This document shows, piece after piece, positions 1 through 54,589 of a stretch of 54,589 nucleotides of DNA (within the stretch, counting starts at the first letter, position 1; every line of letters begins with the position of its first letter). This stretch comes from Acidobacteriaceae bacterium (GTDB lineage: Bacteria; Acidobacteriota; Terriglobia; Terriglobales; Acidobacteriaceae): the NCBI GenBank assembly GCA_030038195.1, contig JASHPJ010000133.1, forward strand, positions 1 through 54,589, given 5' to 3'. Position numbers and translations under genes: made by a program. The notes under the pieces are model-generated. The model was not told the DNA's origin. It was given only the letters and a program-made list of their open reading frames with translations, and did no database searches.

Positions 1-856
1 GCACGATGCCGTATTTCGTTCGGGTCCCTCCGAGATCGACTCCAATGGCACAGGACATCGCATTTTTTCTTGCGTATTCCTTTTCAACCGCTGCTGCAAA
101 ACCCCGCGTGATTTCCTTCGGACGCGTAATTGCTGTACCTACAACCACCGCCAAGGCTCCTGCCGCAATTGCCTGTCGGGCCTCATCTGGGGTAGACACA
201 TGTCCTTCGGCAATCACCGGGACCCTGCTGGAGCGAACTAAATCTTCGATGAAGCTTCTATCAAATTGACGAAGGTGATCCGTTTCTTCTGTGTAACCGC
301 GAAGTGTTGACAACACAAAGTCCGCTCCGGCTTCAACCGCCGCCAGTGCTTGTTCGACATTGGCTACGTCAGCGAGGACTGAGACACCAAGCCGAGCGTG
401 AATTTCCCGAACTCGATCTAATGCTCCTGAGTCTTGACCACGTTCGGTGCAGTCAAGCGCAATCATGTCTGCACCAGCTTCAACGAGCGCTTTAGCAGAA
501 TCAAAGGACGGGGTGATCAGGATAGGCCCATCATGGTGCCGCACTTTGTGAATACCAATGATCGGTACATTTGTCGCCTCGCGGATAGCGCGAACATCAG
601 CCGGGCTATCAGCACGGATCGCCGCGGCGCCGCCCGCCACAGCAGCGACAGCAAAACTCGCCATCAGCTGAGGATTGTGGGACACATCACCTATACTCGG
701 CTGGCAGGAAACAATCAGTTTTCCCTGGATTGCTTGCTTCACTTCATCTGGTGTCATTCCGGCAACCTCGCTGAGATTCCGCAGAGTGCGATTGCGAAAA
801 TCAGGATCATGAGTCTCACCAATGTAAGTTTTACGGCAGTTCGAGAAGCATCTCAT
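1..856 (-). CDS. Fused N-acetylmannosamine-6-phosphate 2-epimerase / ROK kinase, C-terminus cut by window edge
   Basis: Translated from the complementary strand; the frame runs off the window at base 1. The first part is a NanE TIM barrel: it opens with KLIVSCQPS, has PIIGIHK carrying the family lysine, DMIALDCTER, and VIAEGHVSTPDEA carrying the catalytic-type glutamate. Without any stop the frame passes near position 50 into GVDLGGTRTKYGIV, the phosphate-binding start of a ROK sugar kinase. NanE converts ManNAc-6-P to GlcNAc-6-P and the kinase would make ManNAc-6-P from ManNAc, so the fusion couples two consecutive cytoplasmic steps of sialic acid/ManNAc use. NanE-NanK fusions are known. I chose the ATG at 856 because it overlaps the stop of the upstream permease remnant (TGATGA); an internal ATG before TPDEV (about 753) gives a more usual NanE N-terminus. 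Confidence 0.85.
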   Translation of the reverse strand, partial: MRCFSNCRKTYIGETHDPDFRNRTLRNLSEVAGMTPDEVKQAIQGKLIVSCQPSIGDVSHNPQLMASFAVAAVAGGAAAIRADSPADVRAIREATNVPIIGIHKVRHHDGPILITPSFDSAKALVEAGADMIALDCTERGQDSGALDRVREIHARLGVSVLADVANVEQALAAVEAGADFVLSTLRGYTEETDHLRQFDRSFIEDLVRSSRVPVIAEGHVSTPDEARQAIAAGALAVVVGTAITRPKEITRGFAAAVEKEYARKNAMSCAIGVDLGGTRTKYGIV

Positions 857-1190
857 CACTCATGGAAAAACACTCCCATGAGATTCGCTATTACCAGACC
901 CGCGGCAAGACTGAGAGGCCATCCAACAGATGGCCCCAGGGGATCCAAATTGGGGGTGGTAGCTCCACATAGAAGAATACTGCCTCCTATAACAGGCCCA
1001 TAACCGTACTGCGCCCCCCAGGAAGACCAACTGGAAGACGCATACAGTAAGTAGGTGGCCTGAGCGGCTGCGCAGACCTGGTCTGATTACGACGCGACAA
1101 GCTGACACAGTAAACGATGTTCGGTATTGAGCCCGTCCCCAGCATCAGCAACCAAATGACATTCGTCGCCGCAAAACAGGAAAGCCCGTC
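856..1190 (-). pseudogene. Decayed RhaT-like (DMT-type) sugar permease, C-terminal remnant
   Basis: Two frames on the complementary strand each carry a piece of a membrane protein. Around 1190-1090 one frame reads FAATNVIWLLMLGTGSIPN followed by a short hydrophobic stretch and an RRN turn. From about 1077 a different frame reads YLLYASSSWSSWGAQYGYG and then LGPSVGWPLSLAAGLVIANL, ending with a stop at 858-856. The second block matches the C-terminal helix pattern of L-rhamnose/H+ symporter-like proteins. At least one frameshift separates the blocks and no N-terminal half is found. The stop overlaps the epimerase/kinase start, so this was probably the sugar transporter of the same operon. A sequencing error rather than true decay is possible. 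Confidence 0.5.
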
Positions 1191-1304
1191 TCTCATACCT
1201 TGATCGGATATCGGACTCGCAAGGGTATACCCGATATCGCAAGTGCTATGTCTGCCACTACCATCCTGCATTTCCCCATGGCCAAATGAATTCCCAGAAA
1301 GTTC

Positions 1305-1334
1305 TTGACAAAGCTGTCTTCGACTATGCAATAT
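1305..1334 (+). promoter_or_regulatory. Candidate promoter of the GntR gene
   Basis: A perfect -35 hexamer TTGACA lies at 1305-1310. A weak -10 (CAATAT) follows at 1329-1334 with an 18-base spacer. The NagR/DasR-like palindrome starts ten bases downstream, where a bound repressor would block the transcript start. The -10 is poor, so the exact element is tentative. Confidence 0.45.
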
Positions 1335-1343
1335 GTATAGCAC

Positions 1344-1359
1344 AAAGGTCTAGACCACT
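1344..1359. promoter_or_regulatory. NagR/DasR-type operator (dre-like palindrome)
   Basis: The 16-mer AAAGGTCTAGACCACT contains the perfect palindrome GGTCTAGACC and matches 14 of 16 positions of the published DasR/NagR dre consensus A(G/C)TGGTCTAGACCA(G/C)T. It lies between the divergent GntR-family gene and the ManNAc epimerase/kinase operon, so it probably serves both promoters, with an amino-sugar phosphate as effector. Confidence 0.7.
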
Positions 1360-1396
1360 GGACTGTACGTCTATCTCTGACGGTAGAATATACGGT

Positions 1397-2191
1397 ATGT
1401 CTACCATTCATGTTGCGCCGTTTGCATCGATTCGCATCGACAAGAATTCTCCCATGCCCATCTACCTCCAAATCGCTGAAAGCATCGGAGCGCTTCTTAA
1501 AGAGGGTGTCTTTCCTCCTGGATATCTTTTCCCGTCGGAGCGCGCCCTGTGCGAACAGTTCGGGATCAGTCGAATGACACTTCGCCAGGCACTGAGTCTG
1601 CTGGATCGTGAAGGGTTGATCGATTCGCATCGCGGGCGCGGAACGATCGTCACTCCTGCAGGGCTCCGAAAAAAAGGACAGGAACTGAAAAGCTTTAGCG
1701 AAGAAATTCGCGAGAGGGGCGGCAAGCCGGAATCTCAGGTCTTGTCGTTGGAGCGAAAGATTCCCTCGGAATCGGCGCGGGCGTTTTTTGAACTGACAGA
1801 AAGTCAAAAAGTTTACGAGATCTCCCGTCTTCGTTTGAACGACGGCGAGCCACTAGCCGTCGAACTTGTTTACATCCCAGAGCGACTCTGCCCGGGCCTT
1901 GAGCGTTTTGATCTTGCCAAGAATTCGCTTTTACGAATCCTGGAAGATTCGTATGGGTTGCATCTTGAAAGTTGCGTCGAGGAGTTTACGGCAGAGATCC
2001 CGAACGCCCAGGTCAGGAAACTGCTGGGTTTACCAAACAATTCAGCCGTGCTAGTAGCTAACCGCAAAACGTTTGCCGGAGACGGACGCGCCGTGGAACT
2101 CACTTGGTCCACCTATCGAGGGGATCGGTACAGTGCAATTGTGCATTCCGTCCGCAGGAAGAAATCAGTTCTGATGGGGGCGACTTCCTAA
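1397..2191 (+). CDS. GntR/HutC family transcriptional regulator (NagR/DasR-like, UTRA domain)
   Basis: About 264 residues. The N-terminal GntR winged helix is clear: PMPIYLQIAESIGALLKEG, then FPSERALCEQFGISRMTLR, then GRGTIV in the wing. The C-terminal ~160 residues have the UTRA effector-domain pattern (FEL..SQKVYEISRLRLNDGEP, then HLESCVEEFTAEIP). The ATG at 1397 is preferred over an upstream in-frame start because it lies directly before the GntR domain and downstream of the operator. HutC-type regulators of this group bind sugar phosphates such as GlcN-6-P or GlcNAc-6-P. With the dre-like operator and the divergent ManNAc epimerase/kinase, a role as amino-sugar-responsive autoregulated repressor is likely. 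Confidence 0.9.
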   Translation: MSTIHVAPFASIRIDKNSPMPIYLQIAESIGALLKEGVFPPGYLFPSERALCEQFGISRMTLRQALSLLDREGLIDSHRGRGTIVTPAGLRKKGQELKSFSEEIRERGGKPESQVLSLERKIPSESARAFFELTESQKVYEISRLRLNDGEPLAVELVYIPERLCPGLERFDLAKNSLLRILEDSYGLHLESCVEEFTAEIPNAQVRKLLGLPNNSAVLVANRKTFAGDGRAVELTWSTYRGDRYSAIVHSVRRKKSVLMGATS

Positions 2192-2210
2192 TAAAAGGAG
2201 AAAAAATCAG

Positions 2211-5200
2211 ATGACAACGCGGTACAGTGCCTTTGGGTGGGGCCTCGCAAACGGCAAGAGCAAATCGAAATCGACCGAACTGCCGACGAAAGTGCAACAC
2301 GGTAATGCCGACTTGGTTCGACGCAAGAAGAGGAGGATTACACTCGGACTGGCTGTTGGTTTTGCATTGTGCGTATTGTTCTCGCTGCCTCTCTCAGCGC
2401 AGAATAATGCTGACCTCGCCGGCACTGTGCGTGATTCAAGCGGATCCGTGATTCCACATGCGGATCTAAAGCTGACGAATGAGGATACAGGCGTCATTCG
2501 TACGGCCCCGGCCGACGGAACGGGGATTTATTCGTTCCCCAACATCCAGCCGGGCATTTACGATCTCAGCGTCAGTGCTGCGGGTTTCCAGCCGCAAAAG
2601 AAGACGGGGATCACAATTCACGTCGCGGACAATGTGCAGATCAACTTCGATCTGCAGGTGGGCGCGGCAAGCGCGACCGTGACCGTCACGGCCGAGCAGC
2701 AATCGCTTGAAACCGCCGATGCGGCGAACGGGCAGGTCATCGACCGCCAGTTTATGAACAATATGCCGCTCATTAACCGCTCGGCCCTGGATCTGGCGTT
2801 TTTGGCCCCCGGCGTGACCCAGCCGCCAAGCTCCACGTATGGGAACACATCGAACACCAGCGCTCCGTATCTTACCGCGAACAATTTTGTATCCGATGGC
2901 AGCCGCAACGCCACGTCGGACGTTCTGATCGACGGCATTACCACCCAGGAGACAGTCACCTCGGGATTCAACTTATTTGCAAGCTATACCCCCTCGGTCG
3001 ACGCGATCCAGGAGTTCAAGGTACAGCAGACGAACTTCAGCGCCGAGTACGGATTCTCGGGTGCAACCGTCACCAACCTGGTCACACGCTCCGGCACGAA
3101 CCAGTTTCACGGAAGCCTCTTTGAATTCATTCGCAACAACAAACTCGATGCCAACACCTACTTCGCCAATCAGGCTGGCATCGGGCTTCCGCCGCTGCAC
3201 GAAAATATCTTCGGCGGCACATTCGGCGGTCCGGTCTTTAAGAACAGGACATTCTTCTTTTTCGACTATGAGGGAACCCGATCCAGTCAACTGAGCACGT
3301 CCCTCGCCGGCGTTCCGAGCACGGCAGAGAAGGGCGGCGATTTCGGAGAGCTTTGCGGAGGAGACGGCCCCAATGGGCCGGCGCCGGGTGCCACATTCGA
3401 CGGCAACGGTCTGTGCTCCAACCCGAACGGTCAACTCTGGGACCCTTTCACGGGAGTCTACAGTGCGAGTGCCGGGGGACCTGTGCGCTCGGGTTATATC
3501 CCATATAACAACTTGGCTACATATACAAGCCCGGGCAATCCAAAGCTCAACGGCACCGGCGGCCAAGTGGGGGCGGGCGTCGGCAACCTGATGGACCCTG
3601 TGGCCCTAAAGCTCATGAGTTACTACCCGACGCCAAACAGGTTTGTGGGACAAAGCAGCTATAACCCTTACATTAATTACGTTTCGGCCGGCGCAACTAT
3701 CCTCAACAACAACCAGTGGGACTTGAAGATCGATCAACATTTCAGCGACCGGGACATGCTCAGCGCGCGGTATTCCCACAGAGGCACTTTTTTGCACAGC
3801 CCATATTGTTACCCGAACGATGAGGCCGATCCATGTACCCAGGGGCCTGAAGATTCGTCAGCGCACCTTTTCGCTCTGAACTACAACCATGTGTTCAGCG
3901 CCACGACGGTACTCAGTTTCACCTATGGCCTCACCCGCACCGCCCGGTTCCTCCAGACCATCAAGGGCGACTATCCGAACATGGATCCGGTCAAAGATTT
4001 AGGGATGCCTTCGTACATCGACGATTCGGGTACCAAGGCGTGGCCCGCAATCGGCATCGGTGCCGATGCTGGCGGCCCGTATCTGGATCCGGCCGGAAAC
4101 AGTCAATCCCTCGGAACCGGAGTATGGTCGTACCTGAAAGACGGACAAGATACGCACGACCTGCTGGTGACGTTGAGCCACTTACAGGGCCGCCACGAGC
4201 TGAAATTCGGCAGTGAATTTCGCTTCCACCAGTTCAATGACGGACAGCCGGGCACTCCGGCCGGGTATTACGGTTTCGATTACATCGGCACATCGCAGCA
4301 GCCTTGGTCGGGCGGTGGCGATGCCATGGCAAGCTTCTTGATTGGAACTACGCCAGGCGACTGGGGACAATACCAGATGCCGGTGTTTCTCGCAACCCAG
4401 AATTTTGCCTGGGCTGGTTTTGCGCAGGATAACTTCCACGCGAGCCCAAAGCTGACTGTAAATGTTGGGCTTCGCTATGATCTGACCATGCCGGCGACCG
4501 AAAGGCATAACAAAATGAACTGGGTTGATCCGAACGTAGCCTCCACCTTGCAGGCTCCCGCCGGATACTCGGCCTTCAAGGGTGGCGACGAATTCGCCAG
4601 CTCGTCGCAGCCGTCGGATTACAATGCAGACTACAAAAACTTCGGGCCGCGAGTCGGTCTGGCGTACAGCCTGAACGACAAAACCGTGTTGAGAACCGGC
4701 TATGGCATCTATTACGCTCCTTCTCCAGTGGCGGCAGACGCGGATGTGGCGGACGTTCAAGGATTTAGCCAAACCACCACCTGGCAGAACACTTACCAGG
4801 GAGACGGGGCTACACCTTGGGGAAGGCTGAGCAATCCCTTCCCGAACGGCATCCTTTACCCGACAGGAAGCTCGCTGGGGCTATTGACCGATGTTGGCTT
4901 TACCGCGCAAGGACCGGTCCGGACGTTTAATGCTACTCCATACGAGCAGTCCTGGAGCTTCGAAATCCAGCGGGCGTTGCCGTCGAACATGCTGGCCGAC
5001 GCTTCGTACATCGGAAAGAAGGGGACATACCTTAACTTTGGCGCTTCGGGTCTCTACAATCTCAACCACCTCAGTGACCAGGTGTTAAGCTACTCTCCGA
5101 CCCAGATCGCGGACATGCTGACGTACGTGCCCAATCCTTACGCATCGACGATTGGTGCGGTAGCCCCTACCAGTCCGCTCGCCTCTTCTACCGTGCAGGC

Positions 5201-6020
5201 TTACGAGCTTCAGTTGCCATATCCGCAGTTCCAGAGCTTTCTCGTAGAGTCTCCGCCGTGGGGGAATTCCATTTATCATGCGCTTCAACTGCGGCTTCAA
5301 AAACGCATGAGCAACGGGCTGCAACTCTTGGTTACATATGTATGGTCCAAGTCTATTGACAACGCCAGCGTACCAGGCAATGGCAGCGATTTTCTTGGTG
5401 GAGGCACCTCCACTGTTCTCGATCCTAACAACCTCAAGCTAGAGCGTTCTCTCTCGGAGTTCAATATTCCGCAGGTCTTCCAGTTCAGCTACACATACCA
5501 GTTGCCGTTCGGCCGTGGCCAGCATTTCGCGGCGAACGTGAACCCGATCGTGAACGGGTTCATCGGTGGCTGGCAGACGAACGGGATATGGCGGTTCGAC
5601 GATGGCCAGCCGATTGTTCCAGGGCTTTCGGGAGGACAGGCGATGCCCACCTTCGGCCAGAGGGCGCAAGCGACCGGCGTTCTCAAGCGCAATCACGGAA
5701 GCAACTGGCTGAATCAGTATTTCGCCAACCCCACCGTCGTCCAAATTCCGGCGCCTTACACGCTCGGAAACATGTCAAGGACAATATCGCTAACCAATCC
5801 AGGCACAGCCAATGCCTCGCTATCCGCGTTCAAGAATTTCTCTCTGGACGCGATACGTGAAGGAGCGTACATGGAGTTCCGCCTGGAATCGTTCAATACA
5901 TTTAACCATCCGCAGTTCTGCGGTCCGAGCGCTTCTGTAGGCAGCAGCACGTTCGGAGTGGTGAGTTGCCAGGCGAATCAACCGCGCCAAGTGCAGGGAG
6001 CATTGAAGGTGAACTTCTAG
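2211..6020 (+). CDS. TonB-dependent receptor with carboxypeptidase-regulatory-like N-terminal domain (acidobacterial Oar-like)
   Basis: 1269 residues, start preceded by AAAAGGAG. A long basic N-terminal extension (about 40 residues) precedes a hydrophobic signal segment (LGLAVGFALCVLFSLPLSAQ, cleavage about residue 64). Residues ~66-150 form a carboxypeptidase-regulatory-like beta-sandwich (DLAGTVRDSSGSVIPHA, IYSFPNIQPGIYDLSVSAAG). A plug follows (FMNNMPLINRSALDLAFL) and then a long barrel ending in VNF, the usual terminal aromatic. This family is greatly expanded in Acidobacteriota and is presumed to import large oligosaccharides or other polymers through the outer membrane; the substrate cannot be read from sequence. 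It lies 19 bases after the GntR gene and is followed by a strong terminator. Confidence 0.93.
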   Translation: MTTRYSAFGWGLANGKSKSKSTELPTKVQHGNADLVRRKKRRITLGLAVGFALCVLFSLPLSAQNNADLAGTVRDSSGSVIPHADLKLTNEDTGVIRTAPADGTGIYSFPNIQPGIYDLSVSAAGFQPQKKTGITIHVADNVQINFDLQVGAASATVTVTAEQQSLETADAANGQVIDRQFMNNMPLINRSALDLAFLAPGVTQPPSSTYGNTSNTSAPYLTANNFVSDGSRNATSDVLIDGITTQETVTSGFNLFASYTPSVDAIQEFKVQQTNFSAEYGFSGATVTNLVTRSGTNQFHGSLFEFIRNNKLDANTYFANQAGIGLPPLHENIFGGTFGGPVFKNRTFFFFDYEGTRSSQLSTSLAGVPSTAEKGGDFGELCGGDGPNGPAPGATFDGNGLCSNPNGQLWDPFTGVYSASAGGPVRSGYIPYNNLATYTSPGNPKLNGTGGQVGAGVGNLMDPVALKLMSYYPTPNRFVGQSSYNPYINYVSAGATILNNNQWDLKIDQHFSDRDMLSARYSHRGTFLHSPYCYPNDEADPCTQGPEDSSAHLFALNYNHVFSATTVLSFTYGLTRTARFLQTIKGDYPNMDPVKDLGMPSYIDDSGTKAWPAIGIGADAGGPYLDPAGNSQSLGTGVWSYLKDGQDTHDLLVTLSHLQGRHELKFGSEFRFHQFNDGQPGTPAGYYGFDYIGTSQQPWSGGGDAMASFLIGTTPGDWGQYQMPVFLATQNFAWAGFAQDNFHASPKLTVNVGLRYDLTMPATERHNKMNWVDPNVASTLQAPAGYSAFKGGDEFASSSQPSDYNADYKNFGPRVGLAYSLNDKTVLRTGYGIYYAPSPVAADADVADVQGFSQTTTWQNTYQGDGATPWGRLSNPFPNGILYPTGSSLGLLTDVGFTAQGPVRTFNATPYEQSWSFEIQRALPSNMLADASYIGKKGTYLNFGASGLYNLNHLSDQVLSYSPTQIADMLTYVPNPYASTIGAVAPTSPLASSTVQAYELQLPYPQFQSFLVESPPWGNSIYHALQLRLQKRMSNGLQLLVTYVWSKSIDNASVPGNGSDFLGGGTSTVLDPNNLKLERSLSEFNIPQVFQFSYTYQLPFGRGQHFAANVNPIVNGFIGGWQTNGIWRFDDGQPIVPGLSGGQAMPTFGQRAQATGVLKRNHGSNWLNQYFANPTVVQIPAPYTLGNMSRTISLTNPGTANASLSAFKNFSLDAIREGAYMEFRLESFNTFNHPQFCGPSASVGSSTFGVVSCQANQPRQVQGALKVNF

Positions 6021-6038
6021 GTTGGCTCCTGAAAGTGT

Positions 6039-6068
6039 GGGGGCGCCGAGCGGCGCCCCCGTGTTTTT
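6039..6068 (+). terminator. Rho-independent terminator after the TonB receptor
   Basis: Perfect 9-bp stem GGGGGCGCC / GGCGCCCCC with a GAGC loop (6039-6060), followed by GTGTTTTT. It lies 18 bases after the receptor stop codon, so the following TPR gene needs its own promoter or read-through. Confidence 0.9.
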
Positions 6069-6206
6069 CGTGGACGCAACGAAAAGCCAGCGTTTATCCT
6101 ACCCTGGCAAAGCACAATCTCGTGTGCCCACTTTGATTTTGAACTGTATCGAAGCTGATGCAAAGGATAGAGGCAGGATAAAGGGACTGGACTGTAGGGG
6201 CGCGCA

Positions 6207-9086
6207 ATGCAAGTCCGATCGAAATCGTTCAATCCTGCAACCTGGTTGATCGGGCTCTGGCGATTCGCAGGGCTTCGTCAGGCGCCAGAAGCTGATGCAT
6301 CCGTACGCGTCCATCGCTGGAGTATCCCTGCGTCCGCGCTCCCGGTAGCGGCGCAGAAGGTGCCGAGCGCGCGTCCTTCAGCTCACCTCCTCCTGCGGTC
6401 GCGGCAGATTATCGCGAGAAAGACGGCGTCTTTTGCGGTGTTGCTTGCCGGCTTCGGTTGTATCGCCGCCGGTCAGGCTACGCCTCCAGCGTCCGTTTAC
6501 GAAAAAGCCGCGCAGGATTTCCAGCAAGGCCGCACTGCTGAGGCCGAGAATCGTCTCCGCTCCATCCTGCAATCGCATCCTGGAGATCTCGATGCCCTGA
6601 GTTTGATGGCCGTGATCCTCGATTCAGAGCGGCATTATTCCGAAGCGCAAGAGTTCTACACCCGTGCTCTCGCAATCTCTCCGCGCTCTGCAGCGGTTCT
6701 GAACAACCTCGGGAATCACTACCTTGCGGAAGGGAATCTGAAGAAGGCTCAGGAGAGCTTTCGGGCTGTGATAACAATTGATCCGCATCATGCCAATGCG
6801 AACTTGCAATTGGCACAGATGAGTTTGCAGGCGGGACAGGGCACAACGGCGCTCGGCTACCTTACGCGCCTGAAAGCCGCCGATCAGGCCGAACCGGTTG
6901 CACAGTTGCTGATGGCTCAGGCATTCGTTCTGACCGGCAAATGCGATTCGGCGAGTAAAAAGCTTAAGGAACTGGAGGGAAAGCCCGGCCAGGACTCTGC
7001 GTTCAGTTTCTCGATCGGGATAGCGTATGCCACGTGCAAGCAGTATGGTTCAGCAGAAAACTCATTCAGTGAGGCTTTGCAATCTGATCCCACGAACTTC
7101 GACATTCTCTACAACCTGGCAGTGGCGGCCAGGCGTACCGGAGATTTGCAGCGAGCACAGCAGGCGTTCGATGCGGCGCTGGGCATCGAGCCCGACGACC
7201 CGGACGCTCTCTTTGCGTATGGCGACCTGTTAATAGCGGAGAAAAACTTTCTGGCGGCGGCCGCTGTCCTCTACCGCGCGGCGCACGTAGCTCCGGACCG
7301 AACGGATGTTCTCTTGCTGCTGGCACACGATACGGAAGAACTTGGGTATTACGAGGAGACCGCGAACATCTACGAACGATATCTGAAACTCCGTCCGGCG
7401 GATGATGTTGTCCGTCGTGAACATGGGTTCTGCCTGGTGCGCGCGGGCCGATTCAATGAGGGCCTTCCCGATATCGAGCAGTACGTGTCAAAACACTCGA
7501 GCGATCCACAAGGCCAATACGAACTGGCCGTCGCAGAAGGCCCCAGCAATCCAGAGGAAGCTTTGACACGCTTGGACAAGATGCTGGCACTTGATCCAGG
7601 ATTCGTACAGGCTCGGTATACGCGTGCGGTGCTCAACTTTCAGGAAAATAAGCTCAGTCAGTCGCTAGACGACTTCCTGCAACTTTTGAAACAAGACCCT
7701 AAGAATCCTGCTCTACTGGATTGGGAAGGCCGGATCTACTTGAAGCAGGATCGCGATCAAGATGCCGCTCAAGTACTAAAGGAAGCAACCGGTCTGGCGC
7801 CTCATGACCCAACCACATTGTGGCATTACAGTACAGCGCTGCGAAAGCTTCACCGCACGGACGATCTCAACGCCGTCATGACCGAGTTCAGAAGGGTCTC
7901 CGATGGCGATGACGGGCGTCACCCTCAGACGGGCCTGCTTGATTTTCTAGCTCTTACTCCAGCGCAGCAGAATGCCAAGTATCTCGATTCGCTTCGTGCA
8001 GCTGTTGCTTCAAATCCCAGCGACGTCGTCCTAAAGACCCAGCTGGCAAAAACTCTGCTCGATCGCGGAAATACCGACGAAGCAGCAAGCGTATTTCAGT
8101 CGATTCTTGCCGAGGGGGCCGATAGCGACATTCTGCGCGAATGCGGTAAGGCGTTAGTGCAACACGAACAGTATAAGTTGGCGATGGATTTTCTTCAGAA
8201 GGTGCCGGATGCGGGACTCGACCTGGATATCGCCCTGTTTCACACCGCCGGTGCCAAAGCGGCATTGGAAAACCTGGATAACACTCCTGACAACCAACGC
8301 GGCGGGGACTATTTTCTGCTTCGCGCTCAGATACTGGATTCGGTCGGCAGGACCTCGGAGGCAGCCGACGTGCTGAATCTCGGCATTCGCTCTTCGCCGA
8401 CTCGCGCCGACATGTACTTTCAGGCTGCGGAATTTCTAATCAAACATGGCAACCGCGAACAAGCTGCGGATTTGCTGGAGCAGGCGACCCGCATGGTGCC
8501 CAATTCCGCTGAGCTGTGGATGGACCGGGCGATGGTTCTCGCGTTGATCAAGCGGTACGATGACGCACTGAAAGTGCTGGCGCAGATTGAGTCCCGCTGG
8601 CCGGAATGGAGCCTGGCCTATCTGGTGAATGGCATTCTCCTGGAGAAGCAGCTTAAGCCGGCCGAAGCCAAGCCGATGCTGGATATGGCGCTCTCTCTGG
8701 GAGCCCGGCAAGCTGACGCTTATTATTATGAGGCCCTGGTCATCACAGAAACAGATCCGAAAGATCTCGCCGAGGCGCAAAAAGCTATCTCCCAGGCGAT
8801 CACCTTGAATCCCAAAGATGCTGCCATGCGTGCCCTTGCGGGAAAGATTCTTCTGGATGGAAAGGACTACAAGGGAGCCGTCGAACAACTCGAGATGGCA
8901 GTGCGACTGCAACCGACGCTGGTGCGTGCGCACTATCTTTTGCGCACTGCCTACCTGAACCTTGGCGACCACGACAAAGCCTCCGAAGAATTGAACGAGA
9001 TACAGCGGGTTACCAAAGAGAATACGGAGTCTGATCAGGTGATATCGTCGATGGAACGTCTCCTATTCTCGGTTCCTGCACAATGA
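6207..9086 (+). CDS. Secreted or periplasmic multi-TPR protein
   Basis: 959 residues. A hydrophobic signal-like stretch (FAVLLAGFGCIAAGQA) sits about residues 75-95 after a long positively charged leader, so the true start may be internal. From there to the end the protein is a train of tetratricopeptide repeats, with the usual small/large pattern and acidic-proline turns such as AISPRSAAVLNNLGNHYL and ITLNPKDAAMRALAG. No enzymatic domain is visible. It lies between a TonB receptor and an FG-GAP/UnbV protein; this trio recurs in Acidobacteriota and suggests a role in assembling or sensing cell-envelope polymer uptake. The gap to the next gene is only 16 bases, so those two are probably co-transcribed. 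Confidence 0.88.
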   Translation: MQVRSKSFNPATWLIGLWRFAGLRQAPEADASVRVHRWSIPASALPVAAQKVPSARPSAHLLLRSRQIIARKTASFAVLLAGFGCIAAGQATPPASVYEKAAQDFQQGRTAEAENRLRSILQSHPGDLDALSLMAVILDSERHYSEAQEFYTRALAISPRSAAVLNNLGNHYLAEGNLKKAQESFRAVITIDPHHANANLQLAQMSLQAGQGTTALGYLTRLKAADQAEPVAQLLMAQAFVLTGKCDSASKKLKELEGKPGQDSAFSFSIGIAYATCKQYGSAENSFSEALQSDPTNFDILYNLAVAARRTGDLQRAQQAFDAALGIEPDDPDALFAYGDLLIAEKNFLAAAAVLYRAAHVAPDRTDVLLLLAHDTEELGYYEETANIYERYLKLRPADDVVRREHGFCLVRAGRFNEGLPDIEQYVSKHSSDPQGQYELAVAEGPSNPEEALTRLDKMLALDPGFVQARYTRAVLNFQENKLSQSLDDFLQLLKQDPKNPALLDWEGRIYLKQDRDQDAAQVLKEATGLAPHDPTTLWHYSTALRKLHRTDDLNAVMTEFRRVSDGDDGRHPQTGLLDFLALTPAQQNAKYLDSLRAAVASNPSDVVLKTQLAKTLLDRGNTDEAASVFQSILAEGADSDILRECGKALVQHEQYKLAMDFLQKVPDAGLDLDIALFHTAGAKAALENLDNTPDNQRGGDYFLLRAQILDSVGRTSEAADVLNLGIRSSPTRADMYFQAAEFLIKHGNREQAADLLEQATRMVPNSAELWMDRAMVLALIKRYDDALKVLAQIESRWPEWSLAYLVNGILLEKQLKPAEAKPMLDMALSLGARQADAYYYEALVITETDPKDLAEAQKAISQAITLNPKDAAMRALAGKILLDGKDYKGAVEQLEMAVRLQPTLVRAHYLLRTAYLNLGDHDKASEELNEIQRVTKENTESDQVISSMERLLFSVPAQ

Positions 9087-9102
9087 TTTTTTCGGGTAAG
9101 TG

Positions 9103-10821
9103 ATGGCTAAACGCACTCGCAGAGATTTCCTGAGCGCCCTAGCTTTTCCGATCCTTTTTCCTCGGAACCTGATTCTAGGGGGAGCCCCGTTCTGGCCTAC
9201 GGTCAGAGGCGCAAGTAACGGTTCGCCCAGCATATTGTTCGAGGAGGTTCCTCCCGCCACATCGGGAATCGTATGGAGACATACAAGCGGCCGCTCGTGG
9301 GACGCTTACTTGCCCGAAACTACTGGCGCAGGTTGCGCTTTTCTCGATTACGACAATGACGGCTGGATGGATATTTACCTCGTGAATAGCGGGCGGTGTG
9401 ATTTCTTCGACCCGCATCCGCCTCTCCGCAATGCGCTCTATCGCAATAACCGCGATGGCACGTTCACCGACATCACTGAAAAAGCGGGAGTCGCCGCCGG
9501 CGGCTATGGAATGGGAGCTGCCGTCGGCGATTATAACGGAGATGGATTTCCGGATCTGTATGTATCACAGTACGGGCGAAGCATCCTGTACCGCAACAAC
9601 GGCGATGGCACGTTTACCGATGTGACCGAAAAAGCGGGGGTAGCGGCTCCCGGTTGGGCGTCAAGCGCGGTTTGGTTCGATTACGACAACGACGGCAAAC
9701 TCGACCTGTTCGTCTGCCGCTTTGTCGACTTTGACAAGTCGAAGAACAAATTTTGCGGCGACAAGCAGACAGGCCAGAACTACTATTGCGTTCCAATAGT
9801 CTATAACCCCATGCCAAGCTGGCTCTTCCATAACAACGGCGACGGAACTTTCACCGATGTTTCCAAAGAAACGGGCATCAGCCAGTCGTTGGGAAAAGCC
9901 TGGGGAGTAGTTGCAACCGACATCAATAACGACGGCTGGATGGATTTATTCGTGGCCAATGATACCGTGGCCGACTTTTTGTTCCTTAATCAAAATGGCA
10001 AGTTCGAAGACATCGGTCTAATGGCAGATGTGGCCTTTAGTCAGGAAGGCCTTCCCAGGTCGAGCATGGGAGTCGACTCCGTTGACTACGATCAAGACGG
10101 CTGGCAGGATCTATTTGTCACGAACGTCGATCAGCAGATGTACTCGCTGTATCGGAACAATCACGATCTCACGTTCGACGACATGGCGGTTCCTCTCGGG
10201 ATTGGCCGTATCACGCGCCTCATGAGCGGCTGGGGCATCAAATTCTTCGACTACGATAATGACGGAAATGTCGATTTGTTTCTTGCAAACGGCCATCCCG
10301 ACGATCAGATTGAAAAATTCTCGCCGAATGTCACGTACGAAGAGCCGTTCATTCTGCTGCACAACAACGGGCATGGTTTTGACGACGTGAGTTCTGGCGC
10401 CGGGCCAGCTTTCGCGAAGCGGTTTGCATCGCGTGGCATGGCGATAGGAGATTTCAACAATGACGGTGCTGTTGACGTGCTCGTCAATGTGAACAATGGA
10501 GCCCCGGTTTTGCTAAAGAATGTAGCCGCGCACGGCAATCATTGGCTAGGTGTTCGACTGATCGGCAAGACCTGCAATCCCGATGCGATCGGAGCACGCA
10601 TTACCTGGCAAGCCGGCGACTTGAAGCGAAGCCGGTTCAAAACGGGTGGAGGCAGCTATCTTTCTTCGCACGATCCTCGCGAAGTCCTGGGACTGGGTGA
10701 ACATGCGAAGATCGACAAACTGGAAATTCGTTGGCCGCGGCCGAGCGAGCGAGTCGATGTCTTTACGGACCTCGCTGTGGATCGCTATGTCACAGTCGTG
10801 GAGAGCGTCGGGCTGAAATAA
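9103..10821 (+). CDS. Exported FG-GAP/VCBS repeat protein with ASPIC/UnbV domain (CRTAC1 family)
   Basis: About 572 residues; ATG at 9103 chosen over the preceding GTG. The N-terminus has a Tat-like signal ([13 protein letters not shown]). Several FG-GAP/VCBS blades follow, each with a calcium-loop pattern such as [48 protein letters not shown] and [12 protein letters not shown]. The last ~90 residues form an ASPIC/UnbV module ([38 protein letters not shown]). These proteins fold as calcium-binding beta-propellers and occur with TonB receptors and TPR proteins in Acidobacteriota. The biochemical role is unknown. Confidence 0.9.
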
Positions 10822-10822
10822 A

Positions 10823-10943
10823 CATTCGTTACTCACTCCGGGTCGGTTGTCTCTTGGGTGCGGCCGCGTTTGCGCAAGCGCCGGCAAATTTGGCCCCCAA
10901 CCCTGAATTCAGCGTCGATGAGCTTGGCGAGCCATTGTCCTGA
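10823..10943 (+). pseudogene. N-terminal stub of a secreted protein, upstream of the IS element
   Basis: Just after the FG-GAP gene one frame reads YSLRVGCLLGAAAFAQAPAN followed by LAPNPEFSVDELGEP and a stop at 10941-10943. It looks like a signal peptide with an AQA cleavage site and the first residues of a carbohydrate-binding type domain. No ATG fits, and the frame ends about 60 bases before the IS3-family element. It was probably the next gene of the same operon, broken before or by the insertion. Confidence 0.4.
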
Positions 10944-11069
10944 CAATTCTGGTCATCGCGTCCTGACTCGGAACTGCGACGCGCAGTGCTGAACACCGAC
11001 GGCGTGACCTGCCCCGCCTGGATCCGTCCGATTCGGAATACGATTTGGACGAAGGAAAGGGGAAGGAAG

Positions 11070-11345
11070 ATGAGCAAGAGCCGGCACACGGAGGCGCAGA
11101 TTATTGCTGCGCTGCAGCAGGTTGAAGCGGGCCGGACGGCGGAAGATGTGTCCCGGGAACAGGGTGTGAGCGAGCACATGATCTATGCCTGGAAGGCGAA
11201 GTACGGTGGCATGGAAGTGAGTGAGGCCGAGGAGGTCAAGCACCTGCGCGACGAGAACGCGCGGCTGAAGAAGCTGGTGGCCGAGCTAAGCCTGGATAAG
11301 GACATGCTGCAGTCGGTGATTCGCAAAAACTCCCTGGGCTCGTAG
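11070..11345 (+). CDS. IS3-family transposase OrfA
   Basis: 91 residues with a strong ribosome-binding site (GGAAGGAAG) and ATG at 11070. It has the IS3 OrfA helix-turn-helix: SRHTEAQIIAALQQVEAG, then SREQGVSEHMIYAWKAKYGG, then the leucine-rich KHLRDENARLKKLVAELSLD typical of the dimerisation zipper. Length and ending (VIRKNSLGS) are normal for the IS407/IS51-like groups, so the gene looks intact. It recognises the IS ends but needs OrfB for catalysis, and OrfB is truncated here. Confidence 0.9.
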   Translation: MSKSRHTEAQIIAALQQVEAGRTAEDVSREQGVSEHMIYAWKAKYGGMEVSEAEEVKHLRDENARLKKLVAELSLDKDMLQSVIRKNSLGS

Positions 11346-11359
11346 AGCGACGATCGGAA

Positions 11360-11687
11360 GTGCGGTGCTTGCTGGAGGAGTTCAAGGCCAGCGAGTGCCA
11401 CGTCTGCGAGTTGATAACCGTGGCGCGATCCAGTTGCCGCTATCGAAGCCGGAGAGATGACAGTGACCTTCAGGAGCGGCTGCGGGAGCTGGCGCGCGAG
11501 CATCCGCGCTTCGGCTACCGGCGTCTGCACTTGTACCTGCACGAGGAGATGGGAGTGAACCACAAGAAGGTGCAACGCGTGTACCGCCAGATGGAGCTGA
11601 TGGTAAAGCGCATGCGGCGCAAGCATCTGCGGCGAGCGATTTAGCCGCGGCCGGTGTTGACGGCGCCCAACCAGGAGTGGGCTCTGA
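11360..11687 (+). pseudogene. IS3-family transposase OrfB, truncated and with an internal stop
   Basis: From a GTG at 11360 the frame shows the OrfB N-terminal region (LREL AREHPRFGYRRLHLYLHEE, then VNHKKVQRVYRQME). An in-frame TAG at 11642-11644 interrupts it, after which the same frame resumes as PRPVLTAPNQEWAL, the lead-in to the DDE domain. The text then changes to the right IS end. The whole DDE catalytic domain is absent. Confidence 0.85.
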
Positions 11688-11735
11688 TTTCATACACCGA
11701 ATCGGACGGAGAATGGGGGCAGGTCACCGTGGTGA

Positions 11736-12038
11736 AGAGATGTCGCGTACGACAACGCAGTTGGAGTGTGGTACGCCGTATTCAATATGAATTGGAGGTC
11801 TCCATCGACCACAGGCAATGTCACAGAGAGGGATCAACCCGGCGTGATCGTCTATACAATTCCGGCTGCATCGTTGCTAATGGGATCGACGCCTTGGCAA
11901 CAAGCCTTCACTGTGGATATAAATCTAACAGGATACGAAGGTAACTTCCTGCCAGCAATTCTTCGCGACCCCTACGGAAATATTAACATCAGGGGTAGCC
12001 CAGACCAAGCCAAGGCGGCAGCTCAGCACATACATTGA
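11736..12038 (+). pseudogene. Unrecognised gene fragment downstream of the IS element
   Basis: An open frame without a proper start reads DVAYDNAVGVWYAVFNMNW, then PGVIVYTIPAASLLMG and ends NIRGSPDQAKAAAQHIH. It begins right after the IS right end, so it may be the tail of the gene into which the element inserted. I recognise no domain. The left-hand stub at 10823-10943 need not belong to the same gene. Confidence 0.35.
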
Positions 12039-12132
12039 ATCGGATCATGTCCAGCCAAAACCATCCATCCGTAGTCAATCTCACGCTTCACCAGAGCGAG
12101 ATCGTCATTAATGCAAAAATGCATGACAGCTG

Positions 12133-12516
12133 TTAATTAACTCCCTCGGTCAATGACGGGGCCGAGCTGCGCAATAACTTCTCGAGTGCTTCGAGAATTG
12201 GCGTATTCCCAGCGCCAAGGCTCTTCACCAGTTCGGCCGTAAGCTCCGCATCATCCTTTTGCCCGAGTTTCAGATAGTCGTCGCATAGGTCTAGCAGAAC
12301 CGCAGGATCAGTGGTATTCGACTGGGTGATCCACATGGCTGACTCAGCCCATCGCTGCTGAGAATGCCTGACAGCTCCGATTCCCGCCATCCCGTTTTGG
12401 TTTTCCGGGTCCATCTCCAGAGCCTGCTTGAAACCTGCTTCAGCATCCGAGAGGAGCCCCTCAGCGAGTTCAACCCTTCCGAGCCATGCGACAGCATCTG
12501 CAGGACAGCGTATCAA
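12133..12516 (-). pseudogene. C-terminal fragment of a TPR protein
   Basis: The complementary strand encodes about 127 residues of TPR-like helices (AVAWLGRVELAEGLLSDAEA, ALEMDPENQNGMAGIGAV). A stop lies just upstream in the same frame and the only start is a TTG without a ribosome-binding site. With the next gene only 45 bases away, the N-terminal part is missing, so this looks like a truncated remnant of a larger TPR protein. Confidence 0.55.
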
Positions 12517-12560
12517 TGAACCCGATTCGAGCCCGATTCATCCTCGCGTTGCGCCGCAAA

Positions 12561-14120
12561 TCATGCGTAAACCCGGAATCCCTCCAGGTTGATTCGCATG
12601 TCGGAATGGCATACGAGCTTGAGCGTGTGCTTCGCGCGGATGAGGCCTCGCTTCGAATACAACGCGACGCCCAGCAGCAGCGGAAAATCATCGACCAGGA
12701 GAGATGTCGTACTCTGGAGTTCGCCGTCGAGGAAAATATCGACCTCGCCCAGACCGATGGTCTTCTCGCCGATGTAGTCGATGCCTGTGCCCGTGAACGA
12801 GTATTCGACTGAGGCGCCTTTGGACTGGGTGGCACGGGGAAGTTCGTTGTCCATGGTGTCCTGAGTTGTGGTCCACGGAAACCACATGCCTGTGTAATGG
12901 ATCTCCGGATCCGCAGCGAGAACGAAGCGGGACGATGGGAACGGATTCAGTTTGAGGACCAGGGGGATGCGCCACATTTTGTATGGCGAAGTCCGGACGT
13001 CGTCAAATGGGCATCCCGCGGTAAAAAGCGAGAGCTCGACACCGTCTTCATGGTGCTGCTGAAAGGCTGCGCAGATGCTGGGTCCATACATGTGCCAGCC
13101 AGGGCCGAGGAATGAGTCATCCGCAGATCCGGCCGGGGTCCAGGGACCCCAAGGATGAGGCGCTTGATAGAAGTCGTACCGCATGCGATTTGGCTCGAAC
13201 CACCGGGTCATCGTTTCCGTGTTGTACCAGGAGACGAGCAGGTACACACCGAGCTCAGGAACAAAGGTGATAGGGGTCTGTCCGCAGCGTCCTGGGCGCT
13301 CCAGGATCGGCACGACGCTGTCAATCGAGCGAGACCAACTCGATGTTGCGGCTCCGTCGGGGGCGGACAAATATTCCCAGTCGGCGCTGTTGAGGCGAGA
13401 CAACTGAGAGCGAAGAACGCGACCCAGGATCAAGGCGTCGCCATCATTCCAGAAACCGTTCGTAGAGCACGCATAGACATACCGGCTAGCTCCATCCTGT
13501 TCGACTTGGCCCCCGTTGCGCCCATAGTGCACGAAGAACGGCGCACCGAAGGAGCCTCCGAGCCACATTGGCCGTTCGTAGTTTTCCCGTGCGGTGCGCG
13601 TCCAGGTGCGGCCACGATCGGTCGACTTGATGAGGCTGGCATTTACGGCCGTCTGGCGGGTGAGCGGATCGTGGCTATCGCTTCCGTAGGTATTCCGGGA
13701 AACAAAGGCATAGAACACGCCATCGATGCACTCTTGGCCGCAGGCTTTCCACGTGGCATTGTCGGGCCCCTTCTGGCTGCCTTTGCCATACTCGGACATG
13801 GGGTTCACCTGACTCCCGATGAGCGCATCCGGCGCCTCGCCTGAAAGCTTGTTCAATGCGAGATTCATGCTTCTAGTGCCAAAGCCGCGGCCGTCGCAAT
13901 TGAAGGCATAAAGGGAGCCGTCATCAGCCCAGAAGGGATCCCACGTATCGCCGTTCGAGCCGTCCCATTTGTGAATCCGGTTTAGATCGAGGAAGATGTC
14001 TGCGATGGGCGGCCGTGAGCCCAAGCCGCTCACACTCCCCGGTAAAGTGGCAACTGCGATTGCAGCCACAGAGGATTTTAGGAAGGTCCTGCGATTGAGG
14101 TGCGCTGCGGCGTAAGTCAA
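12561..14120 (-). CDS. Tat-exported glycoside-hydrolase-like (BNR/DUF4185-like) protein
   Basis: 519 residues from a TTG at 14120, which has AGGAG seven bases upstream; no ATG fits better. A Tat signal is near the N-terminus (LNRRTFLKSSVAAIAVATLPG). The body has features of five-bladed sialidase-like folds: DTWDPFWADDGSLYAFNCDG, STDRGRTWTRT (Asp-box like), and FVPELGVYLLVSWYNTET. The last ~120 residues look like a small beta-sandwich (YSFTGTGIDYIGEKTIGLGE, DIFLDGELQ). A role in degrading or binding extracellular polysaccharide is likely, but the substrate is unknown and the assignment is by general pattern. Confidence 0.65.
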   Translation of the reverse strand: MTYAAAHLNRRTFLKSSVAAIAVATLPGSVSGLGSRPPIADIFLDLNRIHKWDGSNGDTWDPFWADDGSLYAFNCDGRGFGTRSMNLALNKLSGEAPDALIGSQVNPMSEYGKGSQKGPDNATWKACGQECIDGVFYAFVSRNTYGSDSHDPLTRQTAVNASLIKSTDRGRTWTRTARENYERPMWLGGSFGAPFFVHYGRNGGQVEQDGASRYVYACSTNGFWNDGDALILGRVLRSQLSRLNSADWEYLSAPDGAATSSWSRSIDSVVPILERPGRCGQTPITFVPELGVYLLVSWYNTETMTRWFEPNRMRYDFYQAPHPWGPWTPAGSADDSFLGPGWHMYGPSICAAFQQHHEDGVELSLFTAGCPFDDVRTSPYKMWRIPLVLKLNPFPSSRFVLAADPEIHYTGMWFPWTTTQDTMDNELPRATQSKGASVEYSFTGTGIDYIGEKTIGLGEVDIFLDGELQSTTSLLVDDFPLLLGVALYSKRGLIRAKHTLKLVCHSDMRINLEGFRVYA

Positions 14121-14390
14121 ATGTATTCTCCTAAGAAAGCGGAAATGCTCGACAGAGGAATTGTAAGTGAGCAGCGGCTCGCGAAAGAGCAACTGCCGAG
14201 ATCTGAACAGGACGAGCAGAAAGGACCATGCTCAAATGAAAACCAAGTGTCACCGTCGATGTCCAGGGTTCGCGAATTCAATGGTTGACTTCAGTACAAC
14301 GTACTCATCGTGCGACAGATCACTAGTGTGGCGTCCCAGAAGTTCGTGTCATAAATTGACATCCCAAACCGCAGGTCCCGCCACGGCGGA

Positions 14391-14449
14391 TCTTCGACCT
14401 TCGACTCTCCGCCGCGGCGGACCGCGGCGACCCTCGCTCAGGACGACAG
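14391..14449. repeat. Degenerate acidobacterial intergenic repeat, copy A
   Basis: The stretch runs from TCTTCGACCTTCGACTC through a GC-rich palindromic core (CCGCCGCGGCGGACCGCGGCG) to CCTCGCTCAGGACGACAG. Its two ends resemble those of a second copy at 26391-26459, while the cores differ. It lies in a 525-base gap upstream of the glycosidase-like gene in which I see no coding frame. Confidence 0.5.
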
Positions 14450-14645
14450 CAGCATTTATGTTGTGAACTTCAGAGACGGGACACTAGCATAGCATCACCC
14501 TTCTCGACTTCATACTTGGCGATTTGGCATCAACTCAATGAATATCCAGCATTCTGAAGTGTCTCATTCAAAATTCAGTGCGTCATCCTTTGCCTGTTTT
14601 TCCCCCGACCAGATTATTGACGAGTTATGCCCAACCGTTTTCGGG

Positions 14646-17291
14646 TTACTCCGCACGCAACGCCTGCATGGGATCGACTTTGGAGGCACGCGCGGCAGGA
14701 AGCCACACGGCGAGCAGAGCAATCGCAGTGAGGATGGGCGGCGCCGATACAAACACAGTAGGGTCCCAAGGCCTGACACCAAAGAGGAAGGTGGACAAGA
14801 GGCGCGTAAGTCCGAAGGATGCAATAATACCAACGACTACACCTATCAACGCCAGCCTCATGCCCTGCCAGACAATGAGCTTGCGGATGACGGATCGATC
14901 CGCGCCGAGGGCCATGCGGATGCCCATCTCCTGGGTGCGCTGTGCGACAGAATAGGCCATCAGGCCGTATATGCCGACGGCAGCGAGCAGCAACGCCACC
15001 GCACCGAAAATTGTAAGCAATAGCATACTGAAGCTCTGTCGCGCCGTGGAGCGCCCCATTACCTCATCCATGGTGCGGATATGGGCCACTGGGAATCCGC
15101 CACTCGCGATGCGCAACTGCTCGGTGATAGCGGGAATGGACGGATGCGGGTCGCCGTGGGTTCGCACCAGCCAGAAGAGCGGCTGGATATTGGCGTAGGC
15201 CGCGTTGTAGTCATCCGAGACCTGGGCAATGGGAACGATCATCATGGCGTCGGCTCGTCTGGTAAGGCCGCCATCGTGGAAGTCGGCGACGATGCCGATC
15301 ACGGTTTCTATCCCTCTCTGCCCCCCTCCCTGCCCGTGGTCGATTTGCTGTCCTATGGGGTCTTCGTGGGGGAAGAATTTCCGGGCGAAGGCCTCATTGA
15401 TGAGCGCTACGCGGGGCGCGTCGGTACTGTCGTCTTCGTTGAAGTCGCGTCCACGCAGAACGGGGATCCGGAACAGGCTGAGGTAACCCGGCGTAATGCT
15501 CATCCACTTGCTTCCACAGCAGTTCTTTTCGACCTGACGCCCGACGATGTGGAATTCCCCCGTGCCATCTTCGACATCGATAGGCCGCCAAAAACCGGCG
15601 GCCGCAAGTTCTACTTCAGGGAGGGCATTGAGCCGGTTGCGTCCATCCCGCGAGAGTTGAATGATGCCGGCCGTATTCTGGTAGCGTGGGCCGTTGAGCG
15701 ACATCTCCATGGTCAGAACATTATGAGAATCGAAACCAGGATCGACGTTGTGGAGGGCGATGTAGGTTCGGATGAGCAGTGCCGCGGCGATAAGCAGCAC
15801 CAGGGCCAGCGAGATTTCGCTCACGACCAGCAGCGAGCGGGCCTTTCCCTCGCGAAAGCCAGTACCCGAGCGGTTGCCGCTCTCTTTAAGCGTTGAGGTC
15901 AAGTCGGAACGCGAAGCGCTGAAGGCGGGGAACATTCCAAAGAGGATGCCCGTCAGCAAAGAGACAGCGAGGGTGAAGCCGAGCACGTGCCAATCAATGC
16001 TGATGGCCGAGCCGTTTTCGCCGATGCGAGGCAGGCCGGCAGGACTGACCGCGAGCAGCGCGCGCATGCCCACAAAGCCGAGAGCCATGCCGAGAATGCC
16101 ACCGGCCAGGGAGAGCAACACGCTTTCCGTCAGCAGTTGACGCACGATGCGCGCGCGGCCAGCCCCCAGTGCTGAACGGATCGCAAACTCGCGTTTGCGG
16201 ACCGTGGCGCGCACCAGCAGCAGATTGGCGACATTGGCGCATGCGATCAGCAGCACCAGCCCTACCGCACCCAGCATCAACAGCAGCGAATTACGCGCGT
16301 CGCCGATGATGCTGTCGAACAATGGCCCAACCCTGAAGTGCGGATCCCACGACTTCGGGTACTCACGGAGGTACTCAGGGGTTGCTGCCGCTAATGCGGC
16401 GTTGGCCTGCGCCACGGTGACGCCCGGCTGGAGCAATCCGGTCACATAATAGGCGACGTTCAAGTCGGTGCTAGCCGGGTTAAACTGAAACGGAAGCCAG
16501 AGGTCGGCCTGCACGTCGCCCGCGAAATCCTTTCCGATCACGCCGACAACGGTGTATGGCTGATTGCCCAGCGAAATAGATTTCCCCACGATAGCCGGGT
16601 CGCCGCCGAACTTGCGCTGCCACAAACTGTAGCTCAGGACGACAACGTTGCCGCCATGTGGCGAGTCCTCCTGCGGGGTGAATGTCCGTCCCAGTGCCAT
16701 GGGCGCGCCATACATGCGGAAGTAGCCTTCGGTCACGTGAATCCCGTTGACTTGCTCCGGACGGCTGCTGCCGGTAAGGTTGAACCCGGGACCCGCGTTG
16801 TCGAATGCTGCGACCTCCTTAAACAGGTCCGTTTGTCGCTGAAGGAAGTGAAACTCCGGGATATTGTGAAGGTCATTGGCGATTTCGGTTGACGGCGCCA
16901 GAAAATTCACCATGCGATCGGCGTCGGGATAGGTGAGCGGCTTGAGCAGCACCGTATTCACGACAGAGAAGATCGCAGTGTTTGCGCCGATGCCAAGGGC
17001 AAGCGCGGCAATGGCGGAAAGAGTGAAGCCAGGATTCTGCCACAACTGGCGCAGGCCAAAGCGCACATCCTGCCAAAACAGCTCCAGGCCAGTGCCGGCG
17101 CGATGATCCCGCACTGCCTGCTTTGTCTGTTCGATCCCGCCGGACTCGAGCCGTGTGAGGCGGCGGGCTTCGGTCTCGGCGATGCCAGAGCGAAGCTTGT
17201 CTTCGACTTGGGACTCAAAGTGAAAGCGCAGTTCTTTATCCAACTCCGCTTCCATTTGCTTGCGGGTGAAGAGCCCGCGCAACCAGTTCAT
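14646..17291 (-). CDS. ADOP-family ABC permease (duplicated MacB/FtsX type)
   Basis: 881 residues. The first ~70 residues are the ADOP cap (LFTRKQMEAELDKELRFHFE, then FWQDVRFGLRQLWQNPGFT). A first FtsX unit follows with LSAIAALALGIGANTAIFSV and a MacB-like periplasmic domain, then three helices around residues 330-470. A second copy of the same layout ends with MGIRMALGADRSVIRKLI and a final ARASKVDPMQALRAE. The acronym stands for acidobacterial duplicated orphan permease: no ATPase gene is adjacent. The start overlaps the stop of the PadR gene (TGATGA), so the pair is translationally coupled. Substrates are unknown; efflux or lipoprotein handling is the usual guess. Confidence 0.93.
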   Translation of the reverse strand: MNWLRGLFTRKQMEAELDKELRFHFESQVEDKLRSGIAETEARRLTRLESGGIEQTKQAVRDHRAGTGLELFWQDVRFGLRQLWQNPGFTLSAIAALALGIGANTAIFSVVNTVLLKPLTYPDADRMVNFLAPSTEIANDLHNIPEFHFLQRQTDLFKEVAAFDNAGPGFNLTGSSRPEQVNGIHVTEGYFRMYGAPMALGRTFTPQEDSPHGGNVVVLSYSLWQRKFGGDPAIVGKSISLGNQPYTVVGVIGKDFAGDVQADLWLPFQFNPASTDLNVAYYVTGLLQPGVTVAQANAALAAATPEYLREYPKSWDPHFRVGPLFDSIIGDARNSLLLMLGAVGLVLLIACANVANLLLVRATVRKREFAIRSALGAGRARIVRQLLTESVLLSLAGGILGMALGFVGMRALLAVSPAGLPRIGENGSAISIDWHVLGFTLAVSLLTGILFGMFPAFSASRSDLTSTLKESGNRSGTGFREGKARSLLVVSEISLALVLLIAAALLIRTYIALHNVDPGFDSHNVLTMEMSLNGPRYQNTAGIIQLSRDGRNRLNALPEVELAAAGFWRPIDVEDGTGEFHIVGRQVEKNCCGSKWMSITPGYLSLFRIPVLRGRDFNEDDSTDAPRVALINEAFARKFFPHEDPIGQQIDHGQGGGQRGIETVIGIVADFHDGGLTRRADAMMIVPIAQVSDDYNAAYANIQPLFWLVRTHGDPHPSIPAITEQLRIASGGFPVAHIRTMDEVMGRSTARQSFSMLLLTIFGAVALLLAAVGIYGLMAYSVAQRTQEMGIRMALGADRSVIRKLIVWQGMRLALIGVVVGIIASFGLTRLLSTFLFGVRPWDPTVFVSAPPILTAIALLAVWLPAARASKVDPMQALRAE

Positions 17292-17638
17292 CAGACTCCC
17301 TCCAAGGTTCCCTCAAAAATGAGACCCACGATGCCGATGAGACGTGCCCAATTTTCAGTTTCGCTCTTCAAGTGGGTTCGGCCTCTAGCGGTAAGCTCGT
17401 AGAACTTGGCTTCCCGGCCGGTCTCGGAAGGCTTCCAGTGAGAGGCAAGGAACTTTTTGTATTCGAGCCGATGAAGGGCGGGATAGAGTGACCCCTGCTG
17501 GACCTGGAGTGCGTCGCGCGAGATCTGCTGGATTCTTTGCGCGATGGCATAGCCGTGAATGGGGCCAAGCGCAACAACCCTCATGATGAGGAGATCGAGA
17601 GTCCCTTGCGGAAGTTCGAATCTGCTCTCATCGCCCAT
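17291..17638 (-). CDS. PadR family transcriptional regulator
   Basis: 115 residues with the PadR winged helix: LPQGTLDLLIMRVVALGPIH, GYAIAQRIQQIS, then VQQGSLYPALHRLEYKKFL and the wing YELTARGRTHL. In Acidobacteriota such a small PadR almost always precedes an ADOP permease and is taken as its local repressor. Its stop codon overlaps the permease ATG. The promoter hexamers lie very close to the start, so the leader is only about eight bases. Confidence 0.92.
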   Translation of the reverse strand: MGDESRFELPQGTLDLLIMRVVALGPIHGYAIAQRIQQISRDALQVQQGSLYPALHRLEYKKFLASHWKPSETGREAKFYELTARGRTHLKSETENWARLIGIVGLIFEGTLEGV

Positions 17639-17652
17639 ACCTAGTACTTCTA

Positions 17653-17682
17653 CCTATACACATCAGACATATACAAGGTCAA
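17653..17682 (-). promoter_or_regulatory. Promoter of the padR-ADOP operon
   Basis: On the complementary strand TTGACC (17682-17677) is followed after 18 bases by TATAGG (17658-17653). Transcription would start about 17646, only about eight bases before the PadR ATG at 17638, giving an almost leaderless mRNA. The intervening TA-rich sequence is a natural place for a PadR operator. Confidence 0.6.
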
Positions 17683-17689
17683 GGCGTCT

Positions 17690-18120
17690 CCAAAACATTC
17701 GCTCCGTTCAGTCGCTCGAAAAATTGCCAGTGTGTGCTGCGTGCGGGAGAAATACGAGCGTCAGTTATCGCCAACATGCCTTGACACTCATCGAGGCACA
17801 AGATCGCTTCCGAGAAGCACGTTTGTCGAACCGATCGTTGCAGGATGCCGAACGCTGCTACCTTTAGTGTGCGGAGATAAAGTTGGAATCATGAAACCCT
17901 CGAAACGCGGATTCCATTTCTGTGTTGTGGCCTGGGATAAAAGATGATCGGCACTGGTTAGGCCGACGATGAGCCGTGCGCGGATTTCCCTAAACGATCT
18001 GCAAGAGATGGCAGATTACGGTTCGATAGACGCCAATTATGTCTTTATATAATGCGGGCGGATTTGCGATCTCCGAGGCGATCTCTGAAATACCGGACCA
18101 CTCAGGCGCGAAGCTATCCT
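17690..18120. other. Intergenic region without recognisable gene
   Basis: Some 430 bases between the padR promoter and the end of the potassium channel gene. Short open frames exist on the plus strand but have no domain pattern or good ribosome-binding site. I see no RNA gene or hairpin of note. Confidence 0.5.
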
Positions 18121-19347
18121 TCACGCCGGAGCCGATGATTCCGCCCCGGCATTCAGGAAGACCCGCTGCATCACGAAGTCGGGCGTCACCTGTTCTCCTG
18201 CCAGCAGCATTGCGGTGAGTTCCCCTCCCAGTACCTGCGGCGCGATCACGACATCCGGCTGCGCAAGCTTGACTCGGCTCAGGTGATGCGCATCGTTTAC
18301 CGCGGCGACAGTGCGGGTATTCGGCGCGAACTCCTTAACCGCAAGAACCACGAACGCGTTTTCCGAGTCGTCCGCCAGCATGGCCAGCACCGCTGCGGCA
18401 TGTTCCGCACCGGCCTCGCGGAGGGTCTCGATCATGCTGGGATCTCCGACGATAATGTCCGCATTCTTAGACTCTCCCGGTTCGGGTACTTCCCGCAGAA
18501 TGCGAGTCACCGCCAGGCCGCGTTTTGCGAGCTCTCGCGCCGTGTTGGCTGCGAGGGGAGTATTGCCGACCACGACGAAATGGTTCTCTCGTTTCATCTC
18601 TTTTCCTTTTCGGCTGACGATACGCTGGAGGCTTTGGCTCACCAGGGGAGCGATCACGGCCGTGAGTGAAGTGGCAAAAACAGCTACGCCAAGGACAATG
18701 ACGGAGATGGTGAACAGCCGGGCCTCAGGAGTTTGCGGGATGATGTCGCCATAGCCGACGGTGCTCATGGTGACCATGGCATAGTAGAGAGCGGTGACCA
18801 GATCGGTGATATGCGGCTTGAACTCCGCGCCAAGATAATACGCACCGAACGTGGCGTAGAGCAGCAGCATGAAGACAGAGGTCAGGGCGAAGAGCGTACT
18901 TGCCGCGATGCTCGACCGATCAAAGTGCCGCCAGCCGAGCAGGAGTGCGAAGACGATGAGGATGAAATACGCTGCCAGGAGCTCTCCGTGAACCTGTTTG
19001 CCGAGCAACACATTCACCGTTGCGGTGACCGCTAGCAACAAGGCAACCATCCATGCGAGCCGGGAACGCCAAAGCAGACCCAGCCCCATGGTCATCATGC
19101 CACAGCCGATGAACAGGGACGGCAGCTTGCGCAACTGGAGGTGGAACTCCCCGCTGACCAGGGTGCGCAGCCCCAGATACCAGTGACTGCCGAAGCCCCC
19201 TTGCAAGACCCAGTAGCCGGCCAGGATGAGCATCAGAGCAAGAGGGACATGAGGAAACCAGTATTGACCCCGAAAGAGGCGGTAGAGACGCTGGAGTCTA
19301 AGGCGCAATCGCTGGGTGCGCGACGTAATGATCTGGGGGTACTTCAT
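18121..19347 (-). CDS. kch: Kch-type voltage-gated-like potassium channel with RCK (TrkA-N) domain
   Basis: 408 residues. Several hydrophobic helices fill residues 33-235. The selectivity filter TVGYGD is at 196-201, between pore helix and last membrane helix. A cytoplasmic RCK/TrkA-N domain follows from about 255 (FVVVGNTPLAANTARELAKRG, DIIVGDPSMIETLREAGAEH, ADDSENAFVVLAVKE) and ends with VVIAPQVLGGELTAMLLAGE. The order and sequence match E. coli Kch closely, including the loss of the canonical GxGxxG in the Rossmann loop. It conducts K+ across the inner membrane under RCK control. It lies 28 bases downstream of the encapsulin gene on the same strand. Confidence 0.92.
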   Translation of the reverse strand: MKYPQIITSRTQRLRLRLQRLYRLFRGQYWFPHVPLALMLILAGYWVLQGGFGSHWYLGLRTLVSGEFHLQLRKLPSLFIGCGMMTMGLGLLWRSRLAWMVALLLAVTATVNVLLGKQVHGELLAAYFILIVFALLLGWRHFDRSSIAASTLFALTSVFMLLLYATFGAYYLGAEFKPHITDLVTALYYAMVTMSTVGYGDIIPQTPEARLFTISVIVLGVAVFATSLTAVIAPLVSQSLQRIVSRKGKEMKRENHFVVVGNTPLAANTARELAKRGLAVTRILREVPEPGESKNADIIVGDPSMIETLREAGAEHAAAVLAMLADDSENAFVVLAVKEFAPNTRTVAAVNDAHHLSRVKLAQPDVVIAPQVLGGELTAMLLAGEQVTPDFVMQRVFLNAGAESSAPA

Positions 19348-19375
19348 CGGTGCAGTGAACCACCTGGACCAAATC

Positions 19376-20188
19376 TCAGGACGATTTCTTTGACGGAGAC
19401 AGAGCGACAGAGGCCTCGCTGGTCAGGACGCGGAACACGAATGTCTCCTGGAGATACAGCTTCACTACAGACTCGTTGTGGCTGAGATAGCCGATCGAAA
19501 CATCCTGTCCTAGATTGAGTTGAAAATCGCCGCCTCGCGTCGTCAGGACGAACGCGCCCTGGATCGCCGGCGCCCAGATCAGGTTGCCATCCACAATGCG
19601 TTTGACGTGTTCGAGGACTGGATATCCGTGATCGCGAGTCTCGGCGAGCGTCGTATACTCATCGGCACCAAGCACGACCGAGTATGGACCGTTTACGCCG
19701 ACAAGGCGTAGCTGGCTCAATGCGTGCGCGACGGTATCCGGATATTCCCGCACATCCGCGGGGAGCGCATGGATTGGATTGCTGGTGTCTTCTCGAATGC
19801 CCTGGATGCCGGCGTCTTTGTATCCATCAAAGATCGCTCTGTCTTCCGCAAAGGCAATTTTCTTGGCGGCGTCTTTGGCCGGCTGCCAATCAGAGTCGTC
19901 CGATCCACGCTCCACATCATCGATCGTCTGGCGAGACAACTCGAACGGCACGTGCAATTCAACGAGAGGCTTGACCTCGCGCTGGTTGGCAATGATCCCC
20001 TCTGCGGGAGCCGAGATCGATTTCAGATGGCCGGTTCCAACTCCTGGCAAAGCGATGCCGCCAGCGGCTGGGACGTCCACAACGCGTCTTCCCGCAAGAT
20101 ATCTCTTGAGCGTGCGCGTGGTTTCTTCCTCAATCTGTGACCAAGCGGCATCGGAAACGGGTGCAAGTTCTCGATGGAGGTTATTCAT
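19376..20188 (-). CDS. Family 1 encapsulin nanocompartment shell protein
   Basis: 270 residues, the normal length for an HK97-fold encapsulin. Diagnostic stretches are LHRELAPVSDAAWSQIEEE at the N-terminus, then ARLPAD-like GRRVVDVPAAGG, PFELSRQTIDDVERGSDDSD in the E-loop region, EDRAIFDGYKDAGIQGI, and DFQLNLGQDVSIGYLSHN near the C-terminus. It self-assembles into a protein shell that takes up cargo carrying a short C-terminal targeting peptide. The gene starts 11 bases after the DyP peroxidase stop, and that peroxidase has such a peptide, so the pair forms an oxidative-stress compartment. Confidence 0.95.
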   Translation of the reverse strand: MNNLHRELAPVSDAAWSQIEEETTRTLKRYLAGRRVVDVPAAGGIALPGVGTGHLKSISAPAEGIIANQREVKPLVELHVPFELSRQTIDDVERGSDDSDWQPAKDAAKKIAFAEDRAIFDGYKDAGIQGIREDTSNPIHALPADVREYPDTVAHALSQLRLVGVNGPYSVVLGADEYTTLAETRDHGYPVLEHVKRIVDGNLIWAPAIQGAFVLTTRGGDFQLNLGQDVSIGYLSHNESVVKLYLQETFVFRVLTSEASVALSPSKKSS

Positions 20189-20199
20189 CGTTTTCTCCT

Positions 20200-21267
20200 T
20201 TAGTCTTGTTTCTCCTCTTTGAGCGATCCAATTCCGAGGGAGTCATCGTGAGCGGGCACGGTGGAAGGCGGCTCAGGTGTCAGCGGAGCGCCGGTCACGC
20301 TCGTGTCCGGAGCATCGGCGCTGATGTTATCCAGAAACGTTGCGGTCGGCACGAAGAACAAACTGCCGGTCGCCGGATGGCTGAAATCGAGCAGCCGGTC
20401 GTAGGTGCCGGGCGGATTGCCTATGAACATGTTCTCGAGCATCTTCTCGGTGACGCGCGGCGTGCGGCAATAGCCAATAAAGTATGTTCCGAATTCCTCC
20501 TGGCCTGGTCGTCCAAAAGGCATATTGTCCCGCAGTATCTGGAGCTGTTTTCCGTCCTCTTCGATGGATGTCAGAGCATTGTGCGCGTAGGCGGGCTTTT
20601 CGGCATCACTCAACTCGATATCAGAGAGCTTTCTGCGGCCGATAATGAGCTCCTGTGTCTCGACAGAAAGAGAATCCCATCCCTTCATGTCGTGAAGGTA
20701 CTTCTGCACGATGACGTAGCTGCCGCCTGCAAAGGCCGGGTCTTCGTTACCCACAATCGCAGCCTCGCTGGCAGCCGCGCCGCGTGGATTTTCCGTGCCA
20801 TCGACAAATCCAAGGAGATCGCGATCGTCGAAATATCGGAATCCGTGCACTTCGTCGGCAACTGTAACGATATCTCCAAGACTGCTTAAGATGCGTGTCT
20901 CCAGCTCAAAACAGAGGTCCATGCGTTTGGCGCGAATGTGAAACAGGATGTCCCCCGGCGTGGAGACGGCGTGGCGGTTGCCGGCGCGAAGCTCTCGAAA
21001 AGGGTGAAGCTCGGCGGGACGCGGCAAGCCAAAGAGCTTGTCCCAGGCATCTGACCCGAATCCAATAACACATGTAAGGCCGGCCTCGATATTCCGAAAT
21101 TCAACGGCGCGCACCAACCCTGAAAGGCCTGCGAGAAAAAAGCGCACCGCCGGATGGTTGCAGCGATCAGGCCGGATAGAGAGCACAAGAAAGATCGCCG
21201 AGCGCGTCAGCGGGCCGACCACCGGCTGGGGAAGAACGACTTCGTTGATCTCTTTGGGAGTATCCAT
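20200..21267 (-). CDS. DyP-type heme peroxidase, encapsulin cargo
   Basis: 355 residues. The DyP signature GFVDGTENP is at 153-161 (catalytic Asp156), a proximal-histidine region AYAHNALTSI is near 229, and ILRDNMPFG carries the distal arginine (about 246). The tail after residue 315 is flexible and proline-rich and ends DDSLGIGSLKEEKQD. The SLGIGSLK core is the classical family 1 encapsulin cargo-loading peptide. The enzyme reduces peroxides using heme inside the shell encoded just downstream. The gene is first in the order DyP, encapsulin, kch. Confidence 0.95.
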   Translation of the reverse strand: MDTPKEINEVVLPQPVVGPLTRSAIFLVLSIRPDRCNHPAVRFFLAGLSGLVRAVEFRNIEAGLTCVIGFGSDAWDKLFGLPRPAELHPFRELRAGNRHAVSTPGDILFHIRAKRMDLCFELETRILSSLGDIVTVADEVHGFRYFDDRDLLGFVDGTENPRGAAASEAAIVGNEDPAFAGGSYVIVQKYLHDMKGWDSLSVETQELIIGRRKLSDIELSDAEKPAYAHNALTSIEEDGKQLQILRDNMPFGRPGQEEFGTYFIGYCRTPRVTEKMLENMFIGNPPGTYDRLLDFSHPATGSLFFVPTATFLDNISADAPDTSVTGAPLTPEPPSTVPAHDDSLGIGSLKEEKQD

Positions 21268-21318
21268 TTCTTCAGTTTCAATCTCAATTTACGACTATCG
21301 ATCCCATGCACGCTGATG

Positions 21319-21432
21319 TCAATCCGTTGTTCGGATGCCCGCTTCGTCAAGGTGGGCCAATAGATCAATCAATGCCCCATCCAAATCAAAGATCAATGCT
21401 GGGATCAGTGCTGGAGAGGCCCGAACGCTCAC
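21319..21432 (-). pseudogene. N-terminal fragment of a HAD-family hydrolase
   Basis: On the complementary strand a GTG-started frame of 37 codons contains LIPALIFDLDGALIDLLAHL, which fits HAD motif I (FDxDGxLxD). It ends at a stop 21 codons after the first aspartate. The rest of a HAD phosphatase is absent, so this is a remnant at best. It lies just upstream of the DyP gene. Confidence 0.4.
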
Positions 21433-21953
21433 CCGAAACCTCCTAGACGCGCTACATCGTTTCGCTTCATCTGCAATGAAGTCCGGTTATTATTCCATCG
21501 TTACTGACAACGATCCCTTCCCATCCTATCGCGCGAACCACTGTCCAGTGAATTATAGAAACATATAGTTGCGTACCGCTCCTGCGCACGCCGGTTGAGC
21601 GGCGCGAGGCCGGCAGGTATCAATCCCGATGATGAGGGCCACTGCGTGCGATCTAGCAAGCTCTTAAACAGATTGCGTTCCGAGCTATCCTTATGCAGGA
21701 TTACGCAGCGGGATGCTCTTGCAGGTATGTGGCAATTCAGCCAAGACCCTATATGAAGACATAATTGTCGACCCCTCTTTCGCGTCGGTAGCATCGATAG
21801 GCGATGTGAGCCAGTCCTACTCGGACGGCGGAGTGCCAGAGTACGTCCAGGCTTGCTTCGACCTCCGCATCGGAATGAAGCGCCGACGCAATGCTGCCTG
21901 GGAATCCTTGCAAGGCGTGCATCGCAACCCGTTTTTTGTAAAGGAGACAATCC
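21433..21953. other. Intergenic region upstream of the Hsp20 gene
   Basis: About 520 bases with only unconvincing short frames on both strands. It must contain the Hsp20 promoter, but I see no heat-shock inverted repeat of the CIRCE type and no clear -35/-10 pair. Confidence 0.4.
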
Positions 21954-22481
21954 ATGTCGAAGTTGATGCTACGCGACCACATCTTTGAGCCGCTCCTGGA
22001 CGTTCGCCGGGATTTCGACCATGCCCTTCACCATCTTTTCAGGTACCACGCGGTGCCAGGGCTTTCCACGGAAGTTCTCGCCATGGTTCCACCCATTGAG
22101 ACATGGCTGGACGAAGCTGATAAACAGTTTCACCTCACCATGCCTTTACCAGGACTGACCCCGGAACAGGTCAGCGTCCATGTTCAGGGCAACTCGCTGG
22201 TCCTCTCCGGCGAACAAGAGACAGAGACCAAGGATTCCGCGAAGATGTTTTTTGAGCGCGAGATCACGACGCATAGCTTTCGACGCGTCATTCCGCTGCC
22301 TGATGGCAGCGACACCGGCAAGCTGACGGCGACACTGAGCGACGGAATTCTGGAGATCGTGGTCCCCATCGATCCGTCTGCGCTTCCGAAGAAGATCGTA
22401 GTTCAGTCCAAAGCCAAGACAGCAGAAACCGCTGCCAAAGCCGCACAAACCACGACCAAAGCACTTCAAACCACGAAATGA
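21954..22481 (+). CDS. Hsp20 / alpha-crystallin family small heat-shock protein
   Basis: 175 residues, start after AAAGGAGAC. The alpha-crystallin domain spans about residues 47-140: ETWLDEADKQFHLTMPLPGL, SLVLSGEQETETKD, HSFRRVIPLPDGSDTGKLTA and the strand DGILEIVVP. An IVV motif after KK serves as the C-terminal anchoring sequence. The tail is unusual: 25 residues of Lys/Ala/Thr-rich imperfect repeats (AETAAKAAQTTTKALQTTK). It works as an ATP-independent holdase for unfolding proteins in the cytoplasm. Confidence 0.93.
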   Translation: MSKLMLRDHIFEPLLDVRRDFDHALHHLFRYHAVPGLSTEVLAMVPPIETWLDEADKQFHLTMPLPGLTPEQVSVHVQGNSLVLSGEQETETKDSAKMFFEREITTHSFRRVIPLPDGSDTGKLTATLSDGILEIVVPIDPSALPKKIVVQSKAKTAETAAKAAQTTTKALQTTK

Positions 22482-22533
22482 CCCGACGCAAGTTTAGACT
22501 AGGGTTGCCTCTCGAATCGTCGAGCTGAATCGT

Positions 22534-24906
22534 ATGCAGCGCAGGATTGATGCCAATCTCGGTATTCAGGATGAACCCGATCGATGGGTGCATTCAGCTT
22601 GCATCCTGTGCTCCAATGGCTGCGGCCTTGACATTGCAGTGAAGGGTGGCCGGATCGTGGGAGTGCGCGGGGCCGCCAATCATCCTGTCAATTTCGGTCA
22701 TCTCGGTCCGAAGGGCGAGCACAGTTGGGTTGCCAACAACTCGAAGCGGCGAGGCACGATGCCGATGATCCGGAGGAGAAAAGGATCTCCGCTTGAGCCG
22801 GTTAGCTGGCCGGAGGCCATGGATTTTTTCATCGAGAAATTCAAGAACGCCTGGCAGCAAGGACATCAAAATCTGGCCTGTTACAACTCCGGCCAGCTCA
22901 CAATCGAGGGGTTTTATACACTCGGCAAGCTTTGGCGCGGTGGCTTGCAATCTTCCAACATTGATGGAAACACTCGGCTATGCACCGCGACTTCTGCCAC
23001 AGGTCTTATGGCCAATTTCGGCGTGGACGGTCCCGTTGCATCGTATGTGGATATCGATCATGCCGATCTGCTATGTCTATATGGCCACAACGTCGCGGAG
23101 TCGCAGACCGTCTTGTGGGAGCGGATGCTGGCCACGAAACAACAGAACGGCGCTCGAATTATCGTTGCCGATCCCCGCCGAACGCCAACGGTGCGACAGG
23201 GCGCTGATTTGCACCTGCAACTGCGGGTTGGAACGAATGTCGCGCTTATGAACGGCATCATTCATCTGCTGATCGCGCACGGCTGGGCGAAACGTGATTT
23301 TATCGCGCAGTACACGGTCGGATTCGATCAACTTGACGAGGTGACTCGCGAGTATCCGCCGGAGCGTGTTGCCCAGATCTGCGGCATCTCCCTGTGCGAC
23401 CTTGAAACTGCAGCCGAGTGGATCGGCACAACGCCGCGCATGGTCTCGACTGTCCTGCAAGGGTTCTATCAAAGCGTCGAAGCTACTGCCTCATCTTCCT
23501 TGGTAAACACAATGCACTTGCTCCTGGGCGCGATCGGCAAGCCAGGAGCGGGTCCGTTGCTGATGGCAGGACAGCCCTCGGCCATGTGCAACCGAGAGGC
23601 AGGCGCGGGAGGTTCCTTCCCTGCCTATCGCAATCCACACTGCGAAGCGCAGATGCGTGATCTGTGCGAATGCTGGAATCTGGACTTCGACAAATTCCAT
23701 CCCGAGGTGCCGAAGGACATCCTGCTCATGATGGAGGCCGCTGAACGTGGCGAGATCGAATTCATGTGGGTCATTGGGACGAACCCGCTCGTCAGCCTGC
23801 CTGATCAGAACCGCAGTAAGCGGATACTGCGCAAGCTTTTCCTGGTGGTTCAGGACCCATTCTTCGATGCGGAGACAGTCGATCTGGCAGACATCTATTT
23901 CCCGGCGGCGATGTGGGGTGAGAAAACAGGTTGCGTTACAAATGCCGAGCGCAGCGTCAATCTCTTGCTGAAGGCTGTTGATCCGCCTGGGCAGGCGCGG
24001 AGCGATTTCGATATCTTCGTCGAGGTCGCCAACCGGTTGGGATTCAAGGACCGGGACGGTGCGCCACTAATCCCGTTCAAGGAACCGAAGGATGCATTTG
24101 AGGAATGGCGCAAGGTGTCAAAAGGCCGCCCTTGCGATTATTCCGGGATGACCTACGAATTGATTCTGGAAATGGGCGCAGTTCGCTGGCCCTGTAATGA
24201 GCAACATCCCCGTGGTACCGAGCGCTTGTATGAGGATCTGAAATTCTGGACAGGCATCGACGAATGCGAAAGCTACGGTGCGGACTTGCTGACCGGCAAT
24301 GAGAATACACGCAGCGACTACGCGCGGATCGATCCCAAAGGCAAGGCGTTTCTCAGGCCAGTGCATTGGCGGCGACACCCGAACCCGACCTCTGAAGATT
24401 ATCCATTCCTGCTCAACACGGGACGCGTCGTTTATCACTTTCATACCCGTACAAAGACGGCCCGATCCAAAGCGCTGAACGAACGAGCGCCTCATCCGTA
24501 TGTAGAAATTCACCCGGCCGACGCTGCCCGCCTGGAGATCAGGCTTGGCGATATGGTCGAGATCAAGTCCCCGCATGGCCGGTGGGAGGGTATCGCTATG
24601 GTCGTTGATACAGTCCGGCCAGGGGAGGTCTTCGTGCCGTTCCATTACGGGCAAGGTTCGCAATCAGCCAACCAGCACACCTGGTACGCGCGGGACCCGA
24701 TCAGCCACCAGCCACAGCTTAAATCGTCGCCTGTAGCCGTGCGGAGACTCAGCTTCGGTCAGCCCGAGCCGTGGCTGCTGGCGCGGCTTGCGGAACTGAA
24801 TGGAGAATCGAATGTGCCCTTCGCTGCCCTGGAGTTCGGCGGCACCGTCAACTATGTGGTCGATGCACCGAAGGACCAGGCCATACCAGTTGGCACTTCG
24901 CATTAA
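22534..24906 (+). CDS. Molybdopterin oxidoreductase (nitrate reductase/formate dehydrogenase-like) lacking the fourth Fe-S cysteine
   Basis: 790 residues. The N-terminal Fe4S4 motif reads CILCSNGCGLD (Cys23, 26, 30), but where the fourth cysteine is expected the text is NFGHLGPKGEHSW, with Gly58 instead. The Mo-ligand region NTRLCTATSATG keeps Cys150. MGD-binding signatures follow: VADPRRTPTVRQGADLHL, GTNPLVSLPD, PAAMWGEKTGCVTNAER and the C-terminal beta-barrel domain from about 620 (FLLNTGRVVYHFHTRTKTA). I recall related actinobacterial proteins with the same LGPKG motif, so this is probably a subfamily feature. No small subunit or chaperone gene is adjacent. The electron donor is unknown. 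Confidence 0.88.
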   Translation: MQRRIDANLGIQDEPDRWVHSACILCSNGCGLDIAVKGGRIVGVRGAANHPVNFGHLGPKGEHSWVANNSKRRGTMPMIRRRKGSPLEPVSWPEAMDFFIEKFKNAWQQGHQNLACYNSGQLTIEGFYTLGKLWRGGLQSSNIDGNTRLCTATSATGLMANFGVDGPVASYVDIDHADLLCLYGHNVAESQTVLWERMLATKQQNGARIIVADPRRTPTVRQGADLHLQLRVGTNVALMNGIIHLLIAHGWAKRDFIAQYTVGFDQLDEVTREYPPERVAQICGISLCDLETAAEWIGTTPRMVSTVLQGFYQSVEATASSSLVNTMHLLLGAIGKPGAGPLLMAGQPSAMCNREAGAGGSFPAYRNPHCEAQMRDLCECWNLDFDKFHPEVPKDILLMMEAAERGEIEFMWVIGTNPLVSLPDQNRSKRILRKLFLVVQDPFFDAETVDLADIYFPAAMWGEKTGCVTNAERSVNLLLKAVDPPGQARSDFDIFVEVANRLGFKDRDGAPLIPFKEPKDAFEEWRKVSKGRPCDYSGMTYELILEMGAVRWPCNEQHPRGTERLYEDLKFWTGIDECESYGADLLTGNENTRSDYARIDPKGKAFLRPVHWRRHPNPTSEDYPFLLNTGRVVYHFHTRTKTARSKALNERAPHPYVEIHPADAARLEIRLGDMVEIKSPHGRWEGIAMVVDTVRPGEVFVPFHYGQGSQSANQHTWYARDPISHQPQLKSSPVAVRRLSFGQPEPWLLARLAELNGESNVPFAALEFGGTVNYVVDAPKDQAIPVGTSH

Positions 24907-24956
24907 TCAATCTGCCTGTAAAGAACTGGCAATTCTAACGAGGGAGAAAATGCAAA

Positions 24957-25184
24957 ATGGCCAGAACATTCAGAATTGGCGATCACGTAAGCTGGAACTC
25001 CGAGGCAGGTCACGTGTCAGGAACTATTATCGCGGTCCACACCAGAGACTTTGACTACAAGGGGTATGTGCATCATGCCTCGGAAAACGAACCTCAGTAT
25101 GAGATCAAAAGCGATAAGACCGACCATATCGCAGCTCATAAGGGCAATGCTCTTGAACTCTTACCTAACGAAGGCGAAGTGTGA
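24957..25184 (+). CDS. DUF2945 (HVA1/TUDOR-like) small protein
   Basis: 75 residues. It has the full DUF2945 pattern: FRIGDHVSWNSEAGHVSGTI at the start, then a central HHASENEPQYEIKSDKTDHI and the terminal HKGNALELL. The fold is a small SH3/Tudor-like barrel of unknown function; in fungi and bacteria it is often found with stress proteins. It follows the oxidoreductase by about 50 bases and has its own ribosome-binding site (GAGGGAG). Confidence 0.9.
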   Translation: MARTFRIGDHVSWNSEAGHVSGTIIAVHTRDFDYKGYVHHASENEPQYEIKSDKTDHIAAHKGNALELLPNEGEV

Positions 25185-25397
25185 TTTTGCCGTTCTTCAC
25201 CATGATTGGTGCGTATGCCGGGGGCACGCCTCTCTGGGAAACGGAACCACGGGTCTTGGACGACATGCTCATTCTCAATATGCGCACGGGCTATTTGCTT
25301 GCGCGCTGTCGTCGCGGTCATGCTCAGGCAGGTCAGCGGCGCAATTCTGAACATCGCCGGGAGCGCGGCATTGCCATCAGTGAACGGAGACATAAAC

Positions 25398-25799
25398 ATG
25401 CAGACGATATCGCTCGGCGCGAAGGGGCGTTCGACTCTCGTTGTCGCACACGAACACCTGGCCAACCGCCTTAAGGATCCATCGTTGCCGCCGGTGCTCG
25501 CCACACCGGTCATGGTCCTGGTGATGGAGAATGCCGCGCTCAACGCCATTCGAGGTTACCTGGAACCAGGCGAGAGCGCTGTCGGGACTGCAATCGATAT
25601 TCGTCACCTCGCGCCGACACCAGTCGGGCAGCAGGTGACGGCAGAAGCGGAGGTCACAAGCGTCGAGGGGCGGCGCATCGTCTTTGCCGTGAGCGCACGG
25701 GACGAGTTTGAAGACATAGGAAAGGGCATCCACGAACGCGTGGTCGTGAATCTCGACCGTGTAGCAGAGCGCCTCAAGGCAAAGAGAAGTCAAGGATAG
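25398..25799 (+). CDS. FlK-like hot-dog thioesterase
   Basis: 133 residues from the ATG at 25398 (GGAGAC upstream); an earlier in-frame start would add unrelated sequence. It matches the fluoroacetyl-CoA thioesterase family: VLATPVMVLVMENAALNAI contains the catalytic-type Thr and Glu, and IDIRHLAPTPVGQQV the catalytic-type His. The core strand EAEVTSVEGRRIVFAVSARD follows. It hydrolyses a small acyl-CoA; true fluoroacetyl-CoA specificity is unlikely. The 210 bases between it and the DUF2945 gene show no convincing gene. Confidence 0.85.
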   Translation: MQTISLGAKGRSTLVVAHEHLANRLKDPSLPPVLATPVMVLVMENAALNAIRGYLEPGESAVGTAIDIRHLAPTPVGQQVTAEAEVTSVEGRRIVFAVSARDEFEDIGKGIHERVVVNLDRVAERLKAKRSQG

Positions 25800-25923
25800 G
25801 AGCGCGATCAGACGCGGTTTTCGCGGCCTTCCTTGTTCACCATTGGCTTGAGACCGTAATCTGGATTCCAGTTGCGGCGGTGCTCCTGGCGCTGGGGTTT
25901 TTCGAACTCGCTGGAAGACCTAG

Positions 25924-26230
25924 TTAAGGCCTGAGTGTCACCTTGATGTAGCCATCCGCGCGCTGGTCGAAGCTAGCAAATACCCCGGGCGCCTGTTCCA
26001 ATGAAAGCCGGTGGCTGACCACCTGGCTTAGCCGTGCTGCGCCGTTGATGATGCGAAGCTTCTGTTCTATCGTTTGTCATCGTCGCAGCCCATGGCGATG
26101 CGAACGTTCTTGTTAAACAGCTTTGACCAGGGGATCATAAGCTACCCCTCCCCCCAGCGAAGGCAGGACGCCGCCAGGATCCTTTTCCGGCCACACTCCG
26201 ATAATGCCTAGCCGAGTCTCGGCGAAAGCG
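25924..26230 (-). pseudogene. Zinc-dependent alcohol dehydrogenase, C-terminal remnant with several frameshifts
   Basis: Three frames on the complementary strand carry successive pieces of one protein. First RLGIIGVWPEKDPG and LPSLGGGVAY, then after a shift IPWSKLFNKNVRIAMG and DDDKR followed by a stop, then after another shift LRIINGAARLSQVVSHRLSL and FDQRADGYIKVTLRP with a stop at 25926-25924. Together they match the last ~90 residues of a zinc alcohol dehydrogenase of the formaldehyde-dehydrogenase-like group. No catalytic domain remains. The ~120 bases before it include another open membrane-like tail (VAAVLLALGFFELAG) with no start codon. Confidence 0.75.
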
Positions 26231-26390
26231 AGCACGTCTCCTGCTCCAGATTTCACAGTATGTGTGGGGATGCCTTTGGGCGGGAGCGAATGCTGCGCCG
26301 AGCGCGGCGCGATCAGGAGAGCGCCTCTCCGCTTTCATTAGAGCAATTTCACAGATGGTGTACTCCCTCCCGAATCAGAAAAACAACCGC

Positions 26391-26459
26391 AGATCCTTCG
26401 ACTCCCTCGTGCCTTCCCTCATTGCATGAGGGAAAACACTTGGTCGCTCAGGATGACAA
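26391..26459. repeat. Degenerate acidobacterial intergenic repeat, copy B
   Basis: It starts AGATCCTTCGACTCC and ends CGCTCAGGATGACAAC, like copy A at 14391-14449. Its core differs and holds the perfect hairpin CCCTCATTGCATGAGGG (26417-26433). Confidence 0.5.
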
Positions 26460-26487
26460 CGCGATGAAAGAGTACAGCAACTCTGAA

Positions 26488-26607
26488 AATGCTATAGAAT
26501 TGGCCGAATACTTCATTCTCTGGACGAGCCTGAAGAAACTCCGGGCCAGTGAGGTTCTCGAGCTCTATCGGCTGCGCTGGCAGATAAGGTTGATTTTACG
26601 CGGATGA
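26488..26607 (+). pseudogene. IS4-family transposase remnant
   Basis: The frame reads NAIELAEYFILWTSL and then ASEVLELYRLRWQIRLILRG before a stop. The LELYRLRWQIE-like motif surrounds the last catalytic acid in IS4 DDE transposases (YREK-like region). Here the position after WQI is R instead of E, and nothing before or after belongs to a transposase. Confidence 0.65.
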
Positions 26608-26618
26608 CCGAGCTGCTT

Positions 26619-26771
26619 TCAGGGAGATACCCCTTGAAATGAGGGAACGCTGGTTCGTTTGGGTATAAATTGAATGGTATTCAGAAGTCTGCCGCCAGGC
26701 GTGGTATTTGGGTCTCCGGTTTCTTTTTCCCAGAGTTCCCAGTATTCGCGTTCGTGATCACTCAGATTCAA
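26619..26771 (-). CDS. Possible 50-residue hypothetical protein
   Basis: A TTG-started frame on the complementary strand reads SDHEREYWELWEKETGD and then GGRLLNTIQFIPKRTS. AGGAGG lies 12 bases upstream of the TTG, which is far. The composition is protein-like and charged, but I recognise no family. It sits in a region of broken genes and may be a fragment. Confidence 0.3.
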   Translation of the reverse strand: MNLSDHEREYWELWEKETGDPNTTPGGRLLNTIQFIPKRTSVPSFQGVSP

Positions 26772-26798
26772 GATCGCAAAAGACCTCCTGATGAGGCT

Positions 26799-26903
26799 TC
26801 ATTGCCGAAAGCGGAACACGACTCCCGCGCCGAGTTGTAGATTGTTCTGCACATCGGTTGTGCCATTAGAGCGGTTTCGCTTCCTATGTTGACAAGCCTG
26901 CAT
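26799..26903 (-). pseudogene. C-terminal tail of an outer-membrane beta-barrel protein
   Basis: The frame ends RSNGTTDVQNNLQLGAGVVF followed by RFRQ and a stop. This is the final strand pattern of acidobacterial porin-like outer-membrane proteins, ending in an aromatic-rich strand. Upstream only ~12 more codons stay open, so the rest of the barrel is gone. Confidence 0.4.
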
Positions 26904-27060
26904 CGTGTCCGCCGCCGCGGACGGCTTTTTCTTGAGGAAAAAGTCACTCGGCAGTCCCGGTTTTGTATACGCTTGAAGCGAAATCGCTGGAGCAGGTCTG
27001 AATGTAGAGGGTTGCGGCGCTTCCCGTCACCGAAGACTCCAGTACGGCACGTCCCGTAAA

Positions 27061-30042
27061 TCATCGGGTCCAGTTGCGCCCGGAAACTCCAGTCGGATTC
27101 GAGGAGTGCGCGTTTTCCTGATCGTGCGCTAGGAGCGCTCGTTGTGCATCCCGGTTGATTAGACCGAAACCCATGTTTTCTGCCTTCACTGCAAGGGATT
27201 CCAGATCGCGGCGGCCGGCAGCCTGGTCGTCGCCCTGCAACTCAATTTCGCCAAGAGCCAGTCGGGCCTTCATCAGCATGCTTCCCTGGTCCGCAGTTGA
27301 GGCTAGATTCACGGCCGTCAAGGCTTCATTCTGCGCCCGCTCTAATTTACCGTCGGCTGCATCAAGTAGCGCGGCGACAATTGCTCTTTGCGTGACGTGC
27401 TCTCCGAAAATCGGCTGCTGCTGCGGGGTTTTCCGGAACCACTCATCATATGCCCGGAGAGCCTCCCTGCTTTCAGCCAACTTTCCTTCTTTGAGTAGGA
27501 CCTCCGCCAGTTGACCGGACGCAATCGCGACGCCGCCCGGGTTATTGGCATCCCTGTGTCCTTCGATCGCCTGCTTCAGAGTCGTCTCGGCATCGGCAAG
27601 CCGTCCTTTTCCCATTTGCACGACTCCGAGGGTTTGGCGGCTTTGGGCAAGCGGAATGGACTCCCCGACCGAAGTCAGGATTGCGATCGCCTGGGTTGAC
27701 AAGCTGTCTGCTTCGTCGAGCCGGCCTTGCCACGTACGAACAATCGCAAGCAAATTCAACTGCAGTCCTTCTCTGTTTTTTTCACCGGTTTGGCGAAAGA
27801 GGGCCAGGGATTGCTGAAGATCGTTTTCGGCCAAATTCAGCTTTCCCTGAACCGTTGCCTCGATTCCGAGATCCATCAGCCGTCCGGCAATGCGGCTGCG
27901 ATCATTCACTTCCCGGCTCAGCTCGAGCGATTGCTGATACAGGCGGATCGCTTGCGCATGATGAGTGAACAAAATATCGGCCAGGACGCTCAGCGTGTAG
28001 GCCTCCTCCTGTTTGTTGCCGATCCTTCGAAAGATCGCCAATGCTTGATTGCACAGCTTTTCCCCCTCCGCCAACCCGACATAATACATCCGAACCTGCG
28101 CCAGTGCTGCAAGAGCACGTCCATGGTTGGTTTCGTCCCCTATCTGTTCGCTAATCGAAACCGCACTCGAATAGCTGGCTTCCGCTCCCCGAGGATCACC
28201 CTGCTCCCAGTGCACATGTCCCTGGTCGATCAGCAGTCGAGCCACGGCCGAACGGTCACCTATGGCCGTGTATCTGGTCTCCGCGTCCCTCCATAAGGTC
28301 ATCGCTTCGGAAAGGTTTCCTAGAGCTCTCAGAGCTTCGCCTTGTTCCTCCTCTGCCCGGGCAACTAATTGAGTTGCCTGCGACGAGCGTGCCCGGTCCG
28401 CCGCGCGCATAGCAGCGTCTCTTTGGCGGCGGAAGTCGGAGATAGATGAGGCAGCCTCCGCCTCCGCAATATCAAGTCTGGCCTCATCGTCGGAACCAAC
28501 CGGTACCTGATGCACCTGTGCAATCGTGTCGAGCGCTACCAGCGGCTTTCCGGCCAGAGTCTGAACGTGGGCAAGGCGAATGCCGTTTTCTATGCTGTCG
28601 GGAAAGAGTTGAAATAGCCTGGAATAGACCTCGACCGCTTTGTCCCACTCGTAGTTGGCTTCGTAAAACTGACCTTCAACAAGAAGCCGCTGCTCGGCGG
28701 TGAGGCTGCCGGCCAGATCGAGCGCCTTCTTTGCCTCTGCTCTCGCGTCTCCAGAAAAGCCGAGCATCGTATTCGCGGTGCTCAAAGCCGAGTGAGAAAG
28801 CGCATGTTCAGGTTCCAAAGCAACTGCCCTCTCGATCAGGGTGCGTGCATCGACGGGATCATATCTTTCGATCTCCTCGGTTCCTTCGGCATAGAATCGC
28901 GCCGCATCGGGATTCGTGGGCAACATCGCGCGCAGAGAGACCAGGCTTGAGCTATCCAGAGGATCCAGCCGGAGTTTTCTTCTCAACTGGACAGCCGCAC
29001 TCGCCGCCAGATCGAATATTTCCGCGCGCGAACCCGATGCGCTTATCGCGAGCAGAAGTTGGCCGGAGCGGGCATCGTGCATCTGGACGTCCAGTCGAAT
29101 TTGGCTCTGGTCATCGGTTCCCGAAGCGGCGTATGAGCCGGAAAGTACCAGGTCAGATCCCAGGTCGTGATTCATCTTGCCGAGCACGTCCGGGCTGACC
29201 TGATCGAGATTGCTCAGCCCGTGCTCGGACCGGAATCGTGCGATCTCTTCTCGTGAGATGGCGCGCGGTCCTGCTCCTGCAGCCAGATCGCTTGATAACC
29301 AGTCTGACAGTGCTGCCGAAAGCCATTGGTCGGCAGGATTTCCGCTCAGGTTGGCAAAACTCAGAACCGCGATCGATCGGTGTGCGCCAGGAAAATGCGC
29401 CGTTCTATGGAGAGCCCATACAGAAAACAGAGCAGTGGCAATAACCAGCCCCGCAGCAAGCGTCCACAACCTGCGTTTGCTGAAAAGAATTGAATTCTGG
29501 ACCCAGTCGAAGCCGCTTTTCGCTGCGGTTCCCGCTTGACTACCATCGAGGCTGTTACCTGCGTAACCAAGTGCGTAACGCGGACCTCGCGTAACTGATT
29601 CTTCGCGCTGTGCAGAATAATCAACCTGTTCCAGGAGCGGTTGGGGTTCCTTTTGCGCTGGGCCATTGGGAGCCATTGCAAGAACTGATCGGCCGTTCCG
29701 GCTCACGAACTCAACATCCGCGATAAACCGGTATCCATAACGGCTCAGCGTTTGCACGAACCGGGGATCTGCGGGGTCGTCCCCAAGACTACAACGAAGC
29801 TTATGGACTGCCTTGTTCAAACGCTGATCGAAATCTCCATGCTGCTCACCAGGCCAGAGCAGATTGACTAATTCATCCCTCCCGATAGCCTGACCCGGCT
29901 CCTCAAGCAGACGGGCCAATAGCTGCGCCGGCTTCTGCTCTATGCGGAGCCGGAGCCCGTGTTTCTGCAGCCTAAGCGTCCCAAGGTCAAACTCAAAGGC
30001 CGACCAGAGGGCCAGGCGCTCTCCTTGTCGCGTGGGGCGCAT
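27061..30042 (-). CDS. CadC-like membrane regulator: OmpR-type winged helix, TM helix, TPR-rich C-terminus
   Basis: About 993 residues from the ATG at 30042 (a GTG four codons earlier is also possible). Residues ~10-100 are an OmpR-type DNA-binding domain: FEFDLGTLRLQKHGLRLRIE, QAIGRDELVNLLWPGEQHGD, NKAVHKLRCSLGDD, FVQTLSRYGYRFI. A single membrane helix lies about 185-205 (LWTLAAGLVIATALFSVWAL). The periplasmic part starts with a TolB-N-like module (SIAVLSFANLSGNPADQWLS) and continues as many TPRs to the end. Such proteins sense an outside signal with the TPR part while the cytoplasmic winged helix binds DNA. They are abundant in Acidobacteriota; the target is unknown. Confidence 0.9.
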   Translation of the reverse strand: MRPTRQGERLALWSAFEFDLGTLRLQKHGLRLRIEQKPAQLLARLLEEPGQAIGRDELVNLLWPGEQHGDFDQRLNKAVHKLRCSLGDDPADPRFVQTLSRYGYRFIADVEFVSRNGRSVLAMAPNGPAQKEPQPLLEQVDYSAQREESVTRGPRYALGYAGNSLDGSQAGTAAKSGFDWVQNSILFSKRRLWTLAAGLVIATALFSVWALHRTAHFPGAHRSIAVLSFANLSGNPADQWLSAALSDWLSSDLAAGAGPRAISREEIARFRSEHGLSNLDQVSPDVLGKMNHDLGSDLVLSGSYAASGTDDQSQIRLDVQMHDARSGQLLLAISASGSRAEIFDLAASAAVQLRRKLRLDPLDSSSLVSLRAMLPTNPDAARFYAEGTEEIERYDPVDARTLIERAVALEPEHALSHSALSTANTMLGFSGDARAEAKKALDLAGSLTAEQRLLVEGQFYEANYEWDKAVEVYSRLFQLFPDSIENGIRLAHVQTLAGKPLVALDTIAQVHQVPVGSDDEARLDIAEAEAASSISDFRRQRDAAMRAADRARSSQATQLVARAEEEQGEALRALGNLSEAMTLWRDAETRYTAIGDRSAVARLLIDQGHVHWEQGDPRGAEASYSSAVSISEQIGDETNHGRALAALAQVRMYYVGLAEGEKLCNQALAIFRRIGNKQEEAYTLSVLADILFTHHAQAIRLYQQSLELSREVNDRSRIAGRLMDLGIEATVQGKLNLAENDLQQSLALFRQTGEKNREGLQLNLLAIVRTWQGRLDEADSLSTQAIAILTSVGESIPLAQSRQTLGVVQMGKGRLADAETTLKQAIEGHRDANNPGGVAIASGQLAEVLLKEGKLAESREALRAYDEWFRKTPQQQPIFGEHVTQRAIVAALLDAADGKLERAQNEALTAVNLASTADQGSMLMKARLALGEIELQGDDQAAGRRDLESLAVKAENMGFGLINRDAQRALLAHDQENAHSSNPTGVSGRNWTR

Positions 30043-30141
30043 GGGGAGATTCACCTTCCGGGGGAGTGTAGCGAGTATGTTAACTCTTTTTCTCTTTGTT
30101 GCCTAGAAGTTGCGAGGGAATAAAAAGGAAGAAATTCGGAA

Positions 30142-30168
30142 CTTGCGAACTCCACGGAACTTCGCAAG
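30142..30168. promoter_or_regulatory. Inverted repeat in the divergent intergenic region
   Basis: Perfect 8-bp arms CTTGCGAA (30142-30149) and TTCGCAAG (30161-30168) with an 11-base spacer; a related GTTGCGAG lies at about 30109. The site is between the CadC-like gene and the giant lipoprotein gene, a natural place for an operator of the winged-helix protein. The rest of the 374-base gap shows no gene. Confidence 0.35.
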
Positions 30169-30416
30169 ATTGCTTCCCAAGGGGTCAATGACGGCCGATC
30201 GGGGCGGATGCTATCGATTTCATCCGCTGGACAATGTTACGACAATTGACTTCCCAGTTCGGCTGTCTTTCCGCCCAAATTTCACAAATCTCGCCCCGCA
30301 GGGTGAACGTAACTGCTGGGGAACCCAAGACGGGCTGCGGTCTGTACCCAGGCTTGGCTGCTCGAAGTGAACGGTTTCGTGTCTTATTTTGGGCCATCAA
30401 TTTCAGGAGGGCGCCT

Positions 30417-33400
30417 ATGCGCAAAGGGATTGTTCTGGCTGTTTTTGCGGTAGGTGCGGCTTCGTTTTTCTCCGGCTGCGGAGGCAGCAGCTCGAAACCG
30501 ATTAGTGTCGCCGTAACAGCGTCCTCGTCCACGGTTGACGGCAGCGATACGGTGACACTAACGGCCACCGTTACGAATGACAAGAACAACGCCGGCGTGA
30601 ATTGGACGGTGAGTGGCGGAGGATCGCTCTCTAACACCACCACATCGTCAGCGACGTATACCGCGCCCGCAGCTACCAGCGCCCAACAGACGGCGACCGT
30701 CACGGCCACGTCGATCGCGAACAGCGCTGAGTCGGGCTCGACCACGATTACAGTACCTGCCGCGCCGGTGGTCACGTCCACCAGCGCCAGCCTCGCGGGT
30801 GCGGTGGGCACAGCATATTCGGTGACCCTGCAAGCCAGCGGCGGAATTCCGCCGTTTACCTGGGCATTGGGTGCCGGCACCACGTTGCCTTCCTGCCTGA
30901 CCCTCAAGTCCAACGGCACCCTGACCACTGCATCGGGTACGGCGCCCACTGCCTCCTGCGCCGGTAGCTATACCAATCTCACATTCAAGGCCACGGATTC
31001 AGGCACGCCTACTCCGTTGAGCGCGACCTCGTCGCCGCTCACCATCACCATCACCGCGCCGAGCATCTCGTTTTCGCCCACGCTGCCGGGTGGCAATGTC
31101 GGCGTGGCCTATACGGGCAGTGTCGCGGCCACCGGCGTGCTTGGCGCGCCTACCTACACCATCGCCAGCGGCTCCTTGCCTGCCGATCTCAGCCTGAATC
31201 CAAGCACAGGTGCGATCACCGGAACTCCCAAGGCTGCAGACGCAGGCACAGCTACCTTCACGGTTACAGTGACAGACGCTTACGGGGACACTGCCACCTC
31301 CGGAAGTCTGAGCATCGCCATCGCCGCGGCCCCGGCCATCACCTTTACCGGCTCTGTGCCGACCACCGGTACTTATGGCGTGGCCTTCTCAGGGAGCGCC
31401 GCAGCCACCGGCGGGGCGGGCGCGCTCACGTACAGCATTTCGGCTGGCGCGCTGCCGCCGGATCTCTCGTTGAACGCGGGCACCGGCGCCATCACCGGCA
31501 CTCCAAGCAAAGCCGCGGATGTAGGCGCGTTCAACTTCACCGTGAAGGCGGCCGACGCCTATGGCGATTCGGCTACGCAGAGCTACACGCTGACCATCAG
31601 TTATCCGGCCATGAGCGTGACTACATCCACGCTGCCTACCGCGTATGTGAATGGCCTTTATCCGACAGAAACTCTCTCCGCGACCGGCGGCACGGGCTTA
31701 GCAACTAACTACTCATGGCAGTTGACCGGCGGAACGTCGCTGCCCGGCGGACTGTCACTCTCTACGGCGGGCGTGATCTCCGGTACGCTGTTGAGCGCAG
31801 ACACTACCGGGACCGTGAACTTCACAGTGAAAGTGACCGATACGGTCGCGAACATCTCTGGTACGGCGAACCTGTCCATTGTTGTCAAGCCCGGCGTCAG
31901 CATCACCACTTCCTCGCTGCCTACCGGCTACGTTGGATCGGCCTATACTTCGACAACGCTGCGGGCCAGCGGCGGCACCGGTACCGGCTACCAGTGGATC
32001 GTTACCGGCGGAACGAACCTGCCTTCCGGACTGACGTTATCCCTTGCCGGCGTACTGAGTGGGACGCCAGCGAATCCCGGCACGACAAGTGTTACGTTCC
32101 AAGTCACCGACTCGGCGGGCAATAGCGCCACGGCCAGCCTGAGCATCACCATCGATGCTGGTGTGAGCGTAACTGCGCCCGCGCTTGCCTCGGGCTATCC
32201 GGGTACGGCGTACACTTCCTCCGCATTCACCGCCAGCGGCGGGAGCGGCACGGGCTATACGTGGTCATGGGCCGCGGCTAGCGGATCGACGCTACCCAAC
32301 GGCCTGAGCATCGGAGGCAGCACCGGCATTATCTCCGGCACGCCTGTTAACACCGGCACAAGCAGCGTGACTTCCAGTGTCGTGGTAACAGCGACGGATT
32401 CGGTGGGCAACAAGGGCAGCGTGACGGTCAGCATCACCATCGAAGCCACGCTCACCATCACCACTCCAACAACTCTGCCCTCGGGGACCGGGAACGTCAG
32501 CTATTCGCAGGCCTTGGCGGCATCCGGCGGATCGGGAACCGTTTCGAGCTGGCAGCTCGTCTCGGGTGGAACCAGCCTTTCTGCAATCGGACTTAGCTTT
32601 AACACAACTACCGGAGTCGTCTCCGGCGCGACACCCAGCCAGGGAACGGCGACGTTCACTGTGACAGCTACCGACTCCGAGAGCCACGTCTCCGCGCAGG
32701 TCACATTCAGCGTGACTATCAATAACCAACTCAAGATCAACCAGACCACTCTGCCGGCTGGAGACCTGGGCTCGGCCTACTCGCAAACCCTGACGGCTTC
32801 AGGAGGCTCCGGCAGCGGCTACACCTTCTCAGCCACGAACAGCAACCTGGCATCTTTCGGACTGACTCTGGCGAGCACCGGCGCCATCACCGGCACGCCC
32901 ACCTCAAATGGGACCGCCAGCTTTACCGCGAACGTGAAGGATTCTGCCAACAACACGGCCACACAGGCGCTGTCGATCACCATCTACAGCGGGCTCTTCT
33001 TACCGACTCCAAATCCAAACACGTTGCCCGGCGGCTACGTTGGCGTCGCTTACACCGGTAGCGTGACCGGATCGGGCGGCAGCGGTAACCTCTCCATTGC
33101 TGTCACCACCGCGCTTTCACCCTCCAACGGCACCATGACCACCGGCGTCACCGGAACCAATGTCAATGTAACGGGAACGCCGGCAACCGCTACCACCGAG
33201 TCGTTTGGCGTCACGCTCACTGACACCACTACCAACAGCTCGATCAGCCAGACCTACACTATCGCCATCACCACGCCAACGGCCGTCGGTCTGCCCGCAC
33301 CCAACCCGTCGTCGCTACCCTCGGCCACGGTGAACCAGAACTATACCGGCGCGATTGATGCCACCGGCGGCGTGTCGCCTTACACCTGGTCGATCAACGG

Positions 33401-35579
33401 CACTACGGTGGGCGCGGGCGGTTATAGCCTTGGCAACGGTACCCTGATCGCGTCCAGCACCGGCGGCAACACCCTCACGATCACCGGAACGCCCAGTTCG
33501 ACAGGCACTGTCAATCTGACCAATGTAAAAGTCGTAGACGCCGCCAATTCCAACGCCACACAGACTTATACCATCTCTGTCAATAACACCCAGAACGCCA
33601 GTGGCCAGATCTCCCTCAACAACTTCTGCGGCACAACCACACCGGATATGTCGATATTCTCGGTAACCATCACCAATGTGGGCGGCACTACCTTTACCCA
33701 GACTGTGACCACCGACAGCAGCGGCAATTACACTTTCACCGGCATTCCCGACGGAAACTACACCATCACACCGTCGCTCACTACTTCCGGACCGAGCGTG
33801 GTGTTTTATCCGGCGACAGAAAGCCTGACCGTGAATAACAGCAATATAAGCGGACAAAACTTCAGTGTGTCGCTGGGCTACACGGTCTCCGGCACGGTCA
33901 GCTACTCCGGAACCACCACAGCGGGCCAGGTTTATCTCGTACTGGCTAACAACAACTGCAGCGGTCCCTACACAAATGGAACCAGCATTGCCTTTCCCTT
34001 TACGTCAGGCGGAAATTTCACCATACGCGGCGTGCCTCCCGGCAGCTACACGCTCGCGGCCTTGATGGACCCGACCTCGCTTGGAGAAGGCCAGCCGAAC
34101 GTCGCCGATCCCACCAACGGCAGCAGCAACACGGTTGCGGTTTCTACCGCGAACGTGACCGGAGTGGCGGTCACCTTGAACGATCCGACCGGCATAACGG
34201 TTGGCAGCGGGCCTACGCTTAAGGGTGTCTCGCCGGAGGGTTCCGGCGCAATCATCACTTTCGGCGATGTCGGCGTCAGCAGCGGTCGAGAGGGATACAC
34301 ATCCTACACTGTTCAGTGGTCAACCACCACGAGCGGGTTCAGCAGTTCCAACCAGGCCACGTTCAAGGCCACCGGTGCCAGCGGCAGCGACGTCTGGATC
34401 ATCGACGCTTTCGACAAGAGCTTCACCGGATCGCTCAACAACGGCACCGCGTATTACTTCCGCGCCATGGGCACGAATTCCGCCGGGAACAGCCCTTGGG
34501 GCTACTGGAATGGTTCCGGTACGGCCTGCACTTCCACATCCTGCGCCGCCACCGTCACCGTGGGCGCGCCTACGACCGGCAGCACGGTTTCCGGCACCAT
34601 AACAATCCCAACAACTGGTGTCACCATCAATCCGGGAGCCGTGCTCTACGCCGGCCTCTACAACGAGGCCACCAACACCGCCTACGCCGACGTAATCACC
34701 AGTCCGGTGGTCGGGGCCAACACTTATTCGGTCACGGTCCCCAGCGGCAACGGCTCTGTCTACATCCTCTTCGGTATCCTCGACCAGAACGACGACGGCC
34801 TAATTGACGAGGGCGACGATACGAACGTGAATGAACCGAACAGCCTCGTTCTCTACGTGACCGGCAATCTGACCGGAATAAACAGCACCTTGCCGGGAAG
34901 TAACGCTACTCTCCAGTTGGGGGCTCAGTACCTAAGCATCACGACCGCCGGAGGCACCTCGACCGATTATGCCCTCAACCTCAACTTACAGGAGGCCCAG
35001 AAGCTGCCCGTCGCCGTCACTCTTACGGGTGGGCCAAACGTCATCAGCCCGGTGGATATCGGCCGCTGCCTGGATTGTGGCAACGTCGAGTTCCAGTACT
35101 ACTTCAGCATCAATAACGACACGCCCTCCGTCGGCGACGCCTACCCAATGAACATAACCTTCAGCGACGGAACGTCGGCTGCCCCGAGCCCCAAAATCAG
35201 CGGCTGGAACGGCGGTAGCTCAGTAGTGGGTGCGTCCAATCTTGTCACCAGCATGTCGCCCAGCGTGACCAGCGCCAGCGACACGCCAACGTTTAGCTGG
35301 ATCAATCCCTCCGCCGACACCAGCGCCGATCAGTATTCATTCGCCCTCTACAACGGAAACGAAAGCAATCAGATCTGGCAAATTCCGGGTAGCAGCTCCT
35401 CCTTCAGCTTCTTCGACAGCAATATCACTTCCATCACCTGGGGTGTCGATCCCACAGGCAGCGGCAGCACACCTTCCGTCACCAGCCTCACCTCGGGAGC
35501 GACCTACAACTGGATGATTCAAGTACAGGACGGCGCCAGCAACCAGGCGCAAACCTGGACTTACTTCGTCGCCCCATAA
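30417..35579 (+). CDS. Giant lipoprotein with repeated putative Ig-like (He_PIG) domains
   Basis: 1720 residues from the ATG at 30417 (GGAGG upstream). A lipoprotein signal is present: MRKGIVLAVFAVGAASFFSGC with the lipid-bearing cysteine in SGC. A Big-2-like Ig domain follows, then about ten He_PIG-type repeats of 85-100 residues, each with a strand pair like GSGTGYTWSW and a turn such as LPNGLSIGGSTGIISGTPVN. From about residue 1060 there are carboxypeptidase-regulatory-like modules (GNYTFTGIPDGNYTI, IRGVPPGSYTLAALMD) and a fibronectin-III-like segment (YFRAMGTNSAGNSPWG). The protein is Thr/Ser/Gly-rich with very few lysines. It is likely a surface-exposed adhesin or scaffold. Confidence 0.9.
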   Translation: MRKGIVLAVFAVGAASFFSGCGGSSSKPISVAVTASSSTVDGSDTVTLTATVTNDKNNAGVNWTVSGGGSLSNTTTSSATYTAPAATSAQQTATVTATSIANSAESGSTTITVPAAPVVTSTSASLAGAVGTAYSVTLQASGGIPPFTWALGAGTTLPSCLTLKSNGTLTTASGTAPTASCAGSYTNLTFKATDSGTPTPLSATSSPLTITITAPSISFSPTLPGGNVGVAYTGSVAATGVLGAPTYTIASGSLPADLSLNPSTGAITGTPKAADAGTATFTVTVTDAYGDTATSGSLSIAIAAAPAITFTGSVPTTGTYGVAFSGSAAATGGAGALTYSISAGALPPDLSLNAGTGAITGTPSKAADVGAFNFTVKAADAYGDSATQSYTLTISYPAMSVTTSTLPTAYVNGLYPTETLSATGGTGLATNYSWQLTGGTSLPGGLSLSTAGVISGTLLSADTTGTVNFTVKVTDTVANISGTANLSIVVKPGVSITTSSLPTGYVGSAYTSTTLRASGGTGTGYQWIVTGGTNLPSGLTLSLAGVLSGTPANPGTTSVTFQVTDSAGNSATASLSITIDAGVSVTAPALASGYPGTAYTSSAFTASGGSGTGYTWSWAAASGSTLPNGLSIGGSTGIISGTPVNTGTSSVTSSVVVTATDSVGNKGSVTVSITIEATLTITTPTTLPSGTGNVSYSQALAASGGSGTVSSWQLVSGGTSLSAIGLSFNTTTGVVSGATPSQGTATFTVTATDSESHVSAQVTFSVTINNQLKINQTTLPAGDLGSAYSQTLTASGGSGSGYTFSATNSNLASFGLTLASTGAITGTPTSNGTASFTANVKDSANNTATQALSITIYSGLFLPTPNPNTLPGGYVGVAYTGSVTGSGGSGNLSIAVTTALSPSNGTMTTGVTGTNVNVTGTPATATTESFGVTLTDTTTNSSISQTYTIAITTPTAVGLPAPNPSSLPSATVNQNYTGAIDATGGVSPYTWSINGTTVGAGGYSLGNGTLIASSTGGNTLTITGTPSSTGTVNLTNVKVVDAANSNATQTYTISVNNTQNASGQISLNNFCGTTTPDMSIFSVTITNVGGTTFTQTVTTDSSGNYTFTGIPDGNYTITPSLTTSGPSVVFYPATESLTVNNSNISGQNFSVSLGYTVSGTVSYSGTTTAGQVYLVLANNNCSGPYTNGTSIAFPFTSGGNFTIRGVPPGSYTLAALMDPTSLGEGQPNVADPTNGSSNTVAVSTANVTGVAVTLNDPTGITVGSGPTLKGVSPEGSGAIITFGDVGVSSGREGYTSYTVQWSTTTSGFSSSNQATFKATGASGSDVWIIDAFDKSFTGSLNNGTAYYFRAMGTNSAGNSPWGYWNGSGTACTSTSCAATVTVGAPTTGSTVSGTITIPTTGVTINPGAVLYAGLYNEATNTAYADVITSPVVGANTYSVTVPSGNGSVYILFGILDQNDDGLIDEGDDTNVNEPNSLVLYVTGNLTGINSTLPGSNATLQLGAQYLSITTAGGTSTDYALNLNLQEAQKLPVAVTLTGGPNVISPVDIGRCLDCGNVEFQYYFSINNDTPSVGDAYPMNITFSDGTSAAPSPKISGWNGGSSVVGASNLVTSMSPSVTSASDTPTFSWINPSADTSADQYSFALYNGNESNQIWQIPGSSSSFSFFDSNITSITWGVDPTGSGSTPSVTSLTSGATYNWMIQVQDGASNQAQTWTYFVAP

Positions 35580-35602
35580 CACTTCACACCTGTCAATCTC
35601 TT

Positions 35603-35701
35603 AGAACCTGTCCAAAAGCTCATCTGGGTAAGGCAAGGGCTTTGAAAGGGTACGGCTTCAAAGCCTGCCCTTTCAAAACATCAAGTTTTTGGACAGATTC
35701 T
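35603..35701. repeat. MITE-like nested palindrome between convergent genes
   Basis: Outer arms AGAACCTGTCCAAAA (35603-35617) and TTTTTGGACAGATTCT (35686-35701) are inverted repeats with one or two mismatches. Inside is a second hairpin, GGCTTTGAA / TTCAAAGCC. The 99-bp element begins exactly at the last base of the AAA/RyR gene stop codon and lies 23 bases after the lipoprotein stop. It may be a small non-autonomous mobile element now acting as a two-way terminator. Confidence 0.6.
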
Positions 35702-38622
35702 CAGAATTCGGCTGTCTCGGTTGCGGCCCTGGAGTTCAGGGTGGGCAGCTTGGTGTCGTTGTTGAGCGGCGCAAAGATCTCGTACCCAGCCTGGCCCAGA
35801 AAGTCCGGCATCCGCCGGACGGCGAGGCGATCCACGTTCCGGATGTCATCGGTCAATTGATCCCAGGGAAAGAGGAAGTTGTGAATCAGCAGGCTGTCGT
35901 TTCTGCTTTCCGGAGCCAGACCTGGACCCGGTATCCAGCCTGCGCGCCGCTTTTCCGCAACCCAGCGGTCGTGCTCGGTCTCGGCGAGGCGATCTTCCTT
36001 CAGCCTGAGGTACTCGCGCACATCGGTTGCAGCGGGCGCGTCGGGCACGGCCGTGCGGAACCAAAGGCCGATGGACTGCAGCTTGACCGCGATATGGTCC
36101 GCCTGCTGGCGATTCGATTCCTTATAGTCCTCGCGCAGCGCGTCCCACGGCTGCACATTTGAATCCGCGGGATTGAAGTCCGGCTGTTTCTTTTTATCCT
36201 CGACGAAGGCGTTATGGATCGCCCGGGCGATCTGTTCGCGTTCGGCATCGGGATAAGGATAGTCGGTCCCGAGAAGCTGCATGAGTTGGCCGGCGTCGGC
36301 GTGCAGGGCGGCGTGTCCGGTTGCGGGCAGCAGAGAAGGGGTGAATTTTTCCTCGCCGACCAGATGGCTCATGTCGAGGAGGGCTTCAAACGACCGGTTG
36401 CCGTGCGCGAACCTGGGCAGATGGAGCAGGGCGCGAATGACGGCCTCGCTCACCTTGAGGGCCTTGTTCCTGTCTTCGAGGCCGGGGGCTTTTTCGCGTA
36501 GTTGGAAGGCGAGGATATTGGCCCGCCTGAGAAGGATGGCGGCCTCGCAGGGGAATGCCTCGGTCGGACCGTAGGCGTCGAACTCCTGGTCCAGGTCCAG
36601 GCCCGGGATATCGAGAGTTCCGCGCAGCCGCGAAAGAAAATCGGGCCCCTTGGCGCTTTTGAAGTTCTCGCAGGCAATTGCGGCCGCCTTGTCGCCGGGC
36701 CGGTCCGTGAACGGGCGGGCGAAATCCGCGTAGGTGCCGCACGTGCCGCCGGCGAAGACAAAAATGCTTTGGCCAATGGGATGCGGCTCACCGCGATCGA
36801 CGAACTCTCCGTCCTGCATGGGGCCCAGGAAGTAGCGCAGCCAGCCGAGAGGCTGGCCATTGAGCGCGGCGTCAAACTCGTCGAAGAAGACGAGCGGGAT
36901 TTTGCCGCTCAGAGCAATATCGCGGACCAGGTGAAACACCGCTGCCAGCTCGCCGGGGTCCCGATACTGCGAAAGATTGAAGGTCAAAGGCTGGATGGCG
37001 CGCGTGCCGCTGGTTGCGAGCGCCCTGGCAACCATCTTGACGCCAAAGGATTTTCCGGCGCCCGGCGGTCCGAAAACAGCCACGCTCAAGGGGCGCGCGG
37101 CCATGTGTTTCCTGACATAATCGAACATCAGGCTGTAGAGCGCGCGATAGCTCTCGATCTCGCGGCGATCGTAAGCGCGCAGCGCGCCGGCAAAGACGGC
37201 CACAGGCACCTGGCGCAGCAGGCTTTGCGCAACTTTGTCTTCGTCTTCAAGTCCTTCGCCGCCTTCCCGGATATTCCTGGCGGTGAGGCTTACGGCGCGA
37301 TGCAGATACTTCGTCTTGCCCGCGAAGATGGAATCGATCAGCCGCCAGTAGCCGCGGTCAGGCACGGCGGCGGCTTCAAGGATGGGGATGGGCTGGCAGG
37401 CGAGATACAGTTCTTTTTTGTCGTGGGCGAAGAGCGGTTCAAGGGGATATGCCGGATCGGCCGGCTTGGCACCGAAGCCGATCTTGAGCAGGCGCTGGCT
37501 GGCGCGAATGCCTGCGAAGATTCCCTGGATCAATGCGCCAGGCGGCTGGACGACGCCGTCTTCGTCGTGCGTGCAGGTGAGCGGATCCGCATCTGCAGAG
37601 CTTACGAGCTTACTGGCCACGCCCGCGGTGAATGCTGATCCGTAGGCGACCATCTGGCCCTCGCAGGAGTTCTCGCAATCGCCTTCGATGGCGGAGGGAT
37701 TATACGCGAGCCACGCATGATGCTTCCTGGCGCTATCGAGCGGGCTGCAGTGCCAATAGATGGCTCCGTCAAGGCCCAGCCGGATGAGGAGATGGGGAGT
37801 CTCCCTGAGCTCCTGCCAGCGGGGCTGATTCTTGAGATGCCAGACCAGGTCGAGGGCGGTGCGTTCCCACGAGAGACCGCGGCTGACCGGCATGTCGTCG
37901 TTGCGCAAATCGTCGACGGAGAGAACCACGACGCGCCGGAGGGGGTGATTCTCTTTGAGAGCGTCCCAGAGAGAGACGCGGACGCCGGAATCGCGGGCCT
38001 GCGGGGATGCAGCGCTGCTCTTCGGCTTGACAGCGGGAACGGGCAACGGCCGGTGCAGCTTGTGGAGGATGATCGGCGCAGCGGCTTTGCCGGGCCGGGT
38101 GACAGCGGCCGGCCATTGCTCGGCCGAGTGGCGAAAGCTGTTGCCGGTGTCGTCCAGAACGATGAGGTCCGGCTCATCGGAGCAAGAGCATCTGACCTGA
38201 ATCGCAGGCGGGCCCTGCGCCGGTCCGGAAAATCCCTCCCTGCGCGCGACGCGAAGGGCTTTATCTTTCTTGTCGGCCTCGGGGCTTCGCTTGAACTCGT
38301 CTGCGCGCAGGATCGAATGAACGATCTCCTCGCGGGTGAGGCGAATGAAAAGGCTCTCGTCGAGCGGGCCGCCTTTCTGGCCGCAGAGAAGCGCATCCGG
38401 CATCTGCAATTCCGATCCGCTGACCGTACCTGAGGCGCCAACGGCAGCGCCAATCATGTCGGCAAGCAACAGCGCGCCGCCTCTTGAATAATGCGTGCGA
38501 ATCTCGCCGGCCAGTCGCCAGTTTTCCGTCGCGGCGGTTGGAATTCCGGCCGGCGGCGGTTGCGGCACGCCGATCACGTCGATGCAGACATCGCCGGCAA
38601 CCTGGATATTTTTCGCGGGCAT
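35701..38622 (-). CDS. AAA+ ATPase with C-terminal RyR (ryanodine-receptor-like) domain
   Basis: 973 residues from the ATG at 38622, with GAGAGGTG upstream; an upstream in-frame start would add about 68 unlikely residues. The first 60 residues (IQVAGDVCIDVIG, YSRGGALLLADMIG) loosely recall a sugar-kinase-type strand. A second conserved-looking stretch is VVVLSVDDLRNDDMPVSRGL. The AAA+ core has Walker A GPPGAGKS (518-525) and Walker B LVFFDEFDA (about 577-585). A RyR domain closes the protein (about 825-947): WDALREDYKESNRQQADHIA, LAETEHDRWVAEKRRAGW, NFLFPWDQL. Bacterial RyR domains have been linked by comparative genomics to nucleotide-signalling and conflict systems. The neighbouring TIR protein fits that view. 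Confidence 0.85.
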   Translation of the reverse strand: MPAKNIQVAGDVCIDVIGVPQPPPAGIPTAATENWRLAGEIRTHYSRGGALLLADMIGAAVGASGTVSGSELQMPDALLCGQKGGPLDESLFIRLTREEIVHSILRADEFKRSPEADKKDKALRVARREGFSGPAQGPPAIQVRCSCSDEPDLIVLDDTGNSFRHSAEQWPAAVTRPGKAAAPIILHKLHRPLPVPAVKPKSSAASPQARDSGVRVSLWDALKENHPLRRVVVLSVDDLRNDDMPVSRGLSWERTALDLVWHLKNQPRWQELRETPHLLIRLGLDGAIYWHCSPLDSARKHHAWLAYNPSAIEGDCENSCEGQMVAYGSAFTAGVASKLVSSADADPLTCTHDEDGVVQPPGALIQGIFAGIRASQRLLKIGFGAKPADPAYPLEPLFAHDKKELYLACQPIPILEAAAVPDRGYWRLIDSIFAGKTKYLHRAVSLTARNIREGGEGLEDEDKVAQSLLRQVPVAVFAGALRAYDRREIESYRALYSLMFDYVRKHMAARPLSVAVFGPPGAGKSFGVKMVARALATSGTRAIQPLTFNLSQYRDPGELAAVFHLVRDIALSGKIPLVFFDEFDAALNGQPLGWLRYFLGPMQDGEFVDRGEPHPIGQSIFVFAGGTCGTYADFARPFTDRPGDKAAAIACENFKSAKGPDFLSRLRGTLDIPGLDLDQEFDAYGPTEAFPCEAAILLRRANILAFQLREKAPGLEDRNKALKVSEAVIRALLHLPRFAHGNRSFEALLDMSHLVGEEKFTPSLLPATGHAALHADAGQLMQLLGTDYPYPDAEREQIARAIHNAFVEDKKKQPDFNPADSNVQPWDALREDYKESNRQQADHIAVKLQSIGLWFRTAVPDAPAATDVREYLRLKEDRLAETEHDRWVAEKRRAGWIPGPGLAPESRNDSLLIHNFLFPWDQLTDDIRNVDRLAVRRMPDFLGQAGYEIFAPLNNDTKLPTLNSRAATETAEF

Positions 38623-38998
38623 TACGATCACCTCTCGACACAGTGCGATGCTTCGCAGCGGCTGACCGGGGCAGGAAATGGACCCAATAGTTGTATCGCA
38701 CGCGGTGCAAGGCCGCAAGCCACGGATGGAGCCGTTGCCATCGGCCTGGCCGCGCTCATCGGAAGTGACGCGGGACGAAGCGAGCCGGCGCGACGCGGCG
38801 TTTTCTGCGGCTGGCGCGACGCGCAACGGACGGCCGGACGTCCCGCACTTTTTGCCCGATCAACCCGATCAATGAGAAACATGGGCAGTGCAAAAAAAGA
38901 GTATGCTGCTTGAAAGCCTGCCTTGCCTCGGCGATGAACGCAGTTCCTCCTGCGTCGGCAGCGCAGGGCGATGACCGGAGACGCAAGGGAGTTCGGCC

Positions 38999-39670
38999 AT
39001 GCAAGACTCGCGAACGATATGCTACGGGCTGATGCGCGCCTGCGGGACGATAGGATTCCTCCTGGGCGCGACGATCGTTCTACGAGCAGGTCAGCAGCAC
39101 TTCCACCTGGATCTCTCCGCCGGCAACTTGCACGAGCTGTCGCGCAGACAGATCGTTCTGCTGGTGGCGGCCCTGGCGGCAGCGATGGCGGCAGGCGCAC
39201 TGGGACAGGGAATCGGCGCGCTGATTCCCATCCGCAACGACAAACGCGCCCGTGACATCGACGCGATCTGGCATTTCGGCGCCAACTCCGTCATCATCTG
39301 GAACATCGTCGCGATGCTGGTCTTCGGACTGGCGATGGGCAGGGAAGCGGCGCGCGCCTTTCGCGCGACCCACAGCACGGTGGAGACGATCTGGCTGGGA
39401 ATAGCGATCCCGGTGCTGGCCGGCTGGTCGATCTTGTTTCTGAGCTGGTTTTCGGTGGAGATTGTTCCCAAGTTTGCAGGCGTGGCAGCGGTGATGCTGA
39501 TGGGCTATGTTGCGCCGGCCGTGGCAGGCATCGTGCTCGGGGCGTTCGAAGCGCGCGAGCTGGGGCTGAATCCGCGCTGGGGACTGGTGATGGCGGCGAT
39601 CCCGCTCGTCCTGATTCCAACGGCGCTTGACTTCATGCGCAAAGACGCGCAAAGACGCATCGGGTCCTGA
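38999..39670 (+). CDS. Polytopic membrane protein, unknown function
   Basis: 223 residues, ATG after AAGGGAGTTCGGCC. Six or so hydrophobic helices: near 12-30, 50-70, 90-110, 128-150, 158-180 and 190-210. There is no signature I know. It is the only plus-strand gene in this block, divergent from the AAA/RyR gene and convergent with the TIR gene (stops 6 bases apart). It may be an effector or anchor of the neighbouring set, but that is only location. Confidence 0.7.
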   Translation: MQDSRTICYGLMRACGTIGFLLGATIVLRAGQQHFHLDLSAGNLHELSRRQIVLLVAALAAAMAAGALGQGIGALIPIRNDKRARDIDAIWHFGANSVIIWNIVAMLVFGLAMGREAARAFRATHSTVETIWLGIAIPVLAGWSILFLSWFSVEIVPKFAGVAAVMLMGYVAPAVAGIVLGAFEARELGLNPRWGLVMAAIPLVLIPTALDFMRKDAQRRIGS

Positions 39671-39675
39671 GCGGC

Positions 39676-41622
39676 TCAGGCGCGGCGCAGCTTCTCGTCG
39701 CCCAGGGCCGAGTAACTGAAGAAAGCGCCGGCCCTCCACCATCCGAACGCAGCCGCCACCAGTGCCCAGCCGTCGACGAGCGGCGGCATGTGCTGGAACC
39801 ACGCGGCGCAGAATAGGACCAGGCCGACTCCGCTAAAGCCCTGCACGAAAGCGAGCGCGGCGGGGCTCTCATGCTGGACCTGAAAGCGCGAGACAACGGC
39901 AAGCCTGAGCCCGCAGCCGGCAAGATAGGCGGCGAAAAGAAACAGGGCGATTGCCGTATGCGGACGCAGCCAGTGAAGAATCGGCGTGTTGTTCCACATC
40001 TCGTATACCCAGCCCGCCCAGGCGAGCAGCCCCGCCATGGCGGCAAACGCACAGAGCATGGTGACCAGGCGGATCAGGGCCTCGAAAATTATGGCCACTG
40101 ACTGCGGAATGACGCTGACCGCTTGAAAACGAGCGGGCGTCAACTCGCTCGCCAGCACGTCCACGGTACGCTGGGAGACGCGAATCCGGCGAACCAGGTG
40201 CATCTTCGCGCCTTCCGGCGTGTCCTGCTCGAGGGTGCGCGCGAAGACCGGCCGGGCCTGGTCGAGGCTCAGCGTTCCGTTTTCGAGGGTGACGATACGG
40301 GGCGAGCCGGTCAGCGCCTGCCCGCGCATGGCGTTGAACAGCTCCGAGGCGACCCAGGGGCGGGTGAGCGAGACCTGGTCGAGGATGCAGAGGAAGGTGC
40401 TGGCGCCGCCGATCTCGTATTGCAGCTCCCGCCGCCAGTTTGAGCCTACCGGGATCTTTTCGCGATCGAGAAAGACGGGCGAGTCGTTCTTGACCAGCGC
40501 CGAGAATAACCGGGTGGCAAGATCGTAGGACCACCGCGAGGCGCGCGCATAGCTGATGACGACCGATTGCGAGACGACCGACCACAGCGGCACGCGAAAG
40601 ATGTTGGCCGGACCCACGCCCGCCAGGTTCTCAGTCAGCCCGGAGAGATCGGGATCGATCGAGTGAACCTCCAGGCCATGGCGAAGGCGCTGCGCCTGCA
40701 GCCCGGCCCTGCGCAGGCCGTCCACGCAGGCGCCGATCGCAATTCCGAGGAGCATCCACGGGCGGCCTGCTCCTGCATGGCGGGCCATCCTCAGCGCGCC
40801 CACCAGGATCAGCGCGCACAGGGTATTCATTCGGACCGCCCATCTTGTATCGCGCGCCGCCGCAGCGGCGGCCGAAAATCCGCGCAGAATGAAAAAGACC
40901 GGGAACATCAGCGCCCAGAATTGGATAATGCCCGCCGACAGGCTGATGGCCTCGCGCAGAGCCTGGGCATCGACCGGGATGCGGGCGGACCAGCCCATCC
41001 TGGTGGCGGCCCAGCCGCAAACCAGAACGAGCACACTCACGGCCTGCATGGCGCCGGCAACGCGGCCGGCGAAGATCCCTGCGCCGACCCTGATCCGGCG
41101 CCAGTTTGCGCGATCCCGGATGTCGCGCAGCGATGCGAGCATCTCCGCCAGCGACGCCACGACTTGATCAGTGATCGGGCCGGCGCCCGACTGATCGGGC
41201 TCCCGCAATCCGGCGGTCAACTGAATGTTGTCGTGTAAAAGATCGAAAGGCTCGATGCGTGAGCCGGCGAGCGCGTGGAACTGTTCGGCTGTCAGATTGT
41301 CGAGCAGCAGGTAAACGCGGAAATCGTCGCGGGCCGCGGATTGCTCCACCAGCGCGCGCACGGCGCTCGTGAACAGCCCGTCGCCTGCGCTGTTCCCGGA
41401 GAGCGCGACGACCGCCGCGCAGCCGTCCAACGGCTGGCGCAGCGCGGGCAACAAGCGCTCGTTGCCGAAGATGCGCGGATCAATCGAGACCCTGCGATTC
41501 GCGCGTCCGGCCGCCTCCGACACCACTGAAACCGCCCGGTCGCAAGCCGGCTCCGACGTCGCCAGCACGTGCACGACGCGGGGAATCCCATCCCAGTTCC
41601 GGGCCATCGGATCAGGCTTCAT
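39676..41622 (-). CDS. TIR-domain protein embedded between multi-helix membrane segments
   Basis: 648 residues from the ATG at 41622 (GAGGAGG upstream). An N-terminal ~165-residue soluble domain (VVHVLATSEPACDRAVSVVS, VVALSGNSAGDGLF) comes first. Four or so helices follow (about 185-310). A TIR domain spans about 352-468: VVISYARASRWSYDLATRLF, VFLDREKIPVGSNW, ELQYEIGGASTFLCILD and RPWVASELFNAM, in which Glu427 sits at the NADase glutamate position. A second membrane region of about four helices closes the protein. The ATG overlaps the end of the upstream TPR gene by 11 bases. TIR domains of this kind often hydrolyse NAD+ or make signalling nucleotides. Confidence 0.82.
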   Translation of the reverse strand: MKPDPMARNWDGIPRVVHVLATSEPACDRAVSVVSEAAGRANRRVSIDPRIFGNERLLPALRQPLDGCAAVVALSGNSAGDGLFTSAVRALVEQSAARDDFRVYLLLDNLTAEQFHALAGSRIEPFDLLHDNIQLTAGLREPDQSGAGPITDQVVASLAEMLASLRDIRDRANWRRIRVGAGIFAGRVAGAMQAVSVLVLVCGWAATRMGWSARIPVDAQALREAISLSAGIIQFWALMFPVFFILRGFSAAAAAARDTRWAVRMNTLCALILVGALRMARHAGAGRPWMLLGIAIGACVDGLRRAGLQAQRLRHGLEVHSIDPDLSGLTENLAGVGPANIFRVPLWSVVSQSVVISYARASRWSYDLATRLFSALVKNDSPVFLDREKIPVGSNWRRELQYEIGGASTFLCILDQVSLTRPWVASELFNAMRGQALTGSPRIVTLENGTLSLDQARPVFARTLEQDTPEGAKMHLVRRIRVSQRTVDVLASELTPARFQAVSVIPQSVAIIFEALIRLVTMLCAFAAMAGLLAWAGWVYEMWNNTPILHWLRPHTAIALFLFAAYLAGCGLRLAVVSRFQVQHESPAALAFVQGFSGVGLVLFCAAWFQHMPPLVDGWALVAAAFGWWRAGAFFSYSALGDEKLRRA

Positions 41623-42178
41623 GGGTATCCTCCTCGTCGGGCTCGGAGTCACCGAGGAAGCGGGCCATGGCCCGGCGTGTGGCGCTGACGCCGGGAAGAT
41701 CCGCCAGGCTCTCGTCAAGACGCAGCGACCGCGCGAAGAAGTCCCGGGCCGCGTCGTTTTTCTCTGCGCGTGCGGCCAGGATGCCGAGATGGTAGCAGCA
41801 GCCGCTCATCAACCGGATCTCATCTTCAACCAGCCGGGGCAGCGAGTCGGCGATCTCGAGGGCCTCGGTAAGCAGCTCTTCGGCCTCACGAAAGCGGCCC
41901 TGCAGGTGGTAGAGAAGGCCGAGCTGGTAACAGTTGACGGCGATGTCGTGGTAAGCGTCGTCCTTGCGGCAAAGGCGCAACGACTGCTGGTACAGAGATT
42001 CGCATCTCTGGAGCTCCGGGCTCGATTGCGCCTGCGCGAAGTCGCTCTCTGACAAGTCGCAAAACTCCCTTTCCAGCCGGTTCAGATACTCCTCGTAGAG
42101 GGTGCGGCCCTCACGAAATAGACTGAACCGCGGCATGGTTCTCGACGCCCAGCGCTCTCCAAGCTTGCCAAGTTCCAT
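41612..42178 (-). CDS. TPR-repeat protein coupled to the TIR gene
   Basis: 188 residues; ATG at 42178 chosen because GAGGTTGGA precedes it and the upstream frame looks non-coding. Helical repeats include ELQRCESLYQQSLRLCRKDD, IAVNCYQLGLLYHLQGRFRE and SGCCYHLGILAARAEKNDAA. The end (SEPDEEDTHEA) is acidic. The stop overlaps the start of the TIR membrane protein, so the two are made together; a scaffold or sensor role for the TIR protein is likely. Confidence 0.8.
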   Translation of the reverse strand: MELGKLGERWASRTMPRFSLFREGRTLYEEYLNRLEREFCDLSESDFAQAQSSPELQRCESLYQQSLRLCRKDDAYHDIAVNCYQLGLLYHLQGRFREAEELLTEALEIADSLPRLVEDEIRLMSGCCYHLGILAARAEKNDAARDFFARSLRLDESLADLPGVSATRRAMARFLGDSEPDEEDTHEA

Positions 42179-42245
42179 TCCAACCTCACATGGATGGATG
42201 TTGCCCCTGCCAAGGATGCGGCGTGCCCACAGCCGGCCCGGTGTT

Positions 42246-42785
42246 TTATGCAGGCTCGCCGCTGTGCCTTGCCAGCCATCGCTTGAAAACAAAGCCCAGT
42301 GGAAACGAAGTAAGCGCAATCGGGAGGCAAACAAAGAAACTGGCAGTGGCCTTGAAGTAGAAGAGATGGCCGCAGGTTGCAAGTATGGTCCAGAGAACCG
42401 AGTGGTTGTAGATCCGCAGGGCGCCCAGGTGCATGGAGCGGTCCGTGTTCATTTCCATGAAAGACGATCCTGGATCGAGACCTGGAATGCCGCCGCCGAT
42501 CTGGCGGGCGATCCTGTGGAACTCCGCGTGATCGCCGGCAAACCACGGCGGAAACCCGAGGCCGGCGAGCGTTTGAGCGGGAATGACGCGGAATCCGAAA
42601 AACGCGCCCGCGAGCAGCGTGACTATGGAGCACGTCCAGCGGAGCGGCTCGAAGGGTATCAGGAGCAGCCAACTGAAGGCAACTGCAACCAGGCAGACGG
42701 CCTCAACGCAAACATGAAAGAGCAGATGTAAAACCAGGTACAAAGCGGCGAAGAGACCCAACACGATGAACGGCTCGACCATCAT
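42246..42785 (-). CDS. Small membrane protein, unknown function
   Basis: 179 residues from ATG-ATG at 42785. Two close hydrophobic helices (VEPFIVLGLFAALYLVLHLL, VCLVAVAFSWLLLIPFE) start the protein; another pair is near the C-terminus (LWTILATCGHLFYF, FFVCLPIALTSFPLGFVFKR). A soluble loop between them contains GLDPGSSFMEMNTD. I know no family. It lies 67 bases upstream of the TPR gene on the same strand. Confidence 0.7.
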   Translation of the reverse strand: MMVEPFIVLGLFAALYLVLHLLFHVCVEAVCLVAVAFSWLLLIPFEPLRWTCSIVTLLAGAFFGFRVIPAQTLAGLGFPPWFAGDHAEFHRIARQIGGGIPGLDPGSSFMEMNTDRSMHLGALRIYNHSVLWTILATCGHLFYFKATASFFVCLPIALTSFPLGFVFKRWLARHSGEPA

Positions 42786-42917
42786 GCTTTTCCGATCCTT
42801 GGGGCGGGAGGAAGCCAGTATAACCCGGCTCGGGCCAATCACACGGAACATTCGGGACAATGCCAGGGCAATCGCATACCAGCGCGCCCCTGGCCGGACC
42901 CGATTGCCGGCGTCCGG

Positions 42918-43529
42918 CTACGGCCTGCGCTTCGAAGCCCTGCCGCCCCATTGGTAAAAGATCGATCCCGTGCCGAGGACCACGTTGGTATCGGAGACGA
43001 GGGTGGAAAACGTCAGTTGCTGGCGCTCCCAGCGGAACTCCGGGCGGATACCCCAGCTCCTGCCCAGGTACAGGCTGGCGCCGCCACCGAAGGCAGCGTA
43101 CGATCCGTTGGCCGAAACGCTCACGCCGCTCTCGCTTCCGTTCAGGCGATCGAAGCCGAAGGCGGCGAGCGCATAGGGCACGACATGCTTTGAGCTGCCG
43201 ATGTTCAGGCGAGTCGCAGCTCCGATAAGCTGCGTGTTAAAGGCCACTCCGGAGCGCGAGCCCATCGGCATATAGGTGTATTCGCCAAGAAGCGCGGCAT
43301 ATGGAGACAGGTTGAAGCCCGCCGTACCGCCGAAGTTGACGTGATTGTTTCCGTCGGCCCCGGTGAGATTGCTGTAGCCGGCATTGCCCGACAGGTCGAG
43401 CGAGCCGGCCGTGACGCCGCCCGATGAGACAGGAGCCGATTGCGCGAAGGTTGAGGCCGCGATGGCCGCCAGAAGCAGGGCCGCGGAGAAGCCGCCAGCC
43501 AGGATTCTACCGATTGAACGATGCGACAT
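42918..43529 (-). CDS. Outer-membrane beta-barrel protein (opacity/OmpA-like)
   Basis: 203 residues. A signal peptide is clear (ILAGGFSAALLLAAIAASTFAQ). The mature part alternates as eight-stranded barrels do: SGNAGYSNLTGADGNNHVNF, AALLGEYTYMPMGSRSGVAF, PYALAAFGFDRLNGSE, AAFGGGASLYLGRSWGIRPE, ending FYQWGGRASKRRP. It is probably a small outer-membrane porin-like protein. The basic C-terminal tail after the last strand is unusual. Confidence 0.82.
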   Translation of the reverse strand: MSHRSIGRILAGGFSAALLLAAIAASTFAQSAPVSSGGVTAGSLDLSGNAGYSNLTGADGNNHVNFGGTAGFNLSPYAALLGEYTYMPMGSRSGVAFNTQLIGAATRLNIGSSKHVVPYALAAFGFDRLNGSESGVSVSANGSYAAFGGGASLYLGRSWGIRPEFRWERQQLTFSTLVSDTNVVLGTGSIFYQWGGRASKRRP

Positions 43530-43599
43530 GGTTTCCCATTCCTTTCCTGTACAGCCGGTGCGAAGCTTGCTGCGGCGGCCCGCGCGAGGCGCGCGCCCG

Positions 43600-44103
43600 T
43601 TACTTCTCCCGCCATGTGGCCAGGCGCAGATTCTTGAGCTTCTTTGCTCCCTCGTCTTCGGGCATGAAGCTGATCTCGTTGCGGGCCTTCATGACGCCCA
43701 TCTCGATGTGCTGCTGCAGGTAGTACGTCTTGCCGGCTTCAACCTTCGCGAGCAGCAGCGCGTGGTTTTCAGCCACCGAGCAGAACGCGTGCTCGCCCGG
43801 TTCCAGCATGAAGAAGAAATAGCTGTCGCCGCGATTGACGCCTTTCCAGTCGCCATCGACGGCCAGCTTGGTCTGGATTGCCATGCCGACCATAGTCGGC
43901 CGCATCACGTAGACCAGGGCCTTGTCCGCCGACTGCTCAGGAGTCGGATGCTGATGCTTGTCCGTGCTCTCCGCATAGTTGACTTCCTTGTCCCTGGGAC
44001 CACAGGCCCGCAGCTCCAGATCTTTCTTGTTCGCCTCCTGCGCAGCCACGCCCGCTGCGCATGTCAGCGCCAGGATCAGCGCATACCATCTACTCGTTTT
44101 CAT
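43600..44103 (-). CDS. DUF2846 domain secreted protein
   Basis: 167 residues from the ATG at 44103 (GAGGAGGG upstream). The signal peptide is WYALILALTCAAGVAAQ. The mature part has the DUF2846 pattern: KALVYVMRPTMVGMAIQTKL, VDGDWKGVNRGDSYFFFMLE, PGEHAFCSVAENHALLLA, AGKTYYLQQHIEMGVMKA. DUF2846 proteins are periplasmic or lipoproteins of unknown function. It is the first gene of the minus-strand set that runs towards the TIR protein. Confidence 0.85.
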   Translation of the reverse strand: MKTSRWYALILALTCAAGVAAQEANKKDLELRACGPRDKEVNYAESTDKHQHPTPEQSADKALVYVMRPTMVGMAIQTKLAVDGDWKGVNRGDSYFFFMLEPGEHAFCSVAENHALLLAKVEAGKTYYLQQHIEMGVMKARNEISFMPEDEGAKKLKNLRLATWREK

Positions 44104-44576
44104 TCGTGTTGCCCTCCTCAATCGCCGTCTTCTCCGCGCCGGGCCCGCACCCGAAGCCGGAGCAATTCACCTTGCCCTGGGGATCTTCCTTGCGGCTTGT
44201 CTCGGCGCCGACGCGGCGGCCTGTTGAGCCGCGGCACCATTCTCGCGGCGGATGGAATGAGGGAAACAATCACCGCGAGCTCGTGTTGGCGCGCAACAGG
44301 CAACGGTCTGAATCTATGCGCGATGGAGTTGCGACGCGTCCAAGCCAGACACCGTGCGTCAGTTTGCGCGCCGGGAACACGACTGCTCACACGGTCTGCA
44401 GGGCGCGGCGCAGATGCAGCTCAGGCCGGCCGGTTTTACGCAGCGATGAGCGCGGTGATTGAAAGTGTTTCGCGCTGACGTTCCCGCGGCCTATATCGCA
44501 CACTCCCAGAAGCTTGATGGCAGGTGCTTGCGCTCAACCGCGGTGATTGTCAGGGCTGCGTGGGGAGGGCGTCAGA
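44104..44576. other. Intergenic region before the ubiquitin-like/Pup operon
   Basis: About 470 bases between divergent genes; both need promoters here. TATATC at 44492-44497 could be a -10 for the plus-strand operon but has only a weak -35 (TTCGCG, 44469-44474). I see no convincing small gene or structured RNA. Confidence 0.4.
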
Positions 44577-45146
44577 ATGATTCGGGTCAAGATGATTCGG
44601 GTCAAGGCCGATTTCCCCATGGCGCATCTGTGGATTCAGGACGCAGGCAGTTGGGCCGCGAAGAAGCTCTTCGCGGAGCGGATCGACCTTGCGTCGCTGG
44701 CCACGGGCGGCGGCGAGCCCGTTCCGCCGGCCCCGCCTGGCGAGAGCCAGGTGCTCCTCGTCCGGGCCGATGTCGCCGGCGCGCAGGTGTGGGCGCTGGT
44801 TGCCGCAGAGACGTCGGGGGCGCGCGTGAATGGCGAAGAGCCGGCGGGCGGTTTGCGGGTGCTTGCGGATCGCGATGCCATGCGCACCGCCGACGGCAGG
44901 TTGTGCTTTTTCTCCACCGAGACCCTCGCGACGGTGGAGTTGTTTCAGGGCGCGGGCCGGCCGGTGTTTTGCGGGCGCTGCCGGCAGCAGATCGAGCCGG
45001 GCACCGGGGCTGTGCGCTGCCCAGGTTGCGGCGTCTGGTACAACCAGGGCCCCGAGCTGCCCTGCTGGACATACGCGGAGACCTGCGCGTTCTGCGGAAA
45101 CCCGACCGCGCTCGACTCCGGCTTCCGATGGGTTCCCGAGGAGTGA
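44577..45146 (+). CDS. RING-like treble-clef protein, candidate E3 of the tagging operon
   Basis: 189 residues; ATG at 44577 with GGAGGG upstream. The DNA start is a small tandem duplication, giving MIRVKMIRVK. Residues 1-125 are an unrecognised beta-rich domain. The C-terminal 60 residues carry cysteines at 132, 135, 148, 151, 163, 170 and 173 in the order FCGRC, RCPGCGVWYN, ELPCW, TCAFCG. This is the layout of prokaryotic RING fingers (CxxC...CPxCG..(Y)H..CW...C..C), except that the usual His after the Tyr is Asn and a four-residue insertion precedes CW. RING proteins in bacterial E1/E2/JAB operons have been proposed as E3 ligases (Burroughs, Iyer and Aravind). It starts the nine-gene operon, five bases before the E1 gene. 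Confidence 0.7.
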   Translation: MIRVKMIRVKADFPMAHLWIQDAGSWAAKKLFAERIDLASLATGGGEPVPPAPPGESQVLLVRADVAGAQVWALVAAETSGARVNGEEPAGGLRVLADRDAMRTADGRLCFFSTETLATVELFQGAGRPVFCGRCRQQIEPGTGAVRCPGCGVWYNQGPELPCWTYAETCAFCGNPTALDSGFRWVPEE

Positions 45147-45151
45147 ACGGG

Positions 45152-46204
45152 ATGAATGCGCTTCACATCGTCGTGGCCGGAGCCGGGGGCAACACCGGCT
45201 CGCACCTGTTGCCGCACCTGGCGCGGATGAGCGAAGTGGCGCGCCTGACGGTGGTCGATCCGGATGTGTACGAGGCCGAGAACGTGCGCGTGCAGAACAT
45301 CGATGCGCCGGACGTGGGCCAGGCAAAGGTTCTTGCGCAGGCGGCGCGGCTACGGCGCATCCGGCCTGAGCTTGAAGTGACGGCGCGGCGGGAGCGCATC
45401 GAGGATGTTCCGCGCGGGCTGCTCCGCTGCCACCTGTTCGTGAGCTGTCTCGACAGCAGGATGGCGCGACAGCATCTGAACGAGATTGCGTGGAGGCTCG
45501 ATACGCCGTGGATCGACTGCGGCGTGCTGGGCAGCCAGAGCCTGGTCCGCGTGAGCGCCTACACGCCGTCCGGCGATTCTCCGTGTCTGGAATGCTCGTG
45601 GAGTGCGGGTAGGAACGGCGACTACTCGCTGCTCGAGCAGGAGTATCTCTGCGGCGCCGTGCATGGGATGGGGTCGCCGACCCTGTCCTCTGCGGCGCTG
45701 GGCGCGCTCGCAGCCTCGCTGGTGGCCATCGAGGTGGCGAAGTTCGCGCGCGGGGACCTTGCGGAATGGAGCGCCTCGCGGCAGTTGATTTTCGACGCCG
45801 GGCACCGCGTGGCGCAGGTCACGGCCGAGCGCAGAAACCCGTGGTGCCGCTTCGATCACCGCGCCTGGAGCTTGGAGCCGTGGGTCGCGCCTCCCGCCAC
45901 CACGACTGTCAAGGAAACGCTCCGCGCGCTGGGCTCAATGCAGGTGGCCGGCCACCATTTTGTGAGCGAGATGGTGTGCCCCGGCTGCGGACGGCGCGAC
46001 AAGGCGCCGCGGCTCAACCGTCCGCTGGCGCGCTGCGCCGCTTGCAACCGGCGCATGGCGTCTTCAGGCTTCGGCGCTCTCGAACGGCTTGAGCCGCGCT
46101 GCGCCGGCGAGTTCATGCGCTTGACGCTGGCCCAGGTGGGGCTGCGCGCGGGCGACATCCTTACCAGTGGGGCCCGGCATCGCCTGCTCGTGGAGGCCCA
46201 ATGA
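45152..46204 (+). CDS. E1-like ubiquitin-activating enzyme (ThiF fold) with zinc ribbon
   Basis: 350 residues. The Rossmann ATP-binding loop is GAGGNTGS (10-17), followed by VVDPDVYEAENVRVQN (Asp36, Arg46) and CLDS (Asp100), all standard for ThiF/E1 adenylation. Cys145/148 (SPCLECSW) and Cys167 (YLCGAVHG) are candidate zinc and thioester cysteines; GSPTLSSAALGALAASLVA forms the dimer helix. The C-terminal 80 residues hold a zinc ribbon, CPGCGRRD (276-279) and CAACNRR (295-298), instead of a classical ubiquitin-fold domain. It would adenylate the C-terminus of the ubiquitin-like protein at 47621 and hand it to the E2. Its stop overlaps the E2 start (ATGA). Confidence 0.9.
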   Translation: MNALHIVVAGAGGNTGSHLLPHLARMSEVARLTVVDPDVYEAENVRVQNIDAPDVGQAKVLAQAARLRRIRPELEVTARRERIEDVPRGLLRCHLFVSCLDSRMARQHLNEIAWRLDTPWIDCGVLGSQSLVRVSAYTPSGDSPCLECSWSAGRNGDYSLLEQEYLCGAVHGMGSPTLSSAALGALAASLVAIEVAKFARGDLAEWSASRQLIFDAGHRVAQVTAERRNPWCRFDHRAWSLEPWVAPPATTTVKETLRALGSMQVAGHHFVSEMVCPGCGRRDKAPRLNRPLARCAACNRRMASSGFGALERLEPRCAGEFMRLTLAQVGLRAGDILTSGARHRLLVEAQ

Positions 46205-46731
46205 GCGCAAACGGGAACTTCGACGATCCGGTCTATCGCCGTTTCATGGAACGGCAGCTTGAAGAAGGCAGGGCGCTCGAGCATTCGAGCGATCTCGTCC
46301 GGCTGCATGTTCCCTCCCTCGCGCCGCCGCATGTTGTGGCCGAGTTCCGCTGCAAAGGGCTGGTGCGCGAAGGCGAAGGAGAGATCAGGGAGGCCGGCGA
46401 ATTTCATGTGGGGATCTGGTTTCCGCCCGACTACCTGCGGCGCGCCGATCCGTTCGAGATGCTGCGTCTCTTCACACCGCATGTGTGGCATCCCAACGTG
46501 AGCCGCGAGCTGCCGCTTATCTGCATTGGAAGGCTCGCACCCGGCACGCCCCTGGTCGATATTCTCTACCAGCTCTTCGACATCCTCACCTACCAGAAGT
46601 ACAACCCGCGCGAGAACGACGCGCTCAATAAGCCAGCGTGCGCGTGGGCCCGCGCCCACCAGGATCGATTCCCTGTCGACCGCCGTCCGCTCAAGCGCCG
46701 GCCGCTTTGCCTGGAGGCGCAACCGCTATGA
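46201..46731 (+). CDS. E2-like ubiquitin-conjugating enzyme
   Basis: 176 residues, the normal size of an E2 core. After an N-terminal helix (YRRFMERQLEEGRALEHSSD) come the beta-strands (PHVVAEFRCKGLV, GEFHVGIWFPPDYL). The active site has HPN at 97-99 and the candidate catalytic Cys108 in LICIGRL, nine residues after the Asn, almost the eukaryotic UBC spacing. The following helices read TPLVDILYQLFDILTYQKYN and NKPACAWARAH. Keeping HPN makes this more eukaryote-like than many bacterial E2s. It overlaps both neighbours by four bases. Confidence 0.85.
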   Translation: MSANGNFDDPVYRRFMERQLEEGRALEHSSDLVRLHVPSLAPPHVVAEFRCKGLVREGEGEIREAGEFHVGIWFPPDYLRRADPFEMLRLFTPHVWHPNVSRELPLICIGRLAPGTPLVDILYQLFDILTYQKYNPRENDALNKPACAWARAHQDRFPVDRRPLKRRPLCLEAQPL

Positions 46732-47618
46732 AGCCTGCAAACCATGCCGCTGAGGTTGCCCTGGCCATGCTCGACCGGTGCTGCGACGAGGTTGAGCCGG
46801 TCAGGCCGTGGAGCTGGCAATGCGCATTCCAGAACGGGACGCGCCTGCCGTTATCGGCGTCGTACGCAGACGGCTTTCTCCGTCTTGCCGCCGGCCCCGC
46901 AATGGCGCCGGTGACTGCTTCTGCGCTCGATCGCGCGATCAGGTGGAACGCCGCGCTCACGGGCGGCATAAAGATTGCGATCGATGCGGCCCGGCGCGCC
47001 TTCGCGCTGTGCGCGGACCTCGTTGTGCTGGATGAAGCGCAGTTGCTGGCGCGGCTCCGGTGGGCGCTCGATGGATTCCATGACGGCTTGAGCGCGTTCG
47101 CAACCGATGACAGCCTGGATGCGGCGATTCCCTCGCGGCCGGCGCCCGCTCCTGCATCGGAGCTGCCCGAGCTGCTCGGCGCAACGCCGTGGGAATTCGC
47201 TGAACGCGACGCCGGCGCGTGTTCGGTGGCTCTCGATGCCGAATCCGCACCGCCGGCAAGAGTGTGGATGGATGCGGACGGTATCTCGCTCAGCGTTGAG
47301 CTGGCGCGAGCGAGCGCCGTTTCTGCTGCGCAACTGCGCGCGCTCGGCCTGTTCCTGCTGACGGTCACCGGCGCCCTGCGCCTAGTACGCGCCGGCGCAG
47401 TCGAATCGGACGGGCAAACGGTCTTCACGCTCGCGGCGCGACTGCCCCAGGCTCCCGCGCCGGAGGAGCTGGACCATGCGCTGGCGTCGCTTTCCGTTGC
47501 CTACCGCCTGTGCGCGCGCGAGTCGTGCGTGCTGCTGGACGAAGCGGCGGCTGCTTGTTACCTGGCCGTTCGCAGGCAACCAATGACCTGTCAATCACTC
47601 GACAGAAAGGAGAACTGA
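46728..47618 (+). CDS. YbjN/secretion-chaperone-like protein of the tagging operon
   Basis: 296 residues, start at the ATGA overlap with the E2 stop. Two related halves can be seen. The first has RLPLSASYADGFLRLA, ASALDRAIRWNAALTGGIKI and LDEAQLLARLRWALDGFHDG, which fits the YbjN/type III secretion-chaperone fold. The second has CSVALDAESAPPARVWMDAD, then AAQLRALGLFLLTVTGALRL and EELDHALASLSVAYRLC. There are no catalytic motifs. A chaperone or substrate-adaptor role for the conjugation machinery is an inference from fold and place. Confidence 0.55.
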   Translation: MKPANHAAEVALAMLDRCCDEVEPVRPWSWQCAFQNGTRLPLSASYADGFLRLAAGPAMAPVTASALDRAIRWNAALTGGIKIAIDAARRAFALCADLVVLDEAQLLARLRWALDGFHDGLSAFATDDSLDAAIPSRPAPAPASELPELLGATPWEFAERDAGACSVALDAESAPPARVWMDADGISLSVELARASAVSAAQLRALGLFLLTVTGALRLVRAGAVESDGQTVFTLAARLPQAPAPEELDHALASLSVAYRLCARESCVLLDEAAAACYLAVRRQPMTCQSLDRKEN

Positions 47619-47620
47619 AT

Positions 47621-47914
47621 ATGGGAAAGGCTGAATCAGCAACCGGGATCGCACTGGAAGTCAGCGACGTATCCGGCCAGAAGGTATTTTCCGTGTCCAA
47701 TGCGCCGGCTGTAAATACCGTCGGCGAGCTCATTCACGAGATGCTCGGCAAGATGAACCTGCCGCGGAACGACTCGGGCGGGGCTCCGCTGATCTACCAA
47801 GCCAGGCTCGAGCGGGAGGGGCGTCATCTTCACGCGTCGGAGCGCATCGGCGATGCGCTCGAGAGCCACGACCGGCTGACATTGCAGCCCAACATCGACG
47901 CGGGCCTGGCGTGA
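47621..47914 (+). CDS. YukD-like ubiquitin-like protein, candidate E1/E2 substrate
   Basis: 97 residues, ATG two bases after the previous stop, with AAAGGAGA upstream. It has the beta-grasp order: strand IALEVSDVSGQKVFSVSN, helix TVGELIHEMLGKMNLPRN, strand LIYQARLEREGRHLH, turn ASERIGDALESHDRL, last strand TLQPN. The C-terminus is IDAGLA, so a Gly lies two residues from the end. Removal of Leu-Ala would expose it for E1 adenylation, as in many pro-ubiquitins. The genes for E1, E2 and a JAMM protease flank it, which makes it the most likely modifier of that half of the operon. Confidence 0.78.
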   Translation: MGKAESATGIALEVSDVSGQKVFSVSNAPAVNTVGELIHEMLGKMNLPRNDSGGAPLIYQARLEREGRHLHASERIGDALESHDRLTLQPNIDAGLA

Positions 47915-47941
47915 AACCAGGCTGCGCCGCAGGAACAGGCC

Positions 47942-48976
47942 ATGACGCTGACTTTTCCATACCGCTTTGCGATCGCCTTGTTCGGTGAGGATGGGACTGA
48001 GCTGGGAACGATTGCCGTGAAGCGCGATTGGGAGCCGGCGGCCGAGTGGACGCGCCTCCGCTTTCAGCGCCGGGGAGAGCTGGCCCTGGATGCAAACGGG
48101 AGCGCGTCCGTCCTTCCGCTCTGGGAAGAGTTGCTGGGCGAGCCTTATTGCTGTGGCTATCGTGTGCAGATTACGCAGCCCGGCGGCCAGGCGGTGGCTT
48201 CAGATTTTCCCATTACCGACTTTCGCGACTTCGCCAACGCGACGGCTTCAGCTTTCGTGGAACAAAAGCGATTGCGCGAGGGCGAGGTGTACACCTACAT
48301 GGTGGTTGCCCACCCCACGGCGCCCGAAGCGCCAGATGCAGGCGGGCTTCAGGTCACGAATGCTTCGCCGCGCATTCCGGCCGGCGATGCATCGCTCGAT
48401 AGCTTCCTCGTACGGGCTACGCCGCATGGCGCACCCGATGTGCTCGATATACCGGTGTTTGTGTCCTCCCAGGTGCTGGAAGAAGCCGCGGCGCAGACGC
48501 GCGCATGCCAGGGAACCGAGACCGGTGGCGTTCTGATCGGCTCGCTGTGGCGCGACCGGACCGCGGGCGAGATATTTGCCGAAGTCAAGGCGCAGATCCC
48601 CGCCGAGCACGCCGCCGGCACAAAGGTAAGGCTGACGTTCACGCCTACCACCTGGACCGCGGCCGAAGCGGCGCTGCGGCTGCGGGGACGCGGCGAGATC
48701 TACCTCGGCTACTGGCACTCCCACCCGGTGAGGGAGTGGTGCAAGACGAGAACCTGCACACTCGAGGCGCAAAAAGTCTGCCGCTTTGCAAAAGATTTCT
48801 TCTCTGCCGACGACGAGGCGGTGATGCGCGCTGCCTTCCCGCGCGCTTACTGCGTGGCCATTGTGGCCAACGACACCGCCTTCACCGATCTGACCTTCAG
48901 CATGTTCGGAAATCACCAGGGCATGATACGGCCGCGGGGTTTCTACATTCTCGAGGAGCAACGAAATGTCGCGTAA
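47942..48976 (+). CDS. JAMM/JAB-domain deubiquitinase-like protease with N-terminal extension
   Basis: 344 residues. Residues 1-165 form an unrecognised beta-rich domain (PYRFAIALFGEDGTELGTIA, EELLGEPYCCGYRVQI). The MPN/JAB domain starts near 170: VFVSSQVLEEAA, TETGGVLIG (Glu193), then YLGYWHSHP (His259, His261) and FFSADDEAV (Ser288, Asp291). All JAMM zinc ligands and the catalytic Glu are present. The gap between HSHP and the SxxD motif is long (27 residues instead of about 10) and holds three cysteines (267, 272, 280). It would mature the ubiquitin-like protein and/or remove it from targets. Confidence 0.9.
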   Translation: MTLTFPYRFAIALFGEDGTELGTIAVKRDWEPAAEWTRLRFQRRGELALDANGSASVLPLWEELLGEPYCCGYRVQITQPGGQAVASDFPITDFRDFANATASAFVEQKRLREGEVYTYMVVAHPTAPEAPDAGGLQVTNASPRIPAGDASLDSFLVRATPHGAPDVLDIPVFVSSQVLEEAAAQTRACQGTETGGVLIGSLWRDRTAGEIFAEVKAQIPAEHAAGTKVRLTFTPTTWTAAEAALRLRGRGEIYLGYWHSHPVREWCKTRTCTLEAQKVCRFAKDFFSADDEAVMRAAFPRAYCVAIVANDTAFTDLTFSMFGNHQGMIRPRGFYILEEQRNVA

Positions 48977-50660
48977 ACCAGCGGAACAGGCATGCGCGCC
49001 GGTCGCGGCGCTGGTCGAGCTTTTATGGGATGGCGACCCTTTCCAGTCGCTGGAAGATCGCCTGGCGGGACTCCAGCATCTGCGCGAGGGCGGCGTTGAC
49101 GGCGCTGCCATCGACGCTTACCTGCTCGAACGGCTGCTCTATCTGAATACCGCGCTGAACACGGTGCACGAGGAGCAGGACAGGCTGCGCTCGCTGGTCG
49201 GGAGCCTGACCGCGCCGCCCTACTTTCCGGCGGTATTTCTGGCAGCAGCCGACACCGGCGTGGTGCACGGGGCGATTGTGCAGACAGAAAACGATCGCAG
49301 GGTTGTGCAACTGGGCGAAGACGTCAACCTCAGCCAGCTTGCGCCCGGCGACGAGGTCCTGCTGACCCACGAGCGCAACTGCCTCATCGCCCGGTCGGAG
49401 ACGCCGAGCTTCATGACCGGCGAAGTGGCCAGCTACAGCCGCACCATCGGCGACGGCCGGATTGTGGTCCGGTCCCGCGACGAGGAGTTTGTGGCGCTGC
49501 CCAAAGCGGCGCTGCGCAGCGTGCTCTTGAAGGCCGGCGACGGCATCCGCTTCAACCGCACCACCGGGCTGGCCTTCGAAAAGATCGAGGCTTCAAAAGG
49601 CGACGAATACTTCATCGAATCGACGCCCCTGGATTCGTTTCACGAGATTGGCGGCCTCGATCGCGAGATCGAAGAGCTGAAGCGGCTGATGACGCTGCAT
49701 CTCTTCCATGCTGGCGCGGCTGCCAGGTACCGGGTTCCGCGCCGGAAGTCGGCCCTGCTGGAAGGGCCGCCGGGCAACGGGAAAACAAAAGTGGCGCGGG
49801 CTGCGTGCAACTGGCTTGCAACCCTGTCGCCCTCGGGACACTCGCGCTTCATCAACGTGAAGCCGGGCAGCCTGAACAGCATGTGGTACGGGGCGACGGA
49901 ACAGCGCTATCGCGAGATCTTCCGCGTTGCGCGGGAGGCTGCCGACGCCGAGCCGAATGTGCCCGTAGTGATGTTCTGGGACGAGGTGGACGCGATCGGC
50001 GGGCATCGCGGCGAGTCGGTGCACCGCATCGACGATCGCATGCTGAATGCCTTCATGGCGGAGCTGAACGGCCTTGAGGATCGCGGCAACATCCTCATCC
50101 TGGCCGCGACCAACCGCCTGGACTCGATCGATCCCGCACTACTGAGGCCCGGCAGGCTTGGCGACCTGATCCTGCATTTCCCGCGGCCGAAGGCAAAGGC
50201 GGCGCGCGCAATCCTGGGGCGTTACCTGCCGGCGGACATTCCCTACGCGACCGGCGGCGAGAGTGCCGCAAGGGCGCGGGAGCTGCTGCTCGACCAGGCC
50301 GTGGCGCAGCTCTTTGCCGAGTCCGGCGATACCGAGCTGGCAAAGCTCACCCTGCGCGACGGCAAACATCGCCTGGTGCGCGCGGCCGACCTGGTGAGCG
50401 GCGCGCACCTGGAGGCGATTGCGCAGTCGGCCGCCGAGCGAGCCTGTATACGCGAGACAGAAGGTGGACCGGCTGGCGTGAGCGCCGCAGATGTGCGCGC
50501 GGCCATCGCCGAGTTCTGCCGGTCGGCGCCGAGAGCGCTCACGCCTCGTAACGCGCGCAGCTACCTGCGCGACCTGCCCCAGGACGTGGACGTGGTCCGC
50601 GTGGATCTTGTCGAGCGAAAGGTGCAGCAGCCCTATCGCTACCGGGTGGAGGCGGCCTGA
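48966..50660 (+). CDS. ARC/Mpa-type proteasomal AAA ATPase
   Basis: 564 residues; ATG inside the end of the JAMM gene, with GAGGAG upstream. A short coiled-coil lies about 52-82 (LLYLNTALNTVHEEQDRLRS). Two OB-like modules follow (about 85-145 and 148-208), as in ARC/Mpa: GAIVQTENDRRVVQLGEDVN, LAPGDEVLLTHERNCLI, GDGRIVVRSRDEEFVALPKA. The AAA domain has Walker A GPPGNGKT (267-274), pore loop MWYGATE, Walker B VVMFWDEVDA (Asp339, Glu340), sensor ATNR and LRPGRLGD. It ends RYRVEAA, without the GQYL/HbYX-type tail that docks on a 20S proteasome. It would unfold tagged proteins. Confidence 0.9.
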   Translation: MSRKPAEQACAPVAALVELLWDGDPFQSLEDRLAGLQHLREGGVDGAAIDAYLLERLLYLNTALNTVHEEQDRLRSLVGSLTAPPYFPAVFLAAADTGVVHGAIVQTENDRRVVQLGEDVNLSQLAPGDEVLLTHERNCLIARSETPSFMTGEVASYSRTIGDGRIVVRSRDEEFVALPKAALRSVLLKAGDGIRFNRTTGLAFEKIEASKGDEYFIESTPLDSFHEIGGLDREIEELKRLMTLHLFHAGAAARYRVPRRKSALLEGPPGNGKTKVARAACNWLATLSPSGHSRFINVKPGSLNSMWYGATEQRYREIFRVAREAADAEPNVPVVMFWDEVDAIGGHRGESVHRIDDRMLNAFMAELNGLEDRGNILILAATNRLDSIDPALLRPGRLGDLILHFPRPKAKAARAILGRYLPADIPYATGGESAARARELLLDQAVAQLFAESGDTELAKLTLRDGKHRLVRAADLVSGAHLEAIAQSAAERACIRETEGGPAGVSAADVRAAIAEFCRSAPRALTPRNARSYLRDLPQDVDVVRVDLVERKVQQPYRYRVEAA

Positions 50661-50661
50661 C

Positions 50662-52362
50662 GTGAGCACGCACGCACGCAAGAATCCCGCCGGGTGGGCT
50701 CTGCCCAAGCTGTGCGGCGCCGACATCGAGCTCGGTAACTTCATACTCGGCGTTCAGCAGCCCGGAGGAACCGGATACGAGGCCTCGCGGGAGCTGCTCG
50801 CTGAGATTGCGGGTTACCCGGAGGGCCATGGAGGCTGTCTGCGCGATCTGTGGTCGTCAGCATACGCGGCCGCTCATGCCGGAAGCCGGCTGCGCGCAGG
50901 CATCTTTCCAGGCTTCGGGCTGAGCGACCTCGGCGCGCAGGACGTCGGCCGCCGCTTTCTCTCCTCCCAGGGCGGCAGCGCGTATATTGACCTCAATCAT
51001 CTTGAGCTGTGCATTCCAGAGGTGATCAGTGCATTCGATCACGTCGCCAGTTGGCACGCCATGTTGCGCATCGCCAGAGGCGCCCTGGAGCGCGCCAACC
51101 TGAAAAGGGATGCACATCGTCGCATCCAGGTGCTTGTGAATAATTCAGACGGCCTGGGCCGTTCCTCCTACGGAAGCCACCTGAATTTTCTCGTCAGCCG
51201 GCGCACATTCGACCAGATTTTCTCAAGGAAGGCGCATTACCTGCAGTTTCTGGCGTCGTTCCTCGTCTCCGGAATTGTTCTTACCGGCCAGGGAAAGGTG
51301 GGAGCGGAGAATGACCGGCCTGGAATCGCGTACCAGATCAGCCAGCGCGCTGATTTCTTCGAAGTCCTTCAGGGAATCCAGACCACCTTCAACCGGCCCA
51401 TCGTCAACTCCCGGGATGAGTCGCTGTGCGTCGCGCAAGAGAACTGCGACCCGTGCGATCCGGCCCGGCTGCACGTCATCTTCTTTGATAGCGCGCTGGC
51501 GCATGGCTCGGCTCTGCTGCGCGTGGGGCCCATGCAACTGATCCTGACGCTGATGGAGCTCGAGCGGGTGAATGCGCGCCTCATTCTCGATGATCCGCTG
51601 GCCGCGGTGTGCGCCTATAGCCGCGATCCGGGGCTCAGGGCGCGCGCCCGTCTCATCGGCGGCGAGCGCATGACGGCGGTCGAGCTGCAGAGCGCCTATC
51701 TCGAAGAGGCGCGGCGCTATGCCGTGCGCGGGGTGTTTGAGGGGCTCGTTCCCCGCGCTGAAGAGATCCTTGCTCTGTGGGAAGACACGCTGGTCAAGAT
51801 GGCGAAGGGCGATCTGACGGCTCTTGTTCCGCGCCTTGACTGGGTGATGAAACTGGCGGCGATTGAGAGAGCGATGGAGCAGCGCCGCGGACTTGGCTGG
51901 CAATCGGCTGAGACAAAAATGATCGATCACCTGTACTCCAGCCTGGGCGGCGATGGCCTGTACTGGGCTTACGAGGCCAGTGGCGTGGCCGAGCGGCTGG
52001 TGACGGACGCCGAGATTGAGCGCTTCACCGTCGATCCTCCGGCCGAGACGCGCGCATGGACCAGGGCCATGTTGCTGCGGAGAGCCTGCCGCGACGGCAT
52101 CGATGTGGACAGCGTGGATTGGGACCGGATGACCTTCAGGATGCGCGGCCAGCACGGATGGCCTGTCTATCGCACCATCGAAATGCGCGATCCGCTGGGA
52201 TTGACGCGGAGCGACGCCCAGGCCCTCTTTGAAAGCATCGACAACTTCAATGACCTGCTCGATGGTCTGGACAAGCTCTCGAGCGGGCGCACGCGGCACA
52301 CGGCGGCGCGCGCGGCAGAGGAACGAAAAGGAGACAGACATGCAATTTCTTCGGCGTCTTGA
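50662..52362 (+). CDS. Dop/PafA-family Pup ligase or depupylase
   Basis: 566 residues from a GTG one base after the ATPase stop. The glutamine-synthetase-like fold signatures are all present: GADIELGN (Asp21, Glu23) for GxExEyG, AYIDLNHLELCIPEV (Asp110, His113, Glu115, Glu120) for the YxDxxHPEyxTPE motif, NNSDGLGRSSYGSHLNFL, YQISQRADFFEV, TTFNRPIVNSRDES and LRVGPMQLILTLME. The C-terminal domain also aligns: LVPRLDWVMKLAAIERAMEQ, GLYWAYEASG, VDPPAETRAW. The Asp that serves as nucleophile/base in PafA and Dop (Asp110) is kept. Only one paralogue is in the window, so ligase versus deamidase/depupylase cannot be decided. It overlaps the Pup-like gene by 23 bases. Confidence 0.92.
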   Translation: MSTHARKNPAGWALPKLCGADIELGNFILGVQQPGGTGYEASRELLAEIAGYPEGHGGCLRDLWSSAYAAAHAGSRLRAGIFPGFGLSDLGAQDVGRRFLSSQGGSAYIDLNHLELCIPEVISAFDHVASWHAMLRIARGALERANLKRDAHRRIQVLVNNSDGLGRSSYGSHLNFLVSRRTFDQIFSRKAHYLQFLASFLVSGIVLTGQGKVGAENDRPGIAYQISQRADFFEVLQGIQTTFNRPIVNSRDESLCVAQENCDPCDPARLHVIFFDSALAHGSALLRVGPMQLILTLMELERVNARLILDDPLAAVCAYSRDPGLRARARLIGGERMTAVELQSAYLEEARRYAVRGVFEGLVPRAEEILALWEDTLVKMAKGDLTALVPRLDWVMKLAAIERAMEQRRGLGWQSAETKMIDHLYSSLGGDGLYWAYEASGVAERLVTDAEIERFTVDPPAETRAWTRAMLLRRACRDGIDVDSVDWDRMTFRMRGQHGWPVYRTIEMRDPLGLTRSDAQALFESIDNFNDLLDGLDKLSSGRTRHTAARAAEERKGDRHAISSAS

Positions 52363-52543
52363 TGACGAACAGCAACGGCAGCCCGGCGCGGACGGCGGCG
52401 CGGATTCCCAGGGAACACTGGAGCAGGAGCGCGCGGAAGGCGATCGCATGCTCGCCGTCGGAGATGAGGCGATTCGCAGGGCGCTGGCGGGCGGCAATTC
52501 GGAGGCATTTCTGCGTTCCGCCATGCAGCAAGGCGGCGAATAG
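52340..52543 (+). CDS. pup: Pup-like (UBact-like) prokaryotic ubiquitin-like protein ending in GGE
   Basis: 67 residues, ATG within the end of the Dop/PafA-like gene, with AAAAGGAGA upstream. Like Pup (about 64 residues) it is polar and disordered in its first half (QQRQPGADGGADSQGTLEQE), has a helical second half (DEAIRRALAGGNSEAFLRSA) and ends MQQGGE. The GGE terminus is ready for ligation without the deamidation that GGQ forms need. It contains no lysine at all, so poly-pupylation of Pup by itself is impossible. Gram-negative Pup homologues have been reported under the name UBact. It is the last gene of the operon. Confidence 0.88.
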   Translation: MQFLRRLDDEQQRQPGADGGADSQGTLEQERAEGDRMLAVGDEAIRRALAGGNSEAFLRSAMQQGGE

Positions 52544-52570
52544 AGATCGGAATAAGCCGGAAGAAAAAGC

Positions 52571-53152
52571 TCAGCCGTCGGCAAGCTCAGGAAGACTATG
52601 AGAGCCACGCTTGTAGGCCAGGCGCACGCCCTTGCAGCGATGCGTTTGAATGAGCCCGCGGCTATATCCGGCCAGGCGAAGCGCTTCCTTGAGCCGGTGA
52701 ATCAGGTTGTTCACGTACCGCGCATGGAAGGTGCGTCCAGCGGAACGGGCCACGAACTCAAGGATTTCGGCTCGCGTGCGCCAGCCAACCAGCGGATCCT
52801 TGCTGCCGCGCTCCTTTTCGGCCGAGGAGATGAAGAGAAAGACCTCTGCGAGCTGGGGCGGCAGCTTGAACTTTGGTCCGCCGTCGAGAGCCACGACAAC
52901 GTACCCGTCGGGGCGGGAATCGACCTCCATGTTGTAAGCGATGGGATCGGCGGCGGAGAGAATCGGGCCGCCATCCCCGGCAGACGGCTGGGAGCACGTA
53001 GAAAGGAAGAATCGTATTTCGCGCTCCAGGCGCTCCAGCCGGTCGACTTGCGCATCGAGAGCTCCCATCATCAGCCGGATCTCGTGGAGCCAGTTGCGCA
53101 GCGTGGCGCCGGTGTTGAAACGCGGCCTGGGTGCGGGCATGTTCTTGTCCAT
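52571..53152 (-). CDS. Winged-helix (OmpR-like) DNA-binding protein
   Basis: 193 residues from the ATG at 53152 (GGAGGGG upstream). The N-terminal half has a coiled segment (LHEIRLMMGALDAQVDRLER) and a beta-rich part (GYVVVALDGGPKFKLPPQLA). The C-terminal 80 residues look like an OmpR-type winged helix: LVGWRTRAEILEFVARSAGR, FHARYVNNLIHRLKEALRLA, then LIQTHRCKGVRLAY as hairpin wing. It has no receiver domain. It is convergent with the Pup-like gene (stops 28 bases apart) and may regulate the operon, though only position suggests it. Confidence 0.6.
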   Translation of the reverse strand: MDKNMPAPRPRFNTGATLRNWLHEIRLMMGALDAQVDRLERLEREIRFFLSTCSQPSAGDGGPILSAADPIAYNMEVDSRPDGYVVVALDGGPKFKLPPQLAEVFLFISSAEKERGSKDPLVGWRTRAEILEFVARSAGRTFHARYVNNLIHRLKEALRLAGYSRGLIQTHRCKGVRLAYKRGSHSLPELADG

Positions 53153-53500
53153 CCGTCCCCTCCTGAGGGTCGCGGGAAACCAAGCGGCCTCAGCCGGGGC
53201 AATGTGCAGCCCGCGCACCAACGGACAAGCGATTACGCGTCAATCAGATACAAAATTGCGCCGGGTGACCGGATTGAGTTAGCGAGTTGAGTTCAGGATT
53301 GATCCAGATCGAAGCGGCCGAATCTGGCCCTGGATCGTGCGAGGGATCCGATGGGGTCGGTCAACTTTAGGCAAAATGGGGGAATCCGCAAAAAAACTCA
53401 ACCAAGACTCGTTCTGGCAGCGCGGAATCGAGACTGGCGGTTGCGCATGCTCTTGATCGACGGTTCTTTCTGCAAAGACGGCAGAAAACCTACTCGTCGT
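53153..53500. other. Intergenic region, no gene seen
   Basis: About 350 bases between the winged-helix gene start and the phosphofructokinase stop. Only unconvincing short frames are present. It must include the promoter of the winged-helix gene. Confidence 0.4.
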
Positions 53501-54589
53501 TCACACCGTTCCCAAAGGATTTTGGCGTGCACGGCTTTGCCCGGTCTTCGATAGCACCGACTTCCAGAAAATCCCGTCCGTTGGTACCCGCTTCCTGCCC
53601 AGCACGACCAGCTTGAGAGGCACCAGCACAAACTCGGTCAGCCACTGGCTCACCATGAAGTCCGTGTATCCCGCCATGGCGTTGTCAACCGCCAGGGCAC
53701 CGAGCCGTTCGCCGAAGATTACGTCAGAGACGCTAGGCGGAATCGAGCGAATCAGATGTCTTGGCTCGTTTGTTATGACCCGGAAGTACTTCCAATATTC
53801 CGCGGGCTCCATCTCTGTTTGGATTTGGTGCTGCAAAACATTGGATACGATCTTCAAACCTGCCCTGCGCAGGTGATCCGGCGTTTGGCCTCGAAGCCGT
53901 CGCCCTTGTTTCACAAAGTTCTTTACTGCGTTTTGTTCGTCCGTCGAGAGGTCGGCACGCGGATCACTGCAATACTTCTCGGCGTCAGTCGGCAGTGCAG
54001 TCTCGGCCATTACCACGAGTGCGTAGGGTCCAGGAGCATCCCGGCTGTCTTGGTATCGCGCATTTAACTTACCCTGAATATGAGTGACGATCTCGTCCAT
54101 GGACATCGGGTCTTCGGGGATTAAGACGAGGTCGCACGCCGTACTATATCCGGCGTGACTCGCGATGAACCCCGAATCGGAGCCAAACAACTGAACGACG
54201 CCAACGCGAGGATTGGACGATACTTCGGTGTGCATGTGGAGGATTGCCTGCCGGGCCTCTTCCACCGACGACAGAAATCCAAACGATTGCCAGACCCAGA
54301 GAATATCGTTGTCCATTGCCTTGGGGATGCACACGACCGAGAGGTCGTAGCCGATTTTCCGGGCGTAATTCCACAATACGTGGGCGCAGTTCATGCTTCC
54401 GTCGCCACCGATCACGTATAGAATGTCGATCCCGTCGTTTCGCAGCCTTGTAATGGCATTTCTCAGATTTTGCTCCCTGTTTTCGGCGTGTAACAGGAGC
54501 TCGTCTGCGCGGGACGTTCCGAGGCACGAGCCCCCCGACTCGACGACTCCTCTCATGGTTTCTACATTCAACTGCTGCGGATGGACGCC
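53501..54589 (-). CDS. 6-phosphofructokinase family protein, N-terminus cut by window edge
   Basis: At least 362 residues; the frame is open to the last base (VHPQQLNVETMRG at the start). The nucleotide/phosphate motif is YVIGGDGSMNCAHVLWN; the catalytic stretch is IPKAMDNDILWVWQSFGF, keeping the catalytic Asp but with Ala where PFKs have Thr (PKTxDND). LFGSDSGFIASHAGYST replaces the usual MGRxSGFIA. The substrate-binding glutamate region is ALVVMAETALP. It belongs to the long/PPi-type PFK clade by layout; changes at several usually fixed positions make altered activity or substrate possible. Confidence 0.82.
   Translation of the reverse strand, partial: GVHPQQLNVETMRGVVESGGSCLGTSRADELLLHAENREQNLRNAITRLRNDGIDILYVIGGDGSMNCAHVLWNYARKIGYDLSVVCIPKAMDNDILWVWQSFGFLSSVEEARQAILHMHTEVSSNPRVGVVQLFGSDSGFIASHAGYSTACDLVLIPEDPMSMDEIVTHIQGKLNARYQDSRDAPGPYALVVMAETALPTDAEKYCSDPRADLSTDEQNAVKNFVKQGRRLRGQTPDHLRRAGLKIVSNVLQHQIQTEMEPAEYWKYFRVITNEPRHLIRSIPPSVSDVIFGERLGALAVDNAMAGYTDFMVSQWLTEFVLVPLKLVVLGRKRVPTDGIFWKSVLSKTGQSRARQNPLGTV

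Follow-up and report, generated by a model that had tools for sequence, protein, structure and literature searches.

Does a bacterial operon that carries both a ubiquitin-type conjugation cascade and homologues of the Pup pathway encode one protein-tagging machine or two? Ubiquitin and Pup are convergent inventions and have been treated as alternatives. The locus that raises this question comprises nine genes at positions 44577-52543 on the plus strand of contig JASHPJ010000133.1 (source genome G000), within an analyzed stretch of 54,589 nucleotides (hereafter the window). A preliminary description had listed nine plus-strand genes for RING-like, E1, E2, YbjN-like, YukD-like Ubl, JAMM, ARC/Mpa-type, Dop/PafA and Pup-like proteins. 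All nine were found at the positions and on the strand given there, and the recomputed junctions (5, -4, -4, 2, 27, -11, 1 and -23 bases in gene order) match the short gaps and overlaps, from -23 to +27 bases, that it reported. The overlap of the JAMM and ARC genes argues, at sequence level, against separate transcription of the two halves. The locus has 2 promoter-like sites where 0.7 would be expected, neither of them on the plus strand but both on the minus, and 6 terminator-like sites where 6.1 would be expected, so that internal promoters or terminators are neither supported nor opposed.

Pfam and NCBIfam matches, some of them under cut-off, bear out the RING-like, E1, E2, JAMM, ARC/Mpa-type and Dop/PafA identities. 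The RING-like zinc protein (44577-45146, plus strand, 189 aa) has a C4HC3-type ligand order and matches Prok-RING_1 at 6e-4, its 20.1 bits falling below the curated cut-off of 29.1. Cysteines 148, 151, 163, 170 and 173 are kept in 12/12 sequences, and C132 and C135 are also present in the family alignment; position 156 is His in 10/12 and Asn in 2/12, the window protein having Asn156 instead of the His ligand. The E1-type adenylating enzyme (45152-46204, plus strand, 350 aa; ThiF, 2e-27) keeps C145, C148, C167, C276, C279, C295 and C298 in 14/14 sequences, Cys167 being likely the thioester cysteine. The E2-type conjugating enzyme (46201-46731, plus strand, 176 aa) matches UQ_con at 0.0014, under cut-off, and its family profile matches the eukaryotic E2 2pwq at 1.2e-4; it carries an HPN motif and Cys108, with H97, P98 and C108 in 15/15 sequences and N99 in 14/15. 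The JAMM metalloprotease (47942-48976, plus strand, 344 aa), over cut-off for Prok-JAB (2e-7), retains E193, H259, H261, S288 and D291 in 13/13 sequences (the JAMM pieces of L012, L037 and L038 were left out of residue counts and distances) and is predicted to mature the Ubl and to deconjugate it. Of the features expected of a ubiquitin-type operon, E1, an E2 with HPN and Cys, and a JAMM site were found.

The g4, Ubl and Pup-like proteins of the window gave no Pfam match on their own, and sequence searches of the PDB with the Ubl and g4 profiles yielded nothing convincing. Family-level tests support the proposed Ubl and Pup-like identities, through a fold search for the former and, for the latter, a profile search of the PDB and Pfam Pup matches in relatives. 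The AlphaFold model of the Ubl (47621-47914, plus strand, 97 aa) has a beta-grasp fold (pLDDT 84.6), and Foldseek returned 101 matches to it with E up to 1e-3, SUMO, ubiquitin and NEDD8 being among the closest solved folds. Chains of these three proteins dominate the first 50 matches, so that the label YukD-like is not specifically backed, although ESX-5 chains 7np7 and 7npt, with a YukD-type domain, are also there, as is Caldiarchaeum subterraneum ubiquitin (6fno, 6fnn). In each of the 16 Ubls examined, Ala-Gly is followed by 0-7 terminal residues, as in a ubiquitin precursor (...DAG-LA in the window), with A94-G95 in 16/16, and a C-terminal Gly-Gly on the mature tag was not found; the Ubl of L003, which runs into N, was left out of Ubl counts, distances and alignments. 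In its structure model, g4 (46728-47618, plus strand, 296 aa) has two tandem CesT/YbjN-fold domains, in agreement with the YbjN-like label, and a role as chaperone or adaptor is predicted.

The remaining three genes make up the Pup half. The ARC/Mpa-type AAA ring ATPase (g7; 48966-50660, plus strand, 564 aa; AAA, 5e-27) matches pup_AAA (2e-81) with 274.6 bits, the highest among the 14 NCBIfam models listed and below the equivalog cut-off of 504.75. The Walker A Lys and Thr and the Walker B Asp are present in 17/17 ARCs examined, none of which has a proteasome-docking tail; the Tyr that stands second from the end in the control ARC is missing from all of them. The Dop-type enzyme (g8; 50662-52362, plus strand, 566 aa, GTG start) belongs to the Pup_ligase family (PF03136; 3e-83, 280.6 bits against a cut-off of 25), and its best NCBIfam model is Dop (5e-74), with 249.8 bits against an equivalog cut-off of 492.3. 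The tree places the Dop-type proteins together with one canonical Dop (support 100/97), those from the hybrid operon forming a separate clade. Residues D21, E23 and D110 are kept in 15/15 Dop-type proteins, in all of which GxDxE replaces GxExE through a change of the first Glu to Asp; the Dop of L009, broken by N, was left out of Dop counts, tree and distances. The Pup-like tag (g9; 52340-52543, plus strand, 67 aa) ends in QQGGE and has no lysine. At E up to 10, its family profile weakly matched only two PDB sequences, both Pup (E 0.31 and 0.34), and Pfam Pup matched 11/23 g9 family members (lowest E 0.0029), the protein of the window being one of those without a match; a PF05639 (Pup) search of genome G000 likewise gave no match. 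The family C-termini are GG[EQ] in 20/23 members and SGE in 3/23. Pups recognized in loci end in G[EQ] in 14/14 cases, two of them SGE, the exception being a weak candidate in L008 of Hydrogenedentota (E 0.19) that ends in GAQ.

A candidate Pup ligase of the source genome lies outside the window (G000:C80:7396-9537). It is a PF03136 paralogue with an intact GxExE (GAETEYA), and in most relatives such a PafA-type candidate stands beside Pup, the source genome copy being on another contig. In the tree, the second paralogues, this copy included, fall on the PafA side, as marked by two canonical sequences. The G000 copy reaches 246 bits against the Dop model and 232 bits against the PafA model, short of the cut-off in either case, and the seven second paralogues scanned with NCBIfam divide into four that favor Dop (the G000 copy among them) and three that favor PafA. 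A second Pup_ligase-family gene was identified in 19/21 genomes with this Dop type; G013 has a fragment, and in G012 none was found. Catalytic-motif spacing was rejected as a Dop/PafA marker: it is 86-115 (one 209) in Dop-type proteins and 53-58 in second paralogues, and the value of 80 in the canonical PafA of L049 means that it does not separate the two cleanly. A 20S beta subunit over cut-off was found in 0/21 genomes with this Dop type, the control G019 being positive. We rejected a hidden 20S proteasome in G000, where the PF00227 match is HslV adjoining HslU; of 13 other genomes, 11 gave a PF00227 match, the strong ones corresponding to HslV, and four weak ones occur in L030, L032, L033 and L034. 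The 20S core and docking tail of a bacterial Pup-proteasome were thus not found.

The gene order RING-E1-E2-g4-Ubl-JAMM-ARC-Dop-Pup(-PafA) recurs in Acidobacteriota, Planctomycetota and Hydrogenedentota (the latter with a weak Pup candidate), and also on cut contigs labelled Armatimonadetes and Deltaproteobacteria. Its presence in independent genomes and in several phyla led us to reject a contig or assembly accident. The preliminary description had staked its single-system reading in part on homologous loci co-occurring outside this contig; neighborhood mapping found co-occurrence in several phyla and, with both halves diverging in step, that reading is supported at the gene level. In a sample of 788 genomes, seven gave a strong match to the E2 and all seven contain the Pup half. 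Of the 21 genomes with this Dop type, the PF03136 search not extending to the Planctomycetota sample, 18 match the operon's E1 or E2 strongly. The E1 match of G272 comes from a separate contig and contains one TGA. G004, G010 and G236 hold the Pup half, but a search for an E1 of this type gave nothing there; the contigs concerned begin at ARC/JAMM or close to it, and in G236 ARC is immediately preceded by a repeat instead of a JAMM end. G445 has an E2 match (6e-25) as the only gene recognized on a 4.6 kb contig. The JAMM-ARC junction spans at most 30 bases, overlaps included, in 10/14 fetched loci plus the window. Protein distances of the ubiquitin-type and Pup halves correlate (r 0.54-0.86, 24 comparisons, at most 7/5000 shuffles as high), a pattern that common ancestry alone would also produce.

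Each half is of a known kind, and what may be new is the presence of both in one operon. UBact proteins, the homologues of Pup in Gram-negative bacteria, have proteasome genes alongside them; like the tag described here, they are Pup-like, end in G[EQ] and occur beyond the Actinobacteria. An actinobacterial-type locus (Mpa/ARC, Dop, Pup, PrcB, PrcA, PafA; L049) shares four families, the order ARC-Dop-Pup-...-PafA, the G[EQ] end of Pup and a Dop that groups with the operon's Dop-type enzyme (100/97), whereas in the new operon no PrcBA was found, ARC lacks a docking tail, Dop has GxDxE, Pup is lysine-poor and six further genes stand in front. PADLOC (2023) returned only partial matches for E1, JAMM and ARC and none for the other six proteins, and assignment to a defense system, including Bil and CBASS, was rejected. 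The accessible parts of PMC12288473 describe Corynebacterium glutamicum as having ARC, Pup, PafA and Dop but lacking a 20S core, with ARC taking apart pupylated bacterioferritin, and mention no ubiquitin-type half. Those of PMC5654768 describe a Caldiarchaeum subterraneum operon with E1, E2, RING and a ubiquitin precursor bearing extra C-terminal residues, matured by JAMM/Rpn11 to a Gly-Gly tail, in contrast to the Ala-Gly of the new operon, and mention no Pup, Dop or PafA. Operons of E1-E2-RING-Ubl-JAB type, known in Actinobacteria, Planctomycetes and Acidobacteria (Burroughs 2011, as relayed in part of PMC4197634), have the same ubiquitin-type gene set and share two phyla. No earlier description of the two-tag combination was found in the literature searched, Burroughs 2011, the likeliest place, being represented by PMC4197634: the combination is not shown in the accessible parts of PMC2588565, PMC1779556, PMC3511204, PMC4197634, PMC5654768, PMC11354881 and PMC12288473, and those of PMC7203096 gave no match.

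From the genes, their order, their residues and the phyletic pattern, we infer that both tags likely converge on one unfoldase. Active-site residues are kept in both halves, in line with this reading. Given the Ubl tails and the intact JAMM site, JAMM would trim the Ubl precursor to ...Ala-Gly; given the conserved residues, E1 would adenylate the Ubl and pass it as a thioester to Cys108 of E2, and the RING-like protein would help its transfer to lysine. The PafA-type enzyme encoded elsewhere in the source genome would ligate the Pup-like tag through its C-terminal Glu, and the Dop-type enzyme would both turn GGQ into GGE and take the tag off again. JAMM, whose gene is coupled to that of ARC, would strip Ubl at the ring, as Rpn11 strips ubiquitin at the eukaryotic proteasome. 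The ARC ring would act by pulling on proteins or complexes that carry a tag and, given that neither a 20S core nor a docking tail was found, most likely remodels rather than degrades them, as the accessible parts of PMC12288473 report for ARC in Corynebacterium glutamicum. That two covalent tags feed one proteasome-free unfoldase, served by an operon with a whole ubiquitin-type cascade and homologues of the Pup pathway core, has in our judgement about an even chance of being right. The fuller proposal, in which one co-inherited set in at least three and probably five phyla writes, erases (through JAMM and Dop) and reads two chemically unrelated tags converging on a single such unfoldase, is tentative, its chances falling somewhat short of even.

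Each half also looks catalytically complete alone, and two parallel pathways might share transcription only: under one and the same stress, Ubl and Pup would be placed on separate sets of proteins, with ARC serving Pup alone. Loci with a single half fit such an arrangement. Twelve fetched loci with a more distant E2 (from 5 of 27 Planctomycetota genomes and 7 of 7 Acidobacteriota genomes with a match below strong) gave no Dop, Pup or PafA match; six of them hold Ubl, E1, JAMM and E2 together, and one of the twelve, L044, also has a weak ARC-profile match (3e-18). Likewise, L049 is a canonical Pup locus without ubiquitin-half matches in the same phylum, Acidobacteriota. However, the member coupled to ARC is JAMM and not an accessory gene, the two halves occur together in every sampled genome with a strong E2 match, and the hybrid-operon Dop is a separate clade, so that we consider mere co-transcription unlikely, if worth keeping in mind.

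Lysine content bears on another possibility, that one tag regulates the other, for example through pupylation of the Ubl at Lys21 or through Lys21 Ubl chains that recruit the Pup machinery. K21, at the start of the second strand in the Ubl model and by topology in what we take to be the place of ubiquitin Lys11, is kept in 15/16 Ubls, two of which have no further lysine, and the Pup-like tag is lysine-poor: its K/(K+R) is 0.06, compared with 0.14-0.23 in the eight other products, and lysine is absent in 18/37 Pups. Yet a conserved lysine may serve folding or the Ubl surface, low Pup lysine may reflect composition, and the Ubl of L008 has no lysine; we consider regulation of this kind improbable. 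We find it quite improbable that the Pup half does not tag at all, in which case the GxDxE enzyme would be a hydrolase that has diverged and the Pup-like protein would thread into ARC as a handle held by no covalent bond. The uniform Glu-to-Asp change, the absence of a ligase gene from the window operon and of a detected second paralogue from G012, and the GAQ end in L008 would agree with such a handle; the invariant catalytic Asp110, the PafA-type paralogue with intact GxExE in G000, the second family member in most genomes and the G[EQ] end in all 23 family members and every Pup recognized in loci speak against it.

A conserved operon with both tags makes it testable whether one ring ATPase can read two tags, and why two chemistries are used. 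It also raises the question of whether a module of JAMM and ring ATPase, comparable to the eukaryotic 26S lid and base, was assembled in bacteria without a 20S core, and it offers a compact set of parts (E1, E2, RING, Ubl, JAMM, PafA, Dop and ARC) for reconstitution. The locus suggests roles for bacterial ubiquitin-type operons beyond defense against phages and, if the single-machine reading is true, it would be a case in which nature has fused ubiquitin and Pup tagging.

All nine genes that the preliminary description placed at 44577-52543 of the plus strand were found there, encoding in order the RING-like, E1, E2, tandem CesT/YbjN-fold (g4), Ubl, JAMM, ARC, Dop-type and Pup-like proteins, with junctions of 5, -4, -4, 2, 27, -11, 1 and -23 bases. 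A Pfam/NCBIfam scan assigned E1 to ThiF (2e-27), the JAMM protein to Prok-JAB (2e-7), the ATPase (ARC) to AAA (5e-27), with pup_AAA (2e-81) as its top NCBIfam model, and the Dop/PafA protein to Pup_ligase (3e-83), for which the Dop model (5e-74) scored better than the PafA model (2e-55). The matches of the E2 and RING-like proteins fell below curated cut-offs, and three of the nine proteins had no Pfam match when scanned singly. The ubiquitin-type half (RING-like to JAMM) and the Pup half (ARC to Pup-like) are both of known kinds, and ubiquitin-type operons of Acidobacteria and Planctomycetes have already been published, as related in the accessible part of PMC4197634 (citing Burroughs 2011). 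Their combination is not mentioned in the accessible parts of a survey published in 2008 on Pup beyond Actinobacteria (PMC2588565) or of a 2025 review (PMC12288473); it may have been noted in Burroughs 2011.

Whether the two halves co-occur elsewhere had been left as a question, and a contig scan with a Dop alignment, yielding 13 loci, revealed that they recur together beyond this contig. Wherever these loci offered enough DNA, the row RING, E1, E2, g4, Ubl, JAMM, ARC, Dop, Pup was seen, in Acidobacteriaceae, Chloracidobacterium, an unclassified bacterium and Hydrogenedentota (locus L008, where Pup is only a weak, diverged candidate at the expected place, about 11880-12010, E 0.19, ending in GAQ rather than G[EQ]). 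Part of the row lies on contigs labelled Deltaproteobacteria, Armatimonadetes and Phycisphaerae, metagenome-assembly labels that may be wrong.

In an unbiased test, 788 genomes (396 Acidobacteriota and 392 Planctomycetota) were searched with an E2 profile, which matched 11 Acidobacteriota genomes, four strongly (E up to 6e-74) and seven weakly. Pup_ligase matched 10 of the 396, including all four strong-E2 genomes and none of the seven weak ones; among the remaining six (G016, G019, G070, G236, G381 and G399), an operon-type ARC-Dop-Pup-paralogue row was present in G236 only. The profile matched 30 Planctomycetota genomes; three of these matches were strong (E up to 4e-47), and the full ten-gene row, which includes a second Pup_ligase-family gene, was present at all three strong loci. 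The Pup half is thus found in seven of seven strong-E2 genomes. In the reverse direction, 18 of the 21 genomes with the operon Dop type have a strong E1 or E2 match, and the contigs of the three exceptions (G004, G010 and G236) begin at or near ARC/JAMM, with the end of the JAMM gene still visible in G004 and a repeat preceding ARC in G236. In genome G272, E1 lies on a separate contig, with one TGA within the match, and no RING gene was found upstream of E2.

Such sporadic occurrence (strong E2 in 4/396 Acidobacteriota and 3/392 Planctomycetota) suggests transfer between lineages. Distance matrices of six ubiquitin-half proteins compared with four Pup-half proteins correlate with r of 0.54 to 0.86 (11 to 15 genomes each), values reached by 0 to 7 of 5000 shuffles, a correlation that shared species history by itself could produce. 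Twelve loci whose E2 is more distant gave no match to Dop, PafA or Pup in the DNA stretch examined at each; six of them (L040, L041, L044, L046, L055 and L057) combine Ubl, E1 and JAMM with this distant E2 and are a sister, ubiquitin-only kind.

A canonical Pup locus of another Acidobacteriota genome (L049, G019:C11), distinct from the hybrid operon, has the order ARC, Dop, Pup, PrcB, PrcA, PafA, with PrcB and PrcA named from reading frames and the names supported by a 20S beta match. Comparison with this locus, whose proteasome genes stand between Pup and PafA, shows that the right half of the operon is a canonical Pup locus minus proteasome genes. The sole proteasome-family match in the genome of the window, G000, considered as a possible 20S proteasome, is HslV, adjoining HslU. 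The 20S beta model exceeded its cut-off in none of the 21 genomes with the operon Dop type and was positive in the control, G019. The control ARC ends in RYL, and none of the 17 operon ARCs examined has Tyr at that tail position. Weak proteasome-family matches, without a match to HslV, were seen at L030, L032, L033 and L034. At L047 and L048, in two other Acidobacteriota genomes, a single large Pup_ligase-family protein has no ARC or Pup match in the 17 kb examined.

At 16 loci with a recognised Pup and DNA beyond it, the window included, the second Pup_ligase-family gene directly follows Pup in 11, lies inverted beside it in two (L009, L011), is one gene further away in one (L036) and is not near it in two (the window and L001). 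Of 21 genomes, 19 yielded a second member, G013 only a fragment and G012 none. The G000 copy lies at C80:7396-9537 and is most closely related to those at L009 and L011 (support 100/98). In a tree of 34 proteins, with three canonical references only, one side (100/97) unites 15 operon Dop-type proteins with the L049 canonical Dop; 16 second paralogues group in a single clade (100/100), which falls on the same side as two canonical PafA sequences. NCBIfam disagrees with the tree, its Dop model outscoring the PafA model for four of seven scanned second paralogues, the G000 copy included; because of this disagreement, the tentative ligase assignment is based on tree position and the GxExE motif, which the second paralogues keep. 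The relocated G000 gene is flanked by a protein whose end resembles SLATT_1, at a score just below cut-off, and by a sigma-54 activator (L018:5414-7138 and 9690-11315), neighbours that hint at a conflict or stress setting.

Upstream of the operon at L003, a protein (2068-3624) contains a TIR_2-like stretch below cut-off. An optional AAA ATPase of about 400 residues adjoins Pup/PafA at seven loci (L003:13292-14659, L004:5426-6640, L005:13736-14911, L008:13865-15097, L010:3973-5175, L035:15463-16680 and L036:10001-11338); its end is of AAA_lid_9 type in the first four to be scanned.

Residue conservation extends across both halves: His97, Pro98 and Cys108 of E2 (15/15), Cys167 and six further Cys of E1 (14/14), Glu193, His259, His261, Ser288 and Asp291 of JAMM (13/13), the Walker A Lys and Thr and Walker B Asp of ARC (17/17), its Walker B Glu (16/17; Asp in L008), and Asp110 of the Dop-type protein (15/15), in which Asp21 replaces the first Glu of GxExE (15/15). 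The Cys ligands of the RING-like protein are conserved, and its single His is replaced by Asn at L003 and in the window. Ubl has Ala94-Gly95 in 16/16, followed by nothing in six and by 1 to 7 further residues in ten; such tails match those of a modifier made as a precursor that would be trimmed to a C-terminal Gly, much as pro-ubiquitin is trimmed by a JAMM/Rpn11 homologue in Caldiarchaeum, according to the accessible part of PMC5654768. Ubl Lys21 is kept in 15/16 and is the sole lysine in two (L007, L052), and the Pup-like tag is poor in lysine.

We infer each chemical step of the proposed mechanism from protein families. Its least certain step, the proposed convergence of both tags on ARC, is based on JAMM-ARC gene coupling, strict co-occurrence and the single Mpa/ARC-type unfoldase in the row. 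Pupylation without a proteasome has a precedent in C. glutamicum, as described in the accessible part of PMC12288473. The genes and residues are in place, and we give about even weight to a mechanism in which two tags would be served by one proteasome-free ring, ARC, with JAMM and Dop acting as their erasers.
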